Assembly (NCBI RefSeq): GCF_005153485.1
Contig: NZ_CP039740.1
Span: 3,909,001-3,973,000 of the forward strand
Direction: 5' to 3'
DNA length: 64,000 nucleotides
Source of the DNA: Pseudolabrys sp. FHR47
Lineage (GTDB): Bacteria > Pseudomonadota > Alphaproteobacteria > Rhizobiales > Xanthobacteraceae
The notes below the pieces were generated by a model. That model saw nothing but the letters and a program-made list of their open reading frames with translations. It did not search any database and had not been told where the DNA came from. Below, piece by piece: positions 1 through 64,000 of this stretch; position 1 is the first letter of the stretch; every line of letters begins with the position of its first letter. Both the position numbers and the translations under genes were made by a program.

Positions 1-51
1 TGCCGCCGCTCTCAGAATCGATTGCGTGATTGCGCCACAGCCGCCGCCGTA

Positions 52-642
52 TCAGTGCGAGCTGACGACGACAGCATCGCCCGAGCTGACCGCTTCGGCC
101 GGGACCATCTCAGCCATCGCGTCATCGCTGGCTTCGGCCCGCGCGGACAAAGGAGCGTCGGCCACCGCCGAGGCGACCGCAGCGGCAGCGGCGTCGGTCG
201 CCGGCATCGCTACGCCCTTGCTCTTGGCAGCGTAATAGTAGCCGGCGGCATAGTAGCGCACGGCACGGTCGGCGTTACCGTTGGCAACCTTATAAGCCCC
301 TGCGAGATACTTCACCGCATAGGCCATGTTGGTGTCGGCATCGAGCAGGCCGGCGACATCGCCGCGGTAGCCCATGGCGCGCGCCGTGCCGAGGCGGATC
401 TGCATCAACCCATAATTGCCTTTGGAAATGGCGCGGGGATTGCCGCCGCTCTCACGCTTGATGACACGGCGCACCAGGGCCTCCGGGACATTGTGCGCGG
501 CGGCGTGCTTGGCGATGAGACTGTCGAGATGGCTGCCGTTTCCGTCTATTGCCTTGCCGGCCTTCTGCGCCAGGGCCGGTGTGCCCACGACGACAGCTCC
601 AAGAACCAAAGCAAACGACAATCCATGGCAAGCACCGCGCAT
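52..642 (-). CDS. Lytic transglycosylase, SLT domain
   Basis: A 196-residue exported protein that probably cleaves peptidoglycan glycan strands. Residues 1-25 form a signal peptide ending ALA before Gln26. The single SLT (goose-lysozyme-like) domain covers about residues 38-140; the catalytic Glu is E64 in IKRESGGNP, followed by the family motif YGLMQI and a later AVKYLAGAY stretch. The C-terminal 50 residues are Ala-rich and low in complexity. The start is set at 642 because GGAG lies 8 bases upstream and the signal peptide begins there; an earlier in-frame Met (687) would put a non-signal sequence in front. It is divergent from the 33-codon gene at 803. Confidence 0.85.
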   Translation of the reverse strand: MRGACHGLSFALVLGAVVVGTPALAQKAGKAIDGNGSHLDSLIAKHAAAHNVPEALVRRVIKRESGGNPRAISKGNYGLMQIRLGTARAMGYRGDVAGLLDADTNMAYAVKYLAGAYKVANGNADRAVRYYAAGYYYAAKSKGVAMPATDAAAAAVASAVADAPLSARAEASDDAMAEMVPAEAVSSGDAVVVSSH

Positions 643-731
643 CAGTCCAACTCCGTGTGGTGGGGGTAGTGCGCTTCTGAAGGCCAAGTCCGGCGACTTT
701 GTGGCCGCACAGCAGCCGAAAATCAGCCAAT

Positions 732-745
732 TTGACCTAAATCAA
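732..745. promoter_or_regulatory. FixK/FNR-like box
   Basis: TTGACCTAAATCAA matches the FNR/FixK consensus TTGAT-N4-ATCAA at 9 of 10 fixed bases. It lies between the divergent lytic transglycosylase (start 642) and the 33-codon peptide (start 803). Its centre is about 64 bases before the ATG, which fits an activator site at -41.5 with a start near 780. About two sites this good are expected by chance in 64 kb, so position is the main support. Confidence 0.4.
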
Positions 746-802
746 CGATACCGCCCGGGTCCGATGCCTAATTTTTCGAAACTAGAACTGGGGGAAAAGC
801 TC

Positions 803-904
803 ATGCCGACCGACACGGTCATCGTCGTTACGGGCGTCGTCGCCGCCTTCATCGTGTTTGCCGTCGCCCTGGCCTGGGCGGAACACCGCACCAACCGAGG
901 CTGA
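803..904 (+). CDS. 33-residue single-span membrane peptide
   Basis: A tiny reading frame encoding one hydrophobic segment (about residues 5-26, VIVVTGVVAAFIVFAVALAW) followed by a charged, positive C-terminus (EHRTNRG), which suggests a C-in-cytoplasm inner-membrane peptide. GGGGGA sits about 7 bases before the ATG. Peptides of this kind in rhizobia often act as small subunits or stabilisers of membrane complexes, but nothing here shows a partner. The FixK/FNR-like box at 732-745 would place it under oxygen control. Function unknown. Confidence 0.6.
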   Translation: MPTDTVIVVTGVVAAFIVFAVALAWAEHRTNRG

Positions 905-1032
905 CGCAGCGGCTGCGGCGCCATCCTCGAAGGGTTGGCGAAGCGGTAAAATCCGGTTATTCGGACAATCAGGTCGTGACGCGGACCTATGCGCCGCGCC
1001 GCCGACTTAATTGCCGGGAGCCATCGCGCCGC

Positions 1033-2316
1033 ATGCGGAACAGTCTCGGTCCGATCGCATCTCTGCTGCTCGGCATTGGTTTTCTGCTGTCCGGCAATGG
1101 CCTGCTGTTCACATTGCTGCCGCTGCGCGGCGCCGCGGAGAATTTCGGCGCGGTCGGCCTCGGCATCATCGGCTCCTCCTACTATGTCGGCTTTGTCGCC
1201 GGCTGCGTGCTGGCGCCCTATGCGATCCTGAGCGCGGGGCATATCCGTGCCTTCGCTGCACTCGTCGCGCTCGCCGTCACCGTTGCGCTCGCTTACGGCC
1301 TTGCACCCAACGTGTATGCCTGGATCGGCTTGCGGCTTCTGAACGGCTTCTGCCTCGCCGGCATCTATCTTGTCATTGAAAGCTGGCTCAACAGCAGCAC
1401 CACCAATGACACCCGCGGCCTGCTGATGTCCGCGTATGTGATGGTGAACTTTGGTGCCTTCACCGTCGGTCAGTTTCTGGTCACGCTCTATCCGGTCGAG
1501 CAGGCGAACAGCTTCATGATCGCCGCGATCCTTGCCTCGCTCGGCATCATCCCGGTAGCGCTGACGCGCTCGGCGCAACCGGCGCCGATCACCATCGTGC
1601 GCTTCCATCCGGTCCGGCTTTATAAGGCCGCGCCTGTCGGCCTGATCGCGGCCTTCATGGTCGGCGTCGCCAATGGCGCGTTCTGGAGTCTGGGGCCGAT
1701 TTCAGCGGCCGGCAGCGGTCTCGACGTCTCCCATGTCGCGATGTTCATGAGCGCGGCGACGCTCGCCGGTGCGTTGTCGCAATGGCCGGTCGGCCGCCTG
1801 TCCGACCGCGTCGACCGTCGTCTCGTCCTGTTCACGGTCCTGACCGGCGCGTCCCTTGTCGGATTGACGCTATGGCTGTCAGCGGCGTCCGGCACGTTGC
1901 TGATCGTGTTCGGCCTTGCCTTCGGTGCGCTGACACTGCCGACCTATTCGCTGGCAGCCGCCCACGCCTATGACAAGACGCCGGCCAGCGAGACGGTGCC
2001 GACGGCCGCAACGGTGCTGCTGGCCAACGCGCTCGGCGCCGTGGTCGGTCCTCTGCTGGCGTCCGCCGTCATGCGCGCGATTGAGCCGCGCGCGCTGTTT
2101 CTTTTCATTGCCGGCACTCAGGCCCTGCTGGCGACCTATGTCTTCTACCGGACCAAGGTGCAGCCATCGCTGTCCGTGGATGAAAAGACCGGTTTCGAAA
2201 TGACTGCGAGTGCGCCGGCCGGCACCATGCTGACGCCGGAGGTACCCGACCCGCGCGATCCGTCGGTCGCCGTGCCGGACGATTATGCGCAGGAGCCGCC
2301 GCGGGACAACCGCTGA
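1033..2316 (+). CDS. MFS transporter, YcaD-like
   Basis: A 427-residue major facilitator superfamily permease with about 12 hydrophobic segments in two halves. The stretch LVIESWLNSSTTNDTRG with the following LLMSAYVMVNFGAFTVGQ matches the diagnostic loop of the E. coli YcaD/YfkF subgroup, and the central loop carries GRLSDRVDRR, the usual MFS loop-8/9 motif. The last 50 residues are hydrophilic and Pro/Asp-rich. Substrate unknown. The start is uncertain: ATG 1033 has GGGAG 12 bases upstream, and an in-frame GTG at 976 would add 19 Arg-rich residues. The hairpin at 2341-2371 ends the transcript. Confidence 0.85.
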   Translation: MRNSLGPIASLLLGIGFLLSGNGLLFTLLPLRGAAENFGAVGLGIIGSSYYVGFVAGCVLAPYAILSAGHIRAFAALVALAVTVALAYGLAPNVYAWIGLRLLNGFCLAGIYLVIESWLNSSTTNDTRGLLMSAYVMVNFGAFTVGQFLVTLYPVEQANSFMIAAILASLGIIPVALTRSAQPAPITIVRFHPVRLYKAAPVGLIAAFMVGVANGAFWSLGPISAAGSGLDVSHVAMFMSAATLAGALSQWPVGRLSDRVDRRLVLFTVLTGASLVGLTLWLSAASGTLLIVFGLAFGALTLPTYSLAAAHAYDKTPASETVPTAATVLLANALGAVVGPLLASAVMRAIEPRALFLFIAGTQALLATYVFYRTKVQPSLSVDEKTGFEMTASAPAGTMLTPEVPDPRDPSVAVPDDYAQEPPRDNR

Positions 2317-2340
2317 ATATCCGCGCCGGCGCTGAACGAC

Positions 2341-2371
2341 AAAAGCCGGAAGCACGCGGCTTCCGGCTTTT
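2341..2371. terminator. Bidirectional terminator hairpin
   Basis: Perfect 12-base arms AAAAGCCGGAAG / CTTCCGGCTTTT with a 7-base loop; T-runs on either strand. It serves the MFS gene on the plus strand and the two small genes ending at 2399 on the minus strand. Confidence 0.85.
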
Positions 2372-2398
2372 CGTCAGGAACGTTCGATTGAAAAGAGG

Positions 2399-2557
2399 TC
2401 AGACGTCGGCGAAGGGATGCTTCCGCCGGGCCTCGTGCGCCTGCTGCAAACCTTCCGAGAAGGCTTCGGCCAGCATCTTCAGGTAGTTCAGGAGGCCGGT
2501 GGCCTGAGAAGCAACCGACCAGCGATCATGCGCCAGATGCGCATTGGCGGTGGTCAT
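2399..2557 (-). CDS. Small hypothetical protein (52 aa)
   Basis: A 52-residue frame beginning MTTANAHLAHDRWSVA and ending HEARRKHPFADV. The ATG has a clean GGAG 8 bases upstream, and the frame lies 15 bases downstream of the 77-residue gene at 2573-2806, so the two probably form one transcript from the TGC-rich promoter region at 2861. The protein looks amphipathic and helical (LLNYLKMLAEAFSEGLQQAHEAR), as do phasin fragments and other granule-associated proteins, but no family is recognised. The ending hairpin is at 2341-2371. Confidence 0.65.
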   Translation of the reverse strand: MTTANAHLAHDRWSVASQATGLLNYLKMLAEAFSEGLQQAHEARRKHPFADV

Positions 2558-2572
2558 CTATTCAACTCCAGA

Positions 2573-2806
2573 TCAGAAGCGGCTATTCGGCGACAGGAAA
2601 CGGCGCTCGATTTCGCGCTCGGATTCGTCGGTGAACTTGCCGCCGGTTTCGGTGATGTAGCGCGCGACTTCGCGCTCGGCCTGGCGCATGCGGGCTGCCA
2701 TCAGGCCGTCGAGTACGCGGGCGAAGAAGCCGCGCTTCGGAGCCGCCTTGGCCGGCGCGTAGGTGGGAGAAAAAGCCGCTTCAGCGACAGAGGGGGTATA
2801 GGACAT
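2573..2806 (-). CDS. Small conserved rhizobial protein (77 aa)
   Basis: A 77-residue protein with a disordered N-terminus (residues 1-27, Pro/Ala-rich) and a charged helical C-terminal part containing MAARMRQAEREVARYI and ESEREIERRF. I recognise the type as a small hypothetical protein common in Bradyrhizobiaceae but cannot assign a function; it has some resemblance to DUF1127-type Arg-rich peptides. The start at 2806 is supported by AGGAG 8 bases upstream; the frame is open to 2938 but the extra residues are Cys-rich and look non-coding. The upstream region carries a TGC-rich repeat also found before the phasin gene. Confidence 0.65.
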   Translation of the reverse strand: MSYTPSVAEAAFSPTYAPAKAAPKRGFFARVLDGLMAARMRQAEREVARYITETGGKFTDESEREIERRFLSPNSRF

Positions 2807-3218
2807 GGAATTCGCTCCTGGTTCGGCCGAGCCGCAAGATCGTGCGCTTTCAGGCCTTGTTGCATTGCAATATATCTTGCATTGCGGAATCGAGTAGGTG
2901 CAGCGCAACATAAAAGGCATGCAATTAACGCATTTCAATTATTGCCGTCAGGAAACCAGATTTGTTTCTTTTGTTCTGAATTGACAAGTATATGGCGTTT
3001 AACGACGAGTTTTCCGTCCGCCCAGTCGTAGGAAACGAGTTTTTTAACGAATCAGAGCTTTTCCGCCGCTTGGATATCGGCCATAAGCGCATAGCTAAAC
3101 ACCGAGCAGCAGCGCCGAGAGCGCCTGCAATACCATTCATTCATTCGACCCGACGGCCGGTGGGCCTTGCGCCCCCTGCGATTCGCGGTGGTCTCTATAA
3201 TTTTCGAGGAGCCTGACC
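2807..3218. other. 412-base intergenic region with promoter elements
   Basis: An AT-rich divergent region between the minus-strand small genes and the plus-strand gene at 3219. Besides the TGC-rich motif at 2861-2886, it holds AT-rich stretches (2930-3000) suitable for promoters. I see no convincing gene; open frames here lack ribosome-binding sites and protein-like composition. Confidence 0.5.
2861..2886 (-). promoter_or_regulatory. TGC-rich putative PhaR/AniA-type operator
   Basis: TGCATTGCAA at 2861-2870 is followed by TTGCATTGC at 2878-2886, about 55 bases before the start of the 77-residue gene. The same word, TGCATTGCAA, followed by TTGCGATGCAA, occurs at 40448-40476 upstream of a phasin gene. 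PhaR repressors of alphaproteobacteria bind TGC-rich repeats in phasin promoters, so both sites may be PhaR operators. This is inference from motif sharing. Confidence 0.45.
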
Positions 3219-3473
3219 ATGGCCAAGAAACCGGGAAGCAATCCCAAGGGCGAATTCGTGATGTTCGACGTCGTCTATGAGGACGGCTCGCAGCGCTCCA
3301 ACCGCCGCGTCCCCGCGGACATCCTCGGCGGCCTCGAGAAGGACGAACCGGCGCGGGGCTTCATCATCGAGCAGGACCGCGAGATCGCCGAGAAGTCCGG
3401 CCGCGCGCCGCTCGCCATCAAGTCCATCGCCCGGACCGGGACCAAGCCGAAAAAGGCGATGGGCGCCAGATGA
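3219..3473 (+). CDS. Conserved hypothetical protein (84 aa)
   Basis: An 84-residue charged protein with no signal peptide or membrane span. GAGGAG lies 7 bases before the ATG. The middle part (residues 13-55: FVMFDVVYEDGSQRSNRR, then GGLEKDEPARGFIIEQDREI) looks like a small folded beta-alpha unit, and the C-terminus is basic (GTKPKKAMGAR). Similar short proteins are widespread in Bradyrhizobiaceae without a known role. It is a monocistronic gene in front of the OmpA-domain gene. Confidence 0.7.
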   Translation: MAKKPGSNPKGEFVMFDVVYEDGSQRSNRRVPADILGGLEKDEPARGFIIEQDREIAEKSGRAPLAIKSIARTGTKPKKAMGAR

Positions 3474-3544
3474 TGGCCATCACAGTCTAGCCCCCGGCTT
3501 TGTGGTTCGATCGATCGCCCACGATCCGAACCACGGAGCCCGCC

Positions 3545-4477
3545 ATGCACCGCTTCGTCGCCGTTTTTACTGCCGCTTTTGTCGCAGCCTTTCCGGCAAG
3601 CGACGCCCTCGCCCAGAACCGCGATGTCGCCGGAGCCCGCGATTATCCTGGCATCGGCCGTTTTAGCGGCAGCGTGATTACCGGCTACCAGACCAAAGAT
3701 TTCGACGCCGTGCGGCTGCAGGCCGCCGCTTTCAAGGACGGCCAGCCGACCGACGCGCGGACCCTCGAAGGTCGGGTGACACGCATTGCCTATCGCACCG
3801 GACCCGGGCCTTCGATCCTTGAAGTGTCGCGCAATTTCGAGAACCAGCTCGGCAAGGCCGGGTTCGAGACGCTTCTTGCTTGTAACGCCGACGATTGCGG
3901 CGGCATTCCCTTCAGCGAGAAGATCGACGCGCTGCCGATCCCCGCAATGTGGATCGACGGCTTCGATTATCGCTACTTCGCCGGTCATAAACGAGACGGC
4001 AATGCCGACATCTACGCGACCGTCATCACCAGCAAGAACAACGACGACATCTATGCCCAGCTTGTCGTCGCCGTGGTCGGTGCGTTGGAAAACAAGATGA
4101 TCGACGCCGCGGCGATGGCCAAGGGCCTCGGCGAGAAAGGCCATATCGCGATCTACGGCATTTATTTCGATACTGACAAGGCCGTCATCAAACCGGAGAG
4201 CGCGCCGACGCTCGCCGAAATGGCCAAACTGCTCGGGGGGCAGCCGGCGCTCAACGTCTTCATTGTCGGGCATACCGACAACCAGGGTAGCTTCGAACAC
4301 AACATGACGTTGTCGCGCCAGCGCGCCGATGCCGTCGCAGCGGCTTTGGCCACAACTTACAAGATCCCACGCGGCCGGATGAAAACCGCCGGCCTCGGCT
4401 TCCTCGCGCCGGTGGGCTCGAACGCCACGGATGAAGGCCGCGCGTTGAACCGCCGCGTGGAACTGGTACAGCCGTAG
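3545..4477 (+). CDS. OmpA-family outer-envelope protein with N-terminal DUF4892-like domain
   Basis: A 310-residue exported protein. Residues 1-23 are a signal peptide (cleavage after DALA, before Gln). Residues about 30-195 resemble DUF4892, seen in front of OmpA domains; residues about 200-310 form the OmpA/MotB peptidoglycan-binding fold, with YFDTDKAVIKPES, the conserved VGHTDNQGS loop and the ending DEGRALNRRVEL. The domain anchors the envelope to peptidoglycan. The start at 3545 has GGAG upstream and directly opens the signal peptide; an upstream in-frame ATG at 3500 would bury it. Confidence 0.85.
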   Translation: MHRFVAVFTAAFVAAFPASDALAQNRDVAGARDYPGIGRFSGSVITGYQTKDFDAVRLQAAAFKDGQPTDARTLEGRVTRIAYRTGPGPSILEVSRNFENQLGKAGFETLLACNADDCGGIPFSEKIDALPIPAMWIDGFDYRYFAGHKRDGNADIYATVITSKNNDDIYAQLVVAVVGALENKMIDAAAMAKGLGEKGHIAIYGIYFDTDKAVIKPESAPTLAEMAKLLGGQPALNVFIVGHTDNQGSFEHNMTLSRQRADAVAAALATTYKIPRGRMKTAGLGFLAPVGSNATDEGRALNRRVELVQP

Positions 4478-4543
4478 CCGCCGGCAGGCTTGCCATGAGG
4501 ACGCTGCATTGCTGAGTGCCGCGTTCGGGCGTATTTTGACTTG

Positions 4544-4843
4544 ATGAAAACGCTGTTTCGCCAGCCGCTGCTGCGCCTGCTCGTCATCAATTTGGCGATC
4601 GGCATCGGCGCAGCGGTGGCCATGATCGGCGGGCTGATGGCGCTGAACCCGCACCACCTGCGGGACCTGATCCTCAACGACCAGTCGGGCGGCGCGGCCT
4701 TCGGCCTTCTATTGTTCGGCCTCGTGATCACCTTCGGCAGCGTTGCCATGGGCACTGCTATCATGGCGCTCGGCAGACCGAAGGACTCTGAACCGCCCCG
4801 CGGCAAATCCATCCCCGCGACCGTCCCGGTGCGCGCCCGCTAG
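4544..4843 (+). CDS. Small two-span membrane protein
   Basis: A 99-residue protein with two hydrophobic segments (about residues 12-32 and 50-73) separated by a short loop ending NDQSGGAAFG, with a basic, Pro-rich tail. No family is recognised. ATG 4544 follows a TTG at 4541 and no good ribosome-binding site is visible, so the start is uncertain. Its TAG stop overlaps, tail to tail, the TAG of the MltB-type gene on the other strand (CTAG at 4840-4843). Confidence 0.6.
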   Translation: MKTLFRQPLLRLLVINLAIGIGAAVAMIGGLMALNPHHLRDLILNDQSGGAAFGLLLFGLVITFGSVAMGTAIMALGRPKDSEPPRGKSIPATVPVRAR

Positions 4844-5655
4844 TAGTTGTTGCCCCCGAGCTTCTCCGCGAACAGCACCATGGTCTTGCGGTAGATCTCC
4901 GAGCGATTCCACTCGCGCATGACCTGGAAATTCTCGGTGCCCTCGCCGTAGGGCTGGCCGGCGCGCCAGCCATTGGTCTTGAGCAAATTCGCCGTCGAGG
5001 CCAGCACGTCCGGCACCGAATGGCGCAGATCGACATGGCCGTTGCCGTCGTAATCGACGCCGTACTTGATGTAGGACGACGGCAGGAACTGCGTCTGCCC
5101 GATCTCGCCGGCGAAAGCGCCGACCAGGTCCTTGAGCGGCAGGTCGCCGCGGTTGACGATCATCATCGCCGCGATCAGTTCGCCCTGAAATAACTCCGTG
5201 CGCCGGCAGTCATGCGCGAGCGTCGCCAAAGTGCGCACCACCGGGCGCTTGCCCATGTCGCCACCGCCATTGTCGGTCTCCAAAGTCCAGATCGCCATGA
5301 TCAGTTCCTTCGGCACGCCGAACTGCCGTTCGACGCGCGCGAGCAACTGCGCATGCTTCTGCATCAGCGCCGTCGCGCGCTTGAGGCGGGCGGGGATGAC
5401 GCGGGTCTTGGCGTAATCCTCGAAACTGCGCTTGAAGGTGTAACGCTGGCGCTTGTCGAAGGCCAAGACCTCCTGGTCGATGCTGACGCCGGACAGGGCC
5501 TCGCGCACCACCGATGCCGATACGCCCTTGGCCTGCGCCTCGCGGCCGATCTGCGACAGGAAGGTATCGAAGTCGCCGCCGCATTTGGCGGCCTGCGCCG
5601 GCAGCGCGAACAGCGATGCGGCGAGAAGAGCGAATGCGGCGATGTGTTTGTTCAT
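4840..5655 (-). CDS. MltB-type lytic murein transglycosylase
   Basis: A 271-residue periplasmic enzyme of the SLT_2/MltB class, expected to cut the MurNAc-GlcNAc bond. A signal peptide (MNKHIAAFALLAASLFALPA) is followed by the domain: VSASVVREALSGV near residue 45, the catalytic Glu in WTLETDNGG, the FQGELIAAMMIVNRGD region, and GEIGQTQFLPSSY. It ends with EKLGGNNY. The open frame runs upstream to 6171 through the aminotransferase, but the signal peptide fixes the start at 5655. It begins 11 bases after the aminotransferase stop, so translation is probably coupled. Confidence 0.85.
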   Translation of the reverse strand: MNKHIAAFALLAASLFALPAQAAKCGGDFDTFLSQIGREAQAKGVSASVVREALSGVSIDQEVLAFDKRQRYTFKRSFEDYAKTRVIPARLKRATALMQKHAQLLARVERQFGVPKELIMAIWTLETDNGGGDMGKRPVVRTLATLAHDCRRTELFQGELIAAMMIVNRGDLPLKDLVGAFAGEIGQTQFLPSSYIKYGVDYDGNGHVDLRHSVPDVLASTANLLKTNGWRAGQPYGEGTENFQVMREWNRSEIYRKTMVLFAEKLGGNNY

Positions 5656-5666
5656 GATCAATTGTC

Positions 5667-6872
5667 TCACGCCTTCAGCTCTCCCGCCAGATACGCGATC
5701 GCCGCAGCGGTGCCGCCGGAACCGTGCGGCAGCTTGAGCGCCGTCATGCCCATCTCGATCGCGCCCAGGGTTCCGAGCACCATCGGCGCGTTGACATGGC
5801 CCATATGGGCGATGCGGAAGCCACGCCCTTCGGTGGCGCCCAGCGCGCGGCCGAGCACCACGCCGCATTTGTAATTGCAGTAATCGACCAAAGGCTGCGC
5901 GCTGTCGCCGCCGCGCGTGATCACCGTCGTCACCGTGTCGCAGCGCTCCGATGCCTCGATGACGTTGAAGTCGAAGGTCTGGCCTTCGCTCCACACCGCC
6001 ACGGCGCGGCGCACCGCTTCGGCGAGCGCGCGATGGCGCGCGAACACGTTCGGCTCGCCCTCGGCGAACATGATGTCGAAGGCGGCGCGCAGGCCGAACA
6101 GCAACTGCTCCGGCGGCGTGCCGCAATATTTGTGGTAGTGCACCGGGCCGTCGCGGAAGGTCCAGTCCCAATAGGGCGTGCGCATGTTCGCTTTTTTATG
6201 CGCCTCGAGCGCGCGCGGGCCGGCGGCGGTGAAGCCAAGACCCGGCGGCGTCATCAGCCCCTTCTGCGAACCGGACATGGCGAGATCGACGCCCCACTTG
6301 TCCATCTCGAACGGCACGCAGCCGAGCGAGGCGACCGTGTCGACGCAGAGCAGCGCCTCGTGACCGGCGGCGCGGATCGCCTGCGATATCGCCGGAATGT
6401 CGTTGATGACGCCGGAGGCGGTGTCGATCTGCGCCACCAGGATGGCCTTGATCTCGCCTTTGGCATCGGCCTTGAGCCGCGCCTCGACCTCGGCCGGACG
6501 CACCGCGCGGCGGAAATCGCCGGGCAGGATTTCGACCTCGGCGCCCAGCATCTTCGCGGCCTCGCCCCAGCCGATGGCGAAGCGGCCGCTTTCCAGCACC
6601 AGCACCTTGTCGCCGCGCGACAGCACATTGGTGAGCGCGGCTTCCCAGGCGCCGTGGCCGTTGGCGGCGTAGATGTAACAGCGGCCAGCCTGCGTGGCGA
6701 AGACGCGCTTGAGATCGCGCATCAGACTATCGGTGAGTTCGACCAGCGGCCCGGTATAGATGTCGAGCGCGGGGCGGTGCATGGCCTGCAGCACGGCATC
6801 GGGAACGTTGGTGGGACCCGGAATGGCGAGGAATTCACGGCCGTTGGCGAGAGAAGAGACGGAGGAGGACAT
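5667..6872 (-). CDS. Class V aminotransferase (serine-pyruvate / alanine-glyoxylate type)
   Basis: A 401-residue pyridoxal-phosphate enzyme. The N-terminal IPGPTNVPDAVLQAM, the substrate-side GHGAWEAALTN, Asp178 in LCVDTVASLG and the Schiff-base Lys204 in SGSQKGLM are the class V signatures, and the length suits serine-glyoxylate or alanine-glyoxylate aminotransferases. It would move an amino group between Ser/Ala and glyoxylate or pyruvate. The start at 6872 (MSSSVSS) has no strong ribosome-binding site, and other Met codons lie at 6914 and 6938. It is followed at once by the MltB-type gene. A FNR-like box (6944-6957) lies upstream. Confidence 0.85.
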   Translation of the reverse strand: MSSSVSSLANGREFLAIPGPTNVPDAVLQAMHRPALDIYTGPLVELTDSLMRDLKRVFATQAGRCYIYAANGHGAWEAALTNVLSRGDKVLVLESGRFAIGWGEAAKMLGAEVEILPGDFRRAVRPAEVEARLKADAKGEIKAILVAQIDTASGVINDIPAISQAIRAAGHEALLCVDTVASLGCVPFEMDKWGVDLAMSGSQKGLMTPPGLGFTAAGPRALEAHKKANMRTPYWDWTFRDGPVHYHKYCGTPPEQLLFGLRAAFDIMFAEGEPNVFARHRALAEAVRRAVAVWSEGQTFDFNVIEASERCDTVTTVITRGGDSAQPLVDYCNYKCGVVLGRALGATEGRGFRIAHMGHVNAPMVLGTLGAIEMGMTALKLPHGSGGTAAAIAYLAGELKA

Positions 6873-6943
6873 TGGGGAGCAGAAGCCTTCTATTTGGAGG
6901 CCGGTCAGTAGCATGATTTGGCGAGGCCAAGGGATCACGATTG

Positions 6944-6957
6944 TTGATCGAAATCAT
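6944..6957. promoter_or_regulatory. Second FNR/FixK-like box
   Basis: TTGATCGAAATCAT matches TTGAT-N4-ATCAA at 9 of 10 bases, 72 bases before the aminotransferase start. It touches the last codon of the neighbouring small gene. Chance occurrence is possible. Confidence 0.25.
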
Positions 6958-7310
6958 CACCGCCGCGCCCCTGCGCCGGCCGGCGGCGGCTTCAGCCTGC
7001 CTTCCGCCTCCGCCCGGGCGAAAGCCTTTTTCATGGCCCGCTGGAGACGCCCCACGAAGCGGTCCCGCTGCGCATCCGTCATGACCCGCGGCGGCAGCGG
7101 CACCGCACATTCGCCGCCCGGCAAGGTGCAACCGCGCTGGCGCCGGCAGGCACGCTGCGGACAATGGCGCCAATCCTCCCTGTTCTCGGCGATGATCACC
7201 CGCAGATGGCGCGCAAGCTCGGCGCGGAAATCCTCGATGCTCTGGTTGTCGTCGAAGCCGTCGTCTTCCTCATCATCCTGCGGACGCGGCTGTTCCTTCA
7301 TGCGCGGCAT
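6957..7310 (-). CDS. Cys-rich small conserved protein (117 aa)
   Basis: A 117-residue cytoplasmic protein. The N-terminal third is acidic (QDDEEDDGFDDNQS); the middle holds a cluster of four cysteines in WRHCPQRACRRQRGC followed by a fourth Cys in GGECAVP, spaced C-x4-C-x5-C-x6-C, which could bind zinc; the C-terminus is basic and Pro-rich. Alphaproteobacteria carry many uncharacterised relatives of this form. The start at 7310 is set by AGGAGA 8 bases upstream, although the frame is open to 7550. No function is assigned. Confidence 0.7.
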   Translation of the reverse strand: MPRMKEQPRPQDDEEDDGFDDNQSIEDFRAELARHLRVIIAENREDWRHCPQRACRRQRGCTLPGGECAVPLPPRVMTDAQRDRFVGRLQRAMKKAFARAEAEGRLKPPPAGAGARR

Positions 7311-7339
7311 GGACCTGTCTCCTGATCGGTTGTGTGACT

Positions 7340-7860
7340 GAAAGGCGCGTTTCATGAGGGCGCGCGGCCTCACCCGTATTCTTTGAGCGGCGCCGGGTGC
7401 GCCGGAATTCCTTGGGGCCTTCCACCCGCGCCTTTTCCCGAGAGGGAAAAATGCGAGGGCGTGGAGCGCCGAAAGGCGCATCCTACGGCCTCCCGCCGGG
7501 TGGCGGGGCGCGCCCCTCGAGCAGGGACGCGTCGCCTTCCGGCGCTCCACGTTGTGGCGATTTCTGTCCGCGGGGCCGCGCTTCCAGCCTGCCGGCCAGC
7601 GATCGAGCCGCCCTCTTCCGGAGCGCGGACCCGACCTCCGGCGGGCTTTCGCCCGCCTTCACCGGCAAACCGACTAGCCATTCAAGGCAGGGGTCCGTAG
7701 TGACCCCGGTCGGCTACCCGCGGCCTCCCGAGTGCGGGGTTACGAGCCCCGCCCGCAGGCGCCACACCCTGCCCCACGTTCAGCGAGCGTCTGCAGAACG
7801 CCCCTCGCCTGGGACAAGGCGGGGATGAAGGTATATAGGCCTAGGACGGAAGTCAAGGGT
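7340..7860. other. Structured GC-rich noncoding region
   Basis: About 520 bases without a believable gene but dense in inverted repeats: the 19-base pair at 7460-7478/7533-7551 (see separate entry), GGCGGGC-TTTC-GCCCGCC at 7640-7657, GGGGTC/GACCCC near 7690-7707, and GGGG/CCCC around TTACGAG near 7737. Open frames on both strands have Arg/Pro/Gly-rich composition typical of noncoding GC-rich DNA. The block lies at one edge of the AT-richer restriction-modification island. Confidence 0.5.
7460..7551. repeat. Long inverted repeat (19-base arms)
   Basis: CGTGGAGCGCCGAAAGGCG at 7460-7478 and its reverse complement at 7533-7551 differ at one base. The left arm itself can fold as GCGCC-GAAA-GGCGC. 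The 54-base interior is also self-complementary (CCCGCCGGGTGGCGGG and GGGCGCGCCC). It could be extruded DNA, or part of a structured RNA. Confidence 0.65.
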
Positions 7861-7868
7861 CATTTGAC

Positions 7869-9101
7869 CTAAGCAACCTTGCTCAGCCTCCTGAGAGCTC
7901 CAGCACCCTTTCCCGGACCTGGATGATCCAAATGGCTACCAACCATTCCTAGATATTTCTTGGGGACTTTCTTCGGAATCTCTGCAGCAGGCGTTTTTCT
8001 CTTCCTGGACGGAATTAGGGAAAGCGGGCCGCGTTTTCGCGTGGCACCCAAAAGCTGAGCACCTATCTCAAGTGCTAATGCCTCGGCCAGTGCAGAAGGA
8101 ACGCCGTTTCCCACTAAGCGTTGTATCTCAGCTCGCGTGCAAAACCCAAAATCAAGATTGGGAAATGTTTGAAGCCGACAAAGCTCTTTCGCCGAAAGCT
8201 TCCGATTCTCCCAGTGAAAAGGCCCCGTCGACGGTCCTGGCTGCGCCTGAATTGTCCATGACGGCTGGTCTTTGGCAAGCTTCAAAAGAAAATTCCAATA
8301 ACGCGTTCGCCAACCAAAAAGCGGGGCTCCACCACCGCGAGGCGTGTGCCACAAATAATTCTTTCCTTCTGGAATTGTCGGCAAAAGGTCGGCCCACTTG
8401 CCCGTCACCGCCAAGCTCCGCTTGTCTGCGCTCTGGGACAGACCGCCGATTGCGTCCCACGCCGTTAGATACGGCGGAAGCATTCCTTCTGCAGTTTCAT
8501 CTTTCGGACCATGTGTCGCCTTAGGAAATTTAAAAGGCGCGCCGTCTCGCGCACCAACAATGAAAACTCGTTCTCTTAATTGCGGGACGCCAAAGTCTGC
8601 AGCATTGAGCGACGCCATAGAAAACGAGTAATTCACGCCGGTCAGACTATTTATCTCCGATAAACCCGCCCGAATGAAATCAATGGCCTCACTTTTTCCT
8701 GCGAAAGAGAACCCGAGGACATTCTCTAAGAGAAAAGCTCTCGGAAGGGTCGCCTTCAATACCTTCAAATAGTGAGCCAAAGTGCCGGCTCGAGCATCCT
8801 CGAGCCGCCTCGAACTTCCCGTTGCCCAGTACCCGGACTTAGAGAATGGCTGACAAGGAGGACCGCCAATAAGTACATCAGCCTCCCGCGACCTGAGGCC
8901 CGCGAAGTCAAGCAATCTCGACATAGAAACATTGCCGATATCGTCCTCAACCACCCGCCAAGCCGGGCGATTTCCGGACAAAACACGGCAGGCGACCGGG
9001 TCGATCTCAACAGCAACTCTGGTAGAAAACCCGGCCGCTTCAAAGCCGAAATCTAACCCACCCACTCCGGTATATAGCGATATCGCTTTCAATTTGCTCA
9101 T
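7869..9101 (-). CDS. DNA (cytosine-5-)-methyltransferase of an R-M pair
   Basis: A 410-residue C5-cytosine methyltransferase. Visible motifs in order: SAM-binding SLYTGVGGLDFGF (residues 8-20), EIDPVA (32-37), catalytic GGPPCQPFSKSG with Cys83, LLENV (124-128), QLRERVFIVG (174-183), the target-recognition region, and VGNGVPSALAEAL (330-342). A basic tail of about 55 residues follows the catalytic core. The start at 9101 overlaps the upstream nuclease's stop as ATGA, so the two are translationally coupled. Base composition is visibly more AT-rich than that of its neighbours, which suggests horizontal transfer. It should protect DNA from the partner nuclease; the recognition sequence is not predictable here. 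Confidence 0.9.
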   Translation of the reverse strand: MSKLKAISLYTGVGGLDFGFEAAGFSTRVAVEIDPVACRVLSGNRPAWRVVEDDIGNVSMSRLLDFAGLRSREADVLIGGPPCQPFSKSGYWATGSSRRLEDARAGTLAHYLKVLKATLPRAFLLENVLGFSFAGKSEAIDFIRAGLSEINSLTGVNYSFSMASLNAADFGVPQLRERVFIVGARDGAPFKFPKATHGPKDETAEGMLPPYLTAWDAIGGLSQSADKRSLAVTGKWADLLPTIPEGKNYLWHTPRGGGAPLFGWRTRYWNFLLKLAKDQPSWTIQAQPGPSTGPFHWENRKLSAKELCRLQTFPNLDFGFCTRAEIQRLVGNGVPSALAEALALEIGAQLLGATRKRGPLSLIPSRKRKTPAAEIPKKVPKKYLGMVGSHLDHPGPGKGAGALRRLSKVA

Positions 9102-10324
9102 TTGGTTTCTGCTGAAGATCGACCACACGCTTTCTCAAAAACCAGTTCGGGCTTCGAGATAAAGATTGGCTCCTGCACCACTAGATTATTCGAAATTCGT
9201 CCAACGCATTTCTGATGCGGAGGCAATTCACTGGTCATTGCATATACAAAATTCCATGTCTCGCTCACTGGATGCAGACATGCGGCCAAGACCTTGAAGT
9301 CACCCGGCCGATAGTAACGCGAACACGGGTCAGCTTTCGACGCTCGGGTACGCTGAAAATCAACTTTCACCAACCCCGCACTGGTCTGCTTCCGCAATAC
9401 ATTCTTACACTCCACAAGAATTGGCGCACTGCCCCTCCATCGCAAAGAAATATCGGGCTTACCTTCTTCTTCAATTCGCCGGCATTCAGTTACCCCGGGA
9501 ATTCCTTTGAGCAATGTCTCAAGATGGCTTTCGGCAACCCATCCTCGCACCGCCATTTTCAGCCTTCCCGTCCGATCAATCAGGTTTAACAAATCCGCCG
9601 ACGGCATGTTCAATTCATGTAGCAACCGGTTCGCCGCCAAGCTTGCTTTACCTTTCTCGAGAAGCTTGTCCGCAATGAGGTGACGCTCGCCAGGGTCGAA
9701 TCCTAAGGCCATTTGCTCAAGCTGGATCAAATCAAAAATGCGATCTTTGCGCCCGCCAACAAGAACTTGAATTCTCTTGTCGGCATCAAAATCCGGCGTT
9801 GGTCGACTTCTCGTTTTGGGTTGCCTATAATCTCGTTCCCACGCAGCCCAGCCACGGTCTAAGATTTCTTCTACATTTTTTGATTTGAATTCAATAGACC
9901 TCGACATTGGAGACGGGTTGTTCATCAACGGATCTGCAGCAATGAAGATGTCGCGCTCCGGATCAATTCCCAAAAAGATCGTAGTAATTAAGGAATGAGG
10001 ATCAACGGCGATTTCCAAGACGCCTCTCAACTCGCCACCATACTTGACTTGAAACCGATGCTCGTCATCAGGGCGATTGCGCGTCGGTTTAGCGTTAGCA
10101 AAGAAGGCATACACGAGCACACCTTGCCGGTCGCCCGCAGGTGTTTCAAACACGATATAAAAAGGCGCCTCGTCAGGCTCGGACTTGAATATGATTCTAC
10201 ATCGCTGTTGCTCGAGACCTTCAATCACAAAATTGAGCAGCGGAATTTTGTCCGCCCTCCGAACCGAGTAGGTTTTCCACGTGAGTGCCTTGGCTCTGCC
10301 TGAGGCCGATTCGGGCGTTTTCAT
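9098..10324 (-). CDS. Putative type II restriction endonuclease (PD-(D/E)XK)
   Basis: A 408-residue protein with a two-part layout. Residues about 28-165 form a mixed beta domain (FYIVFETPAGDRQGVLVYAF, HRFQVKYGG, TTIFLGIDPERDIFIAADP, GWAAWERD) of a kind I cannot name with certainty. Residues about 260-370 carry a PD-(D/E)XK nuclease core: Asp291 in GKPDISL, Glu305 and Lys307 in ILVECKNV, and Gln324 in VDFQRTR as a possible auxiliary residue. The ATGA overlap with the C5 methyltransferase makes it the restriction partner. AT-rich composition suggests acquisition with the methyltransferase. No similarity to a named enzyme can be claimed. Confidence 0.7.
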   Translation of the reverse strand: MKTPESASGRAKALTWKTYSVRRADKIPLLNFVIEGLEQQRCRIIFKSEPDEAPFYIVFETPAGDRQGVLVYAFFANAKPTRNRPDDEHRFQVKYGGELRGVLEIAVDPHSLITTIFLGIDPERDIFIAADPLMNNPSPMSRSIEFKSKNVEEILDRGWAAWERDYRQPKTRSRPTPDFDADKRIQVLVGGRKDRIFDLIQLEQMALGFDPGERHLIADKLLEKGKASLAANRLLHELNMPSADLLNLIDRTGRLKMAVRGWVAESHLETLLKGIPGVTECRRIEEEGKPDISLRWRGSAPILVECKNVLRKQTSAGLVKVDFQRTRASKADPCSRYYRPGDFKVLAACLHPVSETWNFVYAMTSELPPHQKCVGRISNNLVVQEPIFISKPELVFEKACGRSSAETK

Positions 10325-10414
10325 AATTCAAGTTTAGCGGCTTTGCCGACCATTGGCATCGCATCAGTGTCATGCCGTAGGCGGAGCAGTTCCCCGGCGC
10401 GCAAGCGCGCGCCG

Positions 10415-10470
10415 ACCTCTCCCCATAGCTCGCCGGGACGGCGAGCGTTCGCTCGCCCATGGGGAGAGGT
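10415..10470. repeat. Intergenic palindromic element
   Basis: ACCTCTCCCCAT at 10415-10426 pairs with ATGGGGAGAGGT at 10459-10470. Inside, GCTCGCCG/CGGCGAGC (10428-10446) and GCGAGC-GTTC-GCTCGC (10441-10456) are alternative hairpins. CTCTCCCC...GGGGAGAG elements are common intergenic repeats of Rhizobiales. It lies between the nuclease start and the alcohol dehydrogenase, at the right edge of the AT-rich island. Confidence 0.7.
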
Positions 10471-10538
10471 GAAAGAGAGTGTGCGCCGCCCGCCCCCCGC
10501 CAATTGCCCCGTCCCGTCTAGCTTGCGATAACGCTGCC

Positions 10539-11651
10539 ATGATCACGCAAGCCGCTGTTTTCCGCGCCGTGGGCGCGCCGCTCTCGATCGAGCCGATCAC
10601 GCTTGACGCCCCGCGCGCCAGCGAGGTGCAAGTCAAGGTCAAGGCGGTCGGCCTGTGCCGCACCGACCTGCATGTGATGCGCGGCGAGCGCCGCGTCGCC
10701 ATGGCGCCGATGGTGCTCGGCCACGAGGCCGCCGGCATCGTCGAACAGGTCGGCAACGCCGTGAACGGCATCGCGCCCGGCGATCATGTCGTGCTCACCT
10801 TCATCCCCGGCTGCGGCCGCTGCCGCTGGTGCGCGCGCGGCCTGCATCATCTGTGCGCTCAAGCGCCGCGCATCACGCAAGGGCCGCAGCTCGACGGCAG
10901 CTATCGCCGCAGCGACGCGCAAGGCCGCGACGTCGGCGCCTTCTGCATGATCGGCGGCTTCGCCGAGCGCACCGTGGTCGACCAGGCCTCCGTCATCGTC
11001 ATCGACAAGGACGTGCCGCTCGATCTCGCCGCACTGGTGGCTTGCGGCGTGCCGGCCGGCGTCGGCGCCGCGCGCCATCGGGCCAAGGTGAAGGCCGGCG
11101 ACAGCGTGCTGGTGGTCGGCTGCGGCGGCGACGGCATGAACGTCGTGCAGGGCGCGCGGCTCTGCGGCGCCACGACCATCATCGCCGCCGATGTGGTGGA
11201 CGCAAAGCTCGACTGGGCGCGCGGTTTCGGCGCCACGCATACAGTGAACGCGCGAGGCGAGGCGCTGACCAAAGCCGTGCTCGACCTGACCGAGGGCGTC
11301 GGCGTCAACCACGCCTTCGTCTGCATCGATCCGCCGGCGACCCTGCTGCCGGCGTTCCGCGCCACGCAGAAGGCCGGCAATGTCGTGGTCACCGCGATCA
11401 CGCCGGACACGGTGAAGTCGATCGACATTCCGCCGATCGAACTGTTCGCGACGCAGAAGGCGGTGATGGGCGCGGTCTATGGCTTCATCAGCCCGCGCCT
11501 GCAGATCCCGGAGCTGCTGCGGCTTTATCGCACCGGCGATCTGCGGCTCGCCGAGCTGATCACGCGCACTTACGCGCTCGCCGACATCAACCAGGGCTAT
11601 GCCGATCTCGATGCCGGCAAGAATCTGCGCGGCATGGTGCTGTTCGACTGA
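10539..11651 (+). CDS. Zinc-dependent alcohol dehydrogenase
   Basis: A 370-residue medium-chain dehydrogenase. Catalytic zinc ligands are visible as Cys40 in VGLCRTDLH and His62-Glu63 in LGHEAAG; the structural zinc site is the Cys series in GCGRCRWCARGLHHLC. The NAD-binding Rossmann motif is VVGCGGDGMNVVQGA. It is expected to oxidise an alcohol or formaldehyde adduct with NAD; the substrate cannot be told, and the ALVACGVPAGVGAA segment is typical of class III-like enzymes. The start at 10539 is the first Met fitting the family N-terminus; no strong ribosome-binding site is seen. Confidence 0.85.
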   Translation: MITQAAVFRAVGAPLSIEPITLDAPRASEVQVKVKAVGLCRTDLHVMRGERRVAMAPMVLGHEAAGIVEQVGNAVNGIAPGDHVVLTFIPGCGRCRWCARGLHHLCAQAPRITQGPQLDGSYRRSDAQGRDVGAFCMIGGFAERTVVDQASVIVIDKDVPLDLAALVACGVPAGVGAARHRAKVKAGDSVLVVGCGGDGMNVVQGARLCGATTIIAADVVDAKLDWARGFGATHTVNARGEALTKAVLDLTEGVGVNHAFVCIDPPATLLPAFRATQKAGNVVVTAITPDTVKSIDIPPIELFATQKAVMGAVYGFISPRLQIPELLRLYRTGDLRLAELITRTYALADINQGYADLDAGKNLRGMVLFD

Positions 11652-11669
11652 GGCGGCGGGGCTGGCGTC

Positions 11670-12056
11670 TCAGGCCTGCGGAATCGGCCGTGGCCGGCCG
11701 TTCTCGTCGATGGCGACGAAGGTGAAGTTGGCGTCCGTCACCTTCTCGTGGTGGCGCGTCATGAAGCGCCGCGCCCAGGCCTCGACATGGATCTTCATCG
11801 AGGTGCGGCCGATGCTCTCGACCAGCGTGTAGACCTCGAGCACGTCGCCGACTTTCACGGGGCGGATGAACTTCATGGCGTCCACCGCGATGGTGACGAC
11901 GCGGCCATGGGCGCGCTCGATGGCGGCGATGCCGCCGGCCTGGTCCATGCGCGACAGCACCCAGCCGCCGAAGATATCCCCGTTGGCATTCGTGTCGCCC
12001 GGCATGGCGCTGATGCGCACCGTGAGTGTGCCGCGCGGCTTGTCCTGATCGCTCAT
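11670..12056 (-). CDS. Acyl-CoA thioesterase, YciA-like hotdog fold
   Basis: A 128-residue single hotdog-domain thioesterase. The motif [23 protein letters not shown] (residues about 20-42) is the YciA/BFIT-type active-site helix with the key Asn/Asp, and [14 protein letters not shown] the second conserved strand. It would hydrolyse acyl-CoA thioesters in the cytosol. The start at 12056 matches the family N-terminus; the frame is open upstream to 12158. It lies downstream of rpoD on the same strand, separated by a terminator. Confidence 0.85.
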
Positions 12057-12127
12057 CGTCGTCGTCCTCGAATCCGAAAGTTCCGGCGGACGACAAAAGC
12101 GCGGCGGCGCGACGGAGGCAAGACGCA

Positions 12128-12154
12128 AAACGGCGGGCACGAGGCCCGCCGTTT
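12128..12154 (-). terminator. rpoD terminator
   Basis: Perfect 11-base arms AAACGGCGGGC / GCCCGCCGTTT with a 5-base loop. Read on the minus strand it ends in TTTT directly downstream of rpoD, separating rpoD from the thioesterase gene. Confidence 0.8.
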
Positions 12155-12168
12155 GCATGAAGCGCTGG

Positions 12169-12188
12169 ATCCCCGCCTTCGCGGGGAT
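12169..12188. repeat. Dispersed palindrome, copy 1
   Basis: ATCCCCGC-CTTC-GCGGGGAT inside the wider context CTGG...GATGAC. Related copies lie at 19655, 23431 and 54724, all in intergenic DNA. Confidence 0.75.
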
Positions 12189-12203
12189 GACCGCAAGATG
12201 CGG

Positions 12204-14318
<2,115 letters not shown>

Positions 14319-14622
14319 CTGCTTCTCCTGGACCTTCCCGGCCATATCGTACTCCGCCTCGTTCCGTATACTTTTCAACGCGAGCATCCCCGGCGCGGAT
14401 GCCAAAAAAGGGCCGCCGCCGGCAATGGCAGGGCCCGAATCAGGCCTGGAGTGTCGTCGGCGGCGCCTTAAGCCCCGATTAACCCCGTAAATGCAGCGGA
14501 AAACGGCCTCATTCCCCGCCGTGGAAATCGTCCTGTCGCCCCTGTCCCACCCCTAGTGCGTGACTCGGGTCGCGGTCTCGGTCAAGCCAAAAGCGGGCAA
14601 AATCGCCCATTCTGAGAGTCGC
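14319..14622. other. rpoD leader region
   Basis: 304 bases between the preferred rpoD start and the end of dnaG. GCCGCCG near 14411 and CGGCGGC near 14458 can pair across the leader, and TTGACC read on the minus strand near 14580 may be a -35 element. No gene is seen. Confidence 0.4.
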
Positions 14623-16617
14623 TTAGAGCGTTCGGGCACCTCGCCCGGAAGAGGCCCCGAAGCCTTCAATAAGCGCTTCGGTCCCATCCACGCTGGCGAG
14701 ACGCTCTTTCACGTCGCGCAGCCGCAGATAATTGGCTTCGGTCGCCTCCTGGCCCAAGGCCAGCTCGGCTTCCCTCAGCTCCCTAGTTAGTGAATGCCAC
14801 TGCCGATGCAAGGCGACGAGCTGTTGCCAGGTCACCAAAACATCGTCCGGCGCGGCATCGGGGCGGACGCCCCAGACCGAGGCCGTGGTGATCGCGGCAA
14901 AGACCCGCTCCAGCGTGTCGGAAAGCCCCCGCGCGGCGAGTTCCGACCGCAAAATGTCGGGCTCGAGCCCTGCGGCGTGGTCCATCGAATGGGCGGCGAT
15001 GTCGATCAGGGCGGCTTTCAGCTTTTCCGCCTCGCCGTGGCGGAACTCGAGCGACGCCAGTTCTTCGAGGTGGTCGTGCAGCAACCAGGGGTAGTTGATG
15101 GTGGCCTGCAGGATCAGGGCTTCGCGGGTCGGCACCGCTGTGCGGTGGCCGCGATGGACGGGGCTCGCCGCCATCTGCTGGCTGGCAACCACATAAGGCC
15201 CGCCGGCGACACCGCGCTGGGGTCCGCCACGCTGGCCGGCGCCGCGCGGCGGCCAGTTACCTTGCCGGCCGCCAAAACCTGAGCCCTGCCCGCCGAAACC
15301 TCCCCGCTGGCCGCCAAAATTACCGCGGCCGAAACCCTGATTCTGCGCCGGAGCGAAGAAGGCGCGCAGGCGCTCGTTGAAATCCTGCCGGTAATATTTC
15401 CGCACGGATTCGTCGGCGATCTGCTGCGTCACCTCGTTGATGCGGGATTCCAAAGCCGCGCGGCGCTCGGGCGTATCGAACGCGTGGCCTTCGGTCATAA
15501 ATTGCCACAGCATCTGCGCCATCGGCTGGGCAGCGTCGACGACATCGCGGACGGCGTCCGGCCCTGACGCGCGCAACAGATCGTCGGGGTCCTGCCCCTG
15601 CGGCAGCAGCGCGACCTTCAAACTCTTGCCGGGCTTCAAATGCGGCATCGCCAGCTCGACGGCGCGCCGCGCGGCGCGTAAGCCCGCGCCGTCGCCGTCG
15701 AAGCACAGGATCGGCTCGTCGGTCATTTTCCAGATCAGACCGAGCTGATCCTCGGTCAGCGCGGTGCCGAGCGGCGCCACCGCGCCGGCATAACCGGCCG
15801 TCACCATGGCGATGACGTCAACATAGCCTTCGACCACGACCACCGGCGCACCATCATGCGCGGCCTGGCGCGCGGCGGCGATGTTGTAGAGCGTGTGGCC
15901 TTTGTGAAAGAGCGGCGTTTCCGGCGAGTTGAGATACTTCGCCGCGACATCCTTTTCCAGCGCGCGGCCGCCGAAGGCGATGATGCGGCCGCGAATGTCG
16001 GTGATCGGGAACATCACGCGGTCGCGAAAACGATCGAACGGCACCGGAATGTCATCGCCGGCGATCAGCAACCCGGCCTCGACCATGTCGGCGGTGCTGA
16101 TGCCGTGCGAGCCGAGATGCTCCTTCAGCGCATAGCGCTCGTTCGGCGCGTAGCCGATGCGGAATTTCACCTGCGTCGCGGCATCGAGGCCGCGATCGGC
16201 GAGATAGCCGCGCGCTTTGGCGCCGAGCCGCGACGAGAGCGTCGTCTCGAAGAACTTCGCGGCGATCTCCATAACGTCGTGCAACGTCTTGCGATGCGCA
16301 TCGCGGCGCTGGTCGTCCTCCGAGACTTTCGGCAGCGGCATGCCAGCCATCTGCGCCAGTTGCTCGACGGCTTCCGGGAAGGTCACGCCTTCGGTCAGCA
16401 TGACGAAATCGAAGATCGAGCCGTTCTTGCCGGAGGAGAAATCAAACCAGGCTTCCTTCTGGTCATTGACGAAGAAGGACGGCGTTTTCTCCTTGTTGAA
16501 CGGCGACAGCCCTTTGTACTCACGGCCGGAGCGGACAAGCTTCACCCGGCGCCCGACCACTTCCGAAACAGGAAGGCGGGATTTCAGCTCTTCAAGGAAC
16601 TGGGGCGTAAAGCGCAT
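14623..16617 (-). CDS. dnaG: DNA primase DnaG
   Basis: A 664-residue primase that makes RNA primers at the replication fork. The N-terminal domain aligns with the CHC2 zinc finger, but the four zinc ligands are gone: the E. coli CPFH becomes SPFN and CFGC becomes FSSG, a state I associate with many alphaproteobacterial primases. The catalytic core follows with the Toprim motif VVVVEGYVDVIAM and ILCFDGDGAGLRA. Residues about 425-470 are a Gly/Gln/Arg-rich linker (GFGRGNFGGQRGGFGG), then the helicase-binding C-terminal domain. It lies between yqeY and rpoD. No clear ribosome-binding site precedes 16617. Confidence 0.95.
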   Translation of the reverse strand: MRFTPQFLEELKSRLPVSEVVGRRVKLVRSGREYKGLSPFNKEKTPSFFVNDQKEAWFDFSSGKNGSIFDFVMLTEGVTFPEAVEQLAQMAGMPLPKVSEDDQRRDAHRKTLHDVMEIAAKFFETTLSSRLGAKARGYLADRGLDAATQVKFRIGYAPNERYALKEHLGSHGISTADMVEAGLLIAGDDIPVPFDRFRDRVMFPITDIRGRIIAFGGRALEKDVAAKYLNSPETPLFHKGHTLYNIAAARQAAHDGAPVVVVEGYVDVIAMVTAGYAGAVAPLGTALTEDQLGLIWKMTDEPILCFDGDGAGLRAARRAVELAMPHLKPGKSLKVALLPQGQDPDDLLRASGPDAVRDVVDAAQPMAQMLWQFMTEGHAFDTPERRAALESRINEVTQQIADESVRKYYRQDFNERLRAFFAPAQNQGFGRGNFGGQRGGFGGQGSGFGGRQGNWPPRGAGQRGGPQRGVAGGPYVVASQQMAASPVHRGHRTAVPTREALILQATINYPWLLHDHLEELASLEFRHGEAEKLKAALIDIAAHSMDHAAGLEPDILRSELAARGLSDTLERVFAAITTASVWGVRPDAAPDDVLVTWQQLVALHRQWHSLTRELREAELALGQEATEANYLRLRDVKERLASVDGTEALIEGFGASSGRGARTL

Positions 16618-16762
16618 AAGGCGGAAAGTCCGATTCGAACCTTCCTTAATATAGGGAGTCCGACCCGGTGTTTCCGGAACCTGCAGGGCGGCCCCGAAAG
16701 ACCGGGCTTTTCGAGGCTTTTCCTAGTTATGCACAGGGCGGCGGGGTATCCGGAAACGTCGC

Positions 16763-17215
16763 TCAGTCCGACAACTTCGCCTTCACCGCGCCGCTCGCCT
16801 TGCCGAAATCCATCTGCCCGGCGTATTTGCCGCGCAGGATGGCGATGACCTTGCCCATGTCCTTCATGCCGGCGGCGCCGGTTTCCTTGATGGCGGCGTC
16901 GATCGCGGCGGCAACTTCGGCTTCCGACATTTGCTTCGGCAGATAGGCCGAGATCACCGCGATCTCTTCCTCTTCCTGCTTCACGAGATCGTCGCGGCCG
17001 CCCTTCTTGTACATCTCGACCGATTCCTGGCGCTGCTTGATCATCTTCTGCAGCAGGCCGAGCACCTCGGCATCGCCCATGTCCTTGCCGGTGGTGCGCG
17101 CCTCGATGTCGGCGTTCTTCAGCGCGGCGTTGACCATGCGCAAGGTCGAAACCGCGCGCTCGTTCTTAGCCTTCATCGCCTCCTTGAGGGCGTTGTTGAT
17201 GTCGTCGCGGATCAT
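16763..17215 (-). CDS. yqeY: GatB/YqeY domain protein
   Basis: A 150-residue all-helical YqeY protein, related to the tail domain of the GatB amidotransferase subunit, which binds tRNA. The start MIRDDINNALKEAMKAKNE, the middle KQEEEEIAVISAYLPKQMSEAE and the end GQMDFGKASGAVKAKL are the family hallmarks. AAGGAA lies 7 bases before the ATG. It precedes dnaG and rpoD on the same strand, the usual alphaproteobacterial order, with carA on the other strand beyond one gene. Confidence 0.9.
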   Translation of the reverse strand: MIRDDINNALKEAMKAKNERAVSTLRMVNAALKNADIEARTTGKDMGDAEVLGLLQKMIKQRQESVEMYKKGGRDDLVKQEEEEIAVISAYLPKQMSEAEVAAAIDAAIKETGAAGMKDMGKVIAILRGKYAGQMDFGKASGAVKAKLSD

Positions 17216-17232
17216 GGTCGTTCCTTCTTGAA

Positions 17233-18360
17233 TTACTTGACCGGCTGGTGGCCCTGGTTCTCGCCGAAGGCCTCCTCGCGATAGAGGCCGAGGGAATGCA
17301 TGACCGGCAAATCGTTAAAGCAGAACAAACAGGCGTCCTCGCTTGACGAAGAATTGCCGTGCTCGTGGAAGGCCCAGGACGGCACGCAGAAGATATCGCG
17401 CTTCTTCCAGTCGAAGCGCTTGCCGCCGATGATCGAATAGCCCTCGCCCTTGGCGCATTGATAGATCGATGAGCCGGTGTGGCGATGGGCGCGGGTTTTC
17501 TCGCCCGGCCGCAGCATTTGCATCGAGGCGCCGATGGTCTGCATCACCGGGCCGCCGGTGAGCGGGTTGACATAGTTCATCAGCACGCCGTCGAAGGGCG
17601 AGCCGTCGGTCGCCTTGGCGAATTTGGTGAGCGACTCGTAAGTCGGCTCCCATTCGTATTTGAGGAGCGGCGAATAGGGCTTCTGCCAGTCCTGCATGGC
17701 GGGCTGCAAACCGGGCGCGCCCCAGGTGAGCGTCGCGTCGTCGACGGCGTAAGTGACCGGCTGCTTCAGGTCGGGATGCACCTTGTAGAAATTGGCTTCC
17801 AGCGCATTGACCAGCGGAATGTCGAGGCCGTCCTGCCAGATGCAGTCGGTGCCGGAGGCGTCGACGCCGTGCTCGTGCCATGAGCCGTTTGGCGTCAGCA
17901 CGAAATCGTTCTCGCCGAGCGTCATCTTGTGGCCGTCCACGATTGTGTAGGCGCCCTTGCCCTCCATGATGAATCTGAGAGCCGAAGCCGAATGCTGGTG
18001 CGCCGAGGCGGTCTCTCCGGCGCGCATCACCTGCAGGCCGGAATAGAGCCAGCCGACCGCGGCGGCATAATCGCGCCGGCCCGGATTGTTGAGATAGATG
18101 ACGCGGCGGCCGGCCTTTTCCGGCGCGACGAGTTCGATCGAGCGCAGCACCGGCTCGCGCAGGTCCTGATAGCGCCACAGCACCGGCACCGAATCCGATT
18201 TCGGCTCCCAGGGCTCGATCTTGTTGGCCACGGTCCACAGCGCCGCGGCCTCGAATTTCTCGAGATCGCCGTAATAGGCGGTCAGTTCGGCGGTGTCCTC
18301 GACATTGGCCCGGCCGGCGACGTCTTCCCGGTACTGGTCGTGCCTCGGTTGCGCGGTCAT
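17233..18360 (-). CDS. Gentisate 1,2-dioxygenase-like bicupin
   Basis: A 375-residue protein with two cupin domains, as in gentisate and 1-hydroxy-2-naphthoate dioxygenases. The first cupin has the metal-binding set AHQHSASALRF with HEHG further on (residues about 130-195); the second has AHRHTGSSIY and AFHEHGN (about 300-355). It would open the ring of an ortho/para-hydroxylated aromatic acid with Fe(II) and oxygen. The start at 18360 follows AGGAGG by 9 bases. No other aromatic-degradation genes lie nearby, so the exact substrate is open. It ends 17 bases before yqeY starts. Confidence 0.75.
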   Translation of the reverse strand: MTAQPRHDQYREDVAGRANVEDTAELTAYYGDLEKFEAAALWTVANKIEPWEPKSDSVPVLWRYQDLREPVLRSIELVAPEKAGRRVIYLNNPGRRDYAAAVGWLYSGLQVMRAGETASAHQHSASALRFIMEGKGAYTIVDGHKMTLGENDFVLTPNGSWHEHGVDASGTDCIWQDGLDIPLVNALEANFYKVHPDLKQPVTYAVDDATLTWGAPGLQPAMQDWQKPYSPLLKYEWEPTYESLTKFAKATDGSPFDGVLMNYVNPLTGGPVMQTIGASMQMLRPGEKTRAHRHTGSSIYQCAKGEGYSIIGGKRFDWKKRDIFCVPSWAFHEHGNSSSSEDACLFCFNDLPVMHSLGLYREEAFGENQGHQPVK

Positions 18361-18446
18361 GGCCTGAACCTCCTGCCTTCCAAATGCGCGGGGACGACCT
18401 AAAGCCGCCCTTGCCTCACCCGCCATAATACGCAATCAAGAGGCTT

Positions 18447-19649
18447 ATGACACAGGACAAAGCCGCCCCCGGCGGAGCCTGGGCAGAGCCCAAGGCCACC
18501 GCGCTCATCGTGCTCGCCGATGGAACCGTGCTCGAAGGCTTCGGCGTCGGCGCCGAAGGCCACGCCGTCGGCGAAGTCTGCTTCAACACCGCCATGACGG
18601 GCTACGAGGAAATCCTCACCGACCCGTCCTATGCCGGGCAGATCGTCACCTTCACCTTCCCGCATATCGGCAATGTCGGCACCAACGAGGAAGACATCGA
18701 GTCGCTGAACATGGCGGCCCGCCCGGGCGCCTGCGGCGTCATCCTGCGCACCGACATTACCCAGCCCTCGAACTACCGCGCCACCCGCCCGCTCAATGAC
18801 TGGCTGAAGGCGCGCGGCATCATCGGCCTTTCCGGCATCGATACACGGGCGCTGACCGCGCTGATCCGCGAGAAGGGCATGCCGAATGCCGTGATCGCGC
18901 ATTCGCCGTCGGGCAAGTTCGACCTCGAGGCGCTGAAGAAGGAAGCCCGCGAATGGCCGGGCCTGGTCGGCATGGACCTGGTGCCGATGGTGACCAGCGC
19001 GCAGCGCTTCACCTGGGACGAGACCGAGTGGCAGTGGGGCAAGGGCTACGGCCGGCAGGACAAGCCGGAATTCCATGTCGTCGCGGTGGACTACGGCATC
19101 AAGCGCAACATCCTGCGCCTCTTGGCCAGCGCCGGCTGCAAGGTGACCGTGGTGCCGGCGACGACAAGCTATGACGAGATCATGGCGCTCAAGCCCGACG
19201 GCGTGTTCCTGTCGAACGGCCCCGGCGATCCGGCCGAGACCGGAAAATACGCGGTGCCGGTCATTCAGCAGGTGGTGAAATCGGGCACGCCGACCTTCGG
19301 CATTTGTTTGGGCCACCAGATGCTCGGCCTCGCGCTCGGCGGCACCACGATGAAGATGCATCAGGGCCACCACGGCGCCAATCATCCGGTGAAGGATATC
19401 ACGACCGGCAAGGTCGAGATCACGTCGATGAACCACGGCTTCGCGCTCGACAAGGACAGTCTGCCGGCCAGCGTCGAGCAGACGCACTTCTCGCTCTTTG
19501 ACGGGTCGAACGCTGGCATCGCACTCAAGGACAAACCGGTGTTCTCGGTGCAGTACCACCCCGAGGCCTCGCCGGGCCCGCGCGACAGCCATTATCTGTT
19601 CCAGCGGTTTGTCGAGCTGATGCGGGAGAAGAAGAAGGCGAAGGTTTAG
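18447..19649 (+). CDS. carA: Carbamoyl-phosphate synthase small subunit
   Basis: A 400-residue glutamine-hydrolysing subunit that feeds ammonia to CarB for arginine and pyrimidine synthesis. The N-terminal CarA domain ([20 protein letters not shown], residues 46-65) is followed by a class I amidotransferase domain with nucleophile Cys287 in FGICLGHQ and the His-Glu pair in [10 protein letters not shown]. Length is normal. CarB is not adjacent: it begins 6 kb downstream at 25727, with unrelated genes between. A cloverleaf-like repeat follows the stop. Confidence 0.95.
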
Positions 19650-19654
19650 TTCTT

Positions 19655-19744
19655 CGTCATTCCGGACGACTTGCGCAGCAAGTCGATCCGGAATCCAGCG
19701 CTGGATTCCGGGTTCGCGTGCTTTGCACGCGCCCCGGAATGACG
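19655..19744. repeat. Cloverleaf-like dispersed repeat, copy 2
   Basis: Outer arms CGTCATTCCGG (19655-19665) and CCGGAATGACG (19734-19744) enclose three hairpins: GACTTGC-GCA-GCAAGTC, the palindrome CCGGAATCCAG-CG-CTGGATTCCGG, and CGCGTGC-TTT-GCACGCG. It fills the gap between carA and the cupin gene and shares its outer and inner words with the other dispersed copies. Confidence 0.8.
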
Positions 19745-19783
19745 GCGATTGAACCCGATGCCGCGCGGGACGTTTGATAGATC

Positions 19784-20305
19784 ATGCAAACGCCCATCAC
19801 CTATTTCTTCCACGACGACGGCGCGGTGCCGAACAATCCAGCGCTGCCGATGCTGGTCTACAAGGCCGCGCTCGATCTTTCCGGCGTACGCGACCCGGAA
19901 GCCGAAATCGAAAGACTGTTCGACGCCCATGACTGGGGGCATGGCCGCTGGCGCAATGGCATCTTCCCCTATGCGCACTATCACTCAATGATTCACGAGG
20001 TGCTCGGCATCGCCCGCGGCACCGCCAAGGTGCGCTTCGGCGGCAACAACGGCGAGGTGCTCGATCTCGCGCCGGGCGACATCGCCGTGCTGCCGGCCGG
20101 CACCGGGCATCAGCGGCTCGCGGCATCGTCCGATCTCGTGGTCATCGGCGGCTATCCGCCGGAAGGCACCTACGATCTGTGCCGCGGCGACCGGCCCTCG
20201 GACCGGGATCGGGCCCTCAAGACGATTCCGAACGTGCCGCTGCCGGGCTGCGACCCGGTCGGCGGCAAGAATGGCGCGCTGACGATGCTGTGGCGCGGCG
20301 CCTAG
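19784..20305 (+). CDS. Cupin protein, YjlB-like
   Basis: A 173-residue single cupin. The N-terminal FFHDDGAVPNNPALPMLVY and the His-containing HYHSMIHEVLGIARGTA, LDLAPGDIAVLPAGTGHQ segments mark the YjlB family of uncharacterised cupins. The His residues probably hold a metal ion. It follows the repeat after carA and stands tail to tail with the DadA-like gene, 3 bases apart. Reaction unknown. Confidence 0.8.
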   Translation: MQTPITYFFHDDGAVPNNPALPMLVYKAALDLSGVRDPEAEIERLFDAHDWGHGRWRNGIFPYAHYHSMIHEVLGIARGTAKVRFGGNNGEVLDLAPGDIAVLPAGTGHQRLAASSDLVVIGGYPPEGTYDLCRGDRPSDRDRALKTIPNVPLPGCDPVGGKNGALTMLWRGA

Positions 20306-20308
20306 GGA

Positions 20309-21541
20309 TCACGCCGCGCGCGGCATGAACGGCGCCGGATCGATGTAAGGCGTCTCGCCTGTCATCATCTCCGCGATCAACCGTCCGGACGCCGCGCCCA
20401 TGGTGAAGCCCTGGTGGCCGTGACCGAAGTGCAGCCACAGCCCGCGATGGCGCGGCGCTTCTCCGATCACCGGCAACATGCTCGCCATGAACGGCCGCGT
20501 GCCGAACCACGGCTCGGGATCGACCGACGTGCCGAGATCGATGAACTCGCGCGCATATCGTTCGGAGCGCTTGAGCTGCGTTTCCTTCGTCGACATGCTG
20601 AAATCGGCAAGGTCGGCGCCGGTCGTGATCCGCAAACCGCGCGCCATCGGCGCAACCACATAGCCGCAGCCGGCGTCGAGCAGCGCCCGGGTCAGCGGCG
20701 CGCCGCCGGCGAAGTGGCGGTGATAACCGCGCTTCATCACCATCGGGAAGCGATAGCCATAAGGCCGCAGAAAAGACGGCGACCACGGCCCGAGCGCGAC
20801 CACGGCAACCGGGGCTTCGACGGTCCCACCGTTGACGGCAACCGACCAGCCTTGCGCCGTCTGCCGCAGCGAAGCAGCCTCGCCGGTCTCGATCGTGCCG
20901 CCGTTGCGCACGAACAATTCAGCGTAGTTCTTCACCAGACGGCCGGGGTCGCGCACCGACCATGGCGCGGTCCAATGAATGGCGCCGATGATGCGCTCGC
21001 CTACCGACGGTTCGAGCGCGCGCAAGGCGGGGCCATCGAGCAGCCGATACGGCACGTTCCACACCGCGCCAACATGCCCGGCCTTGGCGATCGCCTCATC
21101 GAAGGTCGCCTGGTCGCGAAACACATGCAGGTAGCCGTCGCGCTGGATCAGGTTGTCGCTGCCGGACTGATCGATGAGCCCGCTGTGTTCGATAACCGAT
21201 TGAGCGGCCAGCGTCGCATAGGCCATCGAAATCCGCTCATGGCGGTGCGGCTCGGAATTCCACCAGTAGCGCAAGAGCGGCCCGGCTTGCTCGGGCAGCG
21301 CCGCGAGGCGATAGCGGACGTCATTGGCCAGGCCGATCGCGATGCGCGTCAAGCTGACGAGGTCGCGCGGCATGGCGTAAGGCTGCACCGCTTCGCACTG
21401 AATGATGCCGGCATTGCCGTGGCTGGTCTCTTCGCCGGGCCCGCGCCGGTCGACCACCACCACCTGCCAGCCGCGCTTCTGCAAATGCAGGGCCGTCGAG
21501 ACGCCGATCATCCCGGCCCCGAGCACTATTGCCGAACGCAT
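20309..21541 (-). CDS. FAD-dependent D-amino acid dehydrogenase-like protein
   Basis: A 410-residue flavoprotein of the DadA/DAO family. The dinucleotide-binding motif VLGAGMIGVSTALHLQKRG opens the protein, followed by the loop GEETSHGNAGIIQ, and the C-terminal flavin contact HFGHGHQGFTMGAASGRLIA. It probably oxidises a D-amino acid or similar secondary amine and passes electrons to the respiratory chain. It is divergent from the XRE-cupin regulator at 21776, which is the natural candidate to control it; repeated GAAACTAT words lie in the shared promoter region. Confidence 0.8.
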   Translation of the reverse strand: MRSAIVLGAGMIGVSTALHLQKRGWQVVVVDRRGPGEETSHGNAGIIQCEAVQPYAMPRDLVSLTRIAIGLANDVRYRLAALPEQAGPLLRYWWNSEPHRHERISMAYATLAAQSVIEHSGLIDQSGSDNLIQRDGYLHVFRDQATFDEAIAKAGHVGAVWNVPYRLLDGPALRALEPSVGERIIGAIHWTAPWSVRDPGRLVKNYAELFVRNGGTIETGEAASLRQTAQGWSVAVNGGTVEAPVAVVALGPWSPSFLRPYGYRFPMVMKRGYHRHFAGGAPLTRALLDAGCGYVVAPMARGLRITTGADLADFSMSTKETQLKRSERYAREFIDLGTSVDPEPWFGTRPFMASMLPVIGEAPRHRGLWLHFGHGHQGFTMGAASGRLIAEMMTGETPYIDPAPFMPRAA

Positions 21542-21575
21542 TGGAGTCCTGCCTTCTGTCCTGCCGATGCCGGAC

Positions 21576-21748
21576 GAAACTATGTTTTCAATTTCAGAAA
21601 CTATTTACACCAAAGGAACCTGGCTTGCACGCCCGTTTTGTGGACGAAGGCCGTAGAATCGTCCGAAATTACCTAGTTTGTGGCAATTTTCTACCGAAAA
21701 AGGCGACTTCAAGGAACGGAAGATAGTTTTCATAATTTGAAATATTTC
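21576..21748. promoter_or_regulatory. Putative operators of the XRE-cupin regulator
   Basis: The divergent, AT-rich intergenic region contains GAAACTAT at 21576-21583 and again at 21597-21604, 21 bases apart (two helical turns), an inverted variant ATAGTTTTC at 21723-21731 and the palindrome GAAATATTTC at 21739-21748. Such repeats suit binding by the XRE dimer. Confidence 0.45.
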
Positions 21749-21775
21749 ACGAAACGCGAATGTTCTGTGGTAGCC

Positions 21776-22444
21776 ATGGCGGCGATGACCGATACGCTCC
21801 CCAGCAAACTCGCCCCGTCGCAGCTCGGGCCCTGCCTGATGGCCGCGCGCAAGGCGCGGGGCGTCACCTTGAAGCAGCTGGCCGAACGCAGCGGCATTTC
21901 CATCTCCAGCCTGTCCAAGGTGGAAAACGGCCTGATGTCGCTGACCTACGACAAGCTGCTACAGGTGGCGAACGGGCTGGGCATCGAGATCACCGAGCTG
22001 TTCTACACGCCGCAAGCGGATACCCTTGCCGCGCAACGGCCGCTGGTGACCGGCCGCCGCAGCCTAGCACGGCAGGGCAGCGGCCAGGTGGTCGAGGCCG
22101 ACGCCTATACTTACAAATTCCGCTGTACGGATCTGGTCGGCAAACGCATGGTGCCATTCCTGGTCGAGGTCCGCGCCCGCAGCCTCGACGAGTTCGGCCC
22201 GCTGCTGAAGCACGCCGGCGAAGAGTATATCCAGGTCCTCGATGGCCGCATCGAAGTGCACACCGAGTTCTATGCCCCCGAGATTCTGGAAGCCGGCGAC
22301 GGCATTTATCTCGACAGCAATATGGGCCACGCCTATCTCAACGCCGGCGATGCCCCGGCCCAGTGCCTGTGCGTCTGCACGGCGGAAGATCACGATACGG
22401 TCGAGGCGCTCCGCCAGAGCGTGACCCGCACCGCAGCCCTTTGA
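21776..22444 (+). CDS. XRE-family regulator with C-terminal cupin
   Basis: A 222-residue DNA-binding sensor. Residues about 15-75 form a Cro/CI-type helix-turn-helix (RGVTLKQLAERSGISISSLSKVENG); residues about 130-215 are a cupin (EYIQVLDGRIEVHTEFY, GDGIYLDSNMGHAY) that would bind a small effector. The family usually represses amine or amino-acid catabolism genes, and the divergent FAD oxidase is the probable target. The start may be 21776 or 21785; neither has a good ribosome-binding site, and the frame is open from 21680. Confidence 0.85.
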   Translation: MAAMTDTLPSKLAPSQLGPCLMAARKARGVTLKQLAERSGISISSLSKVENGLMSLTYDKLLQVANGLGIEITELFYTPQADTLAAQRPLVTGRRSLARQGSGQVVEADAYTYKFRCTDLVGKRMVPFLVEVRARSLDEFGPLLKHAGEEYIQVLDGRIEVHTEFYAPEILEAGDGIYLDSNMGHAYLNAGDAPAQCLCVCTAEDHDTVEALRQSVTRTAAL

Positions 22445-22454
22445 GCGTCATCCC

Positions 22455-23147
22455 ATGGACTGGATCAGCTTCTACGATTTCAAGCACTCGGTGATCTATG
22501 TGAATGCGCGCCATCGCGACGTTCACTATGAGACCATTGCGAAAGACATCCGCGCGCTGGTGCCCTCGCCCGACGCCATCGTCATGGACTACGGCTGCGG
22601 CGAAGCGACGAGCGCGGCGCTGGTGGCGGAGGCGTGCAAACACCTCACACTGGTCGAGGCGGCGCCGAATGTGCGCGCAGCCTTGCGCGAGCGTTATGCG
22701 GCGAACCCGAAAATGTCGGTGATGAGCCCGGACGAAGCGGCGGCGACGCCCGACCACTCGGTCGACATGATCGTACTGCACTCGGTGGCGCAGTATCTCA
22801 CCGCCGCCGAACTCGACGCCATGATGGCGACGTTCCACCGCCTGCTGAAACCGACCGGCACCTTCGTGCTCGGCGACATCGTGCCGCCGCAGATGGCCTC
22901 GGTATGGGCCGCGTTGTCGCTGCTGAAATTCGGCGCCGCCAACGGCTTCTTCTGGGCCGCGGTCGGCGGGCTGATCCGCATCCTGGTGTCGGACTATTTC
23001 ACGCTGAAGAAGACGCACGGCCTGTCGCACTACACCGAGGCCGAGGCGCTGGCGAAACTCAAGGCCGCGGGCTTCGAACCCAAACGCGCCGCGCACAATA
23101 CTGGCCACAACCAGCACCGCATGACATTCATCTCGAAGCCGGCGTGA
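22455..23147 (+). CDS. Class I SAM-dependent methyltransferase
   Basis: A 230-residue methyltransferase. The SAM-binding glycine loop is VMDYGCGEATSAALVAE (residues about 43-59), with the acidic LVEAAPNV strand after it and the motif HSVDMIVLHSVAQYLT as motif IV. The C-terminal half has a hydrophobic segment (VWAALSLLKFGAANGFFWAAV) that may be a membrane or substrate contact. It starts 11 bases after the XRE-cupin regulator on the same strand, so both may share a transcript. The substrate is unknown. Confidence 0.75.
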   Translation: MDWISFYDFKHSVIYVNARHRDVHYETIAKDIRALVPSPDAIVMDYGCGEATSAALVAEACKHLTLVEAAPNVRAALRERYAANPKMSVMSPDEAAATPDHSVDMIVLHSVAQYLTAAELDAMMATFHRLLKPTGTFVLGDIVPPQMASVWAALSLLKFGAANGFFWAAVGGLIRILVSDYFTLKKTHGLSHYTEAEALAKLKAAGFEPKRAAHNTGHNQHRMTFISKPA

Positions 23148-23200
23148 GCGCCGCCGTGGTTAATAGCGGCGTTAACCGCAATCCAAAATGCCGCAGCCTG

Positions 23201-23230
23201 TTAACGACCATGTGATCGCGGCAGTATAGG
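23201..23230 (+). promoter_or_regulatory. Possible promoter of the tRNA-like gene
   Basis: TTAACG (23201) and TATAGG (23225) with an 18-base spacer, ending 10 bases before the tRNA-like 5' end. A plausible sigma-70 promoter. Confidence 0.35.
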
Positions 23231-23240
23231 CTTCGCACAT

Positions 23241-23316
23241 GGCCCGGTGGCGGAGCGCGTACGCAAAGGACCCCGCAAGGTCCTTCACCCTGGTTCAAAT
23301 CCAGGCTGGGCCTCCA
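23241..23316 (+). tRNA. tRNA-Cys-like gene with enlarged anticodon loop
   Basis: A 76-base cloverleaf with encoded CCA. Acceptor GGCCCGG pairs with CTGGGCC (one G-U); discriminator is T73, the cysteine identity base. D stem GCG/CGC closes a 9-base loop lacking the usual GG. T arm is CCTGG-TTCAAAT-CCAGG. The anticodon arm is abnormal: AAGGA/TCCTT closes a 10-base loop CCCCGCAAGG, which can refold as a 7-bp stem with the 6-base loop CCGCAA; GCA (Cys) is present, but position 33 is not T. All stems are intact, so it is either a recent pseudogene or a specialised tRNA-like RNA. Confidence 0.6.
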
Positions 23317-23430
23317 CTCTTTCAGCCGCTGCCGCGGCGTTGACTTCTCTTCGCCGCTCGCCCGACACTGATCGCCAGCGTCATCGTCCGCGAAAGCGGA
23401 CGACCCAGCGCTTCGAAGAAAGAGCTGGAT

Positions 23431-23452
23431 CCCCCGCCTTCGCGGGGGATGA
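23431..23452. repeat. Dispersed palindrome, copy 3
   Basis: ATCCCCCGC-CTTC-GCGGGGGAT (arms vary by one base) in the context CTGG...GATGACAG, nearly the same as copy 1. It lies between the tRNA-like gene and the AtuA gene. Confidence 0.75.
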
Positions 23453-23482
23453 CAGCGAAGGGGCGGGCCAGGAAACGCGGAC

Positions 23483-24838
23483 ATGGCAGAGCGAATGCTG
23501 ATCGGCGCCGGCGCCGGTTATTCCGGCGACCGCATCGATGCCCCGATTGCCGTAGTGCGTGATCTCAAGGCCTCCGGCGAACGCGCCGCCATCATCTTCG
23601 AAACGCTCGGCGAACGGACCTTGGCGCTGGCGCAATTGCGCCGCCGGGAGAATCCCGGCCTTGGTTATGAGCCGAAGCTCAAAGCCCTGCTGACGCCGGT
23701 GCTCAAGGACTGCGTCGAGTCGAAGATTTCCATCGTCGGTAATTTCGGCGCCGGCAATCCGCCGGCGGCCGCGAAGCTGATCGCCGACCTCGCCGCCGAG
23801 CAGAAGGTGCGGGCGAAAATCGGCGTCGTTACCGGCGACGACATGCTCGGGCCGGAAGGCATCGAGGTGTTGCGCGCTGCGAGCAATGAATTGCCTGACG
23901 ACAAATCGCTGGTTTCCGCGAATGCCTATCTCGGCGCGGCGCCCATCGTCGAAGCTTTGGGCGAAGGCGCCGACGTCGTCGTCACCGGCCGCGTCGCCGA
24001 TCCGGCGCTGACGCTGGGACCGCTCATTCATGCTTTTGGCTGGGCTTATGACGACTGGCACCGGCTCGGCGTCGGCACCATGGCCGGGCATCTGCTCGAA
24101 TGCGGCGCGCAGGTCACCGGCGGCTACTTCGCCGATCCCGGATGGAAGGATGTGCCGGAGCCGGATAACATCGGCTTTCCCATCGCCGCCATCGAACGCG
24201 ATGCGAGCTTCGTCATCGGCAAGGCGCAAGGCGGCGGCCTCGTCGATCGCCGCACCGTCGCCGAGCAACTGCTCTATGAGGTGCACGACCCGGCCGCTTA
24301 TCTCACGCCCGACGTCACCGCCGACATCAGCAACGCTGAGATCGTCGAACTCGGCCAGGACCGCGTGCGCGTCGACGGCATCACCGGGCACCAGCGGCCC
24401 GACACGCTGAAGGTGACGGTCTGTTACGACGGCGGCTGGCTGGCCGAAGGCGAGATCTCCTATTACGGCCCGAACGCGCTGGCCCGCGCGCGGCTTGCCG
24501 CCGATGTGGTGAAGAAGCGCAGCCCGAAGGACATCCGCATCCGCTGCGACATCATCGGCGTGCTCAGCGTGCTCGGCGACGATGGCGGCAGCGCCTTCAA
24601 CGACATCGACTCATTCGGCGAGCCGACGCGCGACGTGCGCCTGCGCGTCGCCTTTGCCGGCAACGACAAAGCGCTGGTCGAGCGTGGTCTGCAGGAAGTC
24701 GAGGCTTTGTACTGCGCCGGGCCGGCGGCCGGCGGCGGCATTCGCCTCGCGCTGCGCCCGCGCATTGCCGCGACCTCATGCTTCATTCCGCGCAGCGCCG
24801 TGACGCCAAAAGTCGAGATCGTGGAGGCGCGGTCATGA
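23483..24838 (+). CDS. AtuA-family protein (DUF1446)
   Basis: A 451-residue protein of the acyclic terpene utilisation AtuA family. The opening LIGAGAGYSGDRIDA, the NFGAGNPPAAAKLI and GRVADPALTLGPLIHAFGW stretches and the late PAAGGGIRLALRPRI are typical. In Pseudomonas AtuA belongs to citronellol degradation, but the family is much broader and its reaction is unresolved; no other atu genes are seen here. AGGAAA lies 8 bases upstream of the ATG. The stop overlaps the next gene's ATG as ATGA. Confidence 0.8.
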   Translation: MAERMLIGAGAGYSGDRIDAPIAVVRDLKASGERAAIIFETLGERTLALAQLRRRENPGLGYEPKLKALLTPVLKDCVESKISIVGNFGAGNPPAAAKLIADLAAEQKVRAKIGVVTGDDMLGPEGIEVLRAASNELPDDKSLVSANAYLGAAPIVEALGEGADVVVTGRVADPALTLGPLIHAFGWAYDDWHRLGVGTMAGHLLECGAQVTGGYFADPGWKDVPEPDNIGFPIAAIERDASFVIGKAQGGGLVDRRTVAEQLLYEVHDPAAYLTPDVTADISNAEIVELGQDRVRVDGITGHQRPDTLKVTVCYDGGWLAEGEISYYGPNALARARLAADVVKKRSPKDIRIRCDIIGVLSVLGDDGGSAFNDIDSFGEPTRDVRLRVAFAGNDKALVERGLQEVEALYCAGPAAGGGIRLALRPRIAATSCFIPRSAVTPKVEIVEARS

Positions 24839-25224
24839 CACGGCTCGAACTGCACGCACTGGCCCATGCCCGCACCGGCGACAAGGGCAACCGGCTCAAT
24901 ATCTCGCTGATCGCCTACGAGCCGGCGATCTATCCGCTGCTCGTGCGGCATGTCACCGAGGCTGCCGTCGCCATGCGCTTCATCCATCGCAAGCCATCGT
25001 CGGTGAAGCGGTACGAACTGCCGAAGATGCACGCGCTCAATTTCGTGCTCGACGACGTCCTCGACGGCGGCGTGACGCAGGCGCTCAACCTCGATTCCCA
25101 CGGCAAGACGCTGAGCTTCCATCTGCTTGGCATGCGCATTCCGGTGCCTGACGAGCTTGCAAAATACGCCAAGGTTGGCGCCCCGGATGCGGCCGCGATC
25201 ATGGACAGCGCTCGGCGCGAATAG
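24835..25224 (+). CDS. AtuA-associated small protein
   Basis: A 129-residue protein that regularly follows AtuA. It has LHALAHARTGDKGNRLNISLIAY at the N-terminus and ALNFVLDDVLDGGVTQALNLDSHGKTL in the middle, both recurrent in the family. It is probably a subunit or partner of AtuA. The ATG overlaps the AtuA stop as ATGA, with GGAGG 8 bases upstream, so the pair is translationally coupled. Confidence 0.8.
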   Translation: MTRLELHALAHARTGDKGNRLNISLIAYEPAIYPLLVRHVTEAAVAMRFIHRKPSSVKRYELPKMHALNFVLDDVLDGGVTQALNLDSHGKTLSFHLLGMRIPVPDELAKYAKVGAPDAAAIMDSARRE

Positions 25225-25263
25225 TATGACGCTGCCGGTTCGAACGGCTGGCAGGCAGAGTCA

Positions 25264-25470
25264 ATGTCGAAACAGGAACAGCGCGCGGAGGCCGAGCGGC
25301 TGATGCGCGAGGCGATGGAGCGCAAGGGCCTCGCCGTGAAGCAGGGTGATACCCGTATCGAGACCAAGTGCGGCAAGTGCGGCGCCGTCAACAAGGTCTC
25401 GGCCAAGGCGGGCGAGACCCGCGTCATGTACAAGTGCAAGGAATGCGGGCACGAACAGCGGGCGATGTGA
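25264..25470 (+). CDS. Small zinc-ribbon protein (68 aa)
   Basis: A 68-residue protein: a charged helical start (MSKQEQRAEAERLMREAMER) followed by a zinc ribbon with two CxxC knuckles, CGKC and CKEC, 14 residues apart. Such ribbons bind nucleic acid or proteins; nothing specific can be said. It starts 39 bases after the AtuA partner and could be part of the same transcript, but its AGGCAGAG ribosome-binding site is weak. Confidence 0.7.
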   Translation: MSKQEQRAEAERLMREAMERKGLAVKQGDTRIETKCGKCGAVNKVSAKAGETRVMYKCKECGHEQRAM

Positions 25471-25656
25471 GGCCGGCGGCGGGACGCATCCGGATTTTCC
25501 GCGGAATCGTGACAATTTGAGGCGAACCCGCGCCAAGTACTTGTGGCTTGAGGGGTTTCAGAGGCTTCCCACCCCGCCGATTCTGGTCTAAGCACCCCTC
25601 GCGGCCCAGCGCCGCCCTCTTCGCAGAATTGCGCTTTCCGGCCGGCTGACCGGTTT

Positions 25657-25695
25657 CTTTCAGCCTGAAAGCGCGCGAAAGCGCGCCCTTTTTTT
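25657..25695 (+). terminator. Terminator or attenuator before carB
   Basis: GCGCGC-GAAA-GCGCGC (25671-25686) followed by CC and seven Ts (25689-25695). It is preceded by the overlapping hairpin CTTTCA-GCC-TGAAAG (25657-25671), which shares a base and may exclude it. The T-run ends 31 bases before the carB ATG, so it acts either as the end of the upstream transcript or as a carB attenuator. Confidence 0.65.
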
Positions 25696-25726
25696 GTGCC
25701 CAGTTTCCGGGAGCCGATCCTTCCGC

Positions 25727-29041
<3,315 letters not shown>

Positions 29042-29150
29042 CCGGCCCCCCGGATGACGGCGAGTGTGAGGCCGGGCAGAACAAGAGACGGTCGCGGGCG
29101 ACAAAGCTCGCCGCGGCTGGGCAAGGTTTTGACCGGTTAGAAAGTTCGCA

Positions 29151-29184
29151 GGACTCCGGAACGGATTTGCCGTGTCCGGAGTCC
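29151..29184. other. Hairpin in the carB-greA gap
   Basis: GGACTCCGGA and TCCGGAGTCC are perfect 10-base arms around a 14-base loop. There is no T-run, so it could end the carB transcript in a factor-assisted way or form part of the greA leader. Confidence 0.5.
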
Positions 29185-29288
29185 AATTACGATTGGCCTG
29201 TCCCTGCCGGGACGGCCTTACGGATGGAAAGGCTTGGCGGCGCGCGTCAGTCCAATGACGCCAGCAGCGGCCAGGAGGAGAAGAGAAG

Positions 29289-29762
29289 ATGGATAAGATT
29301 CCGATGACCGCCGCGGGCTACACCGTGCTGGAGGAGGAACTCAAGCACCGCCAGTCGGTCGAGCGCCCGCGCATCATTCAGCAGATCACCGAGGCGCGCT
29401 CGCACGGCGACCTGTCGGAGAACGCCGAGTATCACGCCGCCAAGGAACAGCAGTCGCTCAACGAGGGCGCCATCGCCGAGCTTGAGGACAAGCTGGCGCG
29501 CGCCGATGTCATCGACGTGTCGAAACTGTCGGGCGACACGATTACCTTCGGCGCGACCGTGACTTTGATCGACGAGGATACCGAGGAGAAGAAGGTGTGG
29601 CAGATCGTCGGCGAGCCCGAAGCCAATGCCAAGGCCGGCAAGATCTCGGTTACCTCGCCGCTCGCCAAAGCGCTGATCGGCAAGTCCAAGGGCGCCACGG
29701 TCGAGGTCAACGCGCCTGGCGGCGCCAAAGGCTACGAGATCAAGAAGGTGGAGTGGAAGTAA
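29289..29762 (+). CDS. greA: Transcription elongation factor GreA
   Basis: A 157-residue factor that rescues backtracked RNA polymerase. The N-terminal coiled-coil (residues 1-75) contains the family motif [19 protein letters not shown] with the acidic tip, and the C-terminal FKBP-like domain ends with [29 protein letters not shown] precedes the ATG. It has its own terminator at 29792-29818. Confidence 0.97.
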
Positions 29763-29791
29763 CCGCTTCGCGCGCGCTGCGATCCGATAAA

Positions 29792-29818
29792 AATGGCCGG
29801 GCATTGCCCGGCCATTTC
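29792..29818. terminator. Bidirectional terminator, greA / chemoreceptor
   Basis: Arms AAATGGCCGGGC / GCCCGGCCATTT with a 3-base loop, placed between two converging genes. Confidence 0.85.
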
Positions 29819-29850
29819 ATTTGTGATGTGCGGGGCGCGTTGGCGAAGGC

Positions 29851-31566
29851 CTAGAACTCTTCCTCGCGTTTGAACGCGACGGCGAGATTGCCCTGCATTT
29901 GCGCCACCGGACCGCCGCGCGTCTTGGCCTGGGCCTCGGACTGCTTCGCCGCCACGGGTTTTGGCTGCACGGTTTTCGGTTTTGCGCGGCCCGCCACCGT
30001 ATCCATCGCGTGCTCCGCCGTGCGCGGCCGGAAGTAGGCGATGCGTTCGTCGGCCGCGATCGCCCTCGCCTGCTGCTCCAGCGTCTTGGCCGTCGCCGCG
30101 TTTTCTTCCACCAGCGCCGAGTTCTGCTGGGTCACCTCGTCCATCTGAGTCAGCGCCCGATTGATTTCCTCGATGCCGATGGCCTGCTCGTTGCTGGCAT
30201 TGGCGATCTCGGAGACGATCACGGCGACGCTCTTGATCGAGTCCAGAATTTCGGTGAGCGAACCGCCGGCGAGCTTGACCAGTTCGACGCCGTCTTTGAC
30301 CTGATCGCTCGAATTGTTGATCAGGTCCTTGATGTCCTTGGCCGCCTGCGACGAGCGCTGGGCGAGGCTGCGCACCTCGGTGGCCACCACGGCGAAGCCG
30401 CGACCGGCCTCGCCGGCGCGCGCCGCTTCCACCGCGGCATTGAGCGCCAGGAGATTGGTCTGCCGCGCGATCTCGTCGATGACGCCGATGATGTCGGCGA
30501 TCTTCCGCGAGGATTCTTCGATCTTGGCCATGGCCTCGACCGTCTTGGCGGCGACCTCGCCGCCGCGATCGGCGACGGCACAGGCCGTACCCGCCAGATC
30601 GCTGGCCTGCTTGGCGTTCTCGGCGTTCTTCCTGACCGTCGCGGTCATCTCTTCCATCGACGCCGAGGTCTGTTCCAGACTGGCGGCCTGCTCCTCGGTA
30701 CGCTGCGACAGGTCGGTGGTGCTGGTCGAAATCTCCGCCGATGCGCTGCTGATCTCGCTCGTCGCCGCTTTGATGGTGTTGATGGTGTCGCCGAAGCGTT
30801 CGACGATCAGGTTCGCCGCTTCCGAGATCTGGCCGAGTTCGTCGGCGCGCTTCGTATCCGGAAGCACGACATCGAAATTGCCGTTCGACATCTCGCGCAT
30901 CGCTTCGCGCAGCTGCGCCGTCCGTTTGACGATATCGCGGATGAAGTAAGTCGATATGCCGACCACGAGCAGCAGGATGACAAGCCCCGTAATGCCGCCG
31001 ACTATCAAGGCGCGATTGCGCTCGGCCCTGAGATCGTCGTTGTAGACGCCGGTGCCGACGATCCAGCCCCACGGTTCGAACAGTGCGACGTAGGATATCT
31101 TCTCGACCGGCTGCGTGTGGCCGGGCTTTGGCCACATATATTCGACGAAGCCTGAACCGTGCGCCTTGGCAACCTTGACGAACTCCATGAAGAGCGCGAG
31201 CCCGTTCGGGTCCTTGTTATTGGTGAGATCCTTGCCGTCGAGTTCCTTCACGATCGGATGCATCAGCATCTTCGGATGCAGATCGTTGACCCAGAAATAG
31301 TTGTTGCCGGCGTAGCGTATCTTCGAGATCAGTTCGAGCGCCCGCTTCTGGGCATCGGCCTCGCTGATCTTGCCGGCTTTGGCGAGCGCATGCTCGCTTG
31401 CCACCAGCGACATCACCGAATCGGTCAGCCCCTTGAGTTCCTGCTGCCGCCGCGCCTGGGTGGTGTCGGTCATCATGTTGATCAGGACGGCCAGGATGAC
31501 GACCAGGCCAACCGCGGACAGGACGACCACGCTGTAGAGCCGCGCACGAATGTCGAATCTGGGCAT
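29851..31566 (-). CDS. Methyl-accepting chemotaxis protein
   Basis: A 571-residue chemoreceptor. Order: TM1 (about residues 9-30), a periplasmic single Cache_2 domain (about 35-190, with [20 protein letters not shown] and the [13 protein letters not shown] ending), TM2 (about 195-215), HAMP (216-270), and the signalling domain with the hairpin tip [18 protein letters not shown] and [17 protein letters not shown]. The end is a disordered Lys/Ala-rich tail. The ligand is probably a small organic acid, judging by the Cache_2 class, but this is not shown. The start at 31566 has GGGA upstream; the frame is open to 31671. Confidence 0.9.
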
Positions 31567-31706
31567 GAATTTTCCCGATAAAATGAATTGCGGGGTGACG
31601 ACGGCGGAGCCGTACGCATTCCAACGCAGGAAACGCCTGCGCTTATTCCAATAGAGGTGCTGCGACCCCAAATCCGGGCCGGCATCAGATTCGTCAAAAT
31701 CTACGG

Positions 31707-31731
31707 TTGTTTATTGAATAAATTGTTTATT
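31707..31731. promoter_or_regulatory. AT-rich direct repeat near the chemoreceptor promoter
   Basis: TTGTTTATT at 31707-31715 and 31723-31731, 16 bases apart, in the AT-rich DNA upstream of the chemoreceptor. Possibly a regulator site or bent DNA; no specific factor is suggested. Confidence 0.25.
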
Positions 31732-31854
31732 TACGCAAAACGGAGAAACGGCAAACCAGATTGCCAAAGCTGCCGGCACTTTGCCGTCCGGCATAATATC
31801 AATTGCGGCGTGCGACAGCGTGATTCGTCCTGTTTCTAATTCGGCGCGTCCGCT

Positions 31855-32316
31855 TCACATCGGCACCATCGCCGCGTCCTTGGACTGCCGCAGCGTCAGC
31901 GAGGTCTTGACGTTGCGCACATTGGGGCCGGCGGTGAGCTTTTCGACGAAGGCCTGGAAGGTCTTGAGGTCCGGCGCCACGCATTTGAGGACGAAGTCGA
32001 TCTCGCCGGACAGCATCCAGCACTCGCGCACCAAAGGCTGCGCGCGCACGAAGGCCTCGAAGGCCGACAAGTCGCTCTCGGCCTGACTCGACAGGTGCAC
32101 GAAGGCGAAGACCACCACCTCGTAGCCGAGCATCTTCTCGTCGAGCAGCGCCCGATAGCCCTTGATGTACCCGGCCTCTTCCAGCGCCCGCACCCGGCGA
32201 AGGCAGGGCGGTGCCGAGATACCGACGCGGCGCGCCAACTCGACGTTGGTCATGCGGCCGTCGTCCTGCAGCTCCTTCAGAATCTTGCGGTCAATGGCAT
32301 CGAGGGTGGCTGGCAC
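31855..32316 (-). CDS. Lrp/AsnC-family regulator
   Basis: A 153-residue feast/famine regulator. Residues about 4-50 form the winged helix-turn-helix (LDAIDRKILKELQDDGRMTNVELARRVGISAPPCLRRVRAL), and residues 65-150 the RAM ligand domain (ECWMLSGEIDFVLKCVAPDL). The start is taken as GTG at 32316, with AGGAGA 5 bases upstream, which fits the family N-terminus; an in-frame ATG at 32361 would add 15 Pro-rich residues and has no ribosome-binding site. It is divergent from trxB. Confidence 0.85.
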   Translation of the reverse strand: MPATLDAIDRKILKELQDDGRMTNVELARRVGISAPPCLRRVRALEEAGYIKGYRALLDEKMLGYEVVVFAFVHLSSQAESDLSAFEAFVRAQPLVRECWMLSGEIDFVLKCVAPDLKTFQAFVEKLTAGPNVRNVKTSLTLRQSKDAAMVPM

Positions 32317-32373
32317 GGGGCTCTCCTGGCGGGACGGCGGTCGATCCGGCGGAATATCCATATAGAGAAATAT

Positions 32374-32387
32374 TCTTTCGCGAAAGA
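32374..32387. promoter_or_regulatory. Palindromic operator between lrp-like gene and trxB
   Basis: TCTTTCGCGAAAGA is a perfect 14-base palindrome, flanked by AATAT and TTGTT, just upstream of the Lrp/AsnC-family start. It may be the regulator's own site. Confidence 0.45.
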
Positions 32388-32560
32388 TTGTTGCGCTGTC
32401 TATTCACGGTCATGCGAGGCTGTGCACCGTCCGGGTTGCGTATCTTGCATAGCTCCTAGAAAGCCATAGATTGAGCCGGGCCAGAAAGCTCTCCCCAGAG
32501 GGCCAATCCATATCGCCGGGGCCCCCTAATTCTCGACCGCCTCAGGGGGCGAAATACAAA

Positions 32561-33526
32561 ATGTCCAAGACGATCCATTCCAAAGTCGTGATCATCGGCT
32601 CGGGGCCGGCCGGCTACACCGCCGCGATCTATGCCTCCCGCGCCATGCTGCAGCCGACTCTCATCCAGGGCATCCAGCCCGGCGGCCAGCTCACCATCAC
32701 CACCGATGTCGAGAACTACCCAGGCTTCGCCGACGTCATTCAGGGCCCCTGGCTCATGGAGCAGATGCAGGCCCAGGCCCAGCATGTCGGCACCAATATC
32801 GTCTATGATCACGTCAGCAAGGTCGAACTCGGGGCGCGGCCGTTCCGGCTGACCTGCGATTCGGGCGACATCTATCTTGCCGACGCGCTGATCGTGGCGA
32901 CCGGTGCCCAGGCGCGCTGGCTCGACCTGCCCTCGGAACAGAAGTTCAAAGGCTACGGCGTTTCCGCCTGCGCCACCTGCGATGGCTTCTTCTACAAGAA
33001 CAAAGAAGTCTTCGTGATCGGCGGCGGCAACACCGCGGTCGAGGAAGCGCTGTTCCTCACCAACTTCGCCTCGAAGGTCACGGTCGTGCATCGCCGCGAC
33101 CACTTCCGCGCCGAACGCATCCTGCAGGACCGGCTGTTCAAGCATCCCAAGATCGAGGTGGTGTGGGACACCGTGCTGCACGACGTGATGGGCGACGAAA
33201 ACCCGCTCAAGGTACGTCGCATCGCGCTGAAGAACCTCAAGACCGGCGGCGTCACCGAGCACGCGGCCGACGGTGTCTTCATCGCCATCGGCCATCAGCC
33301 GGCGTCCGAACTGTTCGCCGGTCAGCTCGAAATGAAGCCCTCGGGCTATATCGTCACGGCGGGACACTCGACCGCGACATCGGTGCCGGGCGTGTTCGCC
33401 GCCGGCGACGTCACCGATGACATCTATCGGCAGGCGGTAACTGCGGCGGGCCAGGGTTGCATGGCCGCGCTCGAGACCGAGCGCTTCCTTGCCGCCCACG
33501 ACACTCAACAGGCGGCCGCCGAATGA
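32561..33526 (+). CDS. trxB: Thioredoxin reductase
   Basis: A 321-residue NADPH-dependent flavoenzyme that reduces thioredoxin. The FAD motif VVIIGSGPAGYTAAIYA, the redox cysteines C137 and C140 in SACATCDG, the NADPH motif VIGGGNTAVEEALF and the late GVFAAGDVTD are complete. AGGGGG lies about 10 bases before the ATG at 32561. Its stop overlaps the lysR start as ATGA, so the two are translationally coupled. Confidence 0.95.
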   Translation: MSKTIHSKVVIIGSGPAGYTAAIYASRAMLQPTLIQGIQPGGQLTITTDVENYPGFADVIQGPWLMEQMQAQAQHVGTNIVYDHVSKVELGARPFRLTCDSGDIYLADALIVATGAQARWLDLPSEQKFKGYGVSACATCDGFFYKNKEVFVIGGGNTAVEEALFLTNFASKVTVVHRRDHFRAERILQDRLFKHPKIEVVWDTVLHDVMGDENPLKVRRIALKNLKTGGVTEHAADGVFIAIGHQPASELFAGQLEMKPSGYIVTAGHSTATSVPGVFAAGDVTDDIYRQAVTAAGQGCMAALETERFLAAHDTQQAAAE

Positions 33527-34443
33527 TAATGCCTCATAATCCGAATAACTCGATGGACTGGGACAAGCTGAAGGTGTTTCACGCCGCAGCCGAAGCCGGG
33601 TCCTTCACCCATGCCGGCGAGCGTCTCGGCCTCTCGCAGTCGGCGGTGTCGCGCCAGGTCTCGGCGTTGGAAACCGATCTCAACGTCTCGCTGTTTCATC
33701 GTCACGCCCGCGGCCTGATCCTCACGGAACAGGGCGATATGCTCTACCGCACGGCGCATGAAGTGTTCATGAAGCTGGAAGCGGCGCGCACCAAGCTCAC
33801 CGATTCGCGCGAGCGGCCGAACGGCGAACTCAAGGTGTCCACCTCGGCCGGCATCGGCATTCATTGGCTGACGCCGCGCCTCGGCGAATTCCTCGATCTC
33901 TATCCCGACATCCAGATCACGCTGATCACCACCGACGAAGAGCTCGACCTTGCCATGCGCGAGGCCGACGTCGCCATTCGCCTGCGTCAGCCGACCCAGC
34001 CAGACCTCATTCAACGCAAGCTGTTCTCGGTGCACTTCCACGCTTATGCATCGCCGGATTATCTCAAGCGCTTCGGCACGCCGCGCACCTATGAAGAGCT
34101 GGACCAGCATCGCGTCCTGCTGCTCGGCGGCAACGTGCCCGCGCATTTCGCCAATCGCCGCTGGCTGGTCGAAGTCGGGCGCGAAGCCAAGCACCCGCGC
34201 GTTCCGCATCTGACCATCAACAATGTGCTCGGTCTGTTGCGCGCCTGCCAGCGCGGTCTCGGCGTCGCGATGCTCCCGGACTATCTCGTCGAAGAAAACG
34301 GCGGACTGGTGCAGTTGTTCGGCGAACAGGACACGCTCGCGCTCGACGCCTACTTCGTTTATCCCGAAGAACTCAAATCGGTTGCGCGCATTCAGGTCTT
34401 CCGCGACTTCCTCGTCGCCAATGCGCAGCGTTGGAATTTCTAG
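33523..34443 (+). CDS. LysR-family regulator coupled to trxB
   Basis: A 306-residue LysR regulator. The helix-turn-helix is KVFHAAAEAGSFTHAGERLGLSQSAVSRQVSALE, and the effector domain runs from about residue 95 (PNGELKVSTSAGIGIHWLTP) to the end. The ATG at 33523 overlaps the trxB stop; a later Met at 33553 (MDWDKLKVF) matches the start of relatives but has no ribosome-binding site. The trxB-lysR order is common in rhizobia, and the effector is unknown. Confidence 0.85.
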   Translation: MIMPHNPNNSMDWDKLKVFHAAAEAGSFTHAGERLGLSQSAVSRQVSALETDLNVSLFHRHARGLILTEQGDMLYRTAHEVFMKLEAARTKLTDSRERPNGELKVSTSAGIGIHWLTPRLGEFLDLYPDIQITLITTDEELDLAMREADVAIRLRQPTQPDLIQRKLFSVHFHAYASPDYLKRFGTPRTYEELDQHRVLLLGGNVPAHFANRRWLVEVGREAKHPRVPHLTINNVLGLLRACQRGLGVAMLPDYLVEENGGLVQLFGEQDTLALDAYFVYPEELKSVARIQVFRDFLVANAQRWNF

Positions 34444-34493
34444 GCCGCGGGGCGTTTGAGGACTTTCATCGCGGGCCGCGCAGGAGGCCAGCC

Positions 34494-35549
34494 ATGAACC
34501 GCAACGCTATCGGACTGGCGCTTTTGTCGGCGGCTCTGTTTGGCGCCTCCACGCCGGCCGCCAAGGCGTTGCTCGGAGCGGTCGATCCAGCCCTCCTCGC
34601 GGGCCTTTTCTACTGTGGCGCAGGCATTGGCATTGCCATCCTGCGACGAGCGCTTCGCTTTAGAATCCCCGCCTCGGCCGCACGGGAAGCGCCACTGTTG
34701 CGCGGCGACATCCCGTGGCTCGCAGGAGCGATCATCTGCGGCGGAATCCTCGGCCCGCTTTTGTTGATGTTCGGCCTTGCCCGAACGGACGCATCGACGG
34801 CATCGCTCCTGCTCACGCTGGAAGGCGTGGCAACCGCCCTCCTCGCGTGGTTCGCGTTTCACGAAAACTTCGACCGGAGGATCGCGCTCGGCATGGCGTG
34901 TCTGATCGCCGGCGCGATCGTGCTGTCGTGGTCAGGCGCACCGACGCTGTCGGGTCTTGCGGGCATGGCCGCGATCGTCGCCGCCTGTATCGCATGGGGT
35001 TTCGACAACAATCTGACGCGCAAAATCTCGCTGGCCGACCCGTTGCAGATCGTCGAGATCAAGGGATTGGTGGCCGGCCCCGTCAATCTGGCATTGGCGA
35101 TGCTTTCAGGCAGCCGCATGCCATCGCTCGACATCGCGCTGATCGCCGGAATTGTCGGCTTCGTCGGATATGGCGCAAGCCTGGCGCTCTATGTCCTGGC
35201 GCTGCGTCATCTCGGCACGGCGCGAACCGGCGCCTATTTCGCGACGGCTCCGTTCATCGGCGCCGTCGCAGCATTGGTATTTCTAGCGGAGCCCGTAAGC
35301 CTGCAACTTGTCGCTGCCGGATTACTGATGGCATTCGGGGTCTATCTGCATCTCACCGAACGCCATGAACACACGCATGTGCATGAAGACATGACACATA
35401 GCCACACACATGTTCACGACGAACATCACCAACATGAGCACGAACCGGGCGATCCGCCCAGTGAACCTCACACTCATGTTCATCATCATGCGCGCTTGAG
35501 CCATACGCACCCGCATGTGCCGGACATGCATCACACTCACCAGCACTGA
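34494..35549 (+). CDS. EamA/DMT permease with histidine-rich tail
   Basis: A 351-residue inner-membrane protein with about ten hydrophobic spans arranged as two EamA repeats (residues about 5-140 and 150-285), as in drug/metabolite transporters. The last 65 residues are unusual: 24 histidines among Asp, Glu, Thr and Pro (clusters such as HTHVHEDMTHSH and HTHVHHH). This tail should bind Ni, Zn, Co or Cu, suggesting metal transport or metal-sensing control. AGGAGG lies 7 bases before the ATG. Substrate not shown. Confidence 0.8.
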   Translation: MNRNAIGLALLSAALFGASTPAAKALLGAVDPALLAGLFYCGAGIGIAILRRALRFRIPASAAREAPLLRGDIPWLAGAIICGGILGPLLLMFGLARTDASTASLLLTLEGVATALLAWFAFHENFDRRIALGMACLIAGAIVLSWSGAPTLSGLAGMAAIVAACIAWGFDNNLTRKISLADPLQIVEIKGLVAGPVNLALAMLSGSRMPSLDIALIAGIVGFVGYGASLALYVLALRHLGTARTGAYFATAPFIGAVAALVFLAEPVSLQLVAAGLLMAFGVYLHLTERHEHTHVHEDMTHSHTHVHDEHHQHEHEPGDPPSEPHTHVHHHARLSHTHPHVPDMHHTHQH

Positions 35550-35571
35550 AGATACGCCGGTCGTTTTGCGT

Positions 35572-35623
35572 GGTGTCTCGCATTGCGAAACACGGCGCGG
35601 CCTGCGCGCATTTTTCGCAGGCC
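35572..35623. other. Two hairpins after the EamA gene
   Basis: GTGT-C-TCGC-ATT-GCGA-A-ACAC (35572-35592) and GGCCTGCG...CGCAGGCC (35599-35606/35616-35623). They may end the EamA transcript without a T-run. Confidence 0.45.
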
Positions 35624-35692
35624 ATCGCATGCATGGCTGACATTCGCGCAGCGGCATTGCTGACAGCGCATCCGCCGAGCATAGTTTGGGCG

Positions 35693-35814
35693 CTGCGGGA
35701 CGGATGAATATCCTCCCAGAGTCGCCGATACCGCAGCAAGTTCCCCTCTGAGGTTTGCCGGCCCCCACGCCGGCATCTCCAACCGGGCCCCGTTTTCGGG
35801 GCCCGGTTTTTTTT
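35693..35814 (+). ncRNA. Candidate small RNA or leader with 15-residue ORF
   Basis: A promoter-like pair (CTGACA at 35660, TAGTTT at 35682) precedes a short region that ends in a strong terminator at 35781-35814. Inside lie an open frame MNILPESPIPQQVPL (35704-35751), a hairpin TGCCGGC/GCCGGCA (35756-35775), and a CCTCCC word (35712-35717) complementary to ribosome-binding sites. No coding gene follows within 350 bases. It could be a small RNA of about 120 bases, or a leader peptide with attenuator. No known family is claimed. Confidence 0.45.
35781..35814 (+). terminator. Strong intrinsic terminator
   Basis: AACCGGGCCCC / GGGGCCCGGTT perfect 11-base arms with a 6-base loop and eight Ts. It ends whatever is transcribed from upstream of 35780. 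Confidence 0.9.
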
Positions 35815-35897
35815 CGCGAGCGAAGCCCTGCGACAAACGCGGCCTGCGACCTTTCGCGCTCGGCGACGCAAGAGAGATTTTCGGCATCCTGCGTTCC

Positions 35898-35913
35898 TGT
35901 GACCGGCGTCACA
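35898..35913. promoter_or_regulatory. CRP-like binding site
   Basis: TGTGACCGGCGTCACA is a perfect TGTGA-N6-TCACA palindrome, about 260 bases before the L,D-transpeptidase. Half sites (TTGTGACC, AGTCACAG) occur near 35992 and 36049. Chance occurrence of the full site in 64 kb is unlikely. Confidence 0.5.
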
Positions 35914-36171
35914 GCCGCGTCCGGTCATAGCCGGTTAACTGCGGCTGTAGTCAGCGGTGTCCAGATGAGGAACCCATGTCTGCTCACGCCGTTGTGACCA
36001 CAGTCGGACGAAGTGCGATAGCCGCCGGTAAGAGCGCACCGGTGTAAAATAGTCACAGTTTTGTTCGGAATGCCGGCGCCGCGTTTGAAAAGGCGCAACC
36101 GTTGGCGATCTATCATTTAACATGAACTGGCCTTACAAGGGGCCATCCTGACAGTCCTGGGAGATTCTGCG

Positions 36172-38193
36172 GTGAAGATTGTTGCCATTGACCGTCTGCT
36201 GGCGTCGTCCGCCCTCGGGCTGGTACTGATGCTGGGCCCACAGGCGGGATACGCCCAATCGCTGGAAGAGCAACTTAACGCCGCCGTACCCCAGTCCGAG
36301 CCGATTGCGCCGCCGACCCTGAAGGATCTGGTACCGCAAGAGGCGCCGATCCAGGCCGCCCGGGCTGCGGCACCCGCACCGGTCGCCATCCCGGCGCCGG
36401 CCACAGTGCCTGCGACGACCACCGTCCAGGCGACAGCCGACAGCGCGACCGCCAATGCCGCCGTCACCGACAAGCTGCGCGAGATGGTCACCGGCAAGGC
36501 GCTCGACCGCATCGTCAGCCGCCGCCCCGAGCGCACCGGCGTCGAAGCCTTCTACAAGGCCCGCGACTACGCTCCGCTCTGGGTCAATAACGGCGCCGTC
36601 ACCGAGCGCGCCAAGGGCGCTATCACCACGCTGTCGAAAGCCGGCGAAGTGGGGCTCGATGCCGCCGACTATCCGACGCCGGACTTCGCCGCCGCCAAGA
36701 GCGCCGACGAACTGGCCGACGCCGAACTCAAGCTGACCTCGGCTGTTTTGAACTATGCCCGCCAGGCGCAGATTGGCCGCATTCACTTCTCCCGCGTCGC
36801 CGCGGATATCGAGTTCAACCAGACAGCGCCCGATCCGGCGTCGGTTCTCGATAATCTGGCGAAGGCGAGCAACGCCGCTGACGCGCTCGAGAGCTACAAC
36901 CCGCCGCATCCGCAGTTCAAGGCTCTGCGCGCCAAGCTCGCCGATCTGCGCGCCGGCAAGCCGGTCGTCGAATCCAAGACCGAAGACGCCAAGCCCGCGC
37001 CGGCGATCCAGATCGCTTCGGGCCCGATCATGCGCCCCGGCATGAAGGACAAGCGCGTCGCCGATCTGCGCAAGCGTCTCGACATTCCGGGCGACAAGAA
37101 CAACACGCTTTATGACAACGCGGTCGTCGAGGCGGTGAAGACCTTCCAGACGACGGCGGATCTCGACACCGACGGCAATGTCGGGCCGTCGACGTTGCGT
37201 GCGCTGAACGGCAACAAGCCGGAGCCGAAGACGATCAACCGCGCCTCCAACGATCCGATCGACACCATCATCGTGAATATGGAGCGCTGGCGCTGGCTGG
37301 CGCGCGATCTTGGCAATCCGCATGTCATCGTCAACGTGCCGGACTATCGCCTGACCTTGTGGAACAACGGCAAGGTCTACTGGACCACCAAGATTGTCGC
37401 CGGCAAGCCGGGCAGCCACGCCACGCCGATGATTTCGGCGGAAATGAAGTTCATCACGGTGAACCCGACCTGGAACGTGCCGCCGTCGATCATCGAGAAG
37501 GAATACCTGCCGGCCCTGCAGGAAGATCCGGGCGCGCTCGACCGCATCGGCCTCAAAGTCGAGCAGGCCGCCGACGGTACCGTGCGCATCTATCAGCCGC
37601 CGGGTGCCGCCAACGCGCTCGGCCGCATCCGTTTCAACTTCCCGAACAAGTTCCTTGTCTACCAGCACGACACGCCGGACAAGAACCTCTTCAAGCATGA
37701 GAAGCGCGCCTACAGCCACGGCTGCATGCGTGTCGAGAACCCGCTGATGTATGGCGAGAAGCTGCTGTCGCTGGCGCTGCCGGAGCAGAAGTACACCGCG
37801 GCCAAGCTCGAGAGCATGTTCGGCGGCTCGGAAATCAACATCAACTTCCCGAACCACCTCTGGGTGCACCTGACCTATCAGACCGCGTTCGTCGACGATG
37901 AAGGCAAGCTGCAGTTCCGCGAGGACGTCTACGGCCGCGACGCGCGCATGATCGCGATCCTCAAGGGCAGCGACCGCAAGGTCGCCGACATCGCGGTAGC
38001 GCGTCCGCCGAACACCTCGTCGAAACCGGTTCGTATGCCGGTCGGCGCGCTGGGCGGTGGCGGCGGATACAGCGGCCCGAACTTCTTCGAGGCCCTGTTC
38101 GGCGGCTTCGGCCGGCCCGAGCCGGTCTACCGCCCGCGCGGCGACGTCGGCGGCCCGCGCTACGGCCGCGACGGACGGATCGTCGTCCGCTAA
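36172..38193 (+). CDS. L,D-transpeptidase, YcbB-like
   Basis: A 673-residue periplasmic peptidoglycan cross-linker making 3-3 bonds. Residues 1-28 are the signal peptide (cleavage after GYA, before Gln). It then has a Pro/Ala-rich stretch, the scaffold region (about 110-270), a peptidoglycan-binding domain (MKDKRVADLRKRLDIPGD to GPSTLRALNG), and the YkuD catalytic domain with Cys518 in YSHGCMRVENP. The last 50 residues are Gly/Pro/Arg-rich. The start is GTG 36172, with GGGAG 8 bases upstream. The CRP-like site is upstream and a strong terminator (38216) downstream. Confidence 0.9.
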   Translation: MKIVAIDRLLASSALGLVLMLGPQAGYAQSLEEQLNAAVPQSEPIAPPTLKDLVPQEAPIQAARAAAPAPVAIPAPATVPATTTVQATADSATANAAVTDKLREMVTGKALDRIVSRRPERTGVEAFYKARDYAPLWVNNGAVTERAKGAITTLSKAGEVGLDAADYPTPDFAAAKSADELADAELKLTSAVLNYARQAQIGRIHFSRVAADIEFNQTAPDPASVLDNLAKASNAADALESYNPPHPQFKALRAKLADLRAGKPVVESKTEDAKPAPAIQIASGPIMRPGMKDKRVADLRKRLDIPGDKNNTLYDNAVVEAVKTFQTTADLDTDGNVGPSTLRALNGNKPEPKTINRASNDPIDTIIVNMERWRWLARDLGNPHVIVNVPDYRLTLWNNGKVYWTTKIVAGKPGSHATPMISAEMKFITVNPTWNVPPSIIEKEYLPALQEDPGALDRIGLKVEQAADGTVRIYQPPGAANALGRIRFNFPNKFLVYQHDTPDKNLFKHEKRAYSHGCMRVENPLMYGEKLLSLALPEQKYTAAKLESMFGGSEININFPNHLWVHLTYQTAFVDDEGKLQFREDVYGRDARMIAILKGSDRKVADIAVARPPNTSSKPVRMPVGALGGGGGYSGPNFFEALFGGFGRPEPVYRPRGDVGGPRYGRDGRIVVR

Positions 38194-38215
38194 CGGAAGA
38201 TCGAATTTCAAAGAT

Positions 38216-38250
38216 AAAAACGCCGGCGAGACATCGCCGGCGTTTTTTTT
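38216..38250 (+). terminator. L,D-transpeptidase terminator
   Basis: CGCCGGCGA / TCGCCGGCG with flanking A-run and eight Ts; the T-run touches the stop of the minus-strand MFS gene. Confidence 0.9.
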
Positions 38251-39448
38251 ATTGCGGGCCCGGTGAAGCGGCCCGCTCGCGCGGTGACAAAAGATAGATG
38301 CCGAGCGCGACAGCCAGCACCACGCCGAAGGCCGTGAACAACCGGCCATAGATCAAGTCGGGCGCGACGGAGGCGATTTCAGACGCTTTCACGTAACGTC
38401 CCGACAGCCATTGCCCAAGACCGGCGCCGCCGAAAAACAGAAGGTTCATCATCGTCACGCCCTGGCCGAGCACATGGGTCGGCAGAAAGGCGCGGGCATG
38501 AGCCAGCAGGATCGCGAAGCTCGCGCCGAACCCGGCGACGACAAACAGAAGCACGAGGGCGAATGTGCCCGAATAAACGCCGAACAGGCCGAGCGCGAGC
38601 CATGCCACCACCGTCACCGCGGCGCCGCTGACCACGGTGACTTTGGCATCGCCGAGATAACGGTTGATCGGCGCGTAGAAAATCCCGCCGAGCGCCAGCG
38701 CGAGGCCCATCGCCGTCGCGGCAAGACCGACGGAATAAGGACCGAAGTGGTGAACCTGCGCCAGATAGGGAGCTATCCACAGCCCGCGCACCGCCGCCAC
38801 CACCGCGTAACTGACGAACATCAGCGGTGCGATCGGCCAGAGCGCGCGGATGGCGACGATCTCCCGTGTCGCGGCCAGGGGCGAAACCTTGCCGCCGGGC
38901 GCCGTCACGCGCGGTGGATCGCGCAGCACGATGACGATCAGCAGAAGGCTGACGACAGTGATGCAGGCCATGCCGAAGATGGTCGGGCGCCAGCCGAACA
39001 GACTGACGGCCAGCGTCAGCGGGGCGCCGCTGACCGGATCGCCGAGCGTGCCCAGGCCGAACAGCAGCGACGACAAAGTCGCAAACCGATGGGACGGATA
39101 GACGCGGCCGATGACATAGAAGCCGGCCATCATCACCGGCGAGAAGCCGGCGCCGAGCAGCGCCATCGCCGTCAGCGCGTGCCACGGCTGGGTCGAGACG
39201 CTGAGCAGGACGCCGCCGGCGACCGCGGCGGCGAGGCTCAGAATAAGGATCCGGCGCGGGCCGAACCGGTCCAACGTCAGCGCGACCGGCACCTGGGTGA
39301 AGGCGAAGGCCAGCAGGAACGTGGCCTGCAGGCTCGCCAGCCCGGCGGAATCGAGGCCTACATCCCGCGACAGCTCGCCCGCCACCACCGCCAGAAAGGG
39401 CCGATAGAAATTGCCCAAGAAATAGGGAAACAGCAGCGTGAGGAACAC
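38249..39448 (-). CDS. MFS transporter
   Basis: A 399-residue permease with about 12 spans. The first loop motif LTLDRFGPRRILILS (residues about 57-72) is the canonical MFS loop 2-3 signature, and the central loop is short. No substrate-specific subgroup is evident. The start is GTG at 39448, with AAGGAAG about 9 bases upstream. Its stop lies in the T-run of the opposite gene's terminator. Confidence 0.8.
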   Translation of the reverse strand: MFLTLLFPYFLGNFYRPFLAVVAGELSRDVGLDSAGLASLQATFLLAFAFTQVPVALTLDRFGPRRILILSLAAAVAGGVLLSVSTQPWHALTAMALLGAGFSPVMMAGFYVIGRVYPSHRFATLSSLLFGLGTLGDPVSGAPLTLAVSLFGWRPTIFGMACITVVSLLLIVIVLRDPPRVTAPGGKVSPLAATREIVAIRALWPIAPLMFVSYAVVAAVRGLWIAPYLAQVHHFGPYSVGLAATAMGLALALGGIFYAPINRYLGDAKVTVVSGAAVTVVAWLALGLFGVYSGTFALVLLFVVAGFGASFAILLAHARAFLPTHVLGQGVTMMNLLFFGGAGLGQWLSGRYVKASEIASVAPDLIYGRLFTAFGVVLAVALGIYLLSPRERAASPGPQ

Positions 39449-39499
39449 CGGAGCAGACTTCCTTTTTCAGGGCAGACTGTCTGATCGGTCTCCGCAGGG

Positions 39500-39576
39500 T
39501 GGTACAGGCGGGTGGACTTGAACCACCGACCTCCGGTTCCACAGACCGGCGCTCTAACCAACTGAGCTACGCCTGC
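39500..39576 (-). tRNA. tRNA-His (GTG)
   Basis: A 77-base tRNA with encoded CCA. Anticodon stem CCGGT/ACCGG closes the loop CTGTGGA with anticodon GTG. Acceptor GCAGGCG pairs with CGCCTGT (one G-U), and the discriminator is A73. The base before position 1 is T, so no G-1 is encoded. A73 without G-1 is the alphaproteobacterial form of tRNA-His. Confidence 0.93.
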
Positions 39577-39760
39577 AAAGTGATGATGTGACGACCGGGC
39601 GGGTACCGCTTGGGCCTCACAGGCTGCGGGACCCTCAAAAGGCCCTGCGCGCGGCGCGAACCTAAGAGCCGCATCCGCCTTTGGCAAGCGGTTTGGGCGA
39701 CCGCGCCGGCGTTGAATTGCCCGACCGGAAGCGATGGCAGAGCCGCTACGGGTGCAAAAG

Positions 39761-39788
39761 AAAGGCCTGGGGCATGCCCCAGGCCTTT
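39761..39788 (-). terminator. Phasin terminator
   Basis: AAAGGCCTGGGG/CCCCAGGCCTTT around GCAT-like centre, followed on the minus strand by CTTTT; lies just downstream of the phasin stop. Confidence 0.8.
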
Positions 39789-39819
39789 AAAACTTCGAAT
39801 TCGCGTTCGTACGGACCGA

Positions 39820-40308
39820 TCAGGCGGCCTTGCTGAACTTGGCGAAGCTTTCCTTGATCGGCTCGGCGGTCTCGGTCGCGACCTTCTGGGCGTGCTCGGA
39901 CAGCTCCTTGGCCTGGGCGTTGAGCGCGTCGAAGCGGTTGCGCCAGTAGGCCGTGGTGAGGGCGATGACGTCCGAGTAGGACTTGGCGCCCATCAGCTCG
40001 GCCATCAGGTCATAGGCGGCGTTTGAGTTGGCGCGCGCCGTCTCGATCAGCTTGGCGCCATAATCGGCGCAGCCCTTCGAGGCGATCGAATAGGTCGTCT
40101 CGAGCGTTTCGGTCGCCTTCTCGGCGTTGGCCTTCATCTTGTCGTAGCCTTCCTTCGCCTGGGCGATGCCCTTCTCGGCGAATTCGCGGAAGGCCGGCGG
40201 CACTTCGACATTCGGCATTTCGAACTTCGACATATCGAACTTCGGCATCTGGAACATCGCGTCGGTGTTGAACGCGACGACTTTCGGGGTGTTCGTTTCG
40301 TCGGACAT
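39820..40308 (-). CDS. Phasin family protein (162 aa)
   Basis: A 162-residue granule-coat protein of the Phasin_2 family. After a Phe/Met-rich stretch (MFQMPKFDMSKFEMP) the helical domain begins (PPAFREFAEKGIAQAKEGYDKMKANAEK) and continues to SYSDVIALTTAYWRNRFDALNAQAKELSEHAQK, ending in ESFAKFSKAA. Phasins coat polyhydroxybutyrate granules. Two Met codons compete: 40317 sits directly on AAAGG, too close, while 40308 has AAGGA about 8 bases upstream and is preferred. A TGC-rich putative PhaR site lies about 140 bases upstream. Confidence 0.9.
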   Translation of the reverse strand: MSDETNTPKVVAFNTDAMFQMPKFDMSKFEMPNVEVPPAFREFAEKGIAQAKEGYDKMKANAEKATETLETTYSIASKGCADYGAKLIETARANSNAAYDLMAELMGAKSYSDVIALTTAYWRNRFDALNAQAKELSEHAQKVATETAEPIKESFAKFSKAA

Positions 40309-40447
40309 GGTCGTCATCCTTTGGCGAGGACGTTTTTCCGGCGACGCTGGGCGGCCGTCCTCTGGCTCGATGCGGCCCGCGCCTCACATGCACCCGCGCG
40401 CACAACGGCGGCGGAAACCAATGAACGAAAGTATAAACCAAATCGAG

Positions 40448-40476
40448 TGCATTGCAACAAAAATATTGCGATGCAA
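40448..40476 (-). promoter_or_regulatory. TGC-rich putative PhaR operator before phasin
   Basis: TGCATTGCAA (40448-40457) and TTGCGATGCAA (40466-40476), the same word pair as at 2861-2886. It lies in the promoter region of the phasin gene starting at 40308. Confidence 0.5.
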
Positions 40477-40482
40477 CATAAA

Positions 40483-40503
40483 GCCGCGGCAGTCCGCCGC
40501 GGC
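40483..40503 (-). terminator. Possible terminator of second phasin gene
   Basis: GCCGCGG/CCGCGGC with a 7-base loop, followed on the minus strand by CTTTAT. It lies 77 bases beyond the stop of the 119-residue phasin. Confidence 0.5.
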
Positions 40504-40579
40504 TCGCCTAAGCCACTGCAATCATTTCAGTATTTTCCCACGAGCCGCAGGTCGTGGGGTCCGCCGGCGTTGAACGCGC

Positions 40580-40939
40580 CTATTTCGGCGCCATCTTGCT
40601 GGCGTGCTCCGACAGGGCCTTGGCCTGCTCCGAGAGTGCTGCAATCTGTGCCTTGATGTAGTCGACCTGCAGCTCGGTCACTTCCTTGGGGTCCTTGGCC
40701 CGCAGCAAACGCTGGGCGAAATCGAACGAGGTCGTGAGGTTGCGCTCGGCAAAGGTCATGGCGAGCTGACCGGCCTCGCGGACGCTGGTCTGCAGGGACT
40801 TGGCCTGAGTCTCCGCCGTGCCGACCGCATGTTTGCTGGCGGCGATGAAACTGTCGAAGGCCTGCTTGGCCTGCTCGACGCTCTTTTCCGCGAATTCGCG
40901 CATCTCAGCGGGGATTTCGAACTTTGGATCCTGCGCCAT
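40580..40939 (-). CDS. Phasin family protein (119 aa)
   Basis: A 119-residue shorter phasin, almost wholly helical: residues 9-60 (PAEMREFAEKSVEQAKQAFDSF, TAETQAKSLQTSVREAGQLA) and 70-115 (FDFAQRLLRAKDPKEVTELQVDYIKAQ, EQAKALSEHASK). AAGGAG lies 6 bases before the ATG. It is tandem with the 162-residue phasin but has its own terminator-like hairpin, and the TGC-rich motif lies between the two. It probably coats PHB granules or serves a related role. Confidence 0.88.
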   Translation of the reverse strand: MAQDPKFEIPAEMREFAEKSVEQAKQAFDSFIAASKHAVGTAETQAKSLQTSVREAGQLAMTFAERNLTTSFDFAQRLLRAKDPKEVTELQVDYIKAQIAALSEQAKALSEHASKMAPK

Positions 40940-41166
40940 AGTAGCTCCTTCCGAAATTGCCGAACCAAACCCGGTCGGCCTTTTTATAACCCACCCGTTC
41001 GAGCGGATGTATGACGGCCCGCCCCGGCTCCGAAGCCGTCAAATGTGCGGGTTAACGTTACCGCCCTATGACCGGGGGCGATAGGGCCCCAATCGTGGAC
41101 GACCGATGGCCGCAGGCCTATTAATGCTTTGTTAGCCGTAACAGTTGCGGCTTGGTGCGGCGCGCG

Positions 41167-44040
41167 ATGAGCGGGACAAACGACCAACACCTCTGGCTCG
41201 ACGACCCTCGTCTGGCCGATTACGCCCTCGCTCCCGTGCCGGTGTGGCTGTGGCGGGAGGATGGTACCGCCGTGCTCTGGGCCAACGCCCCAGCTGCCGC
41301 GATCTTCGATGCGTCATCGGCGACCGAACTCGCGCAGCGGCGTTTCGACCCTGGTCACCCTGCGGCAACGCAGATCAAACGCCTTGCCGGCACGCTGCCA
41401 GGCGGCGGCACCAAGCGCCTCGAACGGCTGCGCGGCTTCGGCGCGCCGTTGGGCAGCGCGCTCACCTGTTTCTGCGCGCGCGTCACGCTGCCCGATCATG
41501 CGGCCGCGATTCTCGTCGTTTCGACCGAACGCGTGGCGCGGGACCTGAGCCTGCCGGAACGCGCGCATCGCCTCATCGCCAATGTCGAGCGCCCCGCCGC
41601 GGTGTTCTCGGCGGACGGTGAATTGATCAGCGCCAATCCGCCGGCGCGTCAGCGCCTCGGCGACAAGCGCGACATCGCCGTGCTCGGCCTCGACAAACTC
41701 GCGCGCGAGGCCAGCCGCAACGGCCGCGCCGAAGGCGACTTCGCGCTCGGCTATGGAGTCATGCGCAAACTCGGCGCCGGACAGACCGTCGCGATGCTGC
41801 TGCAGTTCACCGAGCCCAAGCCTGTGCACGAGCTCAAGCCTGTGCAGCAGCAACCATTGCCATACGACGTCGTGGCCATGACGCCGACGAAATTGAAGCC
41901 GGCACCCGACACGCCGCGGCCCCAAGCCTATCGTTTCGTCTGGCAGATGGATGCGGCGACGCATTTCACGCAAGGCATGGAGAACTTCGCGCGCCTGCTC
42001 GGGCCGGAAACGGCCTCGGTGCTGCTGCGCGCCTGGCCCGAAATTGCGCAGGCCCTGAACATCGACACCGACGGCCGCGTCGCGCGCGCCCTGGCGGCAC
42101 GCGAGACCTGGAGCGGCATCGTCGTCGACTGGCCGATGGACGGCTCGAACGAGCGCGTCGCCATCGAGATGTCCGGCCTGCCGACCTTCGACCGCGACCG
42201 CCGCTTCACCGGCTTCCGCGGCTTCGGCATCTGCCGCGCCGGCTTGCGCGATATAGAAACCATCGCTGCCGTCCCGCCACCGAAGCCGGTCGAACCGGCT
42301 CCGGCCAAGGTCATCGCCTTCCGTCCGGCGACGCCCGAGCCACAACCGCCCGCCCCACCGATTGCCCCGGTGGCGGAGCCGGAGCCCACGACGGACAAAC
42401 CTTCGCTCACGCCGAATGAGCACAGCAATTTCGAGGAACTGGCGCGCGAGCTCAATGCGCGACTCAAAGGTGGCGGGGCCAAATCTCCGCTGCCCGAAGA
42501 TGACGCACCCGACTTCGGCTCCGAACCGCTCGTCGTGCCGCAGCCGGAGCCTCCGGCGCAGCGCATGTCGGCGAGCGATGACAGCCGCGCCATTCTCGAG
42601 CGGCTGCCGCTCGGCATTCTGGTTTATCGGCTCAACAACCTGCTCTACGCCAACCGTGCCTTCCTCGACTGGACCGGTTACGACAACCTCGCCACGCTCA
42701 ACGAAGCCGGCGGCCTCGACAGCCTGTTCATCGAACCGGCGAGCGGCGACACCAATGGCAATGGCGGCAAATCGCTCAACATCGCCACCGTCAACGGCCA
42801 GCAGAAGCCCGTGAAAGGCCGCCTGTTCAGCGTGCCGTGGGGTCAGGAGCCGGCGCTGGTGCTGATGATCCAGACCGGCGCTGGCGAAGCAGAGAACAAG
42901 CCGAACGAAGCGTCGCTACGCCGTCTCGAGTCGGAAGCCAACGAATTGCGCGCCGTGCTCGATACCGCCACCGACGGCGTACTGCTGCTCGATCGCGCCG
43001 GACGCGTGCTCGCCGCGAACCGGAGCGCGCAGGCGCTGTTCGGCTACGACGCCGCCGACTTCACCGAACTCTCCATCGACGACCTGTTCGCGCCGGAAAG
43101 CCGCCGCACGATGGTCGACTATCTCGATCGCGTGTCCGGCGATCGCGGCACGCTACCCGACGCGGGGCGCGAAGCCATCGGCCGCTTCAAGCGCGGCGGG
43201 CTGGTGCCGCTCTATGTCACCATGGGTCGCATCGAGGATGGCGACAAATACTGCGCGGTACTGCGCGACCTCACCGCCTGGAAGCGCACCGAGGAAGACC
43301 TTATCAATGCGCGGCGCGAGGCCGAGCGTGCCTCGACCGCCAAATCGGAATTCCTCGCCAAGATCAGCCACGAGATCCGCACACCGCTCAGCGCCATTCT
43401 TGGCTTCTCCGAAGTCATGATGGACGAGCGCTTTGGGACCATCGGCAACGAGCGCTACAAGGAGTACCTCAAGGACATCCACTCCGCCGGTGGCCACGTC
43501 ATTTCGCTGCTCAACGATCTGCTCGATCTGTCGAAGATCGAGGCCGGCAAGCTCGATCTGACTTTCGTCAGCGTCAACCTCAACGACATCGTGCAGGAAT
43601 GCGTGGCGATGTTGCAGCAGGAGGCCAACCGCCAGAGGGTCATCATCCGCACCTCGCTGGCGCCGAACCTGCCGCCGATCGTGGCGGATGCGCGCTCGGT
43701 GCGTCAGATCGCGCTCAACATCCTGTCGAACTCGATCAAGTTCACCGGCGCCGGCGGCCAGGTGATCGTCTCGACGACGGTCAATGACGATAATGAAGCG
43801 AGCCTGCGCATCCGCGACACCGGCACCGGCATGAGCGAGCAGGAACTGCAGATGGCGCTCGAGCCGTTCCGCCAGATCGCCACCACCTCGCGCTGGGGCG
43901 CAAGCGGCACCGGCCTCGGCCTGCCCATCACCAAGGCGCTGGCGGAGGCCAATCACGCCCGCTTCCGCATCACCAGCCGGCCGGAAGATGGAACTCTGGT
44001 CGAAGTCGCCTTCCCCGCGACCCGCGTGCTGGCGGAATAA
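41167..44040 (+). CDS. PdhS-like PAS sensor histidine kinase
   Basis: A 957-residue soluble kinase with no membrane span. A long N-terminal sensory part with PAS-like segments (near residues 20-60, 130-200 and 260-360) is followed by a Pro-rich linker (about 370-450), two clearer PAS domains (about 475-560 and 595-700), then the kinase core: phospho-acceptor His735 in KISHEIRTPLSAILGF, N box IALNILSNSIKFT, and the GTGLGLPITKALAE G2 box. The HisKA/PAS layout and the SEVMMDERFG stretch match PdhS/PleC/DivJ-type kinases that act on DivK for polarity and division. Start 41167 has no good ribosome-binding site. Confidence 0.85.
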   Translation: MSGTNDQHLWLDDPRLADYALAPVPVWLWREDGTAVLWANAPAAAIFDASSATELAQRRFDPGHPAATQIKRLAGTLPGGGTKRLERLRGFGAPLGSALTCFCARVTLPDHAAAILVVSTERVARDLSLPERAHRLIANVERPAAVFSADGELISANPPARQRLGDKRDIAVLGLDKLAREASRNGRAEGDFALGYGVMRKLGAGQTVAMLLQFTEPKPVHELKPVQQQPLPYDVVAMTPTKLKPAPDTPRPQAYRFVWQMDAATHFTQGMENFARLLGPETASVLLRAWPEIAQALNIDTDGRVARALAARETWSGIVVDWPMDGSNERVAIEMSGLPTFDRDRRFTGFRGFGICRAGLRDIETIAAVPPPKPVEPAPAKVIAFRPATPEPQPPAPPIAPVAEPEPTTDKPSLTPNEHSNFEELARELNARLKGGGAKSPLPEDDAPDFGSEPLVVPQPEPPAQRMSASDDSRAILERLPLGILVYRLNNLLYANRAFLDWTGYDNLATLNEAGGLDSLFIEPASGDTNGNGGKSLNIATVNGQQKPVKGRLFSVPWGQEPALVLMIQTGAGEAENKPNEASLRRLESEANELRAVLDTATDGVLLLDRAGRVLAANRSAQALFGYDAADFTELSIDDLFAPESRRTMVDYLDRVSGDRGTLPDAGREAIGRFKRGGLVPLYVTMGRIEDGDKYCAVLRDLTAWKRTEEDLINARREAERASTAKSEFLAKISHEIRTPLSAILGFSEVMMDERFGTIGNERYKEYLKDIHSAGGHVISLLNDLLDLSKIEAGKLDLTFVSVNLNDIVQECVAMLQQEANRQRVIIRTSLAPNLPPIVADARSVRQIALNILSNSIKFTGAGGQVIVSTTVNDDNEASLRIRDTGTGMSEQELQMALEPFRQIATTSRWGASGTGLGLPITKALAEANHARFRITSRPEDGTLVEVAFPATRVLAE

Positions 44041-44100
44041 AAATCGCCTGATAAGCTTGCCTTTCGGTCCGCCGCCTCGAGGCGTCGGGGAAAGGTGTCC

Positions 44101-44856
44101 ATGAGTCGCCTGTTCCGTTGCGCGCTGCTTCTTGTCGCCGCGTTCGCGATTTCAAACCTCGCATTCCCGGCGCGCGCCGCCGAGAAAGTCGATCTGCTGC
44201 TGGTGCTGGCGGCCGACGTGTCGCGCAGCGTGACCGGCGACAAGTTCAAGCTGCAGCGCGACGGTTACGCCGCGGCGATTGCCAATCCGAAAGTGCTCGA
44301 GGCGATCAAAGGCGGCCGCAACGGCCGCATCGCCGTGATGTTCATCGAGTGGTCCGGCGCCGGCAACCAGAAGGTCGTGATCGGCTGGAGCGTGATTGAC
44401 GGTCCGCAGGCGGCGCATGCCTTCGGCACCCGTCTGCTCGAAGAGCCGCGTGCCTTCGCCGACCGCACCTCGATCAGCGGCGGCATCGACCTTGCCATGG
44501 CCGAACTCGCCAAGGCGCCGTATTTCTCGGAGCGGCAAACCATCGACGTGTCCGGCGACGGCACCAACAATTCCGGCCGCGATGTCCGCCTGGCGCGCGA
44601 TGAAGCGGTCGAGAAAGGCATCGTCATCAACGGCCTTGCCATTCTCAGCGATCAGCCCATGCCGTGGAATCCCGAACACACCCATCCGCCCGGAGGCTTG
44701 GCCAAGTATTACCGCGACAATGTCACCGGCGGACCGGGCAGCTTCGTGATGGAAGCCGGGGACTTCGAGTCCTTCGGCGACGCCGTGCTGAAAAAGATGA
44801 TTGCCGAAATCGCCGACGCCTCGCAGCCCGGCAAGGACGCGCCGTTTGTACGATGA
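44101..44856 (+). CDS. DUF1194 vWA-type secreted protein
   Basis: A 251-residue exported protein of the DUF1194 family. The signal peptide (MSRLFRCALLLVAAFAIS, cleaved after ARA) is followed by a von Willebrand A-type fold: LLLVLAADVSRSVTGDKF holds a MIDAS-like DxSxS, GRIAVMFIEWSG the second strand, and TIDVSGDGTNNSGRDV a later metal-facing loop. Its role is unknown. AAAGG lies 5 bases before the ATG at 44101. It follows the kinase gene by 60 bases. Confidence 0.8.
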   Translation: MSRLFRCALLLVAAFAISNLAFPARAAEKVDLLLVLAADVSRSVTGDKFKLQRDGYAAAIANPKVLEAIKGGRNGRIAVMFIEWSGAGNQKVVIGWSVIDGPQAAHAFGTRLLEEPRAFADRTSISGGIDLAMAELAKAPYFSERQTIDVSGDGTNNSGRDVRLARDEAVEKGIVINGLAILSDQPMPWNPEHTHPPGGLAKYYRDNVTGGPGSFVMEAGDFESFGDAVLKKMIAEIADASQPGKDAPFVR

Positions 44857-44913
44857 CCCGCCGAGGTATGGCGGGGCCTGCCCATGGCAGATTGTCGCAA
44901 CATCGAAGCACTG

Positions 44914-45005
44914 TTTGAAATCATTCTAACCAGAGCCGTTCCTCCTTCGCCGGCAAGTCCTTCCCGCTGACACATAGGACTTTGCTACCCTGTAATAGTT
45001 CTAAA
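44914..45005. promoter_or_regulatory. Irr/ICE-like boxes before iron transport genes
   Basis: TTTGAAA-TCA-TTCTAAC (44914-44930) matches the ICE consensus TTTAGAA-N3-TTCTAAA at 11 of 14 positions. A second, partial site has the full TTCTAAA half at 44999-45005. They lie 120-200 bases upstream of the ferric-iron binding protein gene, which suits iron-dependent control by Irr. Confidence 0.4.
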
Positions 45006-45118
45006 GTATTGTTTTTTAAGAAGAACTTGTTGACCGCCGCGCTGCCGGACCGCCACATACAGCAACGAGACCCGCCGCCAATCATGCGCCGCCGGGGTCC
45101 TTCGGGAGGTCTTGATCA

Positions 45119-46135
45119 ATGCTCAAGCGAATTCACGCTGCTTCGCTCGCCGCCGCCTTTGTCGCCGGCGCCATTTCGCCCGCGCTCGCGCAGGGTGAGG
45201 TCAATGTTTACAGCTATCGCGAAACCAAGCTGATCCAGCCGCTGTTCGACGCCTTCACCAAGGACACCGGCATCAAGGTCAACGTCATTTCGGCGAGCTC
45301 CGGACTCGAGCAGCGCATCAAGACCGAGGGCGAGAACAGTCCCGCCGACGTGCTGCTGACCGTCGATATCGGCCGCCTCGAGGAAGCCGTGAAGGCCGGC
45401 ATCAGCCAGGCCATCGTTTCCGCCGAACTCGACAAGGTGGTGCCGCCGCAGTTCCGCGACCCGGAAGGACACTGGTACGCCATCTCGATGCGTGCCCGTG
45501 TCGTCTACGCCTCGAAAGAGCGCGTGCAGCAGAACTCGCTCACTTACGAAGAACTTGCCGACCCGAAATGGAAGGGCAAGATTTGCATCCGCTCCGGCCA
45601 GCACATGTACAACAACGTACTGATCGCGGCCTATATCGCGCATCACGGCGAAGCCAAGGCCGAGGAATGGCTCAAGGGCGTGAAGGCCAATCTGGCGCAG
45701 AAGCCGTCGGGTGGCGATCGCGAAACCGCGCGCGACGTGGCCGCCGGCAAATGCGATCTGGGCATCGGCAACACCTATTACTACGGCCTGATGCAGGCGA
45801 ACCCGCAGCAGAAGCCGTGGGCAGACGCCACCAAGGTGATCCTGCCGACCTTCGCGGGCGGCGGCACCCACGTGAACGTGTCCGGTGTCGTCCTCGCCAA
45901 GCACGCGCCGCACAAGGCGGAGGCGCTGAAGCTGATCGAGTGGCTCGCCGGCGAGAAGGCCCAGCACATGTATGCCGACGTCAACTACGAGTACCCGCTG
46001 CGGCCCGGTATCGCCATCAACCCGGCGATCGCGGCCTTCGGCACCTTGAAGGCGGACCCGCTGCCGCTGTCCAAGATCGCCAATGAAAGGAAGGCAGCGG
46101 CGGCATTAGTTGATAAGGTGGGCTTCGATAACTGA
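45119..46135 (+). CDS. Ferric-iron ABC transporter, substrate-binding protein
   Basis: A 338-residue periplasmic protein of the FbpA/FutA class. A signal peptide ends ISPALA before Gln25; the mature protein begins GEVNVYSYRE, typical of the class, and the iron-binding tyrosines are visible in IGNTYYYGLMQ. The HGEAKAEEWLKGVKANLA and GGGTHVNVSGVVLAKHAPHK segments are conserved. GGGAGG lies 9 bases before the ATG. It starts the operon with the permease; iron-box-like sequences are upstream. Confidence 0.9.
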   Translation: MLKRIHAASLAAAFVAGAISPALAQGEVNVYSYRETKLIQPLFDAFTKDTGIKVNVISASSGLEQRIKTEGENSPADVLLTVDIGRLEEAVKAGISQAIVSAELDKVVPPQFRDPEGHWYAISMRARVVYASKERVQQNSLTYEELADPKWKGKICIRSGQHMYNNVLIAAYIAHHGEAKAEEWLKGVKANLAQKPSGGDRETARDVAAGKCDLGIGNTYYYGLMQANPQQKPWADATKVILPTFAGGGTHVNVSGVVLAKHAPHKAEALKLIEWLAGEKAQHMYADVNYEYPLRPGIAINPAIAAFGTLKADPLPLSKIANERKAAAALVDKVGFDN

Positions 46136-46160
46136 TCCGGTTTCGAGGTCCTCGACCATT

Positions 46161-47849
46161 ATGCGTTCCGATACCGGCGGCCCCGCCCTGCGCGGGGCCG
46201 TTGGCCGTTTACCGGCTGACCGAATTGCGAGCCTGACCATCGCGCTCGCCGCCGCCGCGCTGATCGCGCTGCCGCTGGCGAGCCTGATGCGTTTGGCCGT
46301 GACCGGCGACGCCGAGTTGTGGCCGCATCTGGCCGCCTACGTGCTGCCGCACGCCATCGTGCAGACCGCGCTGCTGCTGATCGGCGTCGCCGCCGTCACG
46401 GCGCTGACCGGCATCGCGCCGGCCTTTCTCGTCGCCGGTTTCGAGTTTCCCGGACGCAAGGTGCTGGAATGGCTGCTGCCGCTGCCGCTCGCCATCCCGA
46501 CCTATATCGCCGCTTATGTCTATGCCGACATCCTCGACGCCGCCGGCCCGGTGCAGAGCGCGCTGCGCGCCGTCTTCGGTTTCAGGACGGGCGCCGATTA
46601 CTGGTTTCCGCCGGTGCGCTCATTGGGCGGCGCCATCCTGATCATCGGGCTGGTCGTCTATCCGTATGTCTATCTCACCGCCCGCGCGCTGTTCAAAACC
46701 CAGAGCGCGAGCTTTGCCGAAGCCGCCCATACGATGGGCGCGACCTTGTGGCAGACCTTCCGCTACATCTCACTGCCGCTGGCGCGGCCGGCGATCGCGG
46801 TCGGGCTGGCGCTCGCTCTGCTCGAGGCGCTCAACGACATCGGCGCCGCCGAATATCTCGGCGTGCAGACGCTGACCTTGTCGATCTTCACCACCTGGCT
46901 CAATCGCGGCAGCCTGGGCGGCGCGGCGCAGATCGCGCTGGCCCTGCTCGCGGTGGTGACGCTGCTGATCGCGCTCGAGCGCACGGCGCGGCGCCGGCAG
47001 TCGATCGAAGGCGACGCGCAGGACGGCACGGTGACGCGGCGTCTGCCGCTGACCGGCCGCGCAGGTGTGCTCGCGGCGATCGCCTGCGCGATCCCGGTCG
47101 CATTCGGCTTCGTCATTCCCGGCGGCTATCTGTTACGCGAGGCGATCCGGCGCGGGCTCATTGCCGGCATCGAGCCGTCGCTGCTGACCGCCTTGGCGAC
47201 CACGGTGGCGCTGGCGGCGGCCGCGACCGCCGTGGTGCTCGCGGTTGGCATCGCCGCGGCCATCCCGCTGCGGCTGGTGCCGGTCAAGGCGGCGCTGTCC
47301 CTCCTTGCGGTCGCCAGCATGGGCTATGCGGTGCCGGGAACCGTGCTGGCGCTCGGCCTGCTCTCGCCGCTGGTTGCCGGCGACGAGATCCTCAACGGGC
47401 TGAGCAGGTGGCTCACCGGCGTCCCGCTCGGCCTGGTGCTGGCCGGCTCCAGCGCGGCGCTGATCCTCGCCTACACCGCCCGGTTTGCGTCGATTTCGAT
47501 CGGCGTCGTGCAAGCGGGCCTGGCGCAAATGCCGCGCGAGTTCGACGAAAGCGCGCGGCTCGACGGCGCCGGCATTGGCGCGCTGCTGCGCCATATCCAC
47601 CTGCCGCTGCTGACGCCGGCTCTGACCGGCGCGGCGCTGCTGGTGTTCGTCGATTGCCTCAAGGAACTGCCGATGACGCTGCTGATGCGGCCGCTCAATG
47701 TCGAGACGCTGGCGACCTCGATCTATCAGTTCGCGACCCGCGGCAGTTTCGAGGACGGCGCGCTGGCGGCCCTGCTGATCGTGCTCGCGGGCATCCCCCC
47801 GGTCATCCTGCTGATGCGGGCCCCGGACGCGCGAGAGGCCCGGCGTTAA
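46161..47849 (+). CDS. Ferric-iron ABC transporter permease, two-domain
   Basis: A 562-residue permease of the FbpB/CysTW type containing two fused transmembrane domains. The EAA loops that contact the ATPase are visible in SFAEAAHTMGATLWQTFRYISLPLARP (residues about 198-225) and EFDESARLDGAGIGALLRHIHLPLLTP (about 475-500). About 12 hydrophobic segments. It starts 25 bases after the binding-protein stop, with a weak ribosome-binding site. No ATPase gene follows; the next gene is an AsmA protein. Confidence 0.88.
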   Translation: MRSDTGGPALRGAVGRLPADRIASLTIALAAAALIALPLASLMRLAVTGDAELWPHLAAYVLPHAIVQTALLLIGVAAVTALTGIAPAFLVAGFEFPGRKVLEWLLPLPLAIPTYIAAYVYADILDAAGPVQSALRAVFGFRTGADYWFPPVRSLGGAILIIGLVVYPYVYLTARALFKTQSASFAEAAHTMGATLWQTFRYISLPLARPAIAVGLALALLEALNDIGAAEYLGVQTLTLSIFTTWLNRGSLGGAAQIALALLAVVTLLIALERTARRRQSIEGDAQDGTVTRRLPLTGRAGVLAAIACAIPVAFGFVIPGGYLLREAIRRGLIAGIEPSLLTALATTVALAAAATAVVLAVGIAAAIPLRLVPVKAALSLLAVASMGYAVPGTVLALGLLSPLVAGDEILNGLSRWLTGVPLGLVLAGSSAALILAYTARFASISIGVVQAGLAQMPREFDESARLDGAGIGALLRHIHLPLLTPALTGAALLVFVDCLKELPMTLLMRPLNVETLATSIYQFATRGSFEDGALAALLIVLAGIPPVILLMRAPDAREARR

Positions 47850-47926
47850 CGCCGATCGCGGATTCCCGGGGACCGGGGGCGGCCGGCGAACCGGCGGCCT
47901 TGAAAGCGTCACATGGGCCACTCAGG

Positions 47927-47954
47927 TTGGCGTCAATCGAGCCAATGGTATATT
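47927..47954 (+). promoter_or_regulatory. Possible promoter of the AsmA gene
   Basis: TTGGCG (47927) and TATATT (47949) with a 16-base spacer, 52 bases before the probable start. Confidence 0.35.
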
Positions 47955-48005
47955 CCCTGGCCTCCACCGGGGCCAACCGGCTCGACCCACTCGGAATAAC
48001 CCATT

Positions 48006-49931
48006 TTGACGGCATTCGCTGGCATTCGACGCTTGGGATTCGTGCTGCTTGCCGTCGGCGCGGTGACAGCCGGCGTGCTGACGACCGCTGGCTACCTGAT
48101 ATCGCCCGACACCGTCCGCGGCGAGGTTCTGGGCCGTATCCGCGCCGCCACCGGCCTCGACCCGCAATCGAGCGGCAAGGTCAGCGTCAGCCTGTTCCCG
48201 AAGGGCAGCGTCAGCTTCTCGGACGTGGTGCTGGGCGACCCCAAGCGGCCCGCACTGACGGCCGAACGGCTAACCGCGCGGCTGCGCTTCTTCCCGCTGC
48301 TCGTCGGCAAGGTCGAAATCTCCGACGTCTCGCTGGAGAAGCCGACCATTGCCATCGACCTCGAGCGCGACGGCGGCTCGAACTGGTCGGCTCTGATCGA
48401 GGCCCTGGCGCAGGCCCAGAAGCCGCGCGCCGGTCACGGCGTCGCCGGCTTCTCGGAAATGCGCATCGACGACGGTACCGTGATGCTGCGCAAGGACGGC
48501 GGCCGTAGCGTCGAAACACTTTATGCGGTCGACTTGTCGCTGGCCTGGCCGTCGATCGCCAAGAGCTTCGTCGCCACCGGCCACTTCGTCTGGCATGGCG
48601 AAAAAGTCGATGCCAGTGTGACATTGGCCGATTTCGGCGCAGCGCTCGCCGGCAACCGCAGTGGCGTCAAACTGCGCCTCTCCGGCGCGCCGCTCAAGGC
48701 CGCCTTCGAAGGCGCTTTCAGTACCAAGCCGACGGTCAAGGTTGAAGGCACGCTCGCCGCCGACGCGGTGTCGCTGCGCCGCGCCATGACCTGGGCCGGT
48801 CACGAACCGCTGCCCGGCGGCGGCTTTGGCCGCTTCGCCATCAAGGCACAGACCTCGGTGGTCGGGGATTCGATCAGCCTGTCCGGCGTCAATGTCGAAC
48901 TCGATGGCAACAGCGCCGAAGGCGTGCTCGCCTTCTCCAGCGAAGGCCGCCAGACGCTGCAGGGCACGCTCGCGTCCGACACGCTCGACCTGACACCTTA
49001 CATTTCCACCATCCGTCTTTCGACCGCGAACCAGCGCGCCTGGAATAACGCGCGGTTGACGCCCGACGGCCTCAACGGCCTCGACTTCGATCTGCGGCTC
49101 TCGGCCGCGAACGTCATCATGGGCGGCGCCAAGTTCGGCCGCACTGCGATCGGCGCCAATCTGCGCTCCGGCAAGCTGTCGGTCTCGATCGGCGAGTCGC
49201 TGGCCTATGGCGGCGTCATCAAGGGTTCGGTGGCGCTAAGCCATACCCTCACCGGTGTCGATTTCAGATCGCAACTGCAGTTCGCCGACGTCGATCTCGA
49301 AGCCTGTCTCGGTCAGCTCTTCGGTCTGAAGCGTCTCGAAGGCAAAGGCACGATGTCGATGGCGCTCGAAGGGGCCGGCGAGAGCATTCTCGCCATGACG
49401 CAAACGCTTTCCGGCACGGCGACTTTGACCGGCCGCGAGGGCGCTATTGCCGGGCTCAATGTCGAGCAACTGCTCAAGCGTCTGGAACGGCGACCCTTGT
49501 CCGGCGGCGGCGAATTCCGCACCGGCCGCACGCCTTTCGACAAGATCGATGTGTCACTGCGCGTCGCGCAGGGCACGGTGGACGTGCAGGATATGAAGGT
49601 CGAAAGCGCCGCGGTGCGCCTCGTGCTCGCCGGCACGGCGTCGATTCCCGACCGCGAACTCGATCTCAAAGGCACCGCCGCGCTTGTGGTGGCGAGCCGC
49701 GCCGGCGCGCCACCATTCGGCCTGCCCTTCGTGGTGCAAGGTTCGTGGGACGATCCGATCATGCTGCCGGATGCCGAGGCGCTTATCCGCCGCTCGGGCG
49801 CGGCCGCGCCGCTGCTCAATGCCGTGCGCGAGCGCAACGCTCGCGACGCCGTGCGCTCGGCCCTCGAGCGACTGACCGGCGGCGGGGCCCAGCCCGCAGC
49901 CGAAACCGTGCCCGCAGAGCCGAAGCCCTGA
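48006..49931 (+). CDS. AsmA-family envelope protein
   Basis: A 641-residue protein with one N-terminal span (residues about 10-32) and a long periplasmic beta-rich region of the AsmA family, which is thought to move or organise phospholipids at the outer membrane. The N-terminal DTVRGEVLGRIRAATGLDP and SVSFSDVVLGDP stretches and the C-terminal AsmA domain (about 380-590, GTMSMALEGAGESILAMTQ) are typical. No ATG is available; the start is TTG 48006 (GGA 12 bases upstream) or a later GTG near 48042. Its role here is not shown. Confidence 0.8.
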   Translation: MTAFAGIRRLGFVLLAVGAVTAGVLTTAGYLISPDTVRGEVLGRIRAATGLDPQSSGKVSVSLFPKGSVSFSDVVLGDPKRPALTAERLTARLRFFPLLVGKVEISDVSLEKPTIAIDLERDGGSNWSALIEALAQAQKPRAGHGVAGFSEMRIDDGTVMLRKDGGRSVETLYAVDLSLAWPSIAKSFVATGHFVWHGEKVDASVTLADFGAALAGNRSGVKLRLSGAPLKAAFEGAFSTKPTVKVEGTLAADAVSLRRAMTWAGHEPLPGGGFGRFAIKAQTSVVGDSISLSGVNVELDGNSAEGVLAFSSEGRQTLQGTLASDTLDLTPYISTIRLSTANQRAWNNARLTPDGLNGLDFDLRLSAANVIMGGAKFGRTAIGANLRSGKLSVSIGESLAYGGVIKGSVALSHTLTGVDFRSQLQFADVDLEACLGQLFGLKRLEGKGTMSMALEGAGESILAMTQTLSGTATLTGREGAIAGLNVEQLLKRLERRPLSGGGEFRTGRTPFDKIDVSLRVAQGTVDVQDMKVESAAVRLVLAGTASIPDRELDLKGTAALVVASRAGAPPFGLPFVVQGSWDDPIMLPDAEALIRRSGAAAPLLNAVRERNARDAVRSALERLTGGGAQPAAETVPAEPKP

Positions 49932-49935
49932 CGCT

Positions 49936-51429
49936 TCAGGACGGCGTCAACGTCCGCCGCACCGCGTCCTTCCAGCCGGCATATTTCCACTCGCGCGTTT
50001 GCGCATCCATGTGCGGCACAAAGCGTTTGTCGAGCCGCCACTGCGCCGCGAAGCCATCGAGATCGGGACACAAACCGGCGGCGCGGCCGGCGAGATAGGC
50101 GGCACCGAGCGCGGTCGTTTCCATCACCACCGGGCGATCGACCGGCGCGGCGAGGATGTCGGCAAGAAACTGCATGGTCGCGTCGCTCGCCGTCATGCCG
50201 CCGTCGACGCGCAGCACTGTTTTCGTGCCCCGTGACGTCGGCCAGTCGGCATGCATGGCTTCGATCAGGTCGCGCGTCTGATAACCCACGGCATCGAGGG
50301 CGGCACGCGCGATTTCGGCACCGCCGGAATTGCGCGTCAGGCCGAAGATGGCGCCGCGCGCCTGGGCATCCCAATATGGCGCGCCGAGACCCACGAAGGC
50401 CGGCACCAGATAGACCTCTTCCGCCGGATCGGCCTTGGCGGCGAGCACCCCCGCTTCCGACGACTTGGCAATGATCTTGAGACCATCGCGCAGCCACTGC
50501 ACTGCCGCTCCGGCGATGAAGATCGCGCCCTCGAGCGCATAAGTCCGCTTGCCGTCGAGTTGATAGGCGATGGTCGACAGCAGGCGGCTCTGCGACGTGA
50601 CGCGCTCCGCGCCGGTGTTGAGCAGCATGAAACAGCCGGTGCCGTAGGTCGACTTCATCATGCCCGGCGTGAAACAGCCCTGCCCCACGGTCGCGGCCTG
50701 CTGATCGCCGGCCATGCCGAGAACCGGAATAGCCGCGCCAAACAGGTCGGGCGTCGTGACGCCGAAAGAACCCGCGCAATCGCGCACGTCCGGCAGCATT
50801 GCCATTGGCACACCAAACAGCCGGCAAAGCTCTTCGTCCCACTGGCCGCTACCAATATCGAGCAGGCTGGTGCGTGCGGCATTGCTAGCATCGGTCGCAT
50901 GGACTTTGCCGCCGGTGAGACGCCACAGCAGGAAACTGTCGATCGTCCCGAAAGCGAGCACGCCACGGTCCGCCTTGCTGCGCGCACCCTCGACGTGTTC
51001 GAGCAACCAGGCGATCTTGCTGGCGGAGAAATAAGGATCGACGATCAATCCGGTTTTCGCCGCGATCTCCGCTTCGTGACCGCCGGCGCGCAAGTCCTCG
51101 CAGAACGGCGCGGTGCGGCGGTCCTGCCAGACAATGGCATTATGGATGGGCTCCCCGCTCGCGCGGTCCCACACGACGGTCGTCTCGCGCTGATTGGTAA
51201 TTCCGATGCCCGCGACATCCTTCGCTGCAAGGCCCGCTTTGGCGATTGCCTCGCGCACCACGGCAATAGTCGCGCGCCAGATTTCTTCCGGATCGTGCTC
51301 GACGTAGCCCGGCGCCGGAAATATTTGCGGAAGCTCCCGCTGGGCCAGTGCGCAGGGCTTGAGCGCCAGATCAAAGACGATGGCGCGCGTCGAAGTCGTG
51401 CCCTGATCGATGGCGATGAGATACGACAT
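49936..51429 (-). CDS. glpK: Glycerol kinase
   Basis: A 497-residue FGGY kinase that phosphorylates glycerol with ATP. The start [18 protein letters not shown] is the ATP-binding beta-hairpin, [28 protein letters not shown] the substrate loop (with the Arg and Trp that contact glycerol), and [16 protein letters not shown] and the late [19 protein letters not shown] the nucleotide contacts. It lies with glpD on the same strand, separated by a receiver-domain gene. Start at 51429 follows GGGGG and AAGG. Confidence 0.95.
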
Positions 51430-51495
51430 CCTTAAGCCCCCGGCCGCGTCAGTGCGCCGAGGCTAAGGCTTCGCAACCGGAATGAAAAGCCCGGA

Positions 51496-52014
51496 TCAAT
51501 TCAGATAGATAAGCGTCTTGCTGTCGTCTTCGTCACGATGAATATCGACCAGCTTGCGCGGCGCCGGGCCGTAATACTGACCGGAGCGGATATTGGGACG
51601 CGGGTTGAGCAGCACCGCGGCCATACGGTCGCGCAACGACTTGGTCGACACGGGCTTCAGCAGGAACTCGTTGACGCCGATCTCGATCGCCTCGATCACC
51701 TTGGCGCGTTCACCGTGTCCGGTGAGCATAATGATCGGAATGTCCGGCATCGGGAAAGTCTGCGGCGAGCGCACCATGCGCACGAACGCCGGGCCGTCGA
51801 GGCCAGGCATGCTCCAGTCCAGGATCACGACGTCCGGCTGCTCGCGGCGGATGGCATCGAGACCATGCATGCCGTCATGCGCCTCGACGATGTTGCGCAC
51901 GCCCATGCCGGTCAGCAATGTACGCACGACCTTGCGCATGAAGGGCTCGTCGTCGACGACCAGCACTTTCAGCTTTTCAAGGCGGCGATCCAGCTCCCTC
52001 GAATCGTATTGCAT
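51496..52014 (-). CDS. Single-domain response regulator
   Basis: A 172-residue CheY-like receiver without an output domain. The acidic pair is VVDDEPFM, the phosphorylation Asp is in VILDWSMPGLDG, the switch Thr in IIMLTGHGE, and the Lys in EFLLKPVSTKS. The extra C-terminal 45 residues (NIRSGQYYGPAPRKLVDI) are not a known output domain. It sits between glpD and glpK, with a GGGG stretch about 8 bases upstream. The cognate kinase is not adjacent. Confidence 0.85.
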   Translation of the reverse strand: MQYDSRELDRRLEKLKVLVVDDEPFMRKVVRTLLTGMGVRNIVEAHDGMHGLDAIRREQPDVVILDWSMPGLDGPAFVRMVRSPQTFPMPDIPIIMLTGHGERAKVIEAIEIGVNEFLLKPVSTKSLRDRMAAVLLNPRPNIRSGQYYGPAPRKLVDIHRDEDDSKTLIYLN

Positions 52015-52118
52015 AGGCGGCCCCGATAACGGTGTCGTCACGACCGCATTAAAGCACAGCCCCGTCGATACGAGGTGAACAACGGTAACCCAATTGCATT
52101 GACGCCGGTAAGGTTCTG

Positions 52119-53648
52119 TTAAGCTTGAGCCGGACGGCGCAGCGCGGCGATCAGCCGGTCGATCGCCTCGCGCTCGTCCGCCGTGGCCGACAGGCCGAGC
52201 TTGCCGCGGCGCCACAGGATATCTTCGGCGGTCTCAGCCCATTCGTTCTCGACCAGATAGCGGATCTCGGCAGCGGTTAGATCGCCGGTCAGGACTGGCC
52301 CCAGGGCCTCGAGACTTTCGGCGTCGCCGAGGAACTTTTCGACGCGCAGGCCGTAAGCACGCAACATGCGCCGCGCCGTCGTTTCAGACAGGAACGGCCA
52401 GCGAATCTGCATTTCCGCCAGTACTTCTTTCCAGTTCGCCCATTCAAATTCGCCGCCCGGCAGCTTGGCCTGCGCGGTCCATGGCGCACGACCGGGAAAA
52501 ACGCGGTCGAGCTTCTTCAGCGCCGCCTCGGAGAGGCGGCGATAGGTCGTGATCTTGCCGCCATAGATTGTCAGCAGCGGCGCTTCATTGCGTGGCGTCT
52601 CGAGCTCGAGGTGATAGTCGCGGGTGACGTCTTCCGGCTTGCCCTTGCCGTCGTCATAAAGCGCGCGCACGCCGGAGAACGACCAGGCGAGTTCGTCCGG
52701 AGTCACCGGATGACGAAAGTAACGGTTGACCACATCGCAGAGATAGAGAATTTCGTCGGCGCTCGGCGCCGGCGAATTGAGATCGCCGACGAAGTTCTCA
52801 TCGGTCGTGCCGATCAGCGTGAACTCGCCGGCGAAAGGCAGGGCGAAAACGACGCGCTTGTCGGGCGCCTGGAAGATGTAGCCACTGTCGTGATCGAACA
52901 GCTTGCGCACGACGATGTGACTGCCCTTGATCAGGCGCAGACCCGCCTTGAGTTCATGGCGCAGCACACTGCCAGCGACCTCGCCGATCCACGGGCCCGC
53001 GGCATTGACCAGCACCTTGGCCGTCGCGGTGTCGCGGCGGCCGTGATCGTGCAGCACAAGTTCCCAGACGCCGCCGCGGCGATCGGCGCGAACGCAGCGT
53101 GTGCGGGTGCGGATCGAGGCGCCGCGCTCGGCCGCATCGAGGGCGTTGAGCACGACCAGCCGGCTGTCGTCGACCCAGCAATCGGAGTACTCGAAAGCGT
53201 AGCGGAAGGCGCGCTTGAGCGGCTGGCCGACGACGTTGTGCGTCAGGTCGATGGTCCGCGCCTTGGGCAACAGCTTGCGGGCGCCAAGCACGTCGTAAAG
53301 CCAGAGACCGAAACGCAGAAGCAGCGGCGAGCGTTGCCCGGCGGCCGGCGGCAACACGAATCGCATCGGCCGGACGACATGCGGCGCGATGCCGAGCAGC
53401 ACCTCGCGCTCGGACAGCGCTTCGCCGACCAGCCGGAAGGCGCGATGTTCGAGGTAGCGCAGGCCGCCGTGAATGAGCTTGGACGACGCCGACGACGTGC
53501 CCGCCGCCAGGTCGTTCATCTCGACCAGCAGCACCTTGAGGCCGCGCCCGGCGGCGTCGCGCGCCAGCCCGGCGCCATTGATGCCGCCGCCGATAATGGC
53601 GAGGTCGTAATCGGCCGCTTCGGGCCCGGCCTGGGGGGTATTGGCCAT
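52119..53648 (-). CDS. glpD: Glycerol-3-phosphate dehydrogenase, aerobic
   Basis: A 509-residue FAD enzyme that oxidises glycerol 3-phosphate to dihydroxyacetone phosphate at the membrane. FAD motif LAIIGGGINGAGLARDAAGRG, substrate region GTSSASSKLIHGGLRYLE, and the later IGTTDENFVGDLNSPAPS and IYGGKITTYRRLSEAALK are the DAO/GlpD signatures. The start at 53648 is chosen because the family N-terminus begins there; the frame is open to 53711. It is with glpK on one strand. Confidence 0.95.
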   Translation of the reverse strand: MANTPQAGPEAADYDLAIIGGGINGAGLARDAAGRGLKVLLVEMNDLAAGTSSASSKLIHGGLRYLEHRAFRLVGEALSEREVLLGIAPHVVRPMRFVLPPAAGQRSPLLLRFGLWLYDVLGARKLLPKARTIDLTHNVVGQPLKRAFRYAFEYSDCWVDDSRLVVLNALDAAERGASIRTRTRCVRADRRGGVWELVLHDHGRRDTATAKVLVNAAGPWIGEVAGSVLRHELKAGLRLIKGSHIVVRKLFDHDSGYIFQAPDKRVVFALPFAGEFTLIGTTDENFVGDLNSPAPSADEILYLCDVVNRYFRHPVTPDELAWSFSGVRALYDDGKGKPEDVTRDYHLELETPRNEAPLLTIYGGKITTYRRLSEAALKKLDRVFPGRAPWTAQAKLPGGEFEWANWKEVLAEMQIRWPFLSETTARRMLRAYGLRVEKFLGDAESLEALGPVLTGDLTAAEIRYLVENEWAETAEDILWRRGKLGLSATADEREAIDRLIAALRRPAQA

Positions 53649-53850
53649 AAATCTCTTCGGTTCGGCGGCCGATCCTGGAAGGCGGCAATCGGGGACGGTC
53701 TGCCCGGCCAACCTAGGCGGCCCGACGTTAACGTCGATTAAAGCCGAAAAACCGCCCTCGGGACACCAAATGCCTTTGCCACCGCCCTGGCTTCGACATA
53801 TCTCTTTTGTTGTTACGGTTTGACGTCACGCCCCGCCGTTCAAGGTCACT

Positions 53851-54717
53851 ATGCCGACCCCCCGACTACTCGTTATCGAAGGCAACTCCCCCGCCACCAT
53901 GGCCGAACACGTCGCGGTCGGCGGCACCCCGGCCAGCGAGGGCTATGCCAATCTGCTGCGCGAATTGCTGCCGGTGGCCCAGGTCGATATCTGCTACCCG
54001 GCCGATGTTTCGACCCAGTTGCCGCCCGGCGAAGCCCTGGAAGGCTATGACGGCATCGCCATCACCGGATCCAGTCTGCACCTTTACAACGGCGGTGCCG
54101 AGGTCACGCGGCAGATCGATTTGGTGCGCCAGGCCCTGACCACCGGCACACCGGTGTTCGGCTCATGCTGGGGCCTGCAGATCATCACCGTCGCCGCCGG
54201 CGGCGTGGTGCGCAAGAACCCGAAGGGCCGCGAGATCGGCTTTGGCCGCGGCATCCGCCTCACCGAGGCCGGCCGCAAGCATCCCATGTATGTCGGTAAG
54301 CTCGACGTCTTCAATGCGCCGACCGTGCATCTCGACGAGGTCGAGGCTCTGCCGGCGGGAGCGACCGTGCTGTCCAGCAACGCCATGTCGCAGGTGCAGG
54401 CGGTGGAGTTCCGTACCCCGGCCTCCACGGCTTGGGGCGTGCAGTATCATCCCGAATATCCGCTCAAGGAACTCGCGGCCATCGTGCGGCGCATCGGCAC
54501 CCGCCTGATCGGCGAAGGTTTTTTCGCCGACGAAGCCGACATGAAGGAATTTGCCCGCGACCTCGACGCGCTCGATCGCGATCCCGCCTGCAAGCGCCTG
54601 TCGTGGCGTCACGGCATCAGCCAGAATGTGCTCGACAAGAAGCTGCGCGTCAGCGAGGTGGCGAACTGGGTCGAATACCAGGTGCTGCCGATGCGCGTGA
54701 AGCGCGGGCGGGGATGA
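53851..54717 (+). CDS. Class I glutamine amidotransferase-like protein
   Basis: A 288-residue amidotransferase. Catalytic Cys106 is in FGSCWGLQ, with the His-Glu dyad in QYHPEYPLKE near residue 205. The N-terminal ITGSSLHLYNG stretch lines the oxyanion hole. It resembles GMP-synthase-like amidotransferases (gamma-glutamyl hydrolase type), but with no synthase partner, so the acceptor is unknown. AAGG lies about 6 bases before the ATG. The composite palindrome at 54724 follows. Confidence 0.8.
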   Translation: MPTPRLLVIEGNSPATMAEHVAVGGTPASEGYANLLRELLPVAQVDICYPADVSTQLPPGEALEGYDGIAITGSSLHLYNGGAEVTRQIDLVRQALTTGTPVFGSCWGLQIITVAAGGVVRKNPKGREIGFGRGIRLTEAGRKHPMYVGKLDVFNAPTVHLDEVEALPAGATVLSSNAMSQVQAVEFRTPASTAWGVQYHPEYPLKELAAIVRRIGTRLIGEGFFADEADMKEFARDLDALDRDPACKRLSWRHGISQNVLDKKLRVSEVANWVEYQVLPMRVKRGRG

Positions 54718-54723
54718 GCCGTC

Positions 54724-54816
54724 ATGCCCCGCGGAAGCGGGGCATCCAGTAATCTCTGACGCTCGACGGCACCGTGAAGCCCGCGGATACTGGATCGCCG
54801 CTTTCGCGGGCGATAA
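54724..54816. repeat. Dispersed repeat, copy 4 (composite)
   Basis: ATGCCCCGC-GGAA-GCGGGGCAT (54724-54745), then CCAGTA (54746-54751) pairing with TACTGG (54788-54793), then a second hairpin ATCGCCGC-TTTC-GCGGGCGAT. Same TCAT...CCAG design as the other copies. Confidence 0.7.
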
Positions 54817-54833
54817 CATCGAGGAAAACTCCC

Positions 54834-55532
54834 ATGACCTTCACCGGCAAACTCGTCCTCGTCACAGGCGGCACCGGCGCGCTCGGCGCCGCCGTTGTGG
54901 ATACGCTGCTCGGCCAGGGCGCGCAATGCGTCGTACCGCATCGTGACGAAGCAGAAGCGCAGCGCTTTGCCCATCGCGGCAACAAAAACGTCAAACTGGT
55001 CGCGGCCGGCGATCTCGCCGATGAGTCGGTCGTCGACCGGCTTTATGGCGGGCTCAGGCTGTGGGCTTCGATCCATGTCGCCGGCGGCTTTGCCGCGGGC
55101 CCGGTCGAGGATACCGACAAGGCCGCGCTGATGAAGCAGATCGACGGCAATCTCGTCTCCTGCTTCCTGTGCTGCCGCGCGGCGGTGAAGGCGATCAAGG
55201 CCGCCGGTGGCGGCGGCCGCATTGTCAATGTCGCGGCGCGGCCGGCGCTGGAGCCGCGCTCGGGCGCCGGCATGAGCGCCTACACCATCGCCAAGTCCGG
55301 CGTCGCCGCTCTGTCGATCGCGCTGGCCGAGGAAGTGGCCAAGGACGGCATCCTCGTTAACGCGGTGGCGCCGTCGATCATGGATACGCCGGCCAACCGC
55401 AAGGGCATGCCAAAGGCGAATTTCGACAAATGGCCGAAGGCCGAAGAGGTCGCGGCGACGATCGTCTTCCTCGCCTCGCCGGACAACGCCGTCACGCGCG
55501 GCGGCGTCGTGCCGGTCTACGGCAAATCCTAG
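54834..55532 (+). CDS. Short-chain dehydrogenase/reductase
   Basis: A 232-residue SDR. The NAD(P) motif LVTGGTGALGAAV (residues 8-20) and the active-site AYTIAKSGVAAL with Tyr and Lys are present; the catalytic Ser is not seen in the normal place (AARPALEPRSGAG precedes it). GAGGAAA lies 8 bases before the ATG. It follows the amidotransferase and the repeat and converges on the malonyl-CoA decarboxylase. Substrate unknown. Confidence 0.8.
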   Translation: MTFTGKLVLVTGGTGALGAAVVDTLLGQGAQCVVPHRDEAEAQRFAHRGNKNVKLVAAGDLADESVVDRLYGGLRLWASIHVAGGFAAGPVEDTDKAALMKQIDGNLVSCFLCCRAAVKAIKAAGGGGRIVNVAARPALEPRSGAGMSAYTIAKSGVAALSIALAEEVAKDGILVNAVAPSIMDTPANRKGMPKANFDKWPKAEEVAATIVFLASPDNAVTRGGVVPVYGKS

Positions 55533-55591
55533 ATTTTGTTTTGTCGCGTTTCCGGACGGCGAACCGGATTCCACTTCGCCTGGAAACGCTC

Positions 55592-56950
55592 CTAGCCCGC
55601 GATCGGCACCAATTCGAGCGAGGGCCGCACATTGCGCTGCACGCTCGACGCCGCGACCACGGTCCGCTGCTCGGCGAAAGCCTCGTGGTTCTTCTCGATG
55701 TGCTCGAGATTGTAGAGATAATTGACCATCAGCCCGTAGGACTGGGCGATGCCCTTGTCGGAAGCGTCGGCGAGCCAGTCGAGACGCTCGAGCCGCGCAC
55801 CATTGCCGAGGTGGAAGCGCGCCACCGGATCGATCGGCAGCCCGCGCGGCGTCTTGGCACGGAGATAGTAATACGCCGCGGCGCGCAGCATCGGCTCGCG
55901 CATTTGCGCCACCTTCTCGGCGTCGAGCCACCAGTTCGGCTCGTCGAGCGCAGCCAAAGCCTGCTTGTCGGCTTCGTTGATGGCAGGCGAGGTCTCCTGC
56001 CCGCGCTCGCGCTTGAGCCATTTGGCGAAGGTCGGCGCCGGCGACAAGGTGACGAGAGTCGTGAGCTTGGGCAGTTCGCGGCAGACTTCCTCGACCACCT
56101 GCTTGATCAGGAAGTTGCCGAACGACACGCCGGCCAGACCCCGCTGGCAGTTCGAGATCGAATAGAACACCGCGGTACGCGCCTTGTCCGGCTCGACCGG
56201 CTCGCGTTCGGGCGCCAGGATCGGCGCGATTGCCTCCGGGATGTCGCGGGTGAGCGCGACCTCGACGAAGATCAGCGGATCGTCGACCATCGCCGGATGA
56301 AAGAAGGCGTAGCAGCGCCGGTCCCGCGGATCGATGCGGCGGCGCAGGTCGTCCCAATCGCTGATTTCGTGCACCGCCTCGTAGCGGATGATCTTTTCCA
56401 GGATGTTCGCCGGCGTCGACCAGTCGATATGGCGCAGCACCAGGAAGCCGCGATTGAACCACGACGTGAACAGGTGGACGAAGTCTTCGTTCACCGGCTG
56501 CAGATCCGGCCGGTTCGGCAGCGCGTCCATGAGCTGCTCGCGCATCCGCACCAGCGCCGCGGTGCCACCGGGTGCCAGATTGAGCCGGCGGAACAGTTCC
56601 TGACGGCGCGGCTCGGAGGCGACGTGGAGCCGGGCGGCGGTGTCGTCATTCGGGTTGGCCTGCCAGGCGGCGATCGCTTCGCTCACCCGCTCGGGCTGCA
56701 CGCCGAAACGGCTGACGAGCGCCTCGAAGAAGGCGATGCGCGGGCCGATCGTCAATTCGGCATAGCGGGACAGGATGTCGCGCGCCCGCGCCACGCCGGA
56801 GGCTTCGCCGCGCCCGGACAGTAAATCTTCGCAAAGCTCGATGAGGCCGTCCGACCGCGCCGCGACGTCGCCGCGTCGGCTGCGGTCGAGCAAGGCCCGG
56901 CCGCGGTCCGAAATCGATTGCAGGAGTTCGCCGAAAAACGAGGTGTTCAT
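55592..56950 (-). CDS. matA: Malonyl-CoA decarboxylase
   Basis: A 452-residue enzyme that turns malonyl-CoA into acetyl-CoA and CO2. The N-terminal helical domain (about residues 1-190) and the C-terminal GNAT-like domain are present, with the conserved HPAMVDDPLIFVEVALT, FYSISNCQRGLAGVSFGNFLI, LSPAPTFAKWL and VARFHLGNGARLERLDW regions carrying the catalytic Ser and His. AGGAG precedes the ATG. It follows the TRAP permease directly, in the matPQMA order known from rhizobial malonate loci. Confidence 0.93.
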   Translation of the reverse strand: MNTSFFGELLQSISDRGRALLDRSRRGDVAARSDGLIELCEDLLSGRGEASGVARARDILSRYAELTIGPRIAFFEALVSRFGVQPERVSEAIAAWQANPNDDTAARLHVASEPRRQELFRRLNLAPGGTAALVRMREQLMDALPNRPDLQPVNEDFVHLFTSWFNRGFLVLRHIDWSTPANILEKIIRYEAVHEISDWDDLRRRIDPRDRRCYAFFHPAMVDDPLIFVEVALTRDIPEAIAPILAPEREPVEPDKARTAVFYSISNCQRGLAGVSFGNFLIKQVVEEVCRELPKLTTLVTLSPAPTFAKWLKRERGQETSPAINEADKQALAALDEPNWWLDAEKVAQMREPMLRAAAYYYLRAKTPRGLPIDPVARFHLGNGARLERLDWLADASDKGIAQSYGLMVNYLYNLEHIEKNHEAFAEQRTVVAASSVQRNVRPSLELVPIAG

Positions 56951-56971
56951 GACGCTCCTATCCTAGCGGCT

Positions 56972-58291
56972 TTATTTCGCAATGGGCCCCATCAAATAGT
57001 CGGGGAGCCATGTGGCGATCTCGGGGAAGATACACAAGATCACGATGCAGAGCACCATCATCCCGACATAGGGGACCGAGCCCCAGAGCACGGTCTTGGT
57101 CGGCACATCCGGCGCTATCGCATTGACGACAAACAAGTTCAGCCCAACCGGCGGGGTGATGAGGCCGATTTCCATGTTGATCGTCATGATGACGCCGAAC
57201 CATATCGGATCGAATCCCGCCGCGGTGATGATCGGCAGCAGAATCGGCGCCGTCATCAGAATGATGCCGGCCGGCGGAATGAAGCAGCCGCAGACCAGCA
57301 GGAACACGTTAATGAGGCCCATCAGCACCCATTTGTTGACGTTCAGGGCGGCGATCGCCTCCGCCAGGGTCTGGGTGATGTAGAGCGACGTCAGCATGTA
57401 GCCGAACAGCACGGCGGTCGCGATGATCATCAGGATCATCACCGACTCGCGCGTCGTGGAACGTAGAATGTCCCACCACTGCATCGGGTTCCACATGCGG
57501 TAGATGAGAACGGCGAACAGAACGCAGAACGCCGCGCCGACGCCGGCCGCTTCCGACGGCGTCGCAATGCCGCCATACAGCACGTACATCACCGCGATGA
57601 CGATGACGAGAAATGGCGCGACCTTCGGGACCGCCTCGAACTTCTCCTTCCACGAATAGCGGAAGTCCGCCGCATAGGCGCGGAAGCCCGACTTCCAGAT
57701 GTAGTACACCGTCCAGCCCATGAAGAGCGCGGTCAGCAACAGACCAGGCATCACGCCGGCCAGAAACAGACGGCCGATCGAAGTCTCGGTGGCGATGCCG
57801 TAGAGGATCAGCGTGATCGACGGCGGGATGAGAATGCCCAAGGTGCCGCCGGCGCAGATCGATCCGGTGGCGACTTCATCCGGATAGCCGCGCTTGCGCA
57901 TCTCCGGAATGCCCATCTTGCCAATGGCGGCGCAGGTCGCCGGCGAGGAACCGGTGAGCGCCGCGAAGATGGCGCAAGCGCCGAGGTTCGACACCACCAA
58001 CCCGCCGGGCACGCGATACAGCCAGCGATCGAGCGCGATGTAGAGATCGCGCCCAGCCGGCGACGAACCGATCGCCGCTCCCATCATGATGAACATCGGG
58101 ATCGACACGAGCGTGAAGTCGTGCAGGCCCGAATAGAGCGTCTCGGCGGCAACGTGCAGGGATGCGGGTCCCTGGAAGATGACGAGGAAGGCGATGCCGA
58201 CCGCGCCAAGCGCGAAGGCAACCGGCGCGCCGGTCAGGAAGACGGCGACGGTGACGACAAAGACAAGTACGCCTTGGGTTGCCGGACTCAT
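56972..58291 (-). CDS. TRAP transporter large permease (DctM type)
   Basis: A 439-residue TRAP large subunit with about 12 hydrophobic segments. Typical parts are GSSPATCAAIGKMGIPEM, TGSICAGGTLGILIPPSI and LLVCGCFIPPAGIILM. It carries the sodium-driven transport path for the substrate delivered by the binding protein. Its ATG overlaps the small permease's stop as ATGA, with GGAG 8 bases upstream. It is the third gene of the probable malonate operon. Confidence 0.93.
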   Translation of the reverse strand: MSPATQGVLVFVVTVAVFLTGAPVAFALGAVGIAFLVIFQGPASLHVAAETLYSGLHDFTLVSIPMFIMMGAAIGSSPAGRDLYIALDRWLYRVPGGLVVSNLGACAIFAALTGSSPATCAAIGKMGIPEMRKRGYPDEVATGSICAGGTLGILIPPSITLILYGIATETSIGRLFLAGVMPGLLLTALFMGWTVYYIWKSGFRAYAADFRYSWKEKFEAVPKVAPFLVIVIAVMYVLYGGIATPSEAAGVGAAFCVLFAVLIYRMWNPMQWWDILRSTTRESVMILMIIATAVLFGYMLTSLYITQTLAEAIAALNVNKWVLMGLINVFLLVCGCFIPPAGIILMTAPILLPIITAAGFDPIWFGVIMTINMEIGLITPPVGLNLFVVNAIAPDVPTKTVLWGSVPYVGMMVLCIVILCIFPEIATWLPDYLMGPIAK

Positions 58292-58830
58292 ATGCCGGTC
58301 TCCTTGATCGAAACGGCCGGACCTTCGCCGGTGATGCCGAAGGGCGGCTCGCGCCCCGTCACCAGGTCGAGAAAGTCGACGATGTATTGGAGAGACAGGA
58401 TGCCGAGACCGACAGGCATGGCCATGTAGGGAATCCACAACCGCGCGCGCCACATCGAGTCCGAGCGCCAGTTGTTCTCATAGGCCTCGAGCCAGAACGA
58501 AAAGGTAAGCCAGGTCATCACCAGGACGAACAGCAGCGAGATCGACACCGCGAAAAAGGCCAACCACCAGCGTGCGCGCGGACCGGCATAGATCGGCAGC
58601 ACGTCGACATTGACGTGCCCCTTTGTCAGCAAAACGTAAGGACTGCCGAGGAAGGTCGCGGCGACGAGGCTGAAGGTGACAAAGTCGGTCTGCCAGATTG
58701 TGGTCTCGTTGAGCACGTAGCGAACGAATACCATCTGGCAGACGATGACCACGGCTGCGGCCGTGAGCGCCGCAGCAAACACGCCAAATGCGACTGACAA
58801 CCACCGCACGATGCGGGTGAAGAGTTCCAT
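58288..58830 (-). CDS. TRAP transporter small permease (DctQ type)
   Basis: A 180-residue TRAP small subunit with four spans (about residues 10-35, 47-68, 88-108 and 135-157). The DctQ signature is RYVLNETTIWQTDFVTFSLV and the cytoplasmic GHVNVDVLP. It pairs with the large permease. It is separated from the binding protein gene by a terminator-like hairpin at 58859-58883. Confidence 0.88.
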   Translation of the reverse strand: MELFTRIVRWLSVAFGVFAAALTAAAVVIVCQMVFVRYVLNETTIWQTDFVTFSLVAATFLGSPYVLLTKGHVNVDVLPIYAGPRARWWLAFFAVSISLLFVLVMTWLTFSFWLEAYENNWRSDSMWRARLWIPYMAMPVGLGILSLQYIVDFLDLVTGREPPFGITGEGPAVSIKETGI

Positions 58831-58858
58831 GATCCCCTCGGAAGATTTCTCAAGAAAA

Positions 58859-58883
58859 ATCGGCCGGCGCGAGGCCGGCCGAT
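58859..58883 (-). terminator. Intercistronic terminator/attenuator in TRAP operon
   Basis: ATCGGCCGGC/GCCGGCCGAT with a 5-base loop, followed on the minus strand by TTTTTCTT. It lies between the binding-protein stop and the small permease start, and so would lower permease output relative to binding protein. Confidence 0.7.
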
Positions 58884-58899
58884 CGGTAGCGGATGCCGG

Positions 58900-59889
58900 T
58901 TACTTCACGGCCAGAGCGGCGTCGATCAGCTTCTGACCGTCGGACACTTCGCTGGCGAATACCTTGTACGAGCTCTGCTGGGCGATCTTGATCCAGGCAT
59001 CGTACTCTTCCTTCGTCAGCGTGACGACTTCGACATTGTTCTTCTTGAAGGTCTCGACCATCTTGTCGTCGAGCTTGCGGCTTTCGGCGTTGAAGTAATC
59101 TTCCGACTTCTTGCCGGCGGCCATCAGCGCCTTCTTCTGGTCGGCCGAGAGCTTGTCGTAGCTCTTCTTCGACATCAGCACCGGCTCGTACATGAACCAC
59201 AGCGCGTTCTCGCCCGGCGCGGTGATGCACTTGACCTGCTCGTAGATGCGGAATGAGACGAAGCTGCCGTTCGAGGTGTCAGTGCCCTCCGCGACGCCGG
59301 TCTGCAGCGCGTTGTAGACTTCGTTCGACGGAATGTTGACGATCGAAGCGCCGGCCTGCTGCCACATCTGCGCAAAGGTCGGGCCGGCCGAACGGACCTT
59401 CTGGCCCTTGATATCGTCCGGCTTACGGATGCAGCCCTTCTTTGAAGCGACCGAGCCCGCGAGCCAGGCATCAGCAACGACGACGACGCCGGCCTTCTCG
59501 ATCTTGGCCTTGATCTCCTTCATGAAGGGCGAGCTGTTGAGGCGCGCTGCACGGTCATGGTTGCGCACCAGACCGGGCATCAGCGTGGCCGAGAAGGCGC
59601 CGACCTTGCCCGAGGCATAGTCGAGCGGAAACGCCGCGAAATCGAGCTGGCCGTTGACCAGAGCGTTCCACTGATCGTTCGGCTTGAACAGTGACGCGCC
59701 AGGATAAACCTGGATGTCGACGCCGGCCGCCTTCATTTCCTTGGCAATGATCTGCACCATCTCGTCGCGCGGATCGCCCTTGCCGCCCGGAAACTGGTGC
59801 GAGGCTTTCATGGTGATCTGGGCCTGCGCCGAGGCCGACAGCGCCACAACGGCCGCGGCCGCCAGCAGAGTGGTCAGTTTTTTGGTCAT
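58900..59889 (-). CDS. TRAP transporter substrate-binding protein (DctP type)
   Basis: A 329-residue periplasmic binding protein. The signal peptide (MTKKLTTLLAAAAVVALSAS, cut after AQA) is followed by the TRAP domain: MKASHQFPGG, SLFKPNDQWNALVNGQLDF, the substrate Arg loop IKGQKVRSAGPTFAQMW, and GVAEGTDTSNGSFVSFRI. Substrates are small carboxylates; the operon suggests malonate. GGAGGAA lies 8 bases before the ATG at 59889. It is divergent from the CaiB-type gene. Confidence 0.9.
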   Translation of the reverse strand: MTKKLTTLLAAAAVVALSASAQAQITMKASHQFPGGKGDPRDEMVQIIAKEMKAAGVDIQVYPGASLFKPNDQWNALVNGQLDFAAFPLDYASGKVGAFSATLMPGLVRNHDRAARLNSSPFMKEIKAKIEKAGVVVVADAWLAGSVASKKGCIRKPDDIKGQKVRSAGPTFAQMWQQAGASIVNIPSNEVYNALQTGVAEGTDTSNGSFVSFRIYEQVKCITAPGENALWFMYEPVLMSKKSYDKLSADQKKALMAAGKKSEDYFNAESRKLDDKMVETFKKNNVEVVTLTKEEYDAWIKIAQQSSYKVFASEVSDGQKLIDAALAVK

Positions 59890-60150
59890 CCTATGTTCCT
59901 CCATTCGATTTGCAGTCTTTTGTTGTGGCGGATTTTCACCCACCCAATGTCACGTCCATAGAATAGCGGTTGCTACAGCATTTGCCCCCGCGGCGACATT
60001 ATCCGCCGGTGCGGCACAGCGCCATAGCGCGACCCGGAATTCCTGCGCAACCCCTTGGGCCCCAGAGCAATTCCGGTATGGCCAGCCTTGGACGATGCCT
60101 CTATAAGCGCCACCGACCTGCCACTGCCCAAGTTCCCGGAGATTTAGAAT

Positions 60151-61323
60151 ATGTCCAAGCCGCTCCAAGGCGTCCGCGTTCTCGAACTCGCCCGCATCCT
60201 GGCGGGTCCCTGGGCAGGACAGACGCTGGCCGACCTCGGCGCCGACGTCATCAAGGTGGAGCGCAAGGGTGCCGGTGACGATACCCGCCAGTGGGGCCCG
60301 CCCTTCGTCGAGAGCAAGGCCGGCGACCATCTCGGCGCTGCCTATTTTCACGCCGCCAACCGCGGCAAGCGCTCAATCGAGCTCGATTTCGAGGATCCGG
60401 AAGGCCAGCGCATCGTCCGCAAACTGGCGGCGAAATCGGACATTCTCATCGAAAATTTCAAGGTTGGCGGTCTCGCCAAGTTCAAGCTCGATTATGCGAG
60501 CATGAAAGAGGAATTTCCGCACCTGATCTATTGCTCGGTCACCGGTTTCGGCCAGGACGGGCCTTATGCCAAGCGCGCCGGCTACGACCTGATGGCGCAG
60601 GGCATGGGCGGCGTCATGGACCTGACCGGCATGGCGGACGGCGAGCCGACCCGTATCGGCATTCCGATGTCGGACATCTTCACAGGCGTCTATTCGGTCA
60701 TCGGCATTCTTGCTGCACTGCACCAGCGCAAAGCCACCGGCAAAGGCTGCTACGTCGATACGGCGCTGGTGGATTCAACCGTTGGCGTTCTGTCCAACCA
60801 GGCGTTGAACTATCTCGTGTCCGGCAATGTCCCGAAGCGGATCGGCAATGCCCACGCCAACATCGTGCCGTACCAGGTTTTCCCGGTCGCGGACGGCCAC
60901 GTCATCATCGCCACCGGCAACACCGGCCAGTACGTCAAGCTGTGCAACATTCTCGGCGCGCCTGAACTGGGCACCGACCCGGCCTATGCCGATAACACCG
61001 GCCGCCTGACGCGGCGCGATGAACTGATCGGCAAGCTGTCGGCATTGACCTCGAAAATGAAGCGCGACGATCTACTCGCCCAGCTAGAAGCGCAGGGCGT
61101 TCCCGCGGGGCCAATCAACAATGTCGAGCAGGTGTTCGAGGACCCGCAGGTCATTCATCGCGGCATGAAGCTGGAGTATCCGAGCGCCGACGCGAAGTCG
61201 GGCAAAATTCCGGGCGTGCGCACGCCGATCGTCATCGATGGCTGGCGCGCCGCCAGCGACCGCCCCTCGCCGAAGCTCGGCGAACACACGGCCGAGATCC
61301 TCAAGGAGATCGGCGAAGGCTGA
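60151..61323 (+). CDS. CaiB/BaiF-family CoA-transferase
   Basis: A 390-residue family III CoA-transferase. Features are the start GVRVLELARILAGPWAGQTLADLGADVIKVE, FGQDGPYAKRAGYDLMAQGMGG, the catalytic Asp175 in IPMSDIFTG, and DTALVDSTVGVLSNQALNY. The enzyme moves CoA between carboxylic acids. It is divergent from the TRAP operon (261 bases apart) and could make malonyl-CoA in place of malonyl-CoA synthetase, which is not seen here. GGAG lies 9 bases before the ATG. Its stop abuts the opposite gene's stop (TGATCA). Confidence 0.88.
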   Translation: MSKPLQGVRVLELARILAGPWAGQTLADLGADVIKVERKGAGDDTRQWGPPFVESKAGDHLGAAYFHAANRGKRSIELDFEDPEGQRIVRKLAAKSDILIENFKVGGLAKFKLDYASMKEEFPHLIYCSVTGFGQDGPYAKRAGYDLMAQGMGGVMDLTGMADGEPTRIGIPMSDIFTGVYSVIGILAALHQRKATGKGCYVDTALVDSTVGVLSNQALNYLVSGNVPKRIGNAHANIVPYQVFPVADGHVIIATGNTGQYVKLCNILGAPELGTDPAYADNTGRLTRRDELIGKLSALTSKMKRDDLLAQLEAQGVPAGPINNVEQVFEDPQVIHRGMKLEYPSADAKSGKIPGVRTPIVIDGWRAASDRPSPKLGEHTAEILKEIGEG

Positions 61324-62505
61324 TCAACCTTCCCCGCGCTGGCGCAGCGACAACCACTCCCACACTGCGACGACGATCATGATTGCCGTTGTCGTCGCCG
61401 ATAGCATGACCGGCGTCATATAAAAGGATGCCGGAACGGTCAGGGCCAGAAGGCCCAAGCCGATCAGATGCGAGAGCGGCAGGTTCGGCGCCGAGAGCCG
61501 CTTGAACAAAGCGTTGCCGGTGAGATAGAGCGCCGGCCCGCCAACCAGTGCGCATAGCGCCGGCAGCTCGACGTGACCGCCGGGGTGATGCAGCACCAGT
61601 TCGTCGCCGACCGCGACACCAATGATGCCGGCGACGATCGGCAGATGCATGAAGGTATATCCCGAGCGCGCCAGGCGGCCGGGATCGCTGGACGCTTCGA
61701 TCTGCCGGCTGGCGCGTTCGGCGCCGATATTGAAGTAGACCGCCCATAGCGCGACGCTGCCAATGAAGGCTGTCAGGAAAGCCACAATCGTTTCGTTGGT
61801 CCAGGTCAGCGTAGCAAAAGTCGCGCCGGTGATCAGGATCGACTCGCCGAGCGCGATGATGATGAACAGGCCGCAACGTTCAGCCATGTGGTTGCCGGCG
61901 ACTACCCATTCGGCGGTCGTGGAACGGCCGAGCCACGGCAACCAGTAGCCGACGATCGGCGCCACCGTTTCGATGGCCACCGCCAGCGTCCACACTTCGA
62001 GCCGCAACGTGGCGTCGACGAAGGCGCCTGCCAGCCAGAACGGCGCCGCCGCCAGGTGCCATGTCGAGATGCGCACGAAATTGCGGAAGTTGACGGGGTC
62101 GTGCCGGTTGAGCGACCACAGCATCGTGAGGTCGCGCACCAGGTGCATCGACACATAGGCAACCGCCATGGCGCCGCCGCGATCTTCGAATGCCTTGGGG
62201 ATCGCCGCGGCGAATACCAGGCCGGCCAGCATGAGCGCGAACAGCATCATGCGCACGGCCGGACGCGCCGGGTCGAGCCAGTTGGTGACCCAGGCCGCGT
62301 TGATCCACGACCACCACACGGCGATCAGCAGCACCGTTGCATGGGCAAGGCCCGTCAGACTGAGCTGCGCCAGAAGGCCATGCGACAATTGCGTGACCGC
62401 AAAAACAAACACGAGGTCGAAAAACAATTCGACGAAGGTGACGCGGCTACTTTCGTGATGGCCACGAACGCGCAATTGGCTGGTTCGGGCGGCAAAGAAA
62501 CTCAT
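61324..62505 (-). CDS. Low-temperature requirement A (LtrA)-like membrane protein
   Basis: A 393-residue integral membrane protein with about nine to eleven spans. The LtrA motif VTFVELFFDLVFVFAVTQLSH opens the first span (residues about 20-42), with later AERCGLFIIIALGESILI and LTWTNETIVAFLTAF. Its function is unknown across the family. The start may be 62505 (MSFFAARTSQ) or 62535 (adding ten residues); neither has a clear ribosome-binding site. Confidence 0.85.
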   Translation of the reverse strand: MSFFAARTSQLRVRGHHESSRVTFVELFFDLVFVFAVTQLSHGLLAQLSLTGLAHATVLLIAVWWSWINAAWVTNWLDPARPAVRMMLFALMLAGLVFAAAIPKAFEDRGGAMAVAYVSMHLVRDLTMLWSLNRHDPVNFRNFVRISTWHLAAAPFWLAGAFVDATLRLEVWTLAVAIETVAPIVGYWLPWLGRSTTAEWVVAGNHMAERCGLFIIIALGESILITGATFATLTWTNETIVAFLTAFIGSVALWAVYFNIGAERASRQIEASSDPGRLARSGYTFMHLPIVAGIIGVAVGDELVLHHPGGHVELPALCALVGGPALYLTGNALFKRLSAPNLPLSHLIGLGLLALTVPASFYMTPVMLSATTTAIMIVVAVWEWLSLRQRGEG

Positions 62506-62614
62506 GCGAGGGGTCCAGGTTGACCAGACATTCATAGCCGTCGCGACGGAAGCCGCCAACCGGCCCGGCACGACGACAGGAGCCAATCCCCCGCCGATGC
62601 GTTAGGCTGATGCG

Positions 62615-62917
62615 ATGGCAAAGAGAAAGCGCAAACCGGCGGAAGGCAAAGGGACCAAGGCGGCGACCTCGGGCGATGACGACCTGATCGGCAAGCGCAT
62701 CAGGATCGACCGCGCAACCTGGGACGCGATCTCCCTGATGGCGCGCGAGCAGATGAAAGACCTCGACGAAATCACCGAGGAAGCTTTCCGCGACCTTTTG
62801 AAGAAATACGGCCGCACCGCCGACTTCCGCGAGGCACTCAGGATGAGCGCAAAGCAGGCCGGCAAACAAACTGCGGCCAAGTCGAGCGCCCGCAGGCACC
62901 GAGGCCGGACACGCTGA
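62615..62917 (+). CDS. Small basic protein (100 aa), RHH-like
   Basis: A 100-residue very basic protein. Both ends are Lys/Arg-rich (MAKRKRKPAEGKGTKAA and RRHRGRTR); the middle IRIDRATWDAISLMAREQMK and TEEAFRDLLKKYGR look like a ribbon-helix-helix, suggesting DNA binding. No family name is certain. It is divergent from the LtrA-like gene. Confidence 0.65.
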   Translation: MAKRKRKPAEGKGTKAATSGDDDLIGKRIRIDRATWDAISLMAREQMKDLDEITEEAFRDLLKKYGRTADFREALRMSAKQAGKQTAAKSSARRHRGRTR

Positions 62918-62979
62918 CGCCGGGCACGGCTTCGTATTTGCGCAATGGAACTTCCGCGGCCAGTTCCAGTTGATGCGCC

Positions 62980-63456
62980 ATGGACGCCAACACCTGGGAC
63001 GAAATATTCCGCCTGCTCGCCGCGGCCGGCGCCGGCATGGCGATTGGCGTCAATCGCGAGATGCAGGGCAAACCGCTCGGCATCAGGACGCTAGCGCTTG
63101 TCGCCGTTGGCACCGCGCTGGCGACAATGACCGCCATCGATTTTCGCGGCCTTGACGAACATCCGGACGCGCTGAGCCGCGTCGTACAAGGCGTGCTGCA
63201 AGGTGTGCTCACCGGCATCGGCTTCATCGGCGCCGGCGTCGTGCTGCGCGACAAGGAGAGCGGAACGGTTCATGGTCTGACCACCGCCGCTTCCGTTTGG
63301 GTCACAGCCGCGCTCGGCATCGCCTGCGCATTGGCGGCCTGGCACCTCGTCGTCATCGGCGTAGTGCTGACGCTTGTCGTGCTGGCGGGTCTCGGCTGGC
63401 TTGAAAGCAAGCTGTTTCCTGGCGACGACGCACCGAACGGCTCATCAAATCGTTGA
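62980..63456 (+). CDS. MgtC/SapB-family membrane protein
   Basis: A 158-residue inner-membrane protein with about four to five spans. The signature region is GMAIGVNREMQGKPLGIRTLALVAVG and GIGFIGAGVVLRDKESGTVHGLTTAASVWVTAALG, as in MgtC of Salmonella, which modulates magnesium homeostasis or ATP synthase. It lacks the longer C-terminal domain of virulence MgtC. No regulatory site is evident. Confidence 0.88.
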   Translation: MDANTWDEIFRLLAAAGAGMAIGVNREMQGKPLGIRTLALVAVGTALATMTAIDFRGLDEHPDALSRVVQGVLQGVLTGIGFIGAGVVLRDKESGTVHGLTTAASVWVTAALGIACALAAWHLVVIGVVLTLVVLAGLGWLESKLFPGDDAPNGSSNR

Positions 63457-63572
63457 CAATTTTTAAATTTCGAACGCCGGCGGCCGGTCTATATTTTTGT
63501 CCGGGGGACTTATCGGCAGATGGCCGACTCAGATAGCTGTGCCGGAAACACGTTGCCGCCCGGAAATTCTCC

Positions 63573-63758
63573 ATGCGTCTCGCCTTCAAAGAAGCCCCTC
63601 CCCTGCAGCCCGACGCCGATTTTGGCCACGACGACATCGAACAGGCCAAGGGCTGGACCAATCTCATGACTCCTGCCCGCCGTGCCGCGCTCGACGCGCT
63701 GGAGCGCGAGTTTCATGAATTGGTGGTCCAGGGCATTCTGAGGACCGCAGGGCGCTGA
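63573..63758 (+). CDS. Small hypothetical protein (61 aa)
   Basis: A 61-residue protein. The N-terminal half (MRLAFKEAPPLQPDADFGHDD) is acidic and flexible, and the second half (TPARRAALDALEREFHELVVQGILRTAGR) is an amphipathic helix. GGAA lies about 8 bases before the ATG. No family is recognised and the coding status is moderately supported. Confidence 0.5.
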   Translation: MRLAFKEAPPLQPDADFGHDDIEQAKGWTNLMTPARRAALDALEREFHELVVQGILRTAGR

Positions 63759-63830
63759 CCCGGCTCCGGCGTTGCGCTAGTCTGGATGACAGCCTAAAGC
63801 CATCCGCTGGCAACATCGTCCGAAGGCACC

Positions 63831-64000
63831 ATGGACAGCGACATCCTGCGCAGACTGCACTACGCTGCGGCCATCGGCTGCGGCGCCTTCGCGGCGCTGG
63901 TGGTGCATATCGTACTCACGGTGTTCGGCGCCGGCCTCGATGCCGTGCTGCGCGAGGTCAATGCCGGCAACGCCAGGCAGATGGCGTCCGCCATCGCCTG
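63831..64000 (+). CDS. Partial CDS at the window end
   Basis: An ATG frame open to the window end (56 residues visible). GAAGG lies about 5 bases upstream. The N-terminus MDSDILRRLHYAAAIG leads into one hydrophobic segment (CGAFAALVVHIVLTVFG) and then a charged stretch, so it is probably a membrane protein. It cannot be identified from this piece. Confidence 0.55.
   Translation, partial: MDSDILRRLHYAAAIGCGAFAALVVHIVLTVFGAGLDAVLREVNAGNARQMASAIA

Follow-up and report, generated by a model that had tools for sequence, protein, structure and literature searches.

A tRNA-Cys-like gene with a remodelled anticodon arm, probably a non-decoding paralogue, in Pseudolabrys and its family

The window, a 64,000-nucleotide stretch of the Pseudolabrys sp. 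FHR47 genome, encodes a tRNA-Cys-like RNA whose anticodon stem is extended and ends in a small loop; in most relatives this loop retains GCA. On comparison with its relatives, the gene is likely a conserved, expressed, non-decoding paralogue of tRNA-Cys. We lean, with more reserve, towards a fuller reading, in which it is an old, mostly vertically inherited paralogue that left decoding, is presumably charged by CysRS and acts off the ribosome. Counted for this reading are the detection of the gene by two patterns in 144 of the 296 genomes of its GTDB family, the covarying pair that closes the loop, the higher identity of the gene than of its flanks, the promoter score and the pyrimidine at base -1, the low identity of the D-anticodon half, the retained identity letters U73 and GCA, and the presence of a canonical tRNA-Cys in 64 of 64 carriers. 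Counted against it are the lineages without GCA, the empty loci (25 of 30), and the lack of a common partner gene and of a second CysRS.

Results

A tRNA-Cys body with a remodelled anticodon arm

ARAGORN calls exactly the interval of the gene (Table 1) as "tRNA-???", with the four-letter anticodon "cgca" and an undefined amino acid, and the Rfam tRNA model gives no match to the gene at its cut-off and none at E≤1 over 23141-23416. The letters themselves form a cloverleaf, with an intact 7-bp acceptor stem (GGCCCGG/CTGGGCC), an intact D stem (GCG/CGC), a short variable region, and a T arm (CCTGG-TTCAAAT-CCAGG) with a 5-bp stem. The preliminary description of a Cys-type body that keeps the acceptor, D, T and anticodon stems, T73 and CCA is confirmed by this reading. 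U73 occupies 42 of 43 aligned columns, the single exception being a column shifted by an insertion. The D loop lacks GG at positions 18-19, as had been described, and so do 29 of the 43 aligned relatives (GG is present in the other 14). The lack of T33, likewise described, is true of the window gene, in which C precedes GCA, but is not a general trait, since T precedes GCA in 17 of the 26 copies of the genus (L001-L026) and C in the other 9.

Table 1. Features of the tRNA-Cys-like gene and its locus, with a decayed copy and a copy without CCA
Feature	Position	Strand	Basis
tRNA-Cys-like gene, encoded CCA included	23241..23316	+	ARAGORN, sequence, comparison, covariation
Anticodon arm with extended 7-bp stem (AAGGACC/GGTCCTT) and loop CCGCAA	23266..23285	+	RNAfold; arm covariation in 43 relatives
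GCA (Cys anticodon letters) within the 6-base loop	23275..23277	+	sequence; in the 43 aligned relatives, G is kept in 43, C in 42 and A in 43
U73 discriminator and CCA	23313..23316	+	sequence; conserved in alignment
-10-like box TAGGCT, 14 bases before G1	23227..23232	+	position enriched in 95 relatives versus shuffles and ordinary tRNA genes
Weak -35-like box ACGACC, 17-base spacer	23204..23209	+	spacing chosen as the best among several; 3 of 6 consensus letters
Class I methyltransferase (PF08241), usual upstream neighbour	22455..23147	+	Pfam match
Genes for AtuA (PF07287) and an AtuA ferredoxin-like protein (PF23544), separating carB from the tRNA-like gene	23483..25224	+	Pfam
carB, usual downstream neighbour	25694..29041	+	name presumed from translation
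Decayed copy at the usual place	L202:1326-1399	-	covariance model
Copy without CCA at the usual place	L209:1453-1526	+	covariance model

The anticodon arm can be read in two ways, as the preliminary description had pointed out: as AAGGA-[CCCCGCAAGG]-TCCTT, with 5 bp and a 10-base loop, or with two further pairs and a 6-base loop. RNAfold prefers the arm of 7 bp and 6 nt. In either form, the canonical 5-bp stem with a 7-base loop and U33 is absent from the window gene. Because the folding energy of the whole sequence beats that of shuffles only modestly (z-score -1.74; 10 of 200 shuffles fold equally well), the case rests on comparison, and not on a single fold.

In the alignment of 43 genes, standard pairs fill 97.1% of the pair cells, as compared to 92.9% in shuffles that ignore relatedness, and none of the 500 shuffles scores as high. 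In the anticodon arm, 91.1% of the cells are paired, and five of the six pairs have changed on both sides. The extra pair that closes the loop is CG in 22 genes, GC in 8, UA in 4, UG in 3 and AU in 1, and is unpaired in 5, and thus 38 of the 43 genes are paired at this position. The slid controls overstate the pairing of the arm, because the structure was drawn from the same sequences, and we regard the reversal of the closing pair among genera as a firmer fact than either the shuffle or the slid controls. Compensatory changes, which the preliminary description had proposed to look for in relatives, are therefore present. Its suggestion that a sequencing error had lengthened the loop is rejected, as close relatives share the arm.

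A simple hairpin finder, applied to 87 distinct genes, gave arms of 7 bp and 6 nt in 42, 8 bp and 4 nt in 14, 6 bp and 7 nt in 10, and other shapes in 21. It placed GCA in the loop of 80 of these genes, the exceptions being five genes of family f207, L025 (GTA) and L085, for which the finder chose the wrong hairpin and GCA is actually present. The genes lacking GCA in the loop are the five f207 genes, G111, G157 and G188 (all g34), G066 and G021. The f207 genes (L219, L220, L221, L222 and L235, at about 1501-1575), which belong to another family of the order, have the same acceptor and T arms, with a GGGAAC loop in place of GCA. A further relative, L223:1501-1574(-) of family f6, has different acceptor letters and the 8-base loop TGTGCAAG.

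The normal tRNA-Cys and the two halves of the variant

Is the window gene the only tRNA-Cys of its genome? This possibility is rejected: the normal tRNA-Cys, which the preliminary description had proposed to seek elsewhere in the genome, adjoins tRNA-Asn. A canonical tRNA-Cys was found in every carrier examined, in 46 by pattern and in 18 by similarity to the canonical gene of the window's own genome. In each of the 61 genomes searched, made up of 41 carriers and 20 genomes that gave no match to the gene, CysRS (PF01406) has one strong match, with further matches at 44.2 bits or below, and a dedicated CysRS is thereby rejected.

We compared the two halves of the molecule in 35 genomes with both genes. 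The mean pairwise identity of the acceptor-T half is 0.926 (minimum 0.618) in the variant and 0.898 (minimum 0.765) in the canonical tRNA-Cys; the variant figures are biased upward, because the pattern that finds most variants fixes part of this half, and are lowered by G071, with its shifted base. Invariant columns number 19 of 34 in the variant versus 23 of 34 in the canonical gene, so the variant is not the better conserved. In the D-anticodon half, which is free of such pattern bias, the identity is 0.713 in the variant versus 0.906 in the canonical tRNA-Cys, and all 35 variants differ from one another, as compared to 12 versions among the canonical genes. Judged from these figures, the acceptor-T half, U73 and CCA show roughly the conservation seen in the normal tRNA-Cys, and the D-anticodon half appears to change freely.

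Distribution and inheritance

Among 60 genomes searched, matches at E≤0.01 occur in 27 of the 36 genomes of the window genus, its own included, and in none of the 24 other genomes of the order. Within the family, the acceptor-plus-T-arm pattern finds relatives in 141 of the 296 genomes and in 19 of 47 genera, and a second pattern alone adds G148, G002 and G075. Among the matches listed for the former pattern, some carriers have two or three copies. A class-wide scan with a pattern tuned to Pseudolabrys matched 1 of 385 genomes, the window's own. In a scan of named genomes with a 5′-half pattern, 30 records matched, of which 16 are titled Pseudolabrys, four "Rhizobium sp. Q54", two each Bradyrhizobiaceae, Rhizobiales and Proteobacteria, and one each Pseudorhodoplanes, Xanthobacteraceae, Variibacter and Caulobacter sp. 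S45. Many soil bacteria of the family have the gene, and the cultured strain Pseudolabrys sp. Root1462 (NZ_LMFS01000001.1) is among the carriers. The copy in the Caulobacter record, a lichen metagenome (L101:1514-1590(-)), lies away from carA, carB and the methyltransferase gene, and may reflect transfer, old ancestry or a binning error.

Under stricter filters, Model R1 was applied to 219 genomes from the order and matched 30 of them at E≤1e-16. When the letters of its 23 matches outside the family were read, the five f207 genes and L223 proved member-like, and 17 resembled the canonical tRNA-Cys. A tree of short RNAs places the 87 named variants in one clade, with a support of only 0.58. Among L001-L026, the mean pairwise identity is 0.87 for the gene and 0.60 and 0.585 for its 76-base flanks, versus 0.55 for shuffled upstream flanks. 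The plasmids, phages and viral contigs searched contained no match to the gene, and on this basis a mobile origin is rejected.

Is the gene indispensable where its locus is found? A covariance model, built from the 43 aligned genes and run on the 30 methyltransferase loci without an acceptor-plus-T-arm match, added G073, G103 and G071, besides the copies L209 and L202, and found nothing at 25 of the 30 loci. Since L202 is decayed, L209 lacks CCA and most of the loci examined are empty, the gene is, by this comparison, both widespread and dispensable, and appears to have been lost repeatedly. The earlier view that the gene is not a decayed copy is upheld for the window gene, but does not extend to these two copies.

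Locus and neighbours

The methyltransferase gene, carB or both lie nearby at 79 of 95 distinct places (gene plus short flank), and neither lies nearby at the other 16, namely, the five f207 genes, L101, L027, L181 and eight second copies. Where the stretch suffices, the order is carA, methyltransferase, tRNA-like gene and carB; carA and carB, like the cfa-like, dnaB-like, gyrA and coaD-like genes below, are names that we presume from the translations. Four copies (L168, L169, L179 and L182, from g53, g70 and g30) have carB with no methyltransferase within 8 kb, and AtuA-type genes are present at the locus in only some relatives. Of the eight second copies away from the usual locus, five adjoin a cfa-like gene, and three of these five have a dnaB-like gene on the opposite side. 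The f207 copies follow gyrA in all five cases, with a coaD-like gene within reach in three. No common partner gene or donor enzyme was found at the loci examined. This pattern speaks for the mostly vertical descent of one locus plus duplications, apparently without a working link to the neighbours. The link with the methyltransferase is probably syntenic only. A general functional link to the methyltransferase or carB is rejected, considering the places without either neighbour and the intervening AtuA-type genes in the window.

Just 3′ of the gene, at 23380-23455 of the window, are two inverted-repeat stretches, GTCCGCGAAAGCGGAC and CCCCCGCCTTCGCGGGGG, which resemble dispersed palindromic repeats. 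The only other tRNA in the window is an ordinary tRNA-His at 39500-39576(-).

A promoter-like box close to G1

Where would transcription of the gene start? We compared the upstream regions of 95 distinct variant stretches, uncorrected for their kinship, with those of 77 ordinary tRNA genes (42 mixed and 35 canonical Cys). The base just before the gene (-1) is a pyrimidine, C or T, in all 95 variants, versus 33 of the 42 mixed tRNA genes and 8 of the 35 canonical Cys genes; this alone proves no start site, since a pyrimidine there would also keep the base from pairing with U73. The two-box promoter score, for which the -10 box was anchored at -14..-12 once the base -1 comparison was known, averages 7.25 for the variants, 5.35 (sd 1.29) for shuffles and 4.95 for 76 control tRNA genes. 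In a scan of all offsets, the -10 box of the variants peaks at -12 to -14, and that of the controls near -20. Because of this peak 12-14 bases before G1, transcription would start at or beside G1, as predicted from the position of the box. The box in the window itself is weak; the promoter-like sequence of the preliminary description is supported through the enrichment of its position over the 95 relatives. This placement suggests a bacterial tRNA that possibly needs no 5′ trimming.

Other odd tRNA-like genes near second copies

A class II, Ser-like tRNA-like gene lies right after a second Cys-like copy at L172:4109-4194(+), and is also present in L143, L145, L155 and L173. In this gene, a 4-bp hairpin with a tetraloop (CCGC-TAAC/TAGC-GCGG) replaces the anticodon arm, and the gene has U73 and CCA. 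In L157, the start of such a gene is visible before the contig ends, and no such start is present in the window. Between two Cys-like copies, L177:4201-4273(+) is a Gly-like tRNA gene left untyped by ARAGORN (anticodon "cc"); its loop reads as the six bases TTCCAG, and it ends in U73-CCA.

SerRS does not read the anticodon, and for this reason an anticodon-less Ser-like RNA and a GCA-keeping Cys-like RNA both fit the rule of keeping what the synthetase reads. A simple Ser reading is made less likely by U73, since Ser tRNAs usually have another letter at this position. That the Cys-, Ser- and Gly-like RNAs form a set that left decoding to serve as aminoacyl donors in an undescribed pathway is a speculative and rather unlikely proposal; if it were true, each RNA would keep what its synthetase reads and drop what the ribosome reads.

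Discussion

Comparison with known tRNAs

How does the gene differ from the canonical bacterial tRNA-Cys(GCA)? The two share the cloverleaf, U73, CCA, a similar D arm and, in most relatives, GCA. In contrast, the anticodon stem is longer and the loop smaller than the canonical 5 bp and 7 bases, GG at 18-19 is mostly lost, the acceptor and T-stem letters differ, and the promoter lies nearer G1. The window gene has the identity letters U73 and GCA, while the f207 genes and a few others lack the complete pair, and it fails the general tRNA model, with no Rfam match and no amino acid from ARAGORN. The chief determinants of Cys identity are reported to be U73 and GCA, with U73 sufficient by itself on minihelices (PMC9976931).

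Other non-standard tRNAs offer partial parallels. The selC* tRNA-Cys of anaerobic bacteria, as described in PMC7609411, has an 8/4 acceptor/T arrangement, a bulged A and a long variable arm, and is accompanied in some cases by an extra selB* or cysS*. Both are additional tRNA-Cys genes of non-standard form that have U73 and, in most cases, GCA. The present gene differs in its 7/5 arrangement and its short variable region, and none of the 61 genomes has a second CysRS. The same paper describes tRNA-Pyl and other tRNAs with a longer anticodon stem, which have a 6-bp stem and lack GG at 18-19 (PMC7609411). The lengthened stem and the missing GG are shared with our gene, but these tRNAs decode with a codon-reading loop and their own synthetase, unlike the tRNA-Cys-like gene. 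The non-proteinogenic tRNA-Gly of Staphylococcus aureus serves the cell wall and has changes described for EF-Tu binding (PMC9976931); as here, extra tRNA copies are thought to be kept for off-ribosome work, with conserved elements lost. The present gene differs in its Cys-like body and remodelled anticodon arm, and the user is known for the tRNA-Gly. An extra copy beside a normal isoacceptor, as in off-ribosome tRNAs, is found in all of the carriers examined.

Nanoarchaeum equitans is an organism without RNase P. Leaderless tRNAs are reported for it (PMC10100707). Their transcripts probably begin at the mature 5′ end. The start predicted for our gene is at the same point, but concerns one paralogue only and is deduced from the promoter position. 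Among the literature matches listed, titles and abstract openings gave no description of the gene, and the main text of two Bradyrhizobium papers (PMC5082802 and PMC4842269) has no word beginning with "tRNA".

Proposed role and alternatives

We propose the following scheme. With a stem too long and a loop too small, the arm would be unable to present a codon-reading 7-base loop, so the RNA would not serve as an ordinary elongator. Its U73 and GCA are the letters that CysRS reads, and CysRS would probably still charge it. The RNA, charged or not, would then act away from the ribosome, by donating Cys to some enzyme or by engaging CysRS or cysteine sensing. Taken separately, charging in the cell stands at slightly under an even chance, and donation of Cys is a tentative possibility, with the loss of GCA from the loop in some lineages and the repeated loss of the gene against it. 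The genes without GCA may have moved to another role, may rely on U73 alone, or may be on their way out. Among the roles listed in the preliminary description, that of a non-decoding tRNA fits best.

Alternatively, the RNA could be regulatory or serve as a decoy: as a mimic of tRNA, it would use its loop and body to bind CysRS, an enzyme that modifies or cuts tRNA, or a toxin, and would donate no amino acid. Such an RNA would keep GCA and the tRNA body but not decoding, and would fit a dispensable gene, a fast-changing arm with its pairing kept, and loci examined without a donor enzyme. However, a mere decoy does not need U73 and the encoded CCA, which are kept, and the loci reveal no partner for it either. 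We consider this alternative unlikely, if worth weighing.

Chance retention of a slowly decaying tRNA-Cys pseudogene would agree with the repeated absences, the decayed L202 and the CCA-less L209, the loss of GG and in part of T33, and the failure of Rfam to recognise the gene. It is very unlikely, given the compensatory changes in the arm, the much higher conservation of the gene than of its flanks, and the promoter-like box at a fixed distance in many genera. Mutations unconstrained by pairing or by the gene bounds, as in a tRNA pseudogene, are confined to L202 and L209.

A working decoder, that is, a frameshifting or special tRNA-Cys reading UGY or a longer codon via a loop of 8-10 bases, seems more improbable still. 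Frameshift suppressors with loops of eight or more bases are known, and a pyrimidine precedes GCA in nearly all of the genes. The frameshifting role considered in the preliminary description is nevertheless disfavoured, as covariation maintains the very pair that makes the loop smaller; moreover, GCA is missing from the loop of the f207 and some other genes, and a normal tRNA-Cys accompanies the gene in every carrier examined. Finally, a cis-acting element of the methyltransferase-carB region, such as an RNA-processing or carB leader signal, is the least credible, since, despite the usual presence of one or both neighbours, two AtuA-type genes separate the gene from carB in the window, the places with neither neighbour include several beside cfa or gyrA, four carB-side copies lack the methyltransferase in their 8-kb stretch, and the gene has its own promoter-like box.

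To our knowledge, dedicated non-translational tRNAs occur in few bacteria, and none is known for cysteine. The gene described here is widespread yet dispensable, has a promoter-like box of its own, and combines conservation of the acceptor half with remodelling of the decoding half. If the RNA is indeed a non-decoding paralogue that acts off the ribosome, it would point to a new use of Cys-tRNA or a new control of CysRS or cysteine in these bacteria.
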